37,410 nt of DNA, taken from NCBI GenBank assembly GCA_020351915.1, contig CP070673.1, positions 3,971,021-4,008,430 on the forward strand. The letters are read 5' to 3'. Positions within the stretch are counted from its first letter, which is position 1. Each line of letters begins with the position of its first letter. The translations under genes and the position numbers were made by a program. Under the pieces are notes generated by a model. That model ran no database searches and was not told where the DNA came from. It saw only the letters and a program-made list of their open reading frames with translations. Of the stretch, positions 1 through 37,410 are shown in pieces. This DNA comes from Deltaproteobacteria bacterium (GTDB lineage Bacteria > Desulfobacterota > DSM-4660 > Desulfatiglandales > B25-G16).

Positions 1-1
1 C

Positions 2-895
2 CAAGGTTGCAATACGATCCTAGCCCAAATTGCTGCTGAGGAGTTTGATGTTTCGATGGACAGAATACGGGTGGTCAATGCCGATACAGGGATTACCCCA
101 TTCGATTATAGCACTGTGTCCAGCCGAACGACCTATCACACAGGCAATGCCCTGAGACGAGCATGCCAGGATGCGAAGCGGCAAGTGTTCAAGCTGGCCT
201 CAAAGAGGCTGGGCGTTTCCCCACAAGACCTGGCAACCAGACAGGGGAATGTCCATGTGAAAGGGGATGAGGAGAAAGCGATTGGGATCACTAAGTTGTT
301 TATGCCTGGGGGGTATGTTTCTGAAGAGGGAATAATCCTTGGCAAGGGGCAGTTTCTGACCCCCTTTAGTGTAGAAGACCCGGAGACAGGACAGGCGGAA
401 AGGACGGTTACCTATTATGCCCATGGTGCTGCTGCGGTGGAATTGGAGGTCAACCAGGAAACGGGAGAGGTGAGGGTGTTAAGGATAGGTCAAGCCTGGG
501 ATATGGGACAACCGATAAATCCGCAGCAGTGCGAGGGGCAAATAGATGGCGGTATGGGGATGGGCATCGGTAGCGCCCTATATGAAAAGATGGTTTTAGA
601 AAACGGGGTGGTGGTTAATCCAAATTTTAGGGACTACAAAATGGTTACTGCCAGGGACGTGCCATTGGTAGAGGATGTGGTCTCGTTTTTTGCTCCAGTT
701 CCGCACAAAGATGGCCCCTTTGGGGCCAAAGGCTTCTCAGAGGGCTCTCTTATCCCCGTAGCACCAGCTATAGGAAATGCCATTTATGATGCTCTGGGGA
801 TAAGAATAAAAGATGCTCCCGTGGAGCCAGAGCAGATCCTTAAAGCGATTGAACAAGTCTCGGAAAAGGGCAAGGAGGGCCTTCGATTTGATTGA
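2..895 (+). CDS. Molybdenum hydroxylase (xanthine dehydrogenase/aldehyde oxidase family) large subunit, 3' part
   Basis: The frame is open from base 2 and the 5' end lies outside the window; an internal ATG at 56 is not the start. The fragment (about 297 codons) is the C-terminal part of the Mo-pterin subunit of XDH-type hydroxylases. It opens with QGCNTILAQIAAEEF, followed by the VVNADT and SSRTTYHTGNA segments typical of the family. Near the end GAKGFSEG carries the glutamate that acts as catalytic base in this family, followed by a PAIGNAIYDALG segment. Such enzymes hydroxylate aromatic N-heterocycles, purines or aromatic acyl-CoA compounds with water as oxygen source, using separate FAD and 2Fe-2S partners that are not seen here and may lie upstream. 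The substrate cannot be predicted. The gene ends at a TGA followed directly by hairpins. Confidence 0.9.
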   Translation, partial: QGCNTILAQIAAEEFDVSMDRIRVVNADTGITPFDYSTVSSRTTYHTGNALRRACQDAKRQVFKLASKRLGVSPQDLATRQGNVHVKGDEEKAIGITKLFMPGGYVSEEGIILGKGQFLTPFSVEDPETGQAERTVTYYAHGAAAVELEVNQETGEVRVLRIGQAWDMGQPINPQQCEGQIDGGMGMGIGSALYEKMVLENGVVVNPNFRDYKMVTARDVPLVEDVVSFFAPVPHKDGPFGAKGFSEGSLIPVAPAIGNAIYDALGIRIKDAPVEPEQILKAIEQVSEKGKEGLRFD

Positions 896-896
896 T

Positions 897-942
897 GGCC
901 CCTTCTAGGGGCCTTCCTCATACCACCGGTTCCACCGGTGGT
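897..942 (+). terminator. Two consecutive hairpins after the Mo-hydroxylase gene
   Basis: GGCCCC (897-902) pairs with GGGGCC (908-913) across a 5-nt loop. Nine bases later ACCACCGGT (922-930) pairs perfectly with ACCGGTGGT (934-942) across a 3-nt loop. There is no clear U-tract, so these may be processing or stability structures, or a weak terminator. Position directly behind a stop codon supports a 3'-end role. Confidence 0.5.
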
Positions 943-993
943 CGGTGATTCTAATCTGCCAAATGCCGTGGAACATGCTCGAGGCTTACTCCG

Positions 994-1272
994 CTAACCC
1001 CGCTTTCTTATTTTACGGCCACTACAAAATGGGCCTTTCGGCTCACCTTTCCCGACCGTGTTGGGGGATATATCTGTGCGGCTTAGGCGCTCGGAAATCA
1101 GGTCGTCATAGCCAACCAGGACTTGCTCTGGAATCCTTAGCATAAAGTGGGCTTTGAGTTCCCTTAGCCTATAGATAATTTCATTTAGGCCTAGTTTAGC
1201 AGTTGCAAGATTGAACCAAAGTGCTATATGTATTTCTTGTTCTATCTCGGCCTCTTTCTCTTGGTTTTTCAT
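994..1272 (-). CDS. Hypothetical 92-residue protein
   Basis: A small reading frame opposite to its neighbours. The first two thirds look like a real amphipathic helical protein (EAEIEQEIHIALWFNLATAK, then LRELKAHFMLRIPEQVL). The basic tail (GRKIRKRG) looks like unrelated sequence appended to it. Upstream of the ATG there is only a weak purine stretch (aaggttt). I do not recognise the family. It could be a genuine orphan or the truncated head of a longer protein. Confidence 0.35.
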   Translation of the reverse strand: MKNQEKEAEIEQEIHIALWFNLATAKLGLNEIIYRLRELKAHFMLRIPEQVLVGYDDLISERLSRTDISPNTVGKGEPKGPFCSGRKIRKRG

Positions 1273-1302
1273 TGGGAAACCTTAACAATAGAAAGAGATC
1301 GC

Positions 1303-1316
1303 GATTTGATCAAATC
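1303..1316. promoter_or_regulatory. Perfect 14-bp palindrome GATTTGATCAAATC
   Basis: GATTTGATCAAATC is its own reverse complement. It lies in the ~400-bp non-coding stretch between the small minus-strand ORF and the plus-strand flavoprotein gene, a plausible place for a dimeric repressor site. No regulator gene is adjacent, so the assignment rests on symmetry alone. Confidence 0.3.
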
Positions 1317-1554
1317 TTAGACCACGCGAACACTTTTGAACGTTGCCAACTTTTTGACTTCCAAAATTGCAATGTGCCAATATGAAGGTGCAATGAACCT
1401 ATTTAACAAATTTGCTATGAAATGTCTTTATAAGCAAAGCGAACCCCATGAGATGCTGCGTGATGGGATCGCTGCGTGGTTATTATTCCTAGTCCCGTAG
1501 TGTGCTGGACAGCCTTCTTCTAGTATTCACTATAAAGAGGGAGGATGGATGGAT

Positions 1555-1608
1555 ATGGGTAACAGCGTCTCCGAAAGCAAGGCCAGTAAACTGATAGATA
1601 AGAACTAG
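1555..1608 (+). pseudogene. Truncated 17-codon ORF, possible DUF1801-type N-terminus or leader peptide
   Basis: A strong Shine-Dalgarno (AGAGGGAGG, ending at 1544) precedes a short reading frame, MGNSVSESKASKLIDKN, that stops at TAG. A second ATG at 1549 is in the same frame. The ASKLIDK segment resembles the start of DUF1801 proteins (consensus roughly ASxLIDxRIxELGDWRG), but the homology ends at the stop. It is either a gene decapitated just after its start or a small leader ORF about 120 nt ahead of the flavoprotein gene. Confidence 0.3.
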
Positions 1609-1729
1609 AAGCTGTTTTCAAGGGCCGATCGCCCCGGAATGATCACTTACGCACAAAGACTCTATACCCTTGCGAAATTTAGGATCGTTCAAGTACTCTT
1701 TTATGCCCCTCGATGTTGAAGGAGGAAAA

Positions 1730-3688
1730 ATGGAAAAGAAATTTACGAAGCTGCTCGAGCCGATTCGATTGGGACCGCACGTGTTAAAAAATCGGATGAT
1801 TATGTCGCCTATGTGGAATCGCTATGCCTCAGTCAATGGGGAGGTCACGCAACAAACCATAGACTATTATGTTGAGCGAGCAAAGAGCGGGGTGGCGATG
1901 ATCATCCAGGAGGCAACAGGCGTGGACCCTAACCATCTATGGATAGAGCCACAGTTGCGAATCGATGACGACAAATTTGTACCCGGGCTTCATAGGCTCG
2001 TTGAGGCCATCCATAATCATGGTGCACTGATCATTTGTCAACTCCACCATGCCGGGATGTTTGGGCGAAACCCCGTCGCACCATCAGATGTTCCATCCTG
2101 GGGTGCCGGAGGACTTTCCCAGCCAAAGACTATGACCTTGGCAGAAATTGATGAGGCAAGAGAGCTTTTTATTGCAGCGGGCTATAGAGCTATGGAGGCA
2201 GGCTATGACGGGGTAGAGTTACACGGATCAACCTCCTATCTGTTGCAACAATTCAGTTCTCCACACTCGAACAAAAGGACGGACAAATATGGGGGCGGCG
2301 TGGAAAGGCGGGCGGCACTGGCGCGAGAGATAACTCGAGGGATTCGCTCGAGATGCGGTCCCGACTTCCCCATAGGTTACACAACCGTGCCTTATGAGGA
2401 AGTGCCTGACGGCATGAGGGTTGAGGAGGCCATAGACTTTACCAGATTTCTCCTGCGTGAAGGGATTGACTATGTTCACTTTTTGCCCGGAACCTACGAA
2501 ACATTCCACTATGAGGGGGGGAGGGGAACGTGCCAAAGGCAGAAATCAGGCGTTTTCGACATTACGAAGGCCTTCAAAGATGCCCTTAAGATGAATGTTT
2601 TCGCACGAACCTGCGGTCAGAACGACCCCCTGGTATGGGAGGAGTCTCTGAAGAAGGGAGAGGCGGATGCGATTCTGATCGGCAGGGCCATGCTCAGTGA
2701 CCCCCACCTGCCCAGGAAGGTCATTGAGGGACGACTGGATGATATTCGTCCATGTATCAAGTGTAATTACTGTTACGAAAGCGGGGTGATTAAGAAATAT
2801 CAGTTGGGTTGCAGCCTGAATCCTGAGCTCGGAAGAGAAAGGGAATATGCCATCACAAGCAAAGTATCCCACCCCAAAAAAGCCTTAGTGGTAGGAGGAG
2901 GGCCTGGAGGCCTTGAGGCAGCCAGGGTTGCAGCGCTTCGAGGTCACGATGTGACGCTTATGGAGAAGGAAAGTGAGCTTGGTGGCACCATGATCGTTGC
3001 CTCCCTGCCCATCGGTAAGGAGATCTTGATGTCCTTCGTTAAGTGGGCTGAGGATCAATGCCGGAAGATTGGAGTGAGTATCCGGCTTAACACAGAGGTG
3101 ACGCCGGAGGTCGTGAAAGAGGCCAAACCTGATGTGGTCATTATTGCCGCGGGCGCAACGCCCTTGATACCGGAGATCCCCGGGGTAGATAAGCCCCACG
3201 TCGTTATTGCAGAGGACGTTTTAAGGGGGAAAGCAGGTGTAGGGAAAAGAGTTGTTGTACTCGGCGGCCTGGGGCAGACGGGCGTTGAAACCGCTGATTT
3301 CATAATGGAGAAGGGTTTGGCCGAAACTGTAACCATCGTTATGCGATCGGGCGGAAGAAGACTTGCAGAGGGGATGGATCCGGTGAACAGGGCCCATTTG
3401 ATGCAGGTCATTTGGCCACGGTTAGGCATAAAGGTGATGCACAATATGGATATCGAGGAGATTACCGATAATGGCCTGGTGGGGATAGATAGAAATTGGC
3501 AGAGGCACCCGATTGAGGCTGACACCGTGGTCCTCGCAAGGGGCTATGTTCCGAGCAGGACCCTTTATGAAGCATTAAGGGGACAGGTTCCGGAGGTTTA
3601 CGCGATCGGGGATTGCGTGAAGGCACGTAACATAAGGGAGGCCGTTCATGAAGGGGCATATATCGCCCGGCAAATTAGACTTGATTAA
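1730..3688 (+). CDS. OYE-type FMN/FAD/4Fe-4S oxidoreductase (2,4-dienoyl-CoA/enoate reductase-like)
   Basis: The start is the ATG at 1730, behind GGAGG, rather than the upstream ATG at 1670; this gives 652 residues, normal for the FadH/BaiCD/trimethylamine dehydrogenase family. An N-terminal TIM barrel (about 1-340) binds FMN. C342-x2-C345-x2-C348-x12-C361 is the 4Fe-4S site. The C-terminal half has two Rossmann motifs (VVGGGPGGLEAA near 387 and VVLGGLGQTG) and a YAIGDC FAD motif. Family members pass electrons from NAD(P)H through FAD and the cluster to FMN and reduce an activated C=C bond. The substrate-binding loop reads HGSTSYLLQQF: His165 and Tyr170 are kept but the His/Asn expected three residues after His165 is Thr168. 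A cytoplasmic role with the SDR and FAD oxidoreductase downstream is likely; the exact substrate is unknown. Confidence 0.9.
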   Translation: MEKKFTKLLEPIRLGPHVLKNRMIMSPMWNRYASVNGEVTQQTIDYYVERAKSGVAMIIQEATGVDPNHLWIEPQLRIDDDKFVPGLHRLVEAIHNHGALIICQLHHAGMFGRNPVAPSDVPSWGAGGLSQPKTMTLAEIDEARELFIAAGYRAMEAGYDGVELHGSTSYLLQQFSSPHSNKRTDKYGGGVERRAALAREITRGIRSRCGPDFPIGYTTVPYEEVPDGMRVEEAIDFTRFLLREGIDYVHFLPGTYETFHYEGGRGTCQRQKSGVFDITKAFKDALKMNVFARTCGQNDPLVWEESLKKGEADAILIGRAMLSDPHLPRKVIEGRLDDIRPCIKCNYCYESGVIKKYQLGCSLNPELGREREYAITSKVSHPKKALVVGGGPGGLEAARVAALRGHDVTLMEKESELGGTMIVASLPIGKEILMSFVKWAEDQCRKIGVSIRLNTEVTPEVVKEAKPDVVIIAAGATPLIPEIPGVDKPHVVIAEDVLRGKAGVGKRVVVLGGLGQTGVETADFIMEKGLAETVTIVMRSGGRRLAEGMDPVNRAHLMQVIWPRLGIKVMHNMDIEEITDNGLVGIDRNWQRHPIEADTVVLARGYVPSRTLYEALRGQVPEVYAIGDCVKARNIREAVHEGAYIARQIRLD

Positions 3689-3782
3689 GAGATGTATTGA
3701 AAGGCCGTTCAATCAATATGGCGTGCTGGTTGTACGCGTGGACTGAGTTTGATTTACTTAACATCGTAAAGGAGGATACAAA

Positions 3783-5363
3783 GTGGGAGGTAGTGAACAT
3801 GATGTTGTGATTGCAGGCGGGGGGCACAATGGTCTTATTGTTGGCGCCTATTTCGCCAAGGCGGGGTTGGATGTTTGTGTGGTCGAGAGGCAGGATAAAG
3901 TCGGCGGTGGTGCCATCACGAGGGAGTGGACCTTACCGGGATTCAAGCATGACATGGCCTCGATGATACACATGACCATCCAGGCCAATCCCCTCATTCA
4001 CCGTGACGAGTTGGAGCTTCAGTCTAAATATGGACTCAGATATATTTTCCCAGACCCGGCCTGTGCCATTATTTTCCCTGACCAAAAAGCCCTCGTCTTG
4101 TACCAGGACATGGACAGGACATGTGAATCCATCGCTCAGTTCTCCCGAAAGGATGCTGAAGCATATCCTCAATTCTGTGAGCATGCCAAGATGATTCTCA
4201 AGACGGGGGCGGTATCCATGTTTTCCCCTGCCGCTCCCTTCGGCCGTTTGGTCTCCTTCATGGATTCGAGCGATGGGGGTCGGGAATATCTAAGAACCAT
4301 CCTCTCAAGCACATGGGACTTGGCATGCGAATTGTTTGAGAGCGAGCAGATGAGGGTAGCGCTCGCCAGATTTGCCTCCGAGGTGATGATTGGGCCTCGA
4401 GAAAAGGGGACTGGCGTCTATATGTTTGGGTTTCCACACTTCCAAACCTGGAAGGTAGCGATTCCTGAGGGGGGGTCCGGGGCACTCTCCGATTCATTGG
4501 CAGCCTGCATCCAAGATAAAGGGGGTACGATCAGGGTCTCCAGCCCAATCAAGGCCATAAACGTAGAGGGTGGCGAGGCAAAAGGGGTCATCTTGGAATC
4601 TGGAGAGGAGGTCTTAGCCAAGAAAGCTATCGTTTCTAACCTCAATGTGAAGCAGCTCTTCCTCCAAATGTTGGACCCGAAGGATCTGCCTCCTGACTTC
4701 CCGAAAAAGGTCAGGCGGATTGAGCAAAGCTCCTTTATGGCCCTGCACCAAGCTGTTGCCCTCAACGAGGCTCCGAAATACAAGGCAGGAGAAGCCGTCG
4801 ATGAGTGTTTCTTGATAGAGATTAGCCCATTTCAGGAGGAATTTCTCAGGATATTCGAAGAGTTTGTGTATGGGATTCCCAGCACAAAAATGCCGCTCTT
4901 GGGTGTTGGTACGATAGCAGACCCTACCCGTGCCCCCGAAGGCAAGCACACCCTTTACCTCTACCACTATGAGCCCTACGACTTGAAGGATGGCGGTCCG
5001 ACCAAGTGGAACGAGATAAAGGAGGAACTAGCCGACGGTATTATGGACACAGTAAGAGAACATTGTACCAATATGGGGCCCGAGAACGTCCTTGGGCGCT
5101 ATCTCTTCAGTCCTTATGATATCGAGCAGTATAACCCTGCCATGGTCCAGGGGGACATCATGCACATCGGTGCATTCCTGACGCAGTACTTCAGCAACAG
5201 GCCTCTTCCCGGTTGGGGTCACTACAAGACACCCGTGAAGAAGCTCTATATGTGTGGAGCGAGCACTCACCCCGGAGCAGGCATTACTGGTGGGGGCAGA
5301 GCCGCGACGGAGGCGATCATGGAAGATCTGGGCATTGATTTCAGAAAGATGATAAAGAAATAA
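3783..5363 (+). CDS. Phytoene-desaturase-like FAD-dependent oxidoreductase (COG1233 type)
   Basis: A GTG start is set by the strong AAAGGAGG eight bases upstream; 526 residues. The N-terminal dinucleotide fold reads VIAGGGHNGLIVGAYFAKAG followed by VVERQDKVGGG, the FAD-binding signature of the CrtI/PYROXD2 group. The C-terminus has the second FAD contact (MCGASTHPGAGITGGGRAA) and ends normally. Proteins of this group desaturate, isomerise or saturate hydrophobic substrates; many bacterial members have no known substrate. There are no carotenoid genes nearby, so carotenoid synthesis is unlikely. The gene follows the OYE-like enzyme by 94 nt in the same direction and is probably cotranscribed, with a short ATTGAA/TTCAAT hairpin between them. 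Confidence 0.87.
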   Translation: MGGSEHDVVIAGGGHNGLIVGAYFAKAGLDVCVVERQDKVGGGAITREWTLPGFKHDMASMIHMTIQANPLIHRDELELQSKYGLRYIFPDPACAIIFPDQKALVLYQDMDRTCESIAQFSRKDAEAYPQFCEHAKMILKTGAVSMFSPAAPFGRLVSFMDSSDGGREYLRTILSSTWDLACELFESEQMRVALARFASEVMIGPREKGTGVYMFGFPHFQTWKVAIPEGGSGALSDSLAACIQDKGGTIRVSSPIKAINVEGGEAKGVILESGEEVLAKKAIVSNLNVKQLFLQMLDPKDLPPDFPKKVRRIEQSSFMALHQAVALNEAPKYKAGEAVDECFLIEISPFQEEFLRIFEEFVYGIPSTKMPLLGVGTIADPTRAPEGKHTLYLYHYEPYDLKDGGPTKWNEIKEELADGIMDTVREHCTNMGPENVLGRYLFSPYDIEQYNPAMVQGDIMHIGAFLTQYFSNRPLPGWGHYKTPVKKLYMCGASTHPGAGITGGGRAATEAIMEDLGIDFRKMIKK

Positions 5364-5413
5364 GACCAACCGAAGCACTATAAGGATGGAAATCGAGTTT
5401 GGAGGATTTCGCA

Positions 5414-5668
5414 GTGGAAGATGGTATGAATATTGTTAACGAAGTGGGTGACATCGCCGTAGTAGTTTATTCGTTCAGGCGCGAAGGGGACAAACTGGTT
5501 ATGGACGGAAAGGCATTGGGTACCATGCGTATGGATATGATCGTCACTGCAGAGGAGGCTTTAAAGGGCTTGAAGATTGCATTGAGCTGGCAGGCCGTTT
5601 CCTTTGTCTTACTCCTCCCTTGCTTTTGGCTAAGGAATTGGGTGGGCCGTATTTTCAAAAAGGGTTAG
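5414..5668 (+). CDS. Small protein with C-terminal hydrophobic segment, function unknown
   Basis: GTG at 5414 is preferred because GGAGG (5401-5405) sits eight bases ahead; a TTG at 5399 is also in frame. The 84-residue product has a soluble N-terminal part (GDIAVVVYSFRREGDKL, then ALGTMRMDMIV) and one hydrophobic helix near the end (LSWQAVSFVLLLPCFWL) followed by basic residues (RIFKKG). This suggests a tail-anchored membrane protein with its bulk facing the cytoplasm. It sits tightly between the FAD oxidoreductase and the SDR and is likely part of that operon. I do not recognise a named family. Confidence 0.65.
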   Translation: MEDGMNIVNEVGDIAVVVYSFRREGDKLVMDGKALGTMRMDMIVTAEEALKGLKIALSWQAVSFVLLLPCFWLRNWVGRIFKKG

Positions 5669-5759
5669 AACCGCCTGACGAAGCTTTGATGTCATGACTC
5701 GCACCTATACAGGGCCTCAATCCGTGGGTGAAACATTGAAGGAAGAACAGGGGGAAAGG

Positions 5760-6575
5760 ATGGCTCTGAAAGAATTCAACTTAGAGGGCAAAATTGCTAT
5801 TGTCACAGGCGGAAGTCGAGGTATTGGGAAAGGTATCGTCCTGGTCTTGGCTGAAGCCGGGGCAGATATCGTGGTTGTAGCCCGCAGCCCAAATCCGGTG
5901 GAGCAAGTGGCTGAGGAGGTCCGTAAAATGGGTCGAAAATCTCTTCCTGTCCCCACCGATGTCACCAAAGCAGACCAAGTGGAAAGGATGGTAGAGAAGA
6001 CCATAGCAGAATTCGGGAAGATAGACATCCTGGTTAACAACGCGGGTAGAAGCGCGCCCAAGCCATTGGTGCCCTTAGGGTATAAAACGATCTACTCGGA
6101 GCTCGTTCCCAACTTCGACAAACTCATCACCGAAGAAGAGTGGCATGAACAAATTGACATGAATCTGACCAGCACCTTCCTGGTAACCAGGGCTGTCGGT
6201 CCCCATATGATCCGGCAAAGAAAGGGTAAAATTATTAATATTACCTCCAACCAGTCTACAAAGCCCTTCCTTTTTCATATACCCTATGGTAGTGCCAAGG
6301 CTGGCCTGAATATGTTCACAAAGGGCCTGGCCCTGGAGTGGGCAAGGTTCAACATTCATGTGAACGCCATAGGATCAGGACTAGCCAACACCGAACTGGG
6401 AAGGATGTACGTGGAGAATGAAAAGCTAAGGGAATCGACCCTGCGTGCGATCCCTCTGCGACGGCTGACAGAACCCCGAGATATGGGGCTCCTCACCGTC
6501 TACTTTGCCTCCGATGCTTCGAATAATGTGACAGGGCAGATAATTTATTGTGACGGTGGACTGGTGATCGCTTGA
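5760..6575 (+). CDS. Short-chain dehydrogenase/reductase (SDR), FabG-like
   Basis: ATG at 5760 behind a GGGGGAAAGG purine stretch gives 271 residues; an upstream in-frame ATG at 5694 lacks a ribosome site. The classical SDR features appear in order: the TGGSRGIG cofactor loop, LVNNAG, the catalytic serine in NITSNQS, and the YGSAK Tyr-x3-Lys pair, then a C-terminal TGQIIYCDGG. It should interconvert a hydroxyl and a keto group with NAD(P)H. As the last gene of the plus-strand cluster it could oxidise a 3-hydroxyacyl or cyclic alcohol intermediate made by the enzymes upstream. There is an insertion of roughly 20 residues after NNAGRSAPKP compared with short FabG proteins. Confidence 0.92.
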   Translation: MALKEFNLEGKIAIVTGGSRGIGKGIVLVLAEAGADIVVVARSPNPVEQVAEEVRKMGRKSLPVPTDVTKADQVERMVEKTIAEFGKIDILVNNAGRSAPKPLVPLGYKTIYSELVPNFDKLITEEEWHEQIDMNLTSTFLVTRAVGPHMIRQRKGKIINITSNQSTKPFLFHIPYGSAKAGLNMFTKGLALEWARFNIHVNAIGSGLANTELGRMYVENEKLRESTLRAIPLRRLTEPRDMGLLTVYFASDASNNVTGQIIYCDGGLVIA

Positions 6576-6803
6576 AGGCACATAAGGATACCTAACCATC
6601 GTACCTTCGAACGGTGTTTCAGGTTTAGGATAAATATCTCATAACTTTTTAGAGTTTGCACGAAGCTCTTCCTAATGGTGGAACCCCGATGATCTGGTTG
6701 GAGCGATCAGGATCATCATAAGCGACCACCAGGGACCAGCCGGGCTGAGTAAGCCCCGGGATGCACCTTGGGCCGTGGCAGATGTACATACTGTTCTATC
6801 ACC

Positions 6804-8453
6804 TTAGATCTTACCCTCCGCCTTAAGTTTCTCGCTAATGTCCTGCTTCAACACCTTTTTATCCACCTTTTGATCGGCCCCAACCATGGGTATGCTGTCC
6901 ACCAACTCTAATCTCTCTGGTAGCTTGTATGGGGCGATGCTTTTCTGCTTAAGGAATGAAATCATCTCATCGAAGGTAAACATCTGGTTCTCCTTGGGAG
7001 CAACATAAGCACAGGCCCGTTCCCCCATGACTGGGTCGGGCATCCCAACCACGGCCGCACCTGACACCCTAGGATGGCTAATGAGCAAGTTTTCGATCTC
7101 AGCGGGATAGATGTTCTGTCCACCCCGAATGATCATATCTTTCTGGCGCCCTAAGATCACCAGTTTTCCTCGATCGTCCAATTTTCCTCTATCGCCTGTT
7201 CGGTACCAGCCATCCCTGGTCCAGACCTCCCAAGTTGTGTCGGGGTCTCGGTAGTAGCCTGAGACGCCGACCGGGCCGGCCAACATTATCTCTCCAACCT
7301 CCCCTCTTGGCACCTCGTTACCCTCATCATCAGCCAGCTTCACCTCGCATCCTGGTAGGGGCTCACCTACGGTCAGCAAGCGAACCCCACGGGGGTCACC
7401 AAGGATGCTGGTAGAGCCTGTACCGAAGTCTACGGCACCATACCCTTGTATTATGGGACAACCTATGTTTTCTTCAGCTTCCACTGCGACCTGGTAGGCA
7501 AGGGGAGCCCCGGTAACCCTGATAAATCTCAATGAGCTGATGTCATACTCCTTAAGATTGGGATGCCTTGCCGTCATCACCAACTGAGCAGGGACAACAC
7601 CGGCGATAGTGACCCTCTCCCTCTCTATGAGCTTGAGGGCTTCCTCGGGCTCGAAATGTTCCATCATTACCATCTTGGCACCCACCCATGGCACACAACA
7701 GTAGGCGATGATATTGGGTCCCAGAGCAGCAGGTGCAAGGACGGCCACAATATCACTCCCAGTTATCTGGTAGGCTTTTACAAAATATTTTCCGCTAAAG
7801 ATATGGGAGCACGAAGGTATTTCCACAAACTTGGGCAGTCCGGTGGAACCGGTGGTAGGGACGACGAGAGAAAACTCCGTCGCTTTGGTCTTTGTCCCTT
7901 CAAGATAGCTTGATGGGTATTTTTCCTCCAGTGGTCGCTCGGTCATGGCTTTGATGGAGAGGGTGCCCCCGGGCACTTCATCGCCTACCAAAAAGACATA
8001 TTTTAGCCCGGGCAGACTGGTACGAATCTCCTTTATCATCTCGAAGTAATCGAAATCCCTGAACTGCCATGGAATGACTACGCCGGTAGCTTCGACATGG
8101 CTGAGGATGTATTCCATCTCTCGTCGCCGGAAGGTCCTCAAGACAGGCATGAACAGGAGGCCCGCCTTCTCGCAGGCAATCCTGAGCAGGCAAAGCTCTA
8201 CGGAGTTGGGTAGTTGAACAACGAGCATCTGGTCCTTCTTCAAGCCTTGATCCAAGAGCCCCAGGGCGAGACGATCTATCCACTGCTTGGCTTGGCCCCA
8301 AGTGAGCCTCGTTTTGGAATCGACAACCGCTTCCTTATTAGGATAGTCCATGGCACTCTGATCCCAAAGATCAGAAAACGTTCTCGGCCCCCAGTATCCC
8401 TCGGTGGTGTACTTCTCAATCATCTCCGGAGTATATCTATTTGGCTTAGCCAT
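6804..8453 (-). CDS. AMP-forming acyl-CoA/aryl-acid ligase (EntE/DhbE-like)
   Basis: Start chosen at the ATG at 8453 (MAKPNRYTPEMIEKY), eight bases after GGAGGG; an upstream in-frame start at 8528 lacks this site. 549 residues. The adenylate-forming signature is clear: P-loop VVPTTGSTGLPK, the A5 region GYGAVDFGTGS, A7 YRTGDRGKLD, A8 GRQKDMIIRGGQNIYPAEIE, and a C-terminal lysine in DQKVDKKVL in the place of the catalytic A10 lysine. The N-terminal layout (EKYTTEGYWGPRTFSDLW) matches the aryl-acid ligase branch. It activates a carboxylic acid to an acyl-AMP and then to CoA or another thiol. The A5 motif lacks the usual glutamate (GAVDFG instead of GxTE), so activity or specificity may differ. 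It is the last gene of a three-gene minus-strand unit. Confidence 0.88.
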   Translation of the reverse strand: MAKPNRYTPEMIEKYTTEGYWGPRTFSDLWDQSAMDYPNKEAVVDSKTRLTWGQAKQWIDRLALGLLDQGLKKDQMLVVQLPNSVELCLLRIACEKAGLLFMPVLRTFRRREMEYILSHVEATGVVIPWQFRDFDYFEMIKEIRTSLPGLKYVFLVGDEVPGGTLSIKAMTERPLEEKYPSSYLEGTKTKATEFSLVVPTTGSTGLPKFVEIPSCSHIFSGKYFVKAYQITGSDIVAVLAPAALGPNIIAYCCVPWVGAKMVMMEHFEPEEALKLIERERVTIAGVVPAQLVMTARHPNLKEYDISSLRFIRVTGAPLAYQVAVEAEENIGCPIIQGYGAVDFGTGSTSILGDPRGVRLLTVGEPLPGCEVKLADDEGNEVPRGEVGEIMLAGPVGVSGYYRDPDTTWEVWTRDGWYRTGDRGKLDDRGKLVILGRQKDMIIRGGQNIYPAEIENLLISHPRVSGAAVVGMPDPVMGERACAYVAPKENQMFTFDEMISFLKQKSIAPYKLPERLELVDSIPMVGADQKVDKKVLKQDISEKLKAEGKI

Positions 8454-8618
8454 TAGGCCCTCCTGCAAAAAATCATGGTAAGATACCCCCTTGCAGCGTA
8501 GGGAAGCGAATGGCTTCCCTATCAGCATAGTTGGAGGGTAAACTCTCCTACGAATTATCTAGAGTAATTCCTTTTTAATGTCCCCTTTTAGAAAGAAAGC
8601 TGCGCTCGCTGCGGATTT

Positions 8619-10070
8619 TCATGTGGAAGGCGGAAGTCCTTTTCTTCCCCAATCTTTCCAATATTTGTACATTAAGGACAGCAGCTGGGCGATCTCATCA
8701 ATACGCTGATAGATTCGAATCCCCAGTTGATTCATGTCGAATATCGCCTGGCTTTCCCAAGGGGAAGAATGGTTTCCGATCAGTACCGGGCGCTTGATTT
8801 CCGTTTCCAGGGAATTGAATCCGAGGATCATTCGTTTTTCCAGTTCTAAAAAGGGCTGGTTCGTAAACAGGACATCTTCCTTGACTATTCCGGGTAATCC
8901 GACTCCATGGAGGATAATCGCGTCTACCTCTCCTGAGGACAGAACCTCACGACCAATAGACACTACGGTATCAACAGATGGGAATTGCCCTATAGCGCCG
9001 ATATCAATTGGATTTCTTGTTGAAGCCCTCCTTGGCATGCCTAAGGAAGTGAGCCGCTTTTGTAAATTCAGACTTAATTCGGGGACTAAGAGTCCATTTT
9101 CCTCCACAAAGTCTGTGAGGGTTACTCCCCAGGATCCTCCCATTGTCACGATAGCAACTTTGTTACCTTGCATGGGGGGGCGCTCAAGCAGGGCGTGCCC
9201 CAGAGGCAGAAGGAGTTCCATAGTCGGTGAACCGATGATTCCGACCTGATGTAGCAAGGCTTTATAGATTTCTGTTGTACCCGCGAGCGCCGCGGTATGG
9301 CTTTGGGCTGCTCGAGCACCACCTGGCGTTCTTCCCGCCTTGTAAGCCACAACAAGTTTTTCCTTGGTCACTTGCCGGGCCACTTTAATAAAGCGCCTAC
9401 CATCGCGAATAGTTTCAATGTAAAGGACGATGCCCTTTACATCAGGATCCTGCCCGAAATGCTCGAGGAAATCGGTCACTGTCAGGTCACACTCGTTCCC
9501 CGTATGGACGAACTTCCCCACACCCGTGTTTCTGTGGGAGCCAGAGGCAAGAAGGTCATGAAAGGCAAATCCCCCCTGACTTATGGCTGCAAGGGCAGTA
9601 CGCCGGATTTGTTTAGTACGTGTCCTTGCAGCAACGAAGTCAGCATGGAGGTTATATACCCCGCTCACATTTGGGCCGAGTAAGCGGATTCCATAAGAGT
9701 GGGCAAGCTTTACGAGGGACCTCTCCCTAGCTATTCCCGTTTCAGAGATCTCTCCAAAGCCTGATGTCACAATAATGATCCCCTTAACCTGCTTCTGACT
9801 ACAGGCCGTGATCGTCTCCTCCACAGCTTGTTCAGGAATGATGAAGATTGCGAGGTCCACAGGCCCTTTTATCTCTCGCACATCCTTAAATGCCGGGAGG
9901 TCATAGACACTTTTTCCGTTAACGTTTACCGGATAGACCTTTCCGGAATAAGGCCGGGAAAGCAAATCTTCCATGATGGCAGAACCCCATGATTTCGGCT
10001 TCTGGCTCGCGCCGATTACTGCTACAGACTTTGGGTTGAGAAAGACATTCAGATCACTACCTTTTTCCAT
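8619..10070 (-). CDS. NDP-forming acyl-CoA synthetase, alpha-type subunit (CoA-binding and ligase domains)
   Basis: ATG at 10070 follows GAAGGGAG by a short gap; a GTG 12 bases further upstream is in frame but would overlap that ribosome site. 483 residues. The N-terminal CoA-binding Rossmann domain opens VAVIGASQKPKSWGS, then come the succinyl-CoA-synthetase-like domains with VAYKAGRTPGGARA and SHTAALAG, where the histidine is the phosphorylated residue in this family. These enzymes couple an acyl-CoA to ADP or GDP phosphorylation, or the reverse. The ATP-grasp beta subunit needed for nucleotide binding is not present in this polypeptide or elsewhere in the window. It lies 165 nt upstream of the AMP-ligase and 232 nt downstream of the RidA-like gene. 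Confidence 0.88.
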   Translation of the reverse strand: MEKGSDLNVFLNPKSVAVIGASQKPKSWGSAIMEDLLSRPYSGKVYPVNVNGKSVYDLPAFKDVREIKGPVDLAIFIIPEQAVEETITACSQKQVKGIIIVTSGFGEISETGIARERSLVKLAHSYGIRLLGPNVSGVYNLHADFVAARTRTKQIRRTALAAISQGGFAFHDLLASGSHRNTGVGKFVHTGNECDLTVTDFLEHFGQDPDVKGIVLYIETIRDGRRFIKVARQVTKEKLVVAYKAGRTPGGARAAQSHTAALAGTTEIYKALLHQVGIIGSPTMELLLPLGHALLERPPMQGNKVAIVTMGGSWGVTLTDFVEENGLLVPELSLNLQKRLTSLGMPRRASTRNPIDIGAIGQFPSVDTVVSIGREVLSSGEVDAIILHGVGLPGIVKEDVLFTNQPFLELEKRMILGFNSLETEIKRPVLIGNHSSPWESQAIFDMNQLGIRIYQRIDEIAQLLSLMYKYWKDWGRKGLPPST

Positions 10071-10204
10071 ATCTCCCTTCACTATACCTAGATCGCTATC
10101 ATTCCCCTAATCCAGAACCATATTTTTTCGTTTCATTTTTCCCGATAGATTTCTCGAGAATCGCACCCTGTTCAACTCGTATATAAAGATCATATATGAG
10201 TAAC

Positions 10205-10267
10205 GATACTGGATGCTGGAAACTGGATGCGTGAATCAGTCTATATATTCATCGAGCATCCAGTATC
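10205..10267. repeat. REP-like palindromic element (13-bp perfect inverted repeat)
   Basis: GATACTGGATGCT (10205-10217) is exactly complementary to AGCATCCAGTATC (10255-10267), with an internal second copy of CTGGATGC between. Intergenic palindromes of this kind are typical REP/BIME units mobilised by RAYT transposases. Two RAYT pieces occur elsewhere in the window, which makes this reading more attractive. It sits between the RidA-like and acyl-CoA synthetase genes and could act as a 3' mRNA stabiliser or weak terminator. Confidence 0.55.
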
Positions 10268-10302
10268 TGGTCTGGCCCCCTGCAGGATATGGCTCGAACT
10301 TC

Positions 10303-10755
10303 CTACGCCTCAGTTACGGCTATAACCTCAACCTCCAACACCAAATCAAGATGAGACAGCCTGGCGACACCAAGTAAGGTCATAGGTGGAAGCTTGTCGT
10401 TTGGCACGCCGTTGTCAGCAAACCATTTATCACGAATCCTGGCACCCCTGGTCATGAAATGATGCATATGCTCCTTCACGACATAGATTCTTTCACACAC
10501 AATATCGCTGGCCTTGGCCCCTGCTGCCCCTAGGGCATGTTTGAGGTTGGCATACGCCAGTTCTGCCTGAGCCTTCATACTATCTGGTACCACTATCCTT
10601 CCGCGGTCATCGTATGCTACTTGCCCGGCGATAAATATGAGGTTCGCGCCTGGGATTTTCACTTTGCATATCGGTGTCCATGGTGCTCGCGCTCCCTTGG
10701 TGTAAGGATAGTCCGTTTCCCATACACTGCCTGTGCCAATCAGTTCCCTTTCCAT
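10303..10755 (-). CDS. RidA/YjgF-family protein lacking the catalytic arginine
   Basis: ATG at 10755 is preceded by AAAGGAG. 150 residues, slightly longer than canonical RidA (about 128). The YjgF fold is recognisable: NLIFIAGQVAYDDRG, AYANLKHALGAAGAKASDIV, and the terminal strand GVARLSHLDLVLEVEVIAV. Canonical RidA deaminates reactive enamines and imines with an arginine in a P-A-R-S/T context; here that motif is PPMT, so the arginine is replaced by methionine. RidA-type deamination is therefore doubtful, and a different hydrolytic or binding role on a pathway intermediate is more likely. It is the first gene of the minus-strand unit that continues with the two CoA-activating enzymes. Confidence 0.88.
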   Translation of the reverse strand: MERELIGTGSVWETDYPYTKGARAPWTPICKVKIPGANLIFIAGQVAYDDRGRIVVPDSMKAQAELAYANLKHALGAAGAKASDIVCERIYVVKEHMHHFMTRGARIRDKWFADNGVPNDKLPPMTLLGVARLSHLDLVLEVEVIAVTEA

Positions 10756-11272
10756 TTCTTACTCCTTTCGTATTGTGTTATAGGGCATTGACCCTCAAAA
10801 TTAGGGATCGCCCCTCGCAAATGGAGATGCCAACCTGATTCCGGGAAGCACCACCTAAGACTCGAAACCTTCCCCCATACCTCCACAAGGGCTGTCCTCC
10901 TCTATGCCGACTAAGACCGATCGCCGGCAGGTTTTGGCGTACTGTCAGAGGACTGTTTTGAAATGATTCCTTTGGATTCCGCACGTTACCAATGTGGCTA
11001 TGTTAAACCCCGAAACCGTGGGTGTCAAGTTCTCTGAGATGATAGTGGTTAGAACGCCCTTTTAACCCAAGGCGCTATAAGGATAAAATTGCTTGGATGA
11101 CAAACGGGAAATTTCTGTTGACTTTTGAGCGATAGTCTACTTTATAGAAAATATCATGTGACCGCTCAAAGAGGTATTTCCCAGGCTTTGAAAGTCTTCT
11201 GGGCTAAGGAATTTGTCAAACATTGAATGATGCTTTCACCCAGTTGGCTTGAGAAAGATGAGGAGGCAAATT
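10756..11272. other. Non-coding stretch with candidate promoter elements
   Basis: I see no convincing gene here; the short minus-strand frame near 10.8-11.0 kb has arginine/glycine-rich shadow composition. It holds a TTGACT box at 11118-11123 with TTTATA 17 bases later, and an 8-bp inverted repeat (TTTGAGCG at 11124-11131, CGCTCAAA at 11163-11170) that overlaps this possible promoter like an operator. Transcription would run towards the short RidA-like relic and the second RidA-like gene. Confidence 0.35.
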
Positions 11273-11329
11273 ATGGCCAAAAAGGAGGTCATTATCCCGC
11301 CGAATGTCCTTAAGAGCTGGGGGAAGTGA
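11273..11329 (+). pseudogene. 18-codon ORF with perfect ribosome site, possible RidA-type gene remnant or leader peptide
   Basis: GAGGAGG eight bases ahead of an ATG opens MAKKEVIIPPNVLKSWGK, which ends at TGA. The strand-like start (KKEVIIPP) is what one expects at the N-terminus of a RidA-type protein such as the intact one that begins 330 bases downstream, but no further homology follows in any frame that I could read. Either a paralogous copy lost its body by deletion, or this is a translated leader of the downstream gene. Confidence 0.35.
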
Positions 11330-11533
11330 TAAGAAGCCTCTTTTTCTGGGAGTGAGGAAGAGCGACGGTCAGGAATCGATTTTCGAATTAGCTGAATAAA
11401 AGGCAAAGGGAAATATGGATCATAGAATAGGAAGAGACCATGAGGAAGTAGGGACATCCTATCTTCCCACTATTTATGGAGTATTCCGAAATCGTTATTT
11501 CCTGATATTTAATTTACTGAAAACGCCAGAATG

Positions 11534-11553
11534 CCCCGCCCGGAAGGGCGGGG
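11534..11553. repeat. GC-rich hairpin CCCCGCCC-GGAA-GGGCGGGG
   Basis: An 8-bp perfect stem closed by a GGAA (GNRA) tetraloop, followed by AGCTTCACT. Hairpins of this exact kind (CCCCGCCC...GGGCGGGG) commonly mark the ends of IS200/IS605-type elements carrying tnpB. No tnpA or tnpB is present, so this would be a solo end left by excision or decay. It lies about 105 bases upstream of the second RidA-like start, so it will also fold in that gene's leader if transcription begins upstream. Confidence 0.4.
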
Positions 11554-11657
11554 AGCTTCACTAAAAGGGAGCAGTGCCGAGCAGGTGCGCAAGGGAATTG
11601 GAGAGGAGAGCTTTTATCAATAAACCGACTATTCCAAATCTTGAAAGGAGGCTTAAA

Positions 11658-12077
11658 ATGGCAAGGGAAATCATTCGATCAGATGAGTTGTGGACACCCA
11701 TATGGCCTTACTCCTATGGCACCAGAGTCACAGGGGGAACACTTCTTTTTATGGCAGGTGCTATATCAGTGGACAAGAACGGGAACACGGTGGGCAAGGG
11801 CGATATGAAGGCACAGATCAGACAAGTTGTGGAGAATATCAAGATAGCCCTTAAAGCAGCCGGTGCTGCGCTGGGGGACATCGTCAATATGAGGATATAT
11901 ACCACGGATGTCGATCAAATTATGAGCCTGGCGGAGTGGCGCTGCCAGAATTTTCCTGAGCTTTGGGGCGGTAAACCGACAGCCCAGGAGGCCCCTTCAT
12001 CGACCCTGGTTGGAGTGACGAAGCTTGGATACGATGGGGGCATGGTGGAGATTGAAGTCGTCGCCCATCTGAAATAA
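11658..12077 (+). CDS. Second RidA/YjgF-family protein, also without the catalytic arginine
   Basis: ATG at 11658 follows AAAGGAGG; 139 residues, close to family length. The family features are TLLFMAGAISVDKNGNTVG, VVENIKIALKAAGAALGDIV, MRIYTTDVD and the final strand MVEIEVVAHLK. At the position of the substrate-binding arginine the sequence reads APSST, so serine replaces it. Together with the other copy (Met at this site) this indicates a non-canonical Rid subgroup. It is transcribed away from the first copy and converges with the AOR unit. A substrate related to the Mo-hydroxylase or racemase-like proteins is possible but unproven. Confidence 0.88.
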   Translation: MAREIIRSDELWTPIWPYSYGTRVTGGTLLFMAGAISVDKNGNTVGKGDMKAQIRQVVENIKIALKAAGAALGDIVNMRIYTTDVDQIMSLAEWRCQNFPELWGGKPTAQEAPSSTLVGVTKLGYDGGMVEIEVVAHLK

Positions 12078-12173
12078 GAGGGTCATAGCTCTTTACCTCC
12101 GACCGCACTTGGAGGCGTCTCCGGAACAGCCGTTTCGAATATCGACGCAGGGTTCAGATGGTCTAAAATCCAC

Positions 12174-12407
12174 TTACCCACCGCCGATTATTGTCTCAAC
12201 TCGGACCTCGAGGAAGTCCCTGTCCTTGTAACGATCTTGGGAAGCCAGCTGAACGAGTTCCTCATAGGAACGCATCACTTCCCCTTCCACAGCAACGAGT
12301 ACATCGTAGTTGAACAGGAAATAGGGGGCCTGCTCAAAGTCGAGAATTTCCCGGCTGGGCTGCCCATCAACCCAATGAGTGACCTTTAATTTGGGAAACC
12401 TTGGCAT
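12174..12407 (-). CDS. Small ThiS/MoaD-like protein ending in Gly-Gly-Gly
   Basis: 77 residues; ATG at 12407 with AAGGA upstream. The C-terminal half (VLVAVEGEVMRSYEELVQLA, then DRDFLEVRVETIIGGG) follows the same order as the C-terminal half of ThiS: a strand, a 'not-self-start' helix, D-x-[IL] strand, and a terminal di-glycine that receives sulfur as thiocarboxylate. The N-terminal half (KLKVTHWVDGQPSREILDF) is shorter than in ThiS and less convincing. It lies downstream of AOR on the same strand, where a molybdopterin/tungstopterin sulfur carrier would make sense. The alternative is an unrelated small AOR accessory protein. Confidence 0.55.
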   Translation of the reverse strand: MPRFPKLKVTHWVDGQPSREILDFEQAPYFLFNYDVLVAVEGEVMRSYEELVQLASQDRYKDRDFLEVRVETIIGGG

Positions 12408-12533
12408 TGCTCAAATTCCTTACTGGCGTCGCTTGTTACCATATCTTGGAATGCAGAAGTATGCTGAACCTCCCCCAAAACCTGGTCTCCTGCGATGCTG
12501 TGGTCCTTTCCTAGGCCTCATTAGAATAGGTTT

Positions 12534-12570
12534 CGTCTGAGGAACCGCCCTCAGACGTCACAGAGGCGGT
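12534..12570 (-). promoter_or_regulatory. Overlapping alternative hairpins between AOR and the GGG protein
   Basis: CGTCTGAGG (12534-12542) pairs perfectly with CCTCAGACG (12549-12557). ACCGCC (12544-12549), which forms the loop of that hairpin, is also complementary to GGCGGT (12565-12570). The two helices are competitive or form a pseudoknot. The element lies in the 240-nt gap between two same-strand genes and could tune expression of the downstream small protein, or act as a weak terminator. Confidence 0.4.
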
Positions 12571-12647
12571 CATCCTAAGGTCTTTTGATCTTTTTTCGAC
12601 CCGAGTCCTCCCGGAAAAGCCAGCCCTGCAGTATGCCTGGTGGGGGT

Positions 12648-14441
12648 TTAACCCACTGCGCCCATCTGCTCCAGTTTCGGAATTACGAAGTCAAGCCCTA
12701 GGCGCTCCAGGTCTTCTCTGGGGGGAAGACCTTCCTCGGTCAGCTTTAGCTCCTCCACATAGTATCTTCTTTTCCGTTCCTCAAATTCGGCCTTGTCCCA
12801 CACCCAGGTCGTGCCGTATTTGTCGGTTATAGGCTCATCGAAGGCACGCGGCGGCAAATAATCGTCCTTTGACGGGTGGTATCCTTCCCTGAGGCTGACG
12901 CACCTGTTGAAATAGTAATTCCTCAGAGCAATGCCCCTGACCTCCTCCACATTGAGATTCCACCCGCATACAGCATTTAGAAATATACGGTAAGCCTCAT
13001 ATTCGGAACCCCATATCTGGATGAAGGGTGGAAGGGCAAAAAAACAGCACGTCGCCGACTCCTGCATAGTTGCACTTATACCGGCACCCATGCGAGCCCC
13101 GGTATGGCTCGTGCCGAAAATGAGGCCCCAACCGACATGCTTGTTCCGGACATCGTAGGTTGGCGCCGCGCATCCGTGAACCTCAAAGGCGTGCCATTTA
13201 GACTGCTCGCCGAAGACCTCATAGGCGCGGCGGAACCCTTCGGCCAGAGCAGCCGGAGCTCGGCCCTCTTTGTATGCAATTTTCTTCAGGAGTTCGCAGG
13301 TCGCCTCTACACTGCCCCATTGGAGGTCAATACCCCCGAGGTCCTCTTTGCTGATGATGCCATGCTCGTAGAGATCCATGGCCCAGGCCACGAGTCCGCC
13401 GAGTTCTTCGCCATCCATCCCGAGCTCATCTTCCAGAGATGAGATCTCTGTCATCTCTTCATACCCTACCATGATGTTGGCATTGAACCCTCCCATGTTG
13501 TCGTGCCGAAACTCACCGCCGAAGGCTCCCCTCTCGCTGTTCTTGAAGAAAGGGACAAAGCAAGAGGCCGCACACCCAGGGCAACCGTCTGTCCAGGCGA
13601 AATATTTCAAATCATGTTCCAAAGAATTGCTTTTCTCGACGATCTCGTGGTAGCCGAAATGATTGTTCTTGATTCCTTCTGCGGCATACCGGAGCAGATA
13701 GGGGGGCGATTGATAATGGCCCCAGCGACTCTCGCTGAGCTTTCGTAATGCTGTTTTGGGGCTCGTCGCGTAGGTACTGAAAAGCTCCCAGACTTTCCGA
13801 TGATCCGCATATAAGGGACCCTTTGTTCCACGAACTGCAATGGCTTTCAGGTTCTTAGAGCCCATCACCGCTCCACACCCCCATTTGGAAGCACTGTGAA
13901 CGAACTCGGTGGTTGCGTTGGCGTATCTTACCAAATTCTCGCCGGCAGGGCCTATGCACAACACCCCAAACATCTCGCCCGTCTCTTCATTCAAACGATC
14001 TCTCAGGGTGACCTCGGTGTCCTGCTTCCACTTGCCCCACAAGTCCGAGGCATCTCTGATCTCTACCTGATCATCAGAGACATAAAGGTAGACCGGTTTT
14101 TCCGCTTTGCCCCTGATCAGTATCCCTGCATTATAATGCGCCTTGATAATCTCGTCGCCGATGTAACCAGAAACACTGCTTCTGCCTGCCCATCCTGTCA
14201 GGGGGGATTTGAAACTCAAGACCGTTTTCGTTCCTATGATACCGGTCAGAGGCCCCACGCCAATGTGCAGGATATTTTCCGGGCCGAGGGCATCCGCACC
14301 CTGAGGGACCAGGTCCCATATCAGCTTGTTGGCAAGCCCTCTCGCACCCAAATAGAGTTTAACGTCTTCGGTTACGTCTACAACGCGACTCTCCTTTGTT
14401 GTTAAGTCCACTTCCAGCATGCTCATTATGATTTCAGCCAT
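12648..14441 (-). CDS. aor: Tungsten-containing aldehyde:ferredoxin oxidoreductase (AOR family)
   Basis: 597 residues, start at 14441 behind GGAGG that overlaps the end of the upstream ferredoxin gene. The N-terminal domain has the bis-pterin-binding family features (LGARGLANKLIWDLVP, SVSGYIGDEIIKAHYNAGI, GPAGENLVRYANA, SKWGCGAVMGSKNLKAI). The 4Fe-4S ligands are Cys287, Cys290, Cys294 (DGCPGCAASC) and Cys492 (NAVCGW), at almost the same positions as in the Pyrococcus enzyme; Glu310 and His446 match the active-site pair. AOR interconverts aldehydes and acids with ferredoxin, in the cytoplasm. The tight coupling to a polyferredoxin indicates an electron-transferring AOR complex. Whether it oxidises aldehydes or reduces acids cannot be told. 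Confidence 0.95.
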   Translation of the reverse strand: MAEIIMSMLEVDLTTKESRVVDVTEDVKLYLGARGLANKLIWDLVPQGADALGPENILHIGVGPLTGIIGTKTVLSFKSPLTGWAGRSSVSGYIGDEIIKAHYNAGILIRGKAEKPVYLYVSDDQVEIRDASDLWGKWKQDTEVTLRDRLNEETGEMFGVLCIGPAGENLVRYANATTEFVHSASKWGCGAVMGSKNLKAIAVRGTKGPLYADHRKVWELFSTYATSPKTALRKLSESRWGHYQSPPYLLRYAAEGIKNNHFGYHEIVEKSNSLEHDLKYFAWTDGCPGCAASCFVPFFKNSERGAFGGEFRHDNMGGFNANIMVGYEEMTEISSLEDELGMDGEELGGLVAWAMDLYEHGIISKEDLGGIDLQWGSVEATCELLKKIAYKEGRAPAALAEGFRRAYEVFGEQSKWHAFEVHGCAAPTYDVRNKHVGWGLIFGTSHTGARMGAGISATMQESATCCFFALPPFIQIWGSEYEAYRIFLNAVCGWNLNVEEVRGIALRNYYFNRCVSLREGYHPSKDDYLPPRAFDEPITDKYGTTWVWDKAEFEERKRRYYVEELKLTEEGLPPREDLERLGLDFVIPKLEQMGAVG

Positions 14442-14445
14442 CTTT

Positions 14446-15183
14446 CTACCTCCATCCCGGGTTGCCCATACTTTCTCTTTTCAGGGGATACAGTCTCTTT
14501 GCTATCAATTCAGCCTTTTCATCTGCGTGCTTACGCATTGTATCGTGATTCAAGTAATCAAAACGTAGTGATGTGCTCTTGAAATAGAGGGCCCCGTAAG
14601 GACATACGTTGACACACTGAGGGTCCCTGTTGCCGTTGTTCTCGGTGTCGCACAAATCACAGACAATGGCGTTAGGGGAGGCTGAAGGGTAGAACCGTAC
14701 GGCCTCGGCTGAACATGCCTTTCGACATTTCCCGCATTTGACCCCCAAGCACCTCTCCTCATCAACCACCATATGGAGCGACTTCTTGTCAAAGTATATG
14801 GCCGACGGTTTGACGGGGCATGCCTTTTCACACTCCCTCTCTTCATCCTGGCATTGAAGGCAGGTCACCTGGACCGCCTTGGGCAGGGGCAGAAGGTACT
14901 TACGAACCTGTATCCTCGCCAGCTCTTTGTTGATCACCCCAAAGTGTTTCATGGAGCATGCCATCTGACAGATTCCACAGCCCACACATTTCAGTTCCAC
15001 GCACTCGATATAGGCAGGCCCTATGGGGTAAGGATAATTCTCCTTTCCCCAGCCCTTCTCCTCAGCTTCCATGCCATGTTGTGACATGGTATGTCCCTTC
15101 AAGGCATTGAGGGCCGTAAAGGTCTCTGAGCAAAAGGGGCATACATACTTCAATATCACCTTTTCCTTGCTTTCTGGTGCCAC
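14446..15183 (-). CDS. AOR-associated polyferredoxin with N-terminal C2H2 zinc finger
   Basis: GTG at 15183 is chosen because AAAGGAGG lies seven bases ahead; another in-frame GTG at 15201 would precede that site. 245 residues. The first 40 residues form a C2H2 finger, Cys15-x2-Cys18-x12-His31-x4-His36, preceded by KYVCPFC. The rest is a DmsB/HycB-type protein with sixteen cysteines for four 4Fe-4S clusters: CVGCGICQMAC, CLQCQDEERECEKAC, CLGVKCGKCRKAC and CDLCDTENNG...CVNVCPYGAL. It should shuttle electrons between AOR and a quinone-, NADH- or ferredoxin-linked partner. The stop is four bases before the AOR start, so the two are translationally coupled. Finger plus polyferredoxin in one chain is unusual. 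Confidence 0.9.
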   Translation of the reverse strand: MAPESKEKVILKYVCPFCSETFTALNALKGHTMSQHGMEAEEKGWGKENYPYPIGPAYIECVELKCVGCGICQMACSMKHFGVINKELARIQVRKYLLPLPKAVQVTCLQCQDEERECEKACPVKPSAIYFDKKSLHMVVDEERCLGVKCGKCRKACSAEAVRFYPSASPNAIVCDLCDTENNGNRDPQCVNVCPYGALYFKSTSLRFDYLNHDTMRKHADEKAELIAKRLYPLKRESMGNPGWR

Positions 15184-15201
15184 AGTCTTTCCTCCTTTCA
15201 C

Positions 15202-15667
15202 TATAACAAATCTCCTCCCGCAGAGCGTAAGGAATCAGGAAGGCCCCGAGCGAAGCCCAAACTTGGGAACTTTCCTTTACGTTTCTTACTTTTCAAAATC
15301 AAGCTCCCTTACGCGTATTCTAAGGGTCTCTTGATCCGGTGTGTATTCACCTATCGTTTCTCTTCATCTAGGCCCACTGCGCTGGCACATGACACACTTT
15401 TGTCAAGCGCGTGTACTAATTTAGCGATGGTGTTTTTTAAGCGCACATAATAGTCATCTCGCTTAATCGGCTTTTGGCCCGGTCTCTCTCAGATGAAGGT
15501 CATACCGCCGTGAGATGAGGTTATCAGTTGGAAAACTGAGTTATTTGATTGTTTAAGGACGTCCCCCTTCTCGCCCCCCTTCCCGCAGGGTATAAAGCCA
15601 TTCTGGCTTTCTTTTTTCCTTCTTAATCTCATTGATGAACACTACTTGCTTTTCAACATCAGACGTT
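15202..15667. other. Upstream region of the AOR unit, with inverted repeat and a T-tailed hairpin
   Basis: No gene found. TTAAGCG (15437-15443) and CGCTTAA (15460-15466) form a 7-bp inverted repeat spaced by 16 bases, a candidate dimeric regulator site about 250-280 bases before the ferredoxin start. AAAGCCA (15594-15600) and TGGCTTT (15604-15610) form a hairpin followed by CTTTTTTCC on the plus strand, which looks like an intrinsic terminator even though no plus-strand gene precedes it. It may stop antisense transcription into the racemase-like gene. Confidence 0.4.
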
Positions 15668-16447
15668 TCATTCCCGATGAGTGGAACCTTGGTACACGTC
15701 CTCAGGACTCAACCCGCGAGGCCAAGGGTAAGCCTCTGCGCTATGAGTAGTCTTACTGCACACCATCAACTCTGCAATTTGAATCCCCACTGCCTTCGTA
15801 TTGATCACCGGCACTCCGATCTCTGGTTCTAGTTCTTCAGGGCTAACTTCATCTGGGAAGAGGAGTCCTCCCAAGGGGATAATGGCTTGAGCCCCCCCAG
15901 CCACCAATTCACGACCTACACTTATGGCACGTTCAAGGATGAGAGCATGGTGTCTTGATAGGTTGCTATCGTAAACGTCAATCGCCTTGATGGACGTCAC
16001 GAAGTGGCCCATGCGGTAGGTCTCCATGATACGGTACACGTAAGGCACGTGGCTGTGCAAGGGTACGATAAATGCAAAGCGGTCACACAAGCAAGCAGCA
16101 AAATGACAGGAAGAGCGCAGCACGCCTACCACGGGGATGCGCACCGCCAAGCGGCCAGCCTCTACACCCGGATCGAACGTATTGCTCTGCACCACAGCAT
16201 CAAACCCGGAACGCTCGGCCTCAATGATCTTTTTAACAAGGGCGGGAGTTGCAAGTATGTGGTGTAAACCTGAGAGCATTCTTTGCTGCTCTAGCTGGCT
16301 CAGTACTTCCCCTCCTCCAAGATCTTCAGGGTAGTGAAGCTCCACAATGGTCCCTTGTGACGCGTAGCTGTTGAGCAGAGTGACAACCCGTGCATCATGC
16401 TCGGGGTTCTCTTGGCGACTGAATGGATTGAGGAACATTATACGCAT
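15668..16447 (-). CDS. Asp/Glu/hydantoin racemase-superfamily protein without catalytic cysteines
   Basis: 259 residues; ATG at 16447 behind AAGGAGG. The fold is recognisable from MRIMFLNPFSRQENPEHD, the SNTFDPGVEAGR and IPVVGVLRSSCHFA segments, and VPVINTKAVGIQIAELM near the end. In hydantoin and aspartate racemases one cysteine sits in an x-C-F-x-D-P-G motif and the other in L-G-C-A/G-G. Here they read SNTFDPG and PLGGLLF, so both thiols are missing and two-base cysteine racemisation is not possible. A decarboxylase-like, isomerase-like or binding role is possible. It is monocistronic as far as can be seen, with an ISL3 relic upstream. Confidence 0.85.
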   Translation of the reverse strand: MRIMFLNPFSRQENPEHDARVVTLLNSYASQGTIVELHYPEDLGGGEVLSQLEQQRMLSGLHHILATPALVKKIIEAERSGFDAVVQSNTFDPGVEAGRLAVRIPVVGVLRSSCHFAACLCDRFAFIVPLHSHVPYVYRIMETYRMGHFVTSIKAIDVYDSNLSRHHALILERAISVGRELVAGGAQAIIPLGGLLFPDEVSPEELEPEIGVPVINTKAVGIQIAELMVCSKTTHSAEAYPWPRGLSPEDVYQGSTHRE

Positions 16448-16570
16448 GGATATCCTCCTTGTGATAAGAATCTGATAAGAACTTATTTTTTGAGAAAGGA
16501 CTGTGAAGAATTGCCCTCATTTAGATACCCGTCTCCCTTTGACTGAGCTTTCCTTTGAAAAATCGGCTCC

Positions 16571-17050
16571 TCATGAGAATCTGTGCTGACATTCAGGGAG
16601 GTCAAGCTTCCCCAAACCATGTATGAGGGCCAATGAGAAGGTTTTCTCTGATCGATATCCTCATGCTCTATGGCTAATAGCCTTCGCATTATTATTCATT
16701 GCTTCGAGGAGACCGTTATCAATTCTGAGATCAAAATAGGCGAGAATACCCTCTTCATGATTTCTGGGCATCCATGCAAAATCTCGTAAGGGTTTGAGTC
16801 AGTTATGGGTAGCCGGCCAAAACCATTGTTTGAAATATCTTGCCGCCCACCCCTTGCGGTGATAGCTCCATAGTTTTCGGAAAATTTCTTTTAGCAGATA
16901 GGTCTTGTTCACTTTCAGATTCATCTTGAGCAGATCCCCCAGGCGAACTTTCTGTTCATCGGACAGGTTCCATGGGTTTTTCAGCCAGATATATCGGGTC
17001 CCTTTAAAGATTTCCGAATCCGGTTCCTGGAGAGTTTTAGCCTCCATCAT
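16571..17050 (-). pseudogene. ISL3-family transposase relic (C-terminal third)
   Basis: One continuous minus-strand frame of 160 codons reads through two in-frame TGA codons (16799-16801 and 16661-16663), both where the family has arginine, suggesting CGA-to-TGA decay. It begins with KGTRYIWLKNPWNLSDEQK, continues KEIFRKLWSYHRKGWAARY, then LKPLRDFAWMPRNHEEGILA, YFDLRIDNGLLEAMNNNAKA and HGLGKLDLP, the conserved end of DDE_Tnp_ISL3 proteins. The N-terminal two thirds are missing. It is non-functional. Confidence 0.85.
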
Positions 17051-17107
17051 TGATAATCATCCCCTTGAGGTCCATGTACAAAATCCGTAACCTCGGGGTT
17101 TTAGTCT

Positions 17108-17206
17108 GACCTTAATCCGTGAGTCAAGATTCAACTGGCTCACCTCGTGGGTGATTATATGGACAAATCTGCTTAGCCTTTAGCGTTTTATTCACGGATT
17201 AAGGTC
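17108..17206. repeat. 15-bp perfect inverted repeat bracketing 69 bp
   Basis: GACCTTAATCCGTGA (17108-17122) is exactly complementary to TCACGGATTAAGGTC (17192-17206). The 99-bp unit lies directly upstream of the ISL3 relic and has the look of a MITE or of two opposed insertion-sequence ends. The enclosed DNA has no coding content. Confidence 0.5.
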
Positions 17207-17276
17207 TGTCCGATAACCTTGACGCCCATCATTTTTGCAAATTAAAGGCGTCGCTTCTTATCCTGCTTTCAAATGG

Positions 17277-18377
17277 TTATTTTGCAAGATGGCCAAAGAT
17301 TTTCACGCTCAGTGCCTGTCGCTCTTCGCTTTTCCTGGCCCATTCCTCGGTATTGGCCATTCTATACTTTGCTCCCGACTGACGGATAAATGTGGGATCG
17401 AGGTGTTCTACGGGAACATCTTCTCTGGCGCTCTGCTGGCCAGCAGCCTTGCTATAAATCGTTTGCCCCTCTTTGCTAAGAAACCAATTGATGAAGAACT
17501 TAGCCGCATTGGGATGTGGTGCTTTATTCATTAGTCTAAGTTGTCCTGGGCCTGCACCAAGCTGAATTCCCTCTGCTGGCATGATGTTCTCTAAAGGCGC
17601 TCCTGCCCGTTTCAATTCCGCAACCACTTCATAGCGGGCGGCAACCCCGAGGGGATATTTCCCACGAGCTATCCACTCCACATGAAGGCGTTCATTCTCT
17701 ACAACAACTGGTTCCTGCTTAGCAAACATATACAGGTAATCTCTACCCATAATGGGTTCCACTGCACCAACCCAGCCAGTCATTGCGCCTGATTTAAGTG
17801 GGTAAGTTATTACAATCCTCCCCTTCCATTTGGGATTTAGAAGGTCCTGATAAGATTTCACTTCTCCGGGATTAACCAAATTCTTATTTACAGTTATGAA
17901 CCCTTCGGGACAGGTTATGCAGGCAACGGTTGTGCGTTCTTTTGGGTCCATCCAAGGAAACTTGCCACCAAACCAATTGTTAGGGTCCTTGACTTCGGGT
18001 AGTATGATTACTGGCTCCAATTGATCCAAAGCTCCCATCGGCTTTAATGTTGACAGTATGCCGCCAGTACCTGATAGCAAAACGTCTACTGAAAAAAGGC
18101 CTGCGTTACGTTGACCTGCAATTCTATTTACCAATCCACGGGATCCTCCTGCAACACAATCAAGCTTTATACCATATTTGCTATCTAAGGTTTCTACCAA
18201 AGCTACGCGCAATTCACCCCCTGTAGAAGAGTATAGTACGAGCCTGCCCTCTGTTTGTGCATCCTTTACCAGTTGTTCCCACTCTTGCTGCCAGGCGGGT
18301 TTGGCGGACACTTCAGTTACCAGCCCGATAAACAAAAATAGCACAACAAGAATCAGCGTCATATGCTTTTTAATCAT
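17277..18377 (-). CDS. Orphan ABC transporter substrate-binding protein (Fe(III)/family 1 type)
   Basis: 366 residues; ATG at 18377 with GGGAGG plus AAGGA upstream. A basic and hydrophobic N-terminus (MIKKHMTLILVVLFLFIGL, cut after VSA) is a Sec signal peptide. The mature protein opens WQQEWEQLVKDAQTEGRLVL and shows the family-1 binding-protein pattern (VLLSGTGG, YQDLLNPKWKGRI, PHPNAAKFFINWFLSKEGQ). Relatives bind ferric iron, thiamine-type compounds or small organic acids in the periplasm. No intact permease or ATPase is present; a permease relic of the matching type lies at 19.6-20.0 kb, so this transporter is probably broken here. Confidence 0.88.
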   Translation of the reverse strand: MIKKHMTLILVVLFLFIGLVTEVSAKPAWQQEWEQLVKDAQTEGRLVLYSSTGGELRVALVETLDSKYGIKLDCVAGGSRGLVNRIAGQRNAGLFSVDVLLSGTGGILSTLKPMGALDQLEPVIILPEVKDPNNWFGGKFPWMDPKERTTVACITCPEGFITVNKNLVNPGEVKSYQDLLNPKWKGRIVITYPLKSGAMTGWVGAVEPIMGRDYLYMFAKQEPVVVENERLHVEWIARGKYPLGVAARYEVVAELKRAGAPLENIMPAEGIQLGAGPGQLRLMNKAPHPNAAKFFINWFLSKEGQTIYSKAAGQQSAREDVPVEHLDPTFIRQSGAKYRMANTEEWARKSEERQALSVKIFGHLAK

Positions 18378-18837
18378 TTCCTTAATCCTCCCTCTTAGTT
18401 TTAAAGGCTGCTTAACTTTGTCTGAGCTTTGTTTTCAGCTCTGTGTTAACCGAATTTACTAATGTTCACCCCCTTTCCGCGGCTATTTTCAGCTTTGCCT
18501 ATGCTTCTGATTGGTCAAACTCCCAAAGCTGATTATTGAATATCCTCACTTCTCCTACGTCTATCGCAACGAGGAGAAATACATAGTATCCTTACATAGG
18601 TCAGACGCATCGCCTTTCTAGTGTTCGAAAGATTAACATACCTTGATTACCTATTTCCTTAAACACCCATATAGATTTTCTTAATGGGTTTTTAGATACC
18701 GAAAGGGCAATCTGACATAAGAGACAAGCCGGCTTCATGCCTTCTTGGCTTAAACTTTTTCCTGAGGCTGCGCGTTGTTACGGTCCTTCGGCCGTTGTAA
18801 AGGAAAAGAGCCTACAGCAGATCATTATTTCCTTCTC
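18378..18837. other. Intergenic region without recognisable gene
   Basis: 460 bases between the binding-protein gene and the second racemase-like gene. I read the frames for the missing permease or ATPase and found nothing convincing. An imperfect hairpin (ACGGTCCTTCGGCCGT, near 18780-18795) could be a transcript end for the racemase-like gene. Confidence 0.3.
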
Positions 18838-19578
18838 TTAGAGCGTACTAAAAAGCCTTCCATATCCCCGAATCGGTTCATGGATATCAAGAACCCTCAG
18901 TGAATTCCAGATGGCAGCCAGCGCGCTGCTCAATACGGGGACGCCGATATCTCTCTCTAGATATTCTACATACTCAACGGTTGGCCAAGCGCTCGACGGA
19001 AAATACAAGGCATCGGCCCGATCTGCCTCCCGAAAAACCTTCTTGCCGTAATTGTAAACGAAGGAAAAATCCATTTTGGGCTTCTCAATAGAGGCAAGGC
19101 CCGTCTCGATCGTGGACAGGCCCGCAACTTCAAATCCCTGGGCTTGCATGAAATCTGCTAACTTCTGGCTCAGCTCCGGCTTGCCGTAAGCAGTGGCGAT
19201 GGCGAGCCGCTTTACCGCCAGCCGGCGAAAGGCGTCAACAGCCGATGACAGCGTAGTAATGGCCGGAAGCCCCGAGAGGTCGGAAAGGAGTTTCAAAATT
19301 TTTTCATTACCATTCGGACCTGCCGATAAGAGCACCGGGATTCCTGCTGCCAGGATGAGATTGGCCCCGGCCCGTTTGAGCTCTTTCACGGCATCCTCCA
19401 TGAGCGCCACCGAGGCATCTAAGTCGGCCTGATCCCGAACATCCTTGACTGATAAATTCCTGGTAAGCAGCATGACCCCAGACGGGACCACTTTATAAAA
19501 CTCGTAGACAAAAGTGCTGGCAATAATAGTTGGATTCAAATTACCGATCCTAGCTCTCCATCCGTATGCGGCAGGCAT
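18838..19578 (-). CDS. Maleate isomerase/arylmalonate decarboxylase-like protein without catalytic cysteines
   Basis: Start set at the ATG at 19578 (MPAAYGWRARIGNLNP) behind GGAGGT; an upstream start at 19644 would run into the permease relic. 246 residues, as in the family. The shape fits the Asp/Glu racemase superfamily branch of maleate cis-trans isomerase: GWRARIGNLNPTIIA, LILAAGIPVLL, YFPSSAWPTVEYVEYLERDI and PVLSSALAAIWNSLRVLDI. The first cysteine site (usually A-C-T-S-G) reads AAGIPV, and the second (S-C-T-N-L-R-T) reads SSAWPT. Both nucleophiles are thus missing, as in the protein at 15.7 kb. Its role is unknown. Confidence 0.82.
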   Translation of the reverse strand: MPAAYGWRARIGNLNPTIIASTFVYEFYKVVPSGVMLLTRNLSVKDVRDQADLDASVALMEDAVKELKRAGANLILAAGIPVLLSAGPNGNEKILKLLSDLSGLPAITTLSSAVDAFRRLAVKRLAIATAYGKPELSQKLADFMQAQGFEVAGLSTIETGLASIEKPKMDFSFVYNYGKKVFREADRADALYFPSSAWPTVEYVEYLERDIGVPVLSSALAAIWNSLRVLDIHEPIRGYGRLFSTL

Positions 19579-19599
19579 AAGAGACCTCCTCTCTTGATC

Positions 19600-20000
19600 C
19601 TCTCGACATAACCAATTTGCGCCCCGATTCTTCGGGCCGCCCACGTGACACCTCTCAGAAAAACAACCATCATGGCTCCAAGAGCAGAGACGCTGCTGTA
19701 CAGGCCGGACTCCAAGAGATCGAATACTAGCACCGAAAGAGCTATCTTTGCTGAGTACAGAGGAGAATGGAAGTGGAAAGCTCCCTCAATGAGACCGTGG
19801 CGATGTCTATCCATCCTCCGATAAAACAGGGAATGAGCACCGGCAGAAGAATCTTTCTGAAATTCTGGAGCAAGCTTGCGCCCCTTGCCACGGAAGCTTC
19901 CTCAAGTTCTTTGCCGATCTGGATCGTTGAGGCCGACGCTGTCTGGATTCCATAGGGTAGATATTTGGTGACATAGACTATCAGTTGCGATGATAAGACC
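19600..20000 (-). pseudogene. ABC transporter permease relic (ferric/thiamine-type, C-terminal part)
   Basis: From about 20000 down to 19742 a frame reads SSQLIVYVTKYLPYGIQTAS, then IGKELEEASVARGASLLQNF and RKILLPVLIPCFIGGWIDIA, which contains the EAA cytoplasmic loop that docks the ATPase. It then hits a stop. Shifting one frame near 19755 continues the protein: SAKIALSVLVFDLLESGLYS, SVSALGAMMVVFLRGV. So a single-base shift disrupts the gene, and the N-terminal part is gone. It belongs to the FbpB/ThiP-like permease group, matching the orphan binding protein at 17.3 kb. Confidence 0.8.
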
Positions 20001-20046
20001 TCCCTTTCTTGAGATAGAGAAATGGGGCGCCCTTTAGTTTTGCAGT

Positions 20047-20410
20047 TTAAGCATCGATAAGCTCATAGCCGTAACTGTGCGCTATCTTTTCTCGTCGCTT
20101 TGCAGACAAACTTACCCCTGATAATGAAAAGTTCAAATGTCTTGATAATTCGGCCACGTTGATGCCAAGATCTCCTACCGCCCAATAGCATAATAGACTT
20201 CGTGCCTCAACGCGTTTACGCTCTTTACCCGGTGCCCAGATCTCAAATGAGCTAAGTTGCATTAGATCAGACACCTTTGAGGCAATTTTGTCAAGGTCAT
20301 AACCTTTGGCAACCAACGCATACCTTTTCTCCATCTGTTCCTGGGCTGCCGGAAGCACATCCTCAACAAAGTCACCATCACCAAGGACACGCTCATCTGA
20401 TTTTCAATTA
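20047..20410 (-). pseudogene. RAYT transposase relic, C-terminal part with DnaA-like HTH
   Basis: The readable part opens SDERVLGDGDFVEDVL (near 20405), continues EKRYALVAKGYDLDKIASKV, then KRVEARSLLCYWAVGDLGIN and VAELSRHLNFSLSGVSLSAK, and ends RREKIAHSYGYELIDA. This is the standard tail of longer REP-associated tyrosine transposases with a C-terminal DnaA-type helix-turn-helix. The catalytic domain is missing at this place; a piece of exactly that domain is found at 26.6-26.9 kb on the same strand. Confidence 0.75.
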
Positions 20411-20543
20411 GTAGCAGTTTGCCCGATATAGTCCGTTCGAGAGCCCCACACACACTAGAATCGTCCATACTGCATGACTCCTAGCCCTTTTGAGTTAATT
20501 TTTGAGTCTCTTAGTTAGATTTGGTTCAAAAAATATAGGCTCG

Positions 20544-20684
20544 CTATGTGCGATGTGAGACGCGTCCGCGTAAGGAGTCGAGGCCCTTTTCCAGAAGGTT
20601 GATTTCGTTAAAGAAATCACCTAGCAATTTGTCCCACATGCTCTTATCTGATTCAGTGACTATAGATGCCTCTATATCACACAT
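20544..20684 (-). CDS. Possible 46-residue protein, unknown
   Basis: An ATG at 20684 opens MCDIEASIVTESDKSMWDKL, then LGDFFNEINLLEKGLDSLRG, ending at TAG. The middle has the look of a real amphipathic helix or coiled coil with well-placed leucines. No ribosome site precedes it. It may be a genuine small protein or a fragment of a larger decayed gene at the edge of the transporter segment. Confidence 0.3.
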   Translation of the reverse strand: MCDIEASIVTESDKSMWDKLLGDFFNEINLLEKGLDSLRGRVSHRT

Positions 20685-20804
20685 AATCAATCTATTTTGT
20701 TGCTATCTTTTAGAATAGGGTAGGGTAGGTTGAGTAAGCGAAACACACTCCCCACCGGTCACGTCTAAATCTCGATATGGAGCAAAATGAAATCATTTCT
20801 TTCT

Positions 20805-22721
20805 TTATATTGCAAGGACACCCTCTGGGCGGGACCCAAGCTTTCGTCTCTTTCTCCACTGCCAGATAACTGCAAGAGCGAAAATGCTCATACCTGCGGC
20901 AAATATCGAGTGGTCGCTGGTGATTACACTTGCCAAAAGAGTGAGCGCTGCCACAAAGAATGTGGCTCTTTCAGCCGAGCTAAGGCTCAATAGATAATAA
21001 CCGGTGATCCCTGCTTGGAGAGTCACTATTGTGACTATGCAAGCGATTATTCCCACCACTGCCCCAATAGGCTCTTGGTATTGTAATAGCAAGATCGGAA
21101 CCGAGACAAAGAAAAAAGGAACAATAAAACCTCCTATGCCTACCTTAGCACATTCCACAGCACATCTTAGGTAGGTAGTTCCTGCCATCTGCGAGGCCAC
21201 GAGCGCGGCTATGGCTACAGGAGGTGTCAGAGAACCCATGACGCCAAAGTAAAAGGCAAACAAGTGCGCTGTCAGCGGAGGCAATCCCATCCTGATCAAC
21301 CCAGGCCCAGCAAGAACAGCTGTTAATATGTAAACCGCCGTAGTTGGCATCCCTAGGCCAAGGATAATTGCTATTATTGCAGTATAGCCGATCCCAACCC
21401 ATAGGTATCCGTGGCTCAACCATTGTATGGCAGCGGGTAACTTGACGACAAGCCCTCCCATTTCAAGGGCACCCACGAGAACGCCTATAAGGGCACAACT
21501 AACCCCAATCCCTGCTCCTCTGATAGCTCCCTCAGTGAACCCATGCACCCATTCCCGCAAAGATGGGCGGGTTTCTTTTCTAATAAGGGGCAAGATTATT
21601 ACAGATCCTAGCGCTGGGGACATACTATATGCAAGGGAATGTCCTTGAGCCAGAAGAACTATGAGAAGAGTGAGGGGAACAATAAACAAGGGAGAAGATA
21701 GCAAAAGTTCCCTTATCGATACTTGTTCACGGGGGCTGGTGAGTCCCATTTTGGCCGCTTGCAGTTGCACATATAATCCCACGCAAAAGAAATACAATAG
21801 GGCAGGTACCAAAGCTACCAGCATTACTTTCAAATAGGATATCCCGAGAAAGCCTGATATCAAAAAGGCAGCCGCGCCCATTACAGGAGGCATAATCTGC
21901 CCGCCGGTGGATGCTGCAGCTTCAATAGCGCCAGCCTGCTCCGGCTTATAGCCCATGCGTTTCATCAAAGGTATGGTAAATGATCCCGTAGTCGCAACGT
22001 TCGCGCCAATGCTGCCGGTGACCATCCCCATTAAGCAACTGGTTACAACTGCTGCCAGAGCTCCTCCTCCGGCAAGTCCCCTTGAGAATATTCTGCCGAT
22101 TTGCATAAAGAAGCGAGTTGCTCCTGAAGTTTGTAAGACTGATCCGAATAGAATGAATAGAAATATGTAATTAGCAGAGATACCCAGAATTTCCCCATAT
22201 AGCCCCTCCATGCTTGCGCATACTCTGGAGATGACTTGATAGTACGAAAATTGCGAGGTGACAAATATCCCTGGAAGGTGGCTGCCAGTGAGTAGGTATA
22301 CAAAAGAGAGGCCTGTAAGTATGACAAACACCGTACCAAATGCCCGCCTCGTCGATTCAGCGGCTACAATAATTGCAATAGTGCCTATGATTACATCAGC
22401 GGTGGTGGAGAAACCCCCACGATACTGCATCTCGTAGCAGTTAAAATGGACATAAACTACCACCACTATAGAAGCCAATATGAATAGTAACAACAATGGC
22501 CAAAGCCCTTTCGCCTTTTTCAGTGCGACGAGGAACACAAGTAGCAAGCAGAAGCCAAAATGAATGTTCAGGTGCCTTATGGGATCTACTATCAAATAAT
22601 AAGCACTGGCAACATGGTAAACGACCATGCTCAGCGCCAGCGCTGCAACTATGATATCTAGAGCCTTTTTAGCATTACTCCCCTCAGTACCGCTCTGACT
22701 CGTTTTGCGATATCTTTGCAC
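20805..22721 (-). CDS. TRAP transporter fused membrane subunit (TAXI type, DctQM fusion)
   Basis: 638 residues; GTG start at 22721 with a modest AGGTGAGG upstream. The N-terminal third holds four or five hydrophobic segments (the small DctQ-like part), followed by the large DctM-like domain with the family motifs GGGALAAVVTSCLMGMVTGS, NVATTGSFTIPLMKRMGYKP, AASTGGQIMPPVMGAAAF and LGLGMPTTAVYI. TAXI-TRAP permeases take up organic anions with Na+ or H+ using a periplasmic TAXI binding protein. The matching binding-protein gene lies 94 bases upstream on the same strand, separated by a strong stem-loop. The substrate is unknown. Confidence 0.93.
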   Translation of the reverse strand: MQRYRKTSQSGTEGSNAKKALDIIVAALALSMVVYHVASAYYLIVDPIRHLNIHFGFCLLLVFLVALKKAKGLWPLLLLFILASIVVVVYVHFNCYEMQYRGGFSTTADVIIGTIAIIVAAESTRRAFGTVFVILTGLSFVYLLTGSHLPGIFVTSQFSYYQVISRVCASMEGLYGEILGISANYIFLFILFGSVLQTSGATRFFMQIGRIFSRGLAGGGALAAVVTSCLMGMVTGSIGANVATTGSFTIPLMKRMGYKPEQAGAIEAAASTGGQIMPPVMGAAAFLISGFLGISYLKVMLVALVPALLYFFCVGLYVQLQAAKMGLTSPREQVSIRELLLSSPLFIVPLTLLIVLLAQGHSLAYSMSPALGSVIILPLIRKETRPSLREWVHGFTEGAIRGAGIGVSCALIGVLVGALEMGGLVVKLPAAIQWLSHGYLWVGIGYTAIIAIILGLGMPTTAVYILTAVLAGPGLIRMGLPPLTAHLFAFYFGVMGSLTPPVAIAALVASQMAGTTYLRCAVECAKVGIGGFIVPFFFVSVPILLLQYQEPIGAVVGIIACIVTIVTLQAGITGYYLLSLSSAERATFFVAALTLLASVITSDHSIFAAGMSIFALAVIWQWRKRRKLGSRPEGVLAI

Positions 22722-22763
22722 GCCTCACCTGGGTTTTAGCAATGTGGGCTTACCATCTCCTAG

Positions 22764-22800
22764 AGTGAACAGGCGCAGTCTAAGGCTACGCCTGTTCACT
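22764..22800 (-). promoter_or_regulatory. 12-bp stem-loop between TAXI binding protein and TRAP permease genes
   Basis: AGTGAACAGGCG (22764-22775) pairs perfectly with CGCCTGTTCACT (22789-22800) around a 13-nt loop. There is no U-tract. Intercistronic hairpins of this kind after binding-protein genes commonly stabilise the upstream mRNA and lower permease expression, giving an excess of binding protein. Confidence 0.6.
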
Positions 22801-22815
22801 ATTCCATTTAATCCA

Positions 22816-23838
22816 CTACTGACCGATCTTTATTCCCTTGTCCTTGTAAAATTTCACCGCGCCGGGATGCCATTCCTCTTCAGGATAAGGCAAGGTCGCC
22901 ATGCCCTCAGCCGAATATTGCTTTCCCGCGTGATGATAGAGGCGGAAATCATTAATATGCTCCCATGCCACCCGGACGATTTCGTACACTACGTCCTCGC
23001 TCAGCTCAGCATCGGCATACCACGCTTGAAGATAGGCGTTCCCCGTAACATCTTTGGGGGGCACGCCCTTTCCGAAGGCTCCTGCGGGGATCACCATTGG
23101 AAAAATGGGATAGCCGGTGCTTTTCTTGGCCTTCATAATCACATCTTCACCAAAGTCAATAAAGTACACCTTCTTGGTTGCCAAAAGCTTCGTGAGCGCC
23201 TTATTTGGTGCCCATTGCCCTCCCGGCTCTGATGGGGTCATGGAGAAGTAGGTAGCATCTATTAGTCCATCCGCCATGGCTTCTGGCCCTTTACTCCAGC
23301 CTAGGTTGTATGTCTTAACCTTGTCCAAAACTCGTGCTGCTTCCAGTATTGGCACAAGGTCGACAATATGGAGAAATGACCCCTTTATTCCGACGTCTAC
23401 CTTTTTACCCGGAAGGTCTGCCAATGTCTTTATCTCGGGGTTGAGAGTCCCCAAGGTGCCCCCGCCTCCGGTTAGTAGCATTATTGGTCTTGCGGTCGTG
23501 TATTTGGGCAGCGGCTTAAATCCTTGTCTTGCCAGCACGTCGTTATCTACACCAGAATACCATATCGACTTCGTTCTCAGCTCAGGGCGTGCTGCCATCA
23601 TCTTGTATATCTCAGTGGCGCCAGTTGTATCTACCACTGTAGGCTTAAGCCACTTACTGTTTTTTAACACAATGTCTGACAGCCCCTGGCTCAAGGTCCA
23701 GTTCATTGTGCCGACTCGACCGGTATAAATGCTAATCTTCACCTCCGGGTGTGACGTTACCTCCTTTGAGACAGAGGCAGTTGGGAATACACTGATGACC
23801 AAGAACGCTGCTAACGCTACGGATATTAGTTTACTCAT
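22816..23838 (-). CDS. TAXI-family TRAP transporter substrate-binding protein
   Basis: 340 residues; ATG at 23838 behind AAAGGAGGT. The N-terminus (MSKLISVALAAFLVISVFP) is a signal peptide. The mature part has the TAXI pattern: VKISIYTGRVGTMNWTLSQG, GATEIYKMMAARPEL, LADLPGKKVDVG, and a C-terminal EEEWHPGAVKFYKDKGI. In this family the protein captures an organic acid in the periplasm for the fused TRAP permease encoded next. The usual TAXI opening motif (GTGGxxYPxG) is replaced by YTGRVGTMNW, so it is a divergent member. Confidence 0.9.
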   Translation of the reverse strand: MSKLISVALAAFLVISVFPTASVSKEVTSHPEVKISIYTGRVGTMNWTLSQGLSDIVLKNSKWLKPTVVDTTGATEIYKMMAARPELRTKSIWYSGVDNDVLARQGFKPLPKYTTARPIMLLTGGGGTLGTLNPEIKTLADLPGKKVDVGIKGSFLHIVDLVPILEAARVLDKVKTYNLGWSKGPEAMADGLIDATYFSMTPSEPGGQWAPNKALTKLLATKKVYFIDFGEDVIMKAKKSTGYPIFPMVIPAGAFGKGVPPKDVTGNAYLQAWYADAELSEDVVYEIVRVAWEHINDFRLYHHAGKQYSAEGMATLPYPEEEWHPGAVKFYKDKGIKIGQ

Positions 23839-23975
23839 TTTGACCTCCTTTTGTTAATGTTCTGTTTCGAGCATTCTTATGAGTCGGGCGCGTTTCTGAA
23901 ACAATGACCCAAATCGGGAATCTATTACATTACGTGGCCCCAGAAGGGTCGGTTACCGTTACCTGACGACGGGAT

Positions 23976-23996
23976 TTATGACAACGGATCCTTCAT
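23976..23996 (-). pseudogene. Seven-codon remnant of a gene start (strong RBS, MKDPLS, stop)
   Basis: Directly after the 157-residue ORF, AAAGGAGGTGAAC precedes ATG and six codons that end at TAA. The excellent ribosome site and operon-like spacing imply that a real second gene began here and was deleted just after its start, or that it encodes a minimal leader peptide ahead of the TAXI gene. Confidence 0.35.
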
Positions 23997-24017
23997 CCTG
24001 TTCACCTCCTTTCTCAG

Positions 24018-24491
24018 TCACCGCTGTCGTTGGAGTTCTTCTCTGCGGTTGGCAACGATCTGCTCTCTCAGATCCCTGTCCCAGTGCTCGGAAGTCCCAT
24101 TGTCAATAGCAGAATAGAAATGTTCAGTACGAAACCAGACAAAATACATATCGAAGTACCGGCTGCTATCCTCTTGGTGGAGGAATCGTCCTGGGTACTC
24201 GGGAGCCGTCTTCACGGTGCCGAACGCGGACACCACAAATGGGTTATTATTCGGGTTTGTGGTAGGGCAAATAGCCCTGGCATTTGGTGCAACTCGAGTA
24301 TCTTCTTGATGGAAGGCTACCTCCATCTGTCGGTGACGATCATCGACAATCTCGGGCCGGTGATTTTCCCGTAGATGGGGGATATTTTTAGCAACCAAGG
24401 CCCCTTCAATAAGGTGCCGAGTCTTCTCGGCTGTTTGGTACCAGCTGGCCAGCCAGTTGATGGCTTTGCCTTTATCTCCTACTTGAGCCAA
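24018..24491 (-). CDS. Possible SnoaL/NTF2-like protein, about 157 residues
   Basis: The frame opens after a TAA; the first start codon is TTG at 24491 and no ribosome site is evident, so the 5' end may be missing. The tail YFDMYFVWFRTEHFYSAIDN-GTSEHWDRD resembles the end of SnoaL-like polyketide-cyclase/isomerase proteins, where a G-K-I-x-E-H-W-D motif closes the sheet; here the central part is degenerate. I give this family only as the best guess. The strong ribosome site right after its stop argues that it was the first gene of an operon. Confidence 0.4.
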   Translation of the reverse strand: MAQVGDKGKAINWLASWYQTAEKTRHLIEGALVAKNIPHLRENHRPEIVDDRHRQMEVAFHQEDTRVAPNARAICPTTNPNNNPFVVSAFGTVKTAPEYPGRFLHQEDSSRYFDMYFVWFRTEHFYSAIDNGTSEHWDRDLREQIVANRREELQRQR

Positions 24492-24557
24492 TAATCTGAA
24501 TTATCACACACCGAGTATTGTTCCTACTTTGTACGATTATATGCTAAGAACTAAAGG

Positions 24558-25430
24558 CTACTCTCTATATAGCTGGAACAGATGTTCGATAATCATCTTA
24601 TCCACCTGTGGAGCCATTGCTTTACACCCTTTTGGCATGGGAAATGGGTCTGGATTACCGATATTTGCGAGGGCTTGTTCCTCGTTCAAACCAGCCTTGA
24701 TTGCCGATTTTACTGCTTTTGTCCAATTGCTAATAAGCGCTTCTTGCTGCGAAAGATAATCCATAGAACATATGTCATCGCCATGTCCAGGTACTATTAT
24801 GTCGGCTTCCAACGCTCTAAGTTTCTTCAATGATGCGATCCATTCTTCGGGTAGAGCATCATGTAGCCAAGCTTTTACTTTATAAACAACATTATCTCCG
24901 GAGAATATAACACCTTCCTGTGGTATATAAACAACTGCCTCACTTGGCGTATGCCCCGGACAGTAAATAAGCTCGATTGTATGCTCACCTAAGTTTATAG
25001 CTAGCCAATCTGAAAAAGTTATCTCGGGCAGTTTTATTGTATACTCGTGCATAAGGGGTCGCCCTTCCAGATCTAATTCATTTGTGCGGTCTACTAGTGC
25101 CTGCAAGGGATATTTCAATATTGCGTTCCGGGCACCCTTATGAGCAAGCACCGGGGCTTGAAAGAAATAATTTCCCGTAAAGTGATCGGGGTGTGGTTCT
25201 GTATTTACAACATATTTTACTTCCCCTTTTGCCTGAAGTTCTTTTTGCAATTCCAATACTTCTGTTGGCTTTTGAGGTGTGTCAATCATCACAATGCCCT
25301 GGTTGTTACTAGGTTGCATAAAAAAATTGAACCCTTATGGATTAAAACAAACGTATCGGATTTATTCGAAAAGCATATTGGATAGTAGCTTATGGGTTAG
25401 GTTGAAAGTGGAATGTGATACTCGGACTTT
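24558..25430 (-). pseudogene. MBL-fold metallohydrolase with a homopolymer frameshift near the N-terminus
   Basis: The main frame (25319-24558) gives 253 residues of a metallo-beta-lactamase fold: MIDTPQKPTEVLELQ, a metal motif EPHPDHFTGN, YCPGHTPSEAVVY, FSGDNVVYKVKAW and VPGHGDD. The normal N-terminal strands are missing from that frame but appear in another: FSNKSDTFVLIHKGSIF leads straight into FMQPSNNQGIVMIDT if one T is added to the run of seven T at 25320-25326. So the gene is frameshifted, or that run is misread. The HxHxDH motif has Glu for its first His (Glu41 of the main frame). Family members hydrolyse thioesters, lactones or glutathione adducts. Confidence 0.72.
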
Positions 25431-25709
25431 TAAATTTCTCTAGGCTTAATTTAATTAAAACGGTGGATAAATAACATAAGTGTTCTCATTTTTCTATTTG
25501 AATTAAGCTTCCTCGGTTTTGTTTTAAAGGGCTATTTTCACAACCTAGGTTTTTAAGTTCGCCCACAGGTATTTATGAGAAGATAAAAGGAAGATAATTT
25601 AATGTTTCTATGTTAGTTATCTTCTCCATTGTGTATCTTTATTAAACATGCTAATTATTATAACTCAAATTAATTATACTAATTTTATCGATCAGTATTT
25701 CTAATAGTT
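25431..25709. promoter_or_regulatory. AT-rich divergent region between MBL gene and LysR regulator
   Basis: No gene. GAGAAGATAA (25577-25586) and TTATCTTCTC (25617-25626) form a perfect 10-bp inverted repeat separated by 30 bases, about 85 bases before the LysR start. LysR regulators usually bind in the divergent space between their own gene and the target, so this symmetrical site is a reasonable operator candidate, with the MBL/TAXI/TRAP genes as likely targets. Confidence 0.4.
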
Positions 25710-26630
25710 ATGGAATGGCAGCAAATTTTAGGCTTTTATCAAATAGCAAAGCTAGGAAGCTTTACCAGAGCTGCCAAAGCCACCTTCCGAACCCAGTCGG
25801 CAATCAGCCAACAAATAAAGTCGCTTGAAGAAGAACTCGGATTCCAGCTATTCGAAAGAATTGGAAGAAGCAATTTAAAGCTGACAAAAGCCGGCGAAAG
25901 CTTTCTCAGATTCTCTGTGACACTTTTAGATACCCATGATCAACTTGTGGCTGAACTGAAAGAATTAGGGGGGCAAAGGGCAGGGCGTATCAAGATTGCA
26001 GCACCCTTTGAAACTTTTTATTATCTCATACCTAATAATCTCCAGAATTTTACTTCTATCTATCCCAACATTGAGTTATCCATAATTCATTGCCCCACGA
26101 CTGAGATAGTTGAGCTTGTTAAATATGGAGAAATTGATTTCGGCCTAGCAATGGAGTACGTGATTCCTCGCGATCTCACCACAATTCGCTGGAAAAGATC
26201 TGAAAGATTTTTAATGACGCCTATCGATCATCCATTATTAAAGATAAAGAGAGTTAAGTTGAGGCAAATTGTAAGATACCCCTTAATCCTTCCGCCCAAG
26301 ATTTATCCAATTCGAAAAAGATTTGATGAAAAGCTTGAACAACTCAACTTGAAATGTCGAATTGCCATAGAATCTCCGAATGTACTATTGTGTGCGCAAT
26401 GCGTGGAATTGGGGCTTGGTGTATCTATTATATCAGAAGGTCTAGCTCAGCGCCTACGTAAAGAAAAAAGAAAAATATCGCTCATACCCTTAGATAGGCA
26501 ACTGGGATGGGATTACGTTGCGCTCGTAATGAGAAAGGATAAGAAATTATTGGCATATCAAAAGGCGTTTATTAACATTTTTTTAGGTGCACCTATTATA
26601 AAAAGTTTCCAGAATTATAAACAAAAATAG
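25710..26630 (+). CDS. LysR-type transcriptional regulator
   Basis: 306 residues, the usual LysR length. The N-terminal winged HTH reads MEWQQILGFYQIAKLGSFTR, then TQSAISQQIKSLEEELGFQL and FERIGR. The effector domain follows (RIKIAAPFETFYYLIPNNLQ, VELGLGVSIISEGLAQ). No Shine-Dalgarno precedes the ATG and the upstream DNA is very AT-rich, so the mRNA may be leaderless. The gene is clearly AT-richer than its neighbours, which suggests separate origin. It is divergent from the MBL-TAXI-TRAP genes and is their likely regulator; the inducer is unknown. Confidence 0.93.
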   Translation: MEWQQILGFYQIAKLGSFTRAAKATFRTQSAISQQIKSLEEELGFQLFERIGRSNLKLTKAGESFLRFSVTLLDTHDQLVAELKELGGQRAGRIKIAAPFETFYYLIPNNLQNFTSIYPNIELSIIHCPTTEIVELVKYGEIDFGLAMEYVIPRDLTTIRWKRSERFLMTPIDHPLLKIKRVKLRQIVRYPLILPPKIYPIRKRFDEKLEQLNLKCRIAIESPNVLLCAQCVELGLGVSIISEGLAQRLRKEKRKISLIPLDRQLGWDYVALVMRKDKKLLAYQKAFINIFLGAPIIKSFQNYKQK

Positions 26631-26890
26631 GCTCTTATAGGATTCAGATGAATATAGCGAACCAAATCCAGCAGGTAAGGGTCCTCTTCGCATAAAAAGG
26701 ACTTATAGCGATTTTGAAACAACTGCCCGTGGCGTTTATGCCGGCGGCTACATTGCTGAGCGTAACCGGTTAACAGACGCCGCATGACAGTTGCCACAGG
26801 CGTTAGCCCGGTTTTTAAGAGAAGGTGAATATGGCACGAATGTCGCGCTCGTGAAGAGACCCACATTGCAGACCGGGCACTCCTGAACGC
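26631..26890 (-). pseudogene. RAYT transposase relic, catalytic domain part
   Basis: Reads CHIHLLLKTGLTPVATVMRR, LLTGYAQQCSRRHKRHGQLF, QNRYKSFLCEEDPYLLDLVR and YIHLNPIRA. It keeps the His-x-His metal motif (HIH, within a C-HIH instead of N-HVH context) and the tyrosine-bearing helix of IS200-like Y1 transposases of the REP-associated group. Homology ends at NPIRA, exactly at the stop codon of the LysR gene. The N-terminus is missing because the MFS gene starts directly beyond. It cannot be active. Confidence 0.85.
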
Positions 26891-26892
26891 CT

Positions 26893-28113
26893 TTACTTCG
26901 GATACTGCTTTATTCTCAGTATCAAGATGATTGCCATGCCGATCGCTCCGGAAAAAGCAAGCCAGACAATCTGATAGCTTCCCAGGGTATCAAATGTCCA
27001 GCCAGCTAAGGCTGGGCCTATAACCTCCCCAATTGCTGCTGACCCCATGATAATCCCTATTAATTTGCCAAAGGAATCCCTTCCAAAATAATCTCTGAGA
27101 ATCGCTCCTCTTAAGACCACGCCACCCCCGAAACCCAAGGGGAAAAGAAGAAGAAAAAGGACTGCAATCCATGCCACCTGCACGTAAGAGAGAGCTAACA
27201 ATCCTATGCCCAGAAAGAAGAATGCCAAGGCCATTACGTACCGTTTGTCAAAGACATCGCTAAACCAGCCAAAACCAAATCGCCCGACGTTGCTGAAAAA
27301 GGGAAGAGCGCCTGCCACAAACCCGGCCGTGTGTCGTGGCATCCCCAGGATGTTTAGATAGGGCATGATATGGGTGACTACCGCCGTAACGGTCATCATC
27401 CGTATGGCTTCAGCCAAATTCATAAACAGGAAGGATCTCTCCTTAACCGCCTCCTTAAAACCCGTCTCCGCTTGCTTGCTTTCAAGTTCCGGGTGTGACG
27501 TCGGATCCCCCAATTTTTTGCCGTCAGGAAGATAGCCATAGTGTTCCGGCTTGTTGCGGATCACGAAGGATAGAGGGATTCCCAGGGCCCACATTCCCAG
27601 TCCGAGGATGAGAAAGGTCCCTCTCCAATCATAAATATCCATGAGCCAAACGATGAGGGGGACCATCAATCCACCGGCGCCCATTCCGGAGGCCATAATG
27701 CCGAGAGCTTTCCCCACGCTTCTCTGAAACCAGTTCGCCACCACAGCCGTGGTAACTACGGGCATACATCCGCTGCCCCCAAGACCAAGAAGAAGAAAAC
27801 CCCCGTAGAACGTGGCAAGGGATTGGGTAAGGCTGAGGAGAACAAGCCCAAAGCCAACCATGATCGTCCCGCACAGCACCAACATTCTTGAACCAAAGCG
27901 ATCCACGAGGAAACCTGCAACTGGGGCCAGGATCGCCATCTCCAGGGCGCGCAGGCTGGCTGCAAGGGAGATTTGCGTATAGCTCCATGCAAATTCCTCT
28001 CTGATTGGCTGGAAAAAGGCAGTAAATCCGTAGACGATGACAAAACCGGCGTAGAGGCCTATAAAAAAACAGGCAAGTACAATCCACCATCCGTAAAATA
28101 CTCTCTTAAGCAT
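26893..28113 (-). CDS. Major facilitator superfamily transporter (OFA-like/monocarboxylate type)
   Basis: 406 residues with about twelve hydrophobic segments. It opens RVFYGWWIVLACFFIGLYAG and shows the loop 2-3 motif FLVDRFGSRM and, after the central hydrophilic loop (KPEHYGYLPDGKKLGDPTSH), GRFGFGWFSDVFDKR. This is the pattern of OFA/MCT-like carriers for oxalate, formate, lactate or similar acids in the cytoplasmic membrane. No clear ribosome site is visible at the ATG at 28113. It stands alone, between a RAYT relic and a group II intron remnant. Confidence 0.9.
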   Translation of the reverse strand: MLKRVFYGWWIVLACFFIGLYAGFVIVYGFTAFFQPIREEFAWSYTQISLAASLRALEMAILAPVAGFLVDRFGSRMLVLCGTIMVGFGLVLLSLTQSLATFYGGFLLLGLGGSGCMPVVTTAVVANWFQRSVGKALGIMASGMGAGGLMVPLIVWLMDIYDWRGTFLILGLGMWALGIPLSFVIRNKPEHYGYLPDGKKLGDPTSHPELESKQAETGFKEAVKERSFLFMNLAEAIRMMTVTAVVTHIMPYLNILGMPRHTAGFVAGALPFFSNVGRFGFGWFSDVFDKRYVMALAFFFLGIGLLALSYVQVAWIAVLFLLLFPLGFGGGVVLRGAILRDYFGRDSFGKLIGIIMGSAAIGEVIGPALAGWTFDTLGSYQIVWLAFSGAIGMAIILILRIKQYPK

Positions 28114-28482
28114 AACTTTTATGAGCTTGGCACAAGGTCAATAAAAACAACGAAACATGAAGCCGATTCATGTCCGTCCATTCTAAGCCATCCCTGGAAT
28201 AGGATCCCGGCATTCATCTTTTGGCCACTGTTTTTCCGCAATGAGGCAACGAATTTTGAAACCCCCTTAACCGGACTGCGCGGGATCTTCTTCCAAAGGC
28301 CCGGAATTCTCTAGCTATTCAAAACGATCCCTCCCTGCCCCGCCCTGTGGCCGCATCTCGAAAAGGCCCTTAGGGCATGTCTAACATGAAACCTGTTAAG
28401 GTGGCAATGCCGAACCGGTTCTCTGCTGAAAGATGTCCCCTTTGCCTCTTCAATTATTACGGATCTTTAGCTAAGACTATAT
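28114..28482. other. Non-coding stretch ahead of the intron remnant
   Basis: No gene can be supported. The part from about 28370 to 28482 (GGGCATGTCTAACATGAAAC and following) may belong to the intron whose conserved 3' domains come next, but I cannot confirm any domain I-IV element or a reverse-transcriptase frame. Confidence 0.3.
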
Positions 28483-28553
28483 GAACCGTCGTGTACGGAC
28501 CCGTATGCACGGTGGTGTAAGAGGGATAAGGTTGGGAGGCCTTTCCCTATCCC
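28483..28553 (+). ncRNA. Group II intron 3' end remnant (domain V-VI-like)
   Basis: GAACCGTCGTGTACGGAC followed by CCGTATGCACGGTGGTG (28483-28517) folds as a bulged hairpin and matches the GAACCG...CGGTGGTGTG pattern found directly behind bacterial group II intron maturase genes. A second stem follows, GAGGGATAAGG with CCTTTCCCTATCCC (28521-28553), as expected for domain VI. No maturase gene and no convincing 5' intron end are present, so this is a truncated element. Confidence 0.6.
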
Positions 28554-28556
28554 GAT

Positions 28557-30110
28557 TTACGCAATTTTTTTCGAATATCTTTCTCTGAGCTCCCATCTCT
28601 TGATTTTGCCAGTATGGGTAACAGGTAAACTCTCTACAAAATCAACCGATTTCGGCGCCTTATAGTGAGCCAGTTCCTCTTTGCATAACTTGATAATTTC
28701 ATCTTCTGTGGCTTTTTTTCCTTTTTTCAGAACAATGACTGCTTTCACCGCTTCTCCCCAAACGGGATCTGGCACTCCAATTACAGCGGCACTTTCAACG
28801 GCAAGATGTTTGTAAATTATATCTTCAACCTGTTTTGGAGTAATATTTTCCCCTCCACTAATAATTATGTCCTTCTTCCTCCCGCTAATATGGATATACT
28901 TGTCTTCATCGAAAGAGGCCATGTCGCCTGTATAAAACCAGCCATTTTTGAGGACTTTTTTTGTCTCTTCAGGTTCTTTCCAATATCCTTTCATCAAATT
29001 ATCACTTCTATAAACTATCTCTCCTTCATCACCCACTGCAACAGGTCTTCCCCCTGAATCAACTATTCGAATGTCACTACTAGGCATTTCCTTTCCGCAT
29101 GATGATAGTCTACGAAGTTCCTTCTCGGTTCCATGAATAGAATGATCTTCTGGTGACAATGCTGTCGCACATCCAGCCAGTTCAGTAAAACCATAGAGCT
29201 GTATGAATTTATTGCCTAAAATGGGAATTGCTCTTTCTAACAAGGGAACAGGCATTGGAGCTCCTCCGTACATAAGCCACCTTACTGACGTGAGTTCGTA
29301 TTTTTGAAGATCGGGAAAATTTAGGAGACGTAAGAGGGTGGTTGGCACGAAATGAGAAACAGTAGTAATTTTCTCTTTTTGAATCGCATCCAGAATAAGC
29401 TTAGCGGTTGGTTCTCGGATAAGGATAACCCTTCCCCCCATATAGAATAACGCCATATTGAACCAGAAAAAGGGAATATGGTAGTATGGCGTAAAGATTA
29501 GTAACGTATCTTCATCTGTAAGCTGAAATTTTATTACAATATCTCTTGAACCTGCCAGCCAGCTTTTGTGAGTCCACATAACTTCCTTTGGCATGCCTGT
29601 TGTTCCGCTGGTGTGTATCAAAGCCGCTACATCTTCTTCATTCACGTCCACGGTAGGTTTGGCAGAGGAGCTTTGGGAAATCAAATCTTCGTAGTCATAT
29701 ATCTCATCATCTGAGGAGCTTCCTATGCGGATGAAATTTTGGACTTTCTTCATTTTTGAGCGATTAGATTTTATTAAATCGAGATATGTTTCTTCAAAAA
29801 TCAGTGACTTAACCTCACATTTGTCTACTAACTGAAGAATTTCATCGATGAGAAATCGTGAATTAAGAGGCACCACGTACATTCCGCTTACTGTTAAGGC
29901 AAACACTATCTCCTGTGCTTGAATCATGTTATGGGGTAGCATAAATGCAACTGAATCTCCCTTCTTCAGGCCCAAGCTCATCAATGCATTCCCAAGCTTG
30001 AAGACTCTCATGCTTAGTTCTTCAAAGGAAAGCCTTCCATGTTCAAATACCATGGCTATCTTGTCGTGATATCTCCAAAGGTTTCTATCAATTATATCTC
30101 CTATAACCAT
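28557..30110 (-). CDS. AMP-forming acyl-CoA ligase (medium/long-chain or aryl type)
   Basis: ATG at 30110 behind GGGAGGT gives 517 residues; an in-frame ATG at 30128 is less likely. Signature motifs are complete: IHTSGTTGMPK, YGFTELAG, WFYTGDMASFDED, GRKKDIIISGGENITPKQVE and the A10 lysine in VTHTGKIKRWELR. It activates a carboxylic acid to its CoA thioester in the cytoplasm. The gene is AT-richer than the other two ligases and belongs to a different subgroup (no N-terminal aryl-ligase extension). An acyl-CoA dehydrogenase relic lies upstream on the same strand, so ligase and dehydrogenase probably once formed a beta-oxidation-like unit. Confidence 0.93.
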   Translation of the reverse strand: MVIGDIIDRNLWRYHDKIAMVFEHGRLSFEELSMRVFKLGNALMSLGLKKGDSVAFMLPHNMIQAQEIVFALTVSGMYVVPLNSRFLIDEILQLVDKCEVKSLIFEETYLDLIKSNRSKMKKVQNFIRIGSSSDDEIYDYEDLISQSSSAKPTVDVNEEDVAALIHTSGTTGMPKEVMWTHKSWLAGSRDIVIKFQLTDEDTLLIFTPYYHIPFFWFNMALFYMGGRVILIREPTAKLILDAIQKEKITTVSHFVPTTLLRLLNFPDLQKYELTSVRWLMYGGAPMPVPLLERAIPILGNKFIQLYGFTELAGCATALSPEDHSIHGTEKELRRLSSCGKEMPSSDIRIVDSGGRPVAVGDEGEIVYRSDNLMKGYWKEPEETKKVLKNGWFYTGDMASFDEDKYIHISGRKKDIIISGGENITPKQVEDIIYKHLAVESAAVIGVPDPVWGEAVKAVIVLKKGKKATEDEIIKLCKEELAHYKAPKSVDFVESLPVTHTGKIKRWELRERYSKKIA

Positions 30111-30177
30111 GATAACCTCCCATTGCATTCTTGACCGAAAAAACTTTGACTATCTCCTGTTTATTGGTCCTTTCTAG

Positions 30178-30201
30178 CTTTAAGATCTTTAAAGATGTCA
30201 A
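30178..30201 (-). promoter_or_regulatory. Candidate promoter with overlapping dyad for the acyl-CoA ligase
   Basis: On the minus strand a perfect TTGACA (30201-30196) is followed within the spacer by CTTTAA/TTAAAG symmetry (30178-30194). The -10 is poor (GCTAGA at 17-bp spacing). A repressor bound to the dyad would block the spacer. The distance to the ligase start is about 70-85 bases. Confidence 0.35.
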
Positions 30202-30359
30202 TTCAATTATATGATTATTGCTCTAACTCAGAAATGGCGTTGTTACCAGAGATATGGACGTCTTTTTTTGACGCCGAAGAGGCCCATGCTTTTGTGCCCG
30301 CTCATGGTAAGGATGAAGGCGGGCGCTTGCCTGGATCAGCGGTAGAAAGCAGGCAGCCA

Positions 30360-30905
30360 TGAAAGTCCTTTCATAAGCCAATGGGTTTTTCAGCAATAAG
30401 GAATCCTTGGCCTGGCTTTCCCAAAATATTTTCCTTTGGAATAATATGATCGTCGAAAAACAATGTACCTGTATCTGAATAACGAGTTCCCAACTAATCA
30501 GTAATTTTCCCTGTTTTTAAACGAGTCATGCCCCTTTCTATTGTAAGAGCAGATAAACCCTCATGTTTCACCTCTGTATCAGTTTTGGCGAAAGGTATAG
30601 CGATATCGAACTCGCTCACATGAGTGGTCAATGTTTTGCTTCTGTTAACCAGGTAGTGATCTCTCACATCACTTGTTGAGGTTTATATGCAGGCAATGTC
30701 TGTAGTCGCGTTTGCCTCAGCAACAGCAAAACACCCTAATGCTTGGCATTTGATTAACCTCGAAAGGTATTTCCCCTTTTTTCCTCTGCTCCCCAGCTTA
30801 GGATTGTCATAGCGTAAATCTCACTCTGCATATTACAAATGGATACTACGCCTAACGAAACTCTTACTATCTCTTCTGCAACAAGTGCAGTTGTTGAATT
30901 GATAG
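30360..30905 (-). pseudogene. Acyl-CoA dehydrogenase relic
   Basis: Reading the minus strand from 30905: TALVAEEIVRVSLGVVSICN, MQSEIYAMTILSWGAEEKRG; after a frameshift LGCFAVAEANATTDIACI, stop, TSTSDVRDHYLVNRSKTL, VSEFDIAIPFAKTDTEVKHE, GLSALTIERGMTRLKTGKIT, stop, LGTRYSDTGTLFFDDHIIPK, ENILGKPGQGFLIAEKP. These are the central segments of acyl-CoA dehydrogenases in the right order. Two in-frame stops (TAA, TAG), at least one frameshift and loss of both ends make it a dead gene. Its upstream end coincides with the start of direct repeat copy 1. Confidence 0.88.
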
Positions 30906-31245
30906 AATTCCCTTTTTGAGGCAGGAAATATAGGGAAATTACGGATTGATAAATTGATATTGAATTGCTAACAATTCCCTTTCTGAGGGAGGAAGTATAG
31001 GGAAGTTACGGTAGTGTGTCAAGGAGCAGTCACATCCATTTTGTTGTCTTTACCGTCTGATGATGAACGTGATTGGGGGATGGAGGCCTGGACCGCTCAA
31101 CTATTTTGTGAGGTCTCTACGCGGTTTTTCTCAAAAGGTAAAACAGTGGCTTGCCTGGGACATTCATCCCCAGTTGGTCGAGGTTTCTGTTGAAATAGTA
31201 TGGTGAAAAGGGCTCCGGGTATTGCCCATCCGCACAGAGATAGTC
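30891..31245. repeat. Direct repeat copy 1 (about 350 bp), downstream of ptb
   Basis: It is collinear with 33457-33785. Shared stretches include TATAGGGAA(A/G)TTACGG, GTGTGTCAAGGAGCA, TCACATCCATT, CTCAAAAGGT, AAACAGTGGCTTG and AGAGATAGTCA. Within it a hairpin unit AATTCCCT...AGGGAA occurs twice in tandem (30906-30943 and 30972-31010). By eye the identity to copy 2 is high but clearly below perfect, so the duplication is old. Confidence 0.75.
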
Positions 31246-31477
31246 ACCCCATGGAGGGGGCTGACAGCCGGGATAATCCACGTGAGGTAAGAGCGCAGGA
31301 GAGAGAAGGAAACGGGAATGGAGCACTCTCTTCAAGGCGATATCTATGCCTGTTGCGAGGGTGGTGCAATTTTCGGGGTTTGGCAGAGGCCTTAAGTTAC
31401 CGACAGGGATTTGGGTGGCCTGTACCGCAAATATTCGGCCGCGGCACAGGCCTGTGGCATTCTTTTGAGATAGCGCG

Positions 31478-31485
<8 letters not shown>
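31117..31485 (-). pseudogene. 122-codon reading frame overlapping repeat copy 1, unknown
   Basis: It begins within the last codons of ptb and ends in the repeat (LGMNVPGKPLFYLLRKTA). The same peptide pattern can be read in copy 2 in the same relative frame (DYLWVDGHYLEAFS, stop, then LDQRELYVPIKPLFHLLRKN), with frame and length kept between the copies. This suggests that part of the repeat derives from a decayed protein-coding gene. I do not recognise the protein. It may equally be a chance frame. Confidence 0.3.
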
Positions 31486-33452
<1,967 letters not shown>

Positions 33453-33456
33453 TTTC

Positions 33457-33785
33457 AATTGAATTATTAGAATTCTTTTTCTGGGGTAGGAAGCACAATT
33501 GATTGATAACAATTCCCTTTCCGCGGGGGGGAGTATAGGGAAATTACGGTTGTGTGTCAAGGAGCAATCACATCCATTATGTTGCGTTACCGTCTCTGTA
33601 TGGACGTGATTGTGGGATGGAGACTTGGATCGAGCAACTTTTTTTGAGCTCTCTGCGCGGTTTTTTCTCAAAAGGTGAAACAGTGGCTTGATCGGGACAT
33701 ACAGCTCCCGTTGGTCGAGCCTCCCATTGAAAACTTACGCTGAAAAGGCCTCCAGATAGTGCCCATCCACCCAGAGATAGTCATC
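33457..33785. repeat. Direct repeat copy 2 (about 330 bp), upstream of buk
   Basis: Collinear with 30891-31245; it carries one clear hairpin unit (AATTCCCT...AGGGAAATT, 33510-33547) and a degenerate second one, and an extra internal dyad CAATCAC...GTGATTG. It reaches to within a few bases of the buk start codon on one side and the EamA stop on the other, so the two copies bracket ptb-buk almost exactly. Confidence 0.75.
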
Positions 33786-33788
33786 CAA

Positions 33789-34688
33789 TCAGAAGCCGAA
33801 TAGAATAACGGTGCCCGCCACCACGGACACTGCGCCCAGGATAACCCTTATTGTGAAGGTCTCCAGGCTGCGGTTTATAAGAAAGGAGAAGAAAATGGTA
33901 AACAAAGGGCTGGCACCAATCAGAGGGGCCACGATGCTCAGGGGGCTCAGGCTCAGGGCCACATAGCGGAAGAGCTGAGCCATACCCACGACAAAGCCGC
34001 CCAGGCAGAACCATATCAACGCCCCTTTGCCCATAGTGGAGAGGTTCCTTCTCTTGGTGCGGCTCGCTGAAAGCACGCCAAGCATGGTCGCCGATGCAGC
34101 CACATAGGAGACAAAGGTTCCGGCCACCGGGGAACCACCGCCCGCCAGGCCCAACTTGACCAAGATAGGGGTTAAACCGTAGACAAGGCCGCCAGCCATG
34201 GCCGAGAAGATGCCCTTGAGCAACAGCCTAGAGGGCAGGGGCTGGCTCCCCCCGGAGTCCCTCGGTCCCCAGGCAAGGAACAAAACCCCAGCGATTACCA
34301 AAGCAGAGCCGGAAACTACCTGCCAGGTTACGGACTCACCGAAGATCAGAATCCCGGCCACCACCGCGTAGAAGGGATTGCCGCCGAGGAGGACATTGGC
34401 CATATTGGCCCCCACAATCTGTATGCCCACGTAGTAGAGACCCCGGCCCACTATGAAATGGGCTATTCCGGCTGCTGCCAGCCACAGCCAGGACTGCATC
34501 GGCAGGGTCCCGATCTCCTGGGTCTGCCCCAGACCCAACAGGATGAAGCCGAAAAGGGGCACGGCCAGAAAGACAGATACCATAACCGCCATAGAGGAAT
34601 CAGAAACCTTGAGCAGCCCCCTGCGGTTGAAAATACCGGACAAACCGAAGCAAGCACCTGACAAGATGGAAAATACGGGGCCAGTCAT
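33789..34688 (-). CDS. EamA/DMT-family transporter
   Basis: ATG at 34688 (MTGPVFSILSGACFGLSG); a TTG nine bases upstream is also possible, and no strong ribosome site is seen for either. About 300 residues with ten hydrophobic helices in two homologous halves, the hallmark of the drug/metabolite transporter superfamily. The GANMANVLLGGNPFYAVVAG segment ends the first half and SPLSIVAPLIGASPLFTIFF the second. Members export or import amino acids, nucleobases or other metabolites through the cytoplasmic membrane. No substrate can be assigned. Confidence 0.88.
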   Translation of the reverse strand: MTGPVFSILSGACFGLSGIFNRRGLLKVSDSSMAVMVSVFLAVPLFGFILLGLGQTQEIGTLPMQSWLWLAAAGIAHFIVGRGLYYVGIQIVGANMANVLLGGNPFYAVVAGILIFGESVTWQVVSGSALVIAGVLFLAWGPRDSGGSQPLPSRLLLKGIFSAMAGGLVYGLTPILVKLGLAGGGSPVAGTFVSYVAASATMLGVLSASRTKRRNLSTMGKGALIWFCLGGFVVGMAQLFRYVALSLSPLSIVAPLIGASPLFTIFFSFLINRSLETFTIRVILGAVSVVAGTVILFGF

Positions 34689-34734
34689 AGTGTCCAACTA
34701 GATCCTTTTTTCTACTGATTTATACCTTGCATCC

Positions 34735-34812
34735 TCGAACCAGAGGATCCATCCAAAGAGTACAGGAAAAACTGGGTGAGGCTCATTGAGAAGATTTACC
34801 CTGTCAAATAAT
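34735..34812 (+). pseudogene. IS91-like transposase scrap (plus strand)
   Basis: One frame reads EPEDPSKEYRKNWVRLIEKI followed by YPVK and a stop. This is the K-x-F/Y-R-K-x-W-A-R-L-I-x-K-I-Y segment found just before the C-terminal zinc-binding part of IS91-type (Y2) transposases. Only about 25 codons remain. Confidence 0.6.
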
Positions 34813-34905
34813 ACGACTCGGATGTGCTCCTTAATACCATTCTACTGGAAAGCACAACAATTAGGGGGTATTGGCTCGTTCTATTTAGCAGGGCAGGTGA
34901 GGGGA

Positions 34906-35170
34906 TCACCCTCGTAAATCTTCTTCATGAGCCTGGCCCTGTTTGTGCGATCGTGCTTCGATGATCTGTCTGATTCTGGTAGGTAAGGTATCAGGCCATC
35001 GTGGTTCTCCTTTGTGCCTCCACCCCGAGGTACCTACCGTAGGGGACTCCCCATACTGCCGTACCAAGTGCTCGCCTTCATTAAGGACAGAGGAGCACAG
35101 GGCCGCTAACCATTCCATCGCATCGAATACTTTCTGCCTATTTGGTGATTGTCCACTAAAATCAGAGCTG
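34906..35170 (-). pseudogene. IS91-like transposase scrap (minus strand)
   Basis: From about 35170 the frame reads FSGQSPNRQKVFDAMEWLAA and LCSSVLNEGEHLVRQYG, the conserved D-A-x-E-W-L-A-x-L-x-S-H-x-P-x-K-G-E-Q-x-V-R-Y-Y-G block of IS91-type transposases. Past QYG the similarity is lost. In an intact protein this block lies some 30 to 40 residues before the segment found at 34735 on the opposite strand, so the element has been broken and rearranged. Confidence 0.65.
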
Positions 35171-35178
35171 AAAGATAT

Positions 35179-36807
35179 CTATTTCTTGCTTTCTTGTAAG
35201 AGCTTTGCCTCTATATCTTCCCGGAGCGCTTTCTTGGACACTTTGTCTACGCTGGTATAAGGAAATGAGTCCACGATTTCGAGTCGCTCAGGGTATTTAA
35301 ATTTAGCGACCCTTCTATTTGCTAAAGCTTCTGTCAAATCCTGGAGAGTAAGCTCTGCTCCCTCTTCGGGTATGACGTAGGCACATGCCTTTTCTCCTAG
35401 TTCCGGATCGGACATGGGGATAACAGCGATACGGCTAATCTTAGGATGATCAATAAGTAGATCCTCTACTTCCTCAGCGCTGATCTTTTCTCCTCCGCGG
35501 TTAATCACATCCTTCCTGCGTCCTTCAACGATGACATTTCCATCTTCATCCAATCGCACCAGATCCCCTGACCAGTAAAACCCGTCGGAATCGATAGCTT
35601 TCCGGTTATACTCTTCTGCCTTATAGTAACCCCGAATGGTATAGGGGCCCCGGCAGATCAGCTCGCCTAATTCACCTGGAGGAACCTCCTTACCTTCCTC
35701 ATCGACTACCTTGATTTCATCCCATGGCGAAATGGGCTTACCCACTGTTTCATACCGCGTTTTTTCTGTATCATCTAAACGCGGAATAAGAACCACACCT
35801 TCCGTCATCCCAAACACCTGCAAAAATACCCCTGGTAGTTTATTCCCTATTTTATATGCCATACTGGGAGGCATCTTTTGCGCTCCGGTCCCGGTGAGCC
35901 TGAGTGAAGAATAATCGTATTTATCAAAGTCAGGAAATTCAAGCCAGCGATAGAAGATGGTAGGCACCGTGAAGAGATGGGTAACCTTCTCCTTCTCGAT
36001 GGTTCGACTAATGGCCTCCGGGTCAAATCGACAAACAACAGCTGTCCCTCCCGTAAGAAGGGCCGGGTGAACCAGGTGATTCAACGTTGCATTATGAGCT
36101 AAAGGCAAGGGGACCATCATGACATCCTTTTCTGTGAACGCCAATCTCTGGATGATTGCCTGGTTATTATAAATGTAATCGTTTTGGGTGCGGGGGATGA
36201 CCTTAGGTGTGCCCGTTGTGCCTCCTGAAAGCTGCAAAACAGCAACTTCGAGCGGGTCAGGTTGGGGGAATCCTTGATCGCCCCTGACATCCGATTTAAG
36301 CAGCTCATCCAAAGGATGATATCCTCCCCGCGCCTTACCGCTAACGATAATATGCTTTAGGGTGGGGCATTGGGCCTGGATTTCCCCTGCCATTTCTTGA
36401 AAATCATGTCCACGATAAACATCTGGAATCATATAGGCTACCGCCTCCGTGAGATTAGCGAGATAGACGAGCTCCTTTTCTCGGTGGGGAAGTAAGCACA
36501 TCACACTGATGAGGCCAGCCAGGTGGCAGGCCCAATAACCATAGAAAAACTCCAAGGAGTTTGGCAATTGAAATAGGACCCTCTCCGTAGGCTTCAGCCC
36601 CAGGTTCATCAGACCGCAGGCCAAACTCTTTGCCTTTTCTCCTAGTTCACGATAGGTGACCCGCACGTCGCCCTCTACAAGGGCAATACGCTCACTATGC
36701 TCAGTCACAGATTCTAGGAAGACTTGACCAAAGTTCTTGTTGGGCCAGCATTCTCGGGCATATTCTTCTTCCCGCTCTTTGGGCCATGGTACTGCTCCTT
36801 GAATCAT
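35179..36807 (-). CDS. AMP-forming aryl-acid ligase, DhbE/EntE-like
   Basis: 542 residues, the length of 2,3-dihydroxybenzoate-AMP ligases; ATG at 36807 behind GGAGGGAGG. Similarity to DhbE runs end to end: VPWPKEREEEYARECWPNKN, VLFQLPNSLEFFYGYWACHL, AYMIPDVYRGHDFQEM, LQLSGGTTGTPKVIPRTQND, LQVFGMTEGVVLIPRLDD, GPYTIRGYYKAEEYNRKAID and EGRRKDVINRGGEKISAEEV, with the A10 lysine in SVDKVSKKALRE. The aryl-acid pocket motif HNYPLSS of DhbE reads HNATLNH here, so Tyr and Ser contacts are changed and the substrate is likely not 2,3-dihydroxybenzoate. No siderophore synthesis genes are nearby; a catabolic CoA-ligase role is more plausible. Confidence 0.9.
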   Translation of the reverse strand: MIQGAVPWPKEREEEYARECWPNKNFGQVFLESVTEHSERIALVEGDVRVTYRELGEKAKSLACGLMNLGLKPTERVLFQLPNSLEFFYGYWACHLAGLISVMCLLPHREKELVYLANLTEAVAYMIPDVYRGHDFQEMAGEIQAQCPTLKHIIVSGKARGGYHPLDELLKSDVRGDQGFPQPDPLEVAVLQLSGGTTGTPKVIPRTQNDYIYNNQAIIQRLAFTEKDVMMVPLPLAHNATLNHLVHPALLTGGTAVVCRFDPEAISRTIEKEKVTHLFTVPTIFYRWLEFPDFDKYDYSSLRLTGTGAQKMPPSMAYKIGNKLPGVFLQVFGMTEGVVLIPRLDDTEKTRYETVGKPISPWDEIKVVDEEGKEVPPGELGELICRGPYTIRGYYKAEEYNRKAIDSDGFYWSGDLVRLDEDGNVIVEGRRKDVINRGGEKISAEEVEDLLIDHPKISRIAVIPMSDPELGEKACAYVIPEEGAELTLQDLTEALANRRVAKFKYPERLEIVDSFPYTSVDKVSKKALREDIEAKLLQESKK

Positions 36808-37186
36808 AGGAATTTTCCTCCCTCCTCATGTGTTTCATTGTGCCTAAGCAGGGCGTCTTTTTTTCGGGCATGGCAAACTGCTTGGGTTGGTTGTTGAAAA
36901 GGTAATCTCCTCTTTGGGCCATTGGCTAAATCAAATGAAGTTAGGTAGTTGGTATGGTCCAACCCCAGAGGAAACAAAGAAGAAGAGACCTTTGCATTTC
37001 CCATAAAGTGCTTCAACTAGCCGTCTGTGGCAACTTTGTGCCAAAAATTGGCATCTCGCCTTTACTCCTTTGCCTGTTTTTCAGAGGGTTTTTCTTGGAT
37101 ACTCGCATCTCCCATTCATATTAAACCTTTTACATTCCCATCTGTCCCATTTTCTCTCTCTGTGGACACGCTCACCCCCTTTCGGT
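36808..37186. other. Intergenic region with nested palindromes upstream of the DhbE-like gene
   Basis: No gene. TGCCAA (37039-37044) and TTGGCA (37048-37053) are inverted, and TGGCA (37028-37032) with TGCCA (37039-37043) make a second dyad that shares the middle half-site. Three alternating half-sites of this type suggest a cooperative operator roughly 220 bases ahead of the ligase start. Confidence 0.35.
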
Positions 37187-37410
37187 TTAGGTTGCTCCGA
37201 TGATCTGTGATCCCCTGAATAGGGTAAAGGCCCCCTGCCTCCAGAGGGTATCCCACATATTCTTTCCAATAGTGGTAAACCTCGCCCTATACGCCCCATC
37301 ATGAAGATGACTCAACCCGAAGTCCTGTTCGACGATGTAACGCTTCTGGGCCAAGTGCTTGTTTCTTGATCTCACATCGTTCGTTAATTTGGGAGCAGTG
37401 GTATCCTTCC
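37187..37410 (-). CDS. DDE transposase, C-terminal part (runs off the window)
   Basis: The minus-strand frame is open to the window edge and begins KDTTAPKLTNDVRSRNKHLA, then QKRYIVEQDFGLSHLHDGAY, RARFTTIGKNMWDTLWRQGA and FTLFRGSQIIGAT. The R-Y-I-V-E-Q segment with its glutamate is the third acidic residue region of IS4/IS5/IS1182-like DDE transposases, and the end is a natural C-terminus. The N-terminal part lies beyond base 37410, so integrity cannot be judged. Confidence 0.7.
   Translation of the reverse strand, partial: KDTTAPKLTNDVRSRNKHLAQKRYIVEQDFGLSHLHDGAYRARFTTIGKNMWDTLWRQGAFTLFRGSQIIGAT

Follow-up and report, generated by a model that had tools for sequence, protein, structure and literature searches.

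Carriers and electron-transfer subunits linked to aldehyde oxidoreductases

The association of aldehyde oxidoreductases (AORs) with small carrier proteins has been described several times. MoaD genes were found strictly adjacent to AOR genes, often together with MoeB and with a 4Fe-S ferredoxin listed among the neighbours, and it was proposed that the AOR-adjacent MoaD serves specifically for the tungsten cofactor (Iyer et al. 2006, PMC1779556). AOR-linked MoaD was reported again for archaea in a 2010 survey (PMC2948915), and the aor operon of Aromatoleum contains two MoaD-like genes, AorD/AorE (Arndt 2019, PMC6365974). In T. kodakarensis, UblC (TK1065) adjoins an AOR and belongs to a carrier set tested by deletion, and three Ubls of this organism both carry sulfur and modify proteins, with some overlap in what they do (PMC11323500). 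With regard to electron transfer, AorB of the AorAB enzyme is reached through FS1 and FS2, two of the AorA clusters, and filaments assemble by means of a C-terminal helix (PMC10413684).

The locus described here lies in a window of 37,410 nucleotides, the whole stretch of DNA that was analysed, from a deltaproteobacterial genome (5.09 Mb, one contig, 90.6% complete) that has a Desulfatiglandales MAG among its relatives at the level of the order. It encodes an AOR, a polyferredoxin with a C2H2 finger and a 77-residue protein (77-mer). As in the AOR-linked MoaD genes, a small GG-ended protein, predicted to adopt a beta-grasp fold, is found beside an AOR with a ferredoxin in the neighbourhood. 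However, the 77-mer falls below detection by ThiS/MoaD models, the cluster has no MoeB, and the window AOR belongs to a clade far removed from those AORs of this genome that have MoaD neighbours. Furthermore, the unit resembles AorAB of Aromatoleum aromaticum (8c0z) and WOR5 of Pyrococcus furiosus (6x1o/6x6u) in encoding a catalytic, putatively tungsten-containing subunit together with a four-cluster polyferredoxin, but this polyferredoxin has an N-terminal C2H2 finger and a longer C-terminal extension, no AorC flavoprotein gene is adjacent and the AOR is only distantly related.

The initial annotation had regarded a dedicated carrier beside an AOR as new, which is contradicted both by the four publications above (PMC1779556, PMC2948915, PMC6365974, PMC11323500) and by six other AORs of this genome. 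The theme of AOR and carrier is itself old; what is new here is a clade of AORs with a finger-bearing polyferredoxin and, within this clade, a highly diverged GG-ended protein of likely beta-grasp fold.

Organisation of the unit

The polyferredoxin gene (14446-15183, minus strand; 245 aa) comes first, and its GTG start at 15183, the one chosen in the initial annotation, is preferred over the mechanically called GTG at 15201 because a Shine-Dalgarno sequence, AAAGGAGGAAAGACT, precedes it and the orthologue in L024 is also 245 aa long. The AOR gene (12648-14441, minus strand; 597 aa) follows after 4 bp, and this ferredoxin-AOR order is retained in five loci. A non-coding gap of 240 bp (12408-12647) then leads to the 77-mer gene (12174-12407, minus strand), which likely has its own ribosome-binding site, TAAGGAATTTGAGCA-ATG. 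The gap was considered as a repeat and as a structured RNA, and both were rejected, as it is present in a single copy in the genome and its folding is unremarkable (z -1.45).

At the orthologous locus (L024 and L059, which are the same contig) the gap is missing and the ATG of the 77-mer directly follows the AOR stop codon (TAG|ATG). The three-gene, same-strand unit proposed in the initial annotation is confirmed with a qualification: the three reading frames do share the minus strand, but the 77-mer gene of the window lies 240 bp past the AOR stop, and the unit is credible because its orthologue abuts the AOR TAG.

The neighbours in the window include racemase and arylmalonate-decarboxylase-like proteins, TRAP and ABC-type solute-binding proteins, CoA ligases and two RidA proteins, which suggests acid catabolism. 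The two RidA-family genes lie a short distance downstream of the AOR unit, one on each strand, at 10303-10755(-) and 11574-12077(+), the second being convergent with the unit and ending at 12077. At the orthologous locus, solute-binding (phosphonate-bd/NMT1-like) genes lie on either side of the unit (L059:132-1124 and L024:1241-2233); these are not found at the window locus.

The aldehyde oxidoreductase

The AOR, a putative tungsten enzyme, matches AFOR_N (PF02730, 206 bits) and AFOR_C (PF01314, 181 bits) far above their cut-offs, and among solved structures the P. furiosus AOR (1aor) and WOR5 are nearest to it in sequence. The CxxCxxxC ligand motif of the 4Fe-4S cluster and the distal Cys are present (CPGCAASC at 287 and SATCC at 462). 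With regard to the second-shell catalytic residues, the Glu of the P. furiosus enzyme is kept in the finger-clade AORs (GGE; GGEF), and the column of its catalytic His holds Met or a gap in this clade, an assignment that depends on the alignment. Since this His has no aligned counterpart, the substrate and the reaction are uncertain, and the latter may differ from standard aldehyde oxidation.

The source genome contains 23 AOR genes. In the AOR tree, the window AOR groups with those of L059 and L058 in one clade (support 1.0), which is sister to the finger-less L051/L092 and far from those AORs that adjoin ordinary ThiS/MoaD genes. In a separate AOR clade (L040:7359-9269, L041:9113-10966, L046:3793-5757 and L050:2972-4843), CxxCxxxH replaces CxxCxxxC and the usual catalytic His column is missing; most of its members have GG-ended MoaD-like neighbours.

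The polyferredoxin and its zinc finger

The initial reading of this protein as a four-cluster ferredoxin bearing a C2H2 finger was borne out at the level of sequence motifs. Its 16 Cys form four 4Fe-4S motifs and are all invariant across four homologues, and the best matches in the PDB are the WOR5 small subunit (6x1o_B, 3.3e-18) and AorA (8c0z_C, 2e-13). The C-terminal extension of about 40 residues was too poorly modelled by AlphaFold to be interpreted (pLDDT 32 for the polyferredoxin).

The finger motif, CPFCSETFTALNALKGHTMSQH (C-x2-C-x12-H-x4-H; 15076-15141, minus strand), lies at the N-terminus. Its pattern, C-x2-C-x3-F-x5-L-x2-H-x4-H, has the canonical spacing of classical single C2H2 fingers, including the core Phe and Leu. 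Unlike those, it scores just below the Pfam cut-offs (zf-C2H2_6 and related models, the best at 22.3 against 25 bits, E 1.3e-4) and it is fused to a redox protein, outside any DNA-binding array. The finger is kept in L024/L059 and in L058 of genome G075 (CPYCEEQFQGLNALKTHLEETH), whose ferredoxin is 57% identical overall, which gives a distribution over three genera of one order. It is missing in the closest finger-less homologues, namely L051, a paralogue in the same genome (AOR 43% identical), and L092, from another class. No finger-ferredoxin was found in a search of plasmids with the ferredoxin, and no AOR partner with a zinc finger was found in the open-access literature. Zinc binding is putative, and the finger would most likely serve in docking, as a small module stabilised by zinc that contacts a protein partner or another subunit.

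The closest finger-less ferredoxin/AOR pairs (L051:2349-6678 and L092:912-5336) adjoin a TPP-dependent enzyme of the acetolactate-synthase type, suggesting a decarboxylation to an aldehyde that is then handled by the AOR.

A zinc-ribbon protein of about 91 aa (YGKFRCHNPSCM...CPxCGxEYRV...FPRIRGPVWDVN) is conserved beside other AORs of the same order, at L062:3196-3471(+), L064:3027-3302(+) and L066:9624-9932(-). It has no Pfam family above cut-off, and its gene abuts or overlaps the start of the AOR, after which a polyferredoxin of 165-168 aa follows. These loci resemble the window in placing a small Cys-rich module beside an AOR and a polyferredoxin, but the module is a separate protein, the AORs form a different clade and the GG-ended protein is lacking. 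Zinc modules may thus have become associated with AORs repeatedly.

The 77-residue protein

The gene of the 77-mer is not a chance reading frame, because it is under purifying selection between the two copies compared (pN 0.13 against pS 0.76) and 42 of their 62 differences fall at third positions. The sole relative detected is the Desulfatiglandales orthologue (L024), which is 75% identical. The Gly-Gly-Gly end reported in the initial annotation is present in the reading frame (tail ...ETIIGGG), and the one homologue found keeps Gly-Gly (AGG): the C-termini are IGGG in the window and IAGG in the orthologue. Ordinary carriers in the source genome also have IAGG tails. Reading frames at L051 and L066 that were automatically flagged as GG-ended are spurious and were disregarded.

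A beta-grasp fold is likely for the 77-mer. In the AlphaFold model (pLDDT 79.7), built from a two-row alignment (only two family members are known), strands at 6-13 and 16-22 are followed by a helix at 24-31, a strand at 36-38, helical turns at 48-61 and a strand at 65-71, with the GGG flexible. The expectation of a beta-grasp fold was thus upheld by the prediction. The top 50 Foldseek matches of the model are nearly all beta-grasp by description (PB1, UBL, doublecortin or DCX, UBX, bacterial Ubl and SAMP1), at E>=0.02 and with nothing below 0.001.

By sequence, the 77-mer is not recognisable as ThiS/MoaD and kinship is not established. Pfam gave no PF02597 match at E<=10, nor did a six-frame genome search, and searches of Pfam, NCBIfam and PDB sequences returned nothing meaningful; matches to PDZ_6 and RNase III (E 0.03-0.25) were taken as chance. 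An HMM built on some 35 ThiS/MoaD sequences from the order scored the 77-mer within the range of shuffles (353 and 709 of 3000 scored as high). In a profile-profile comparison, the 35-row ThiS/MoaD profile aligned in register over nearly the full length; 9 of 200 column-permuted controls (tail fixed) did equally well, and the hhalign probability was 7%. The description of the 77-mer as ThiS/MoaD-like is supported by its predicted fold and its GG end, and family membership is not shown by sequence. Likewise, the claim that its C-terminal half follows ThiS agrees with the register of the alignment and is statistically weak, given these controls and the single-sequence HMM result.

These results bear on the main rival to a carrier, according to which the 77-mer would be an accessory or assembly subunit that binds the AOR through its beta-grasp surface, in a PB1- or UBL-like manner, without activation of the Gly tail. 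The best structural matches are PB1 and doublecortin/UBX interaction domains and not ThiS or MoaD, a sequence link to carriers is lacking, and the 77-mer is found only beside the finger-ferredoxin/AOR pair while the genome offers ordinary MoaD carriers elsewhere. Yet the Gly-Gly is conserved at the extreme C-terminus and is modelled as a flexible tail past the last strand, which is a hallmark of activated beta-grasp proteins, and an accessory subunit is considered a somewhat unlikely explanation.

Distribution and order of gain

No copy of the 77-mer was found in 17 other genomes of the same family, and a peptide scan of an 85,000-species collection, sensitive to close relatives only, gave one match. 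When 395 genomes of the phylum were searched with a profile, the hits were at E 0.01-0.05 only; most of them lay within long reading frames or ran through stop codons, and they were attributed to chance. The next closest finger-ferredoxin/AOR pair (L058 of G075) has no copy either. Since G075 keeps the finger-ferredoxin and the AOR without it, the 77-mer is not an obligatory or constant partner of the pair, which is the outcome of the survey of AOR neighbourhoods suggested in the initial annotation.

This absence, together with the 240-bp gap in the window, would fit a 77-mer gene that shares no function with the AOR and has simply been inherited next to it. Against this, the start codon of the orthologue comes directly after the AOR stop, and the 77-mer is the sole other gene that the window and the orthologous locus share beside the pair, their flanks being different; a merely inherited adjacency is thus rated as improbable. 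With regard to history, in the simplest order of events the finger predates the 77-mer, which was acquired later on the branch of the window and L059. Alternatively, the 77-mer was lost by L058, and the finger and the 77-mer could have arrived together.

A possible route of sulfur to the cofactor

The source genome encodes about 11 ThiS/MoaD-like proteins, and a neighbour of the PF02597 type lies within about 450 bp of 6 of the 23 AOR genes, all of them other than the window AOR. The initial annotation had proposed a test for an E1 of the MoeB/ThiF type elsewhere in the genome, and E1 enzymes are indeed encoded there (four PF00899 genes, none in the AOR operon).

The favoured reading combines an AOR-polyferredoxin enzyme with a diverged carrier that would be activated in trans by one of the four E1s, probably for cofactor sulfur. 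The catalytic subunit of a two-subunit oxidoreductase of the AOR/WOR family would oxidise an aldehyde, or reduce an acid, at its metallopterin site, and the four-cluster polyferredoxin, which has gained a single classical C2H2 finger, would carry off the electrons, as its counterparts do in WOR5 and AorAB. Of the three lineages with a finger, two also encode, a short way downstream, the diverged beta-grasp protein with a free Gly-Gly at its end. A ThiF/MoeB-type E1 would adenylate its C-terminus, a thiocarboxylate would then form, and the 77-mer would deliver sulfur for the dithiolene of the AOR cofactor, a role already suggested for the MoaD proteins of other AORs. This reading is put forward tentatively, with slightly less than even confidence, because carriers are redundant in the genome, the 77-mer is absent from G075 and it has no sequence kinship with known carriers.

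A protein modifier of the SAMP or UblA kind, conjugated to lysines of the AOR or the polyferredoxin, would be compatible with the SAMP1 and bacterial Ubl folds among the Foldseek matches and with the T. kodakarensis carriers, one of them AOR-linked, that are conjugated to target proteins (PMC11323500). However, no E1, E2 or JAB peptidase was found among the annotated window genes, and this role is considered very doubtful. A more far-reaching version of the carrier reading seems similarly remote: the 77-mer would found a new ubiquitin-like family for one AOR clade, with the E1 in trans and the finger as docking site in one maturation complex that supplies the AOR on the spot, the finger having come first and the carrier having been recruited to it.

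The locus points to more than one pairing of AORs with GG-ended beta-grasp proteins and, one of these being too diverged for current family models, to an under-counting of such carriers. Additionally, it is unusual for an electron-transfer subunit to bear a classical zinc finger. If the carrier does serve only one of the 23 AORs in the cell, this would bear on the routing of cofactors among many tungsten enzymes.

MoaE (PF02391), the partner of MoaD in MPT synthase, was not found in the source genome, which is 90.6% complete, and this counts against the carrier reading. MoaE is present in 30 of 30 good genomes of the order, and G081 has two copies, so the absence is probably an assembly gap and loss as a lineage trait was rejected. 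Elsewhere, a sulfur-transfer island recognised by eye (L093:1-13501) encodes three E1 enzymes, a ThiS-like protein, two cysteine desulfurases, an IscU-type scaffold and a thiouridylase-like protein.
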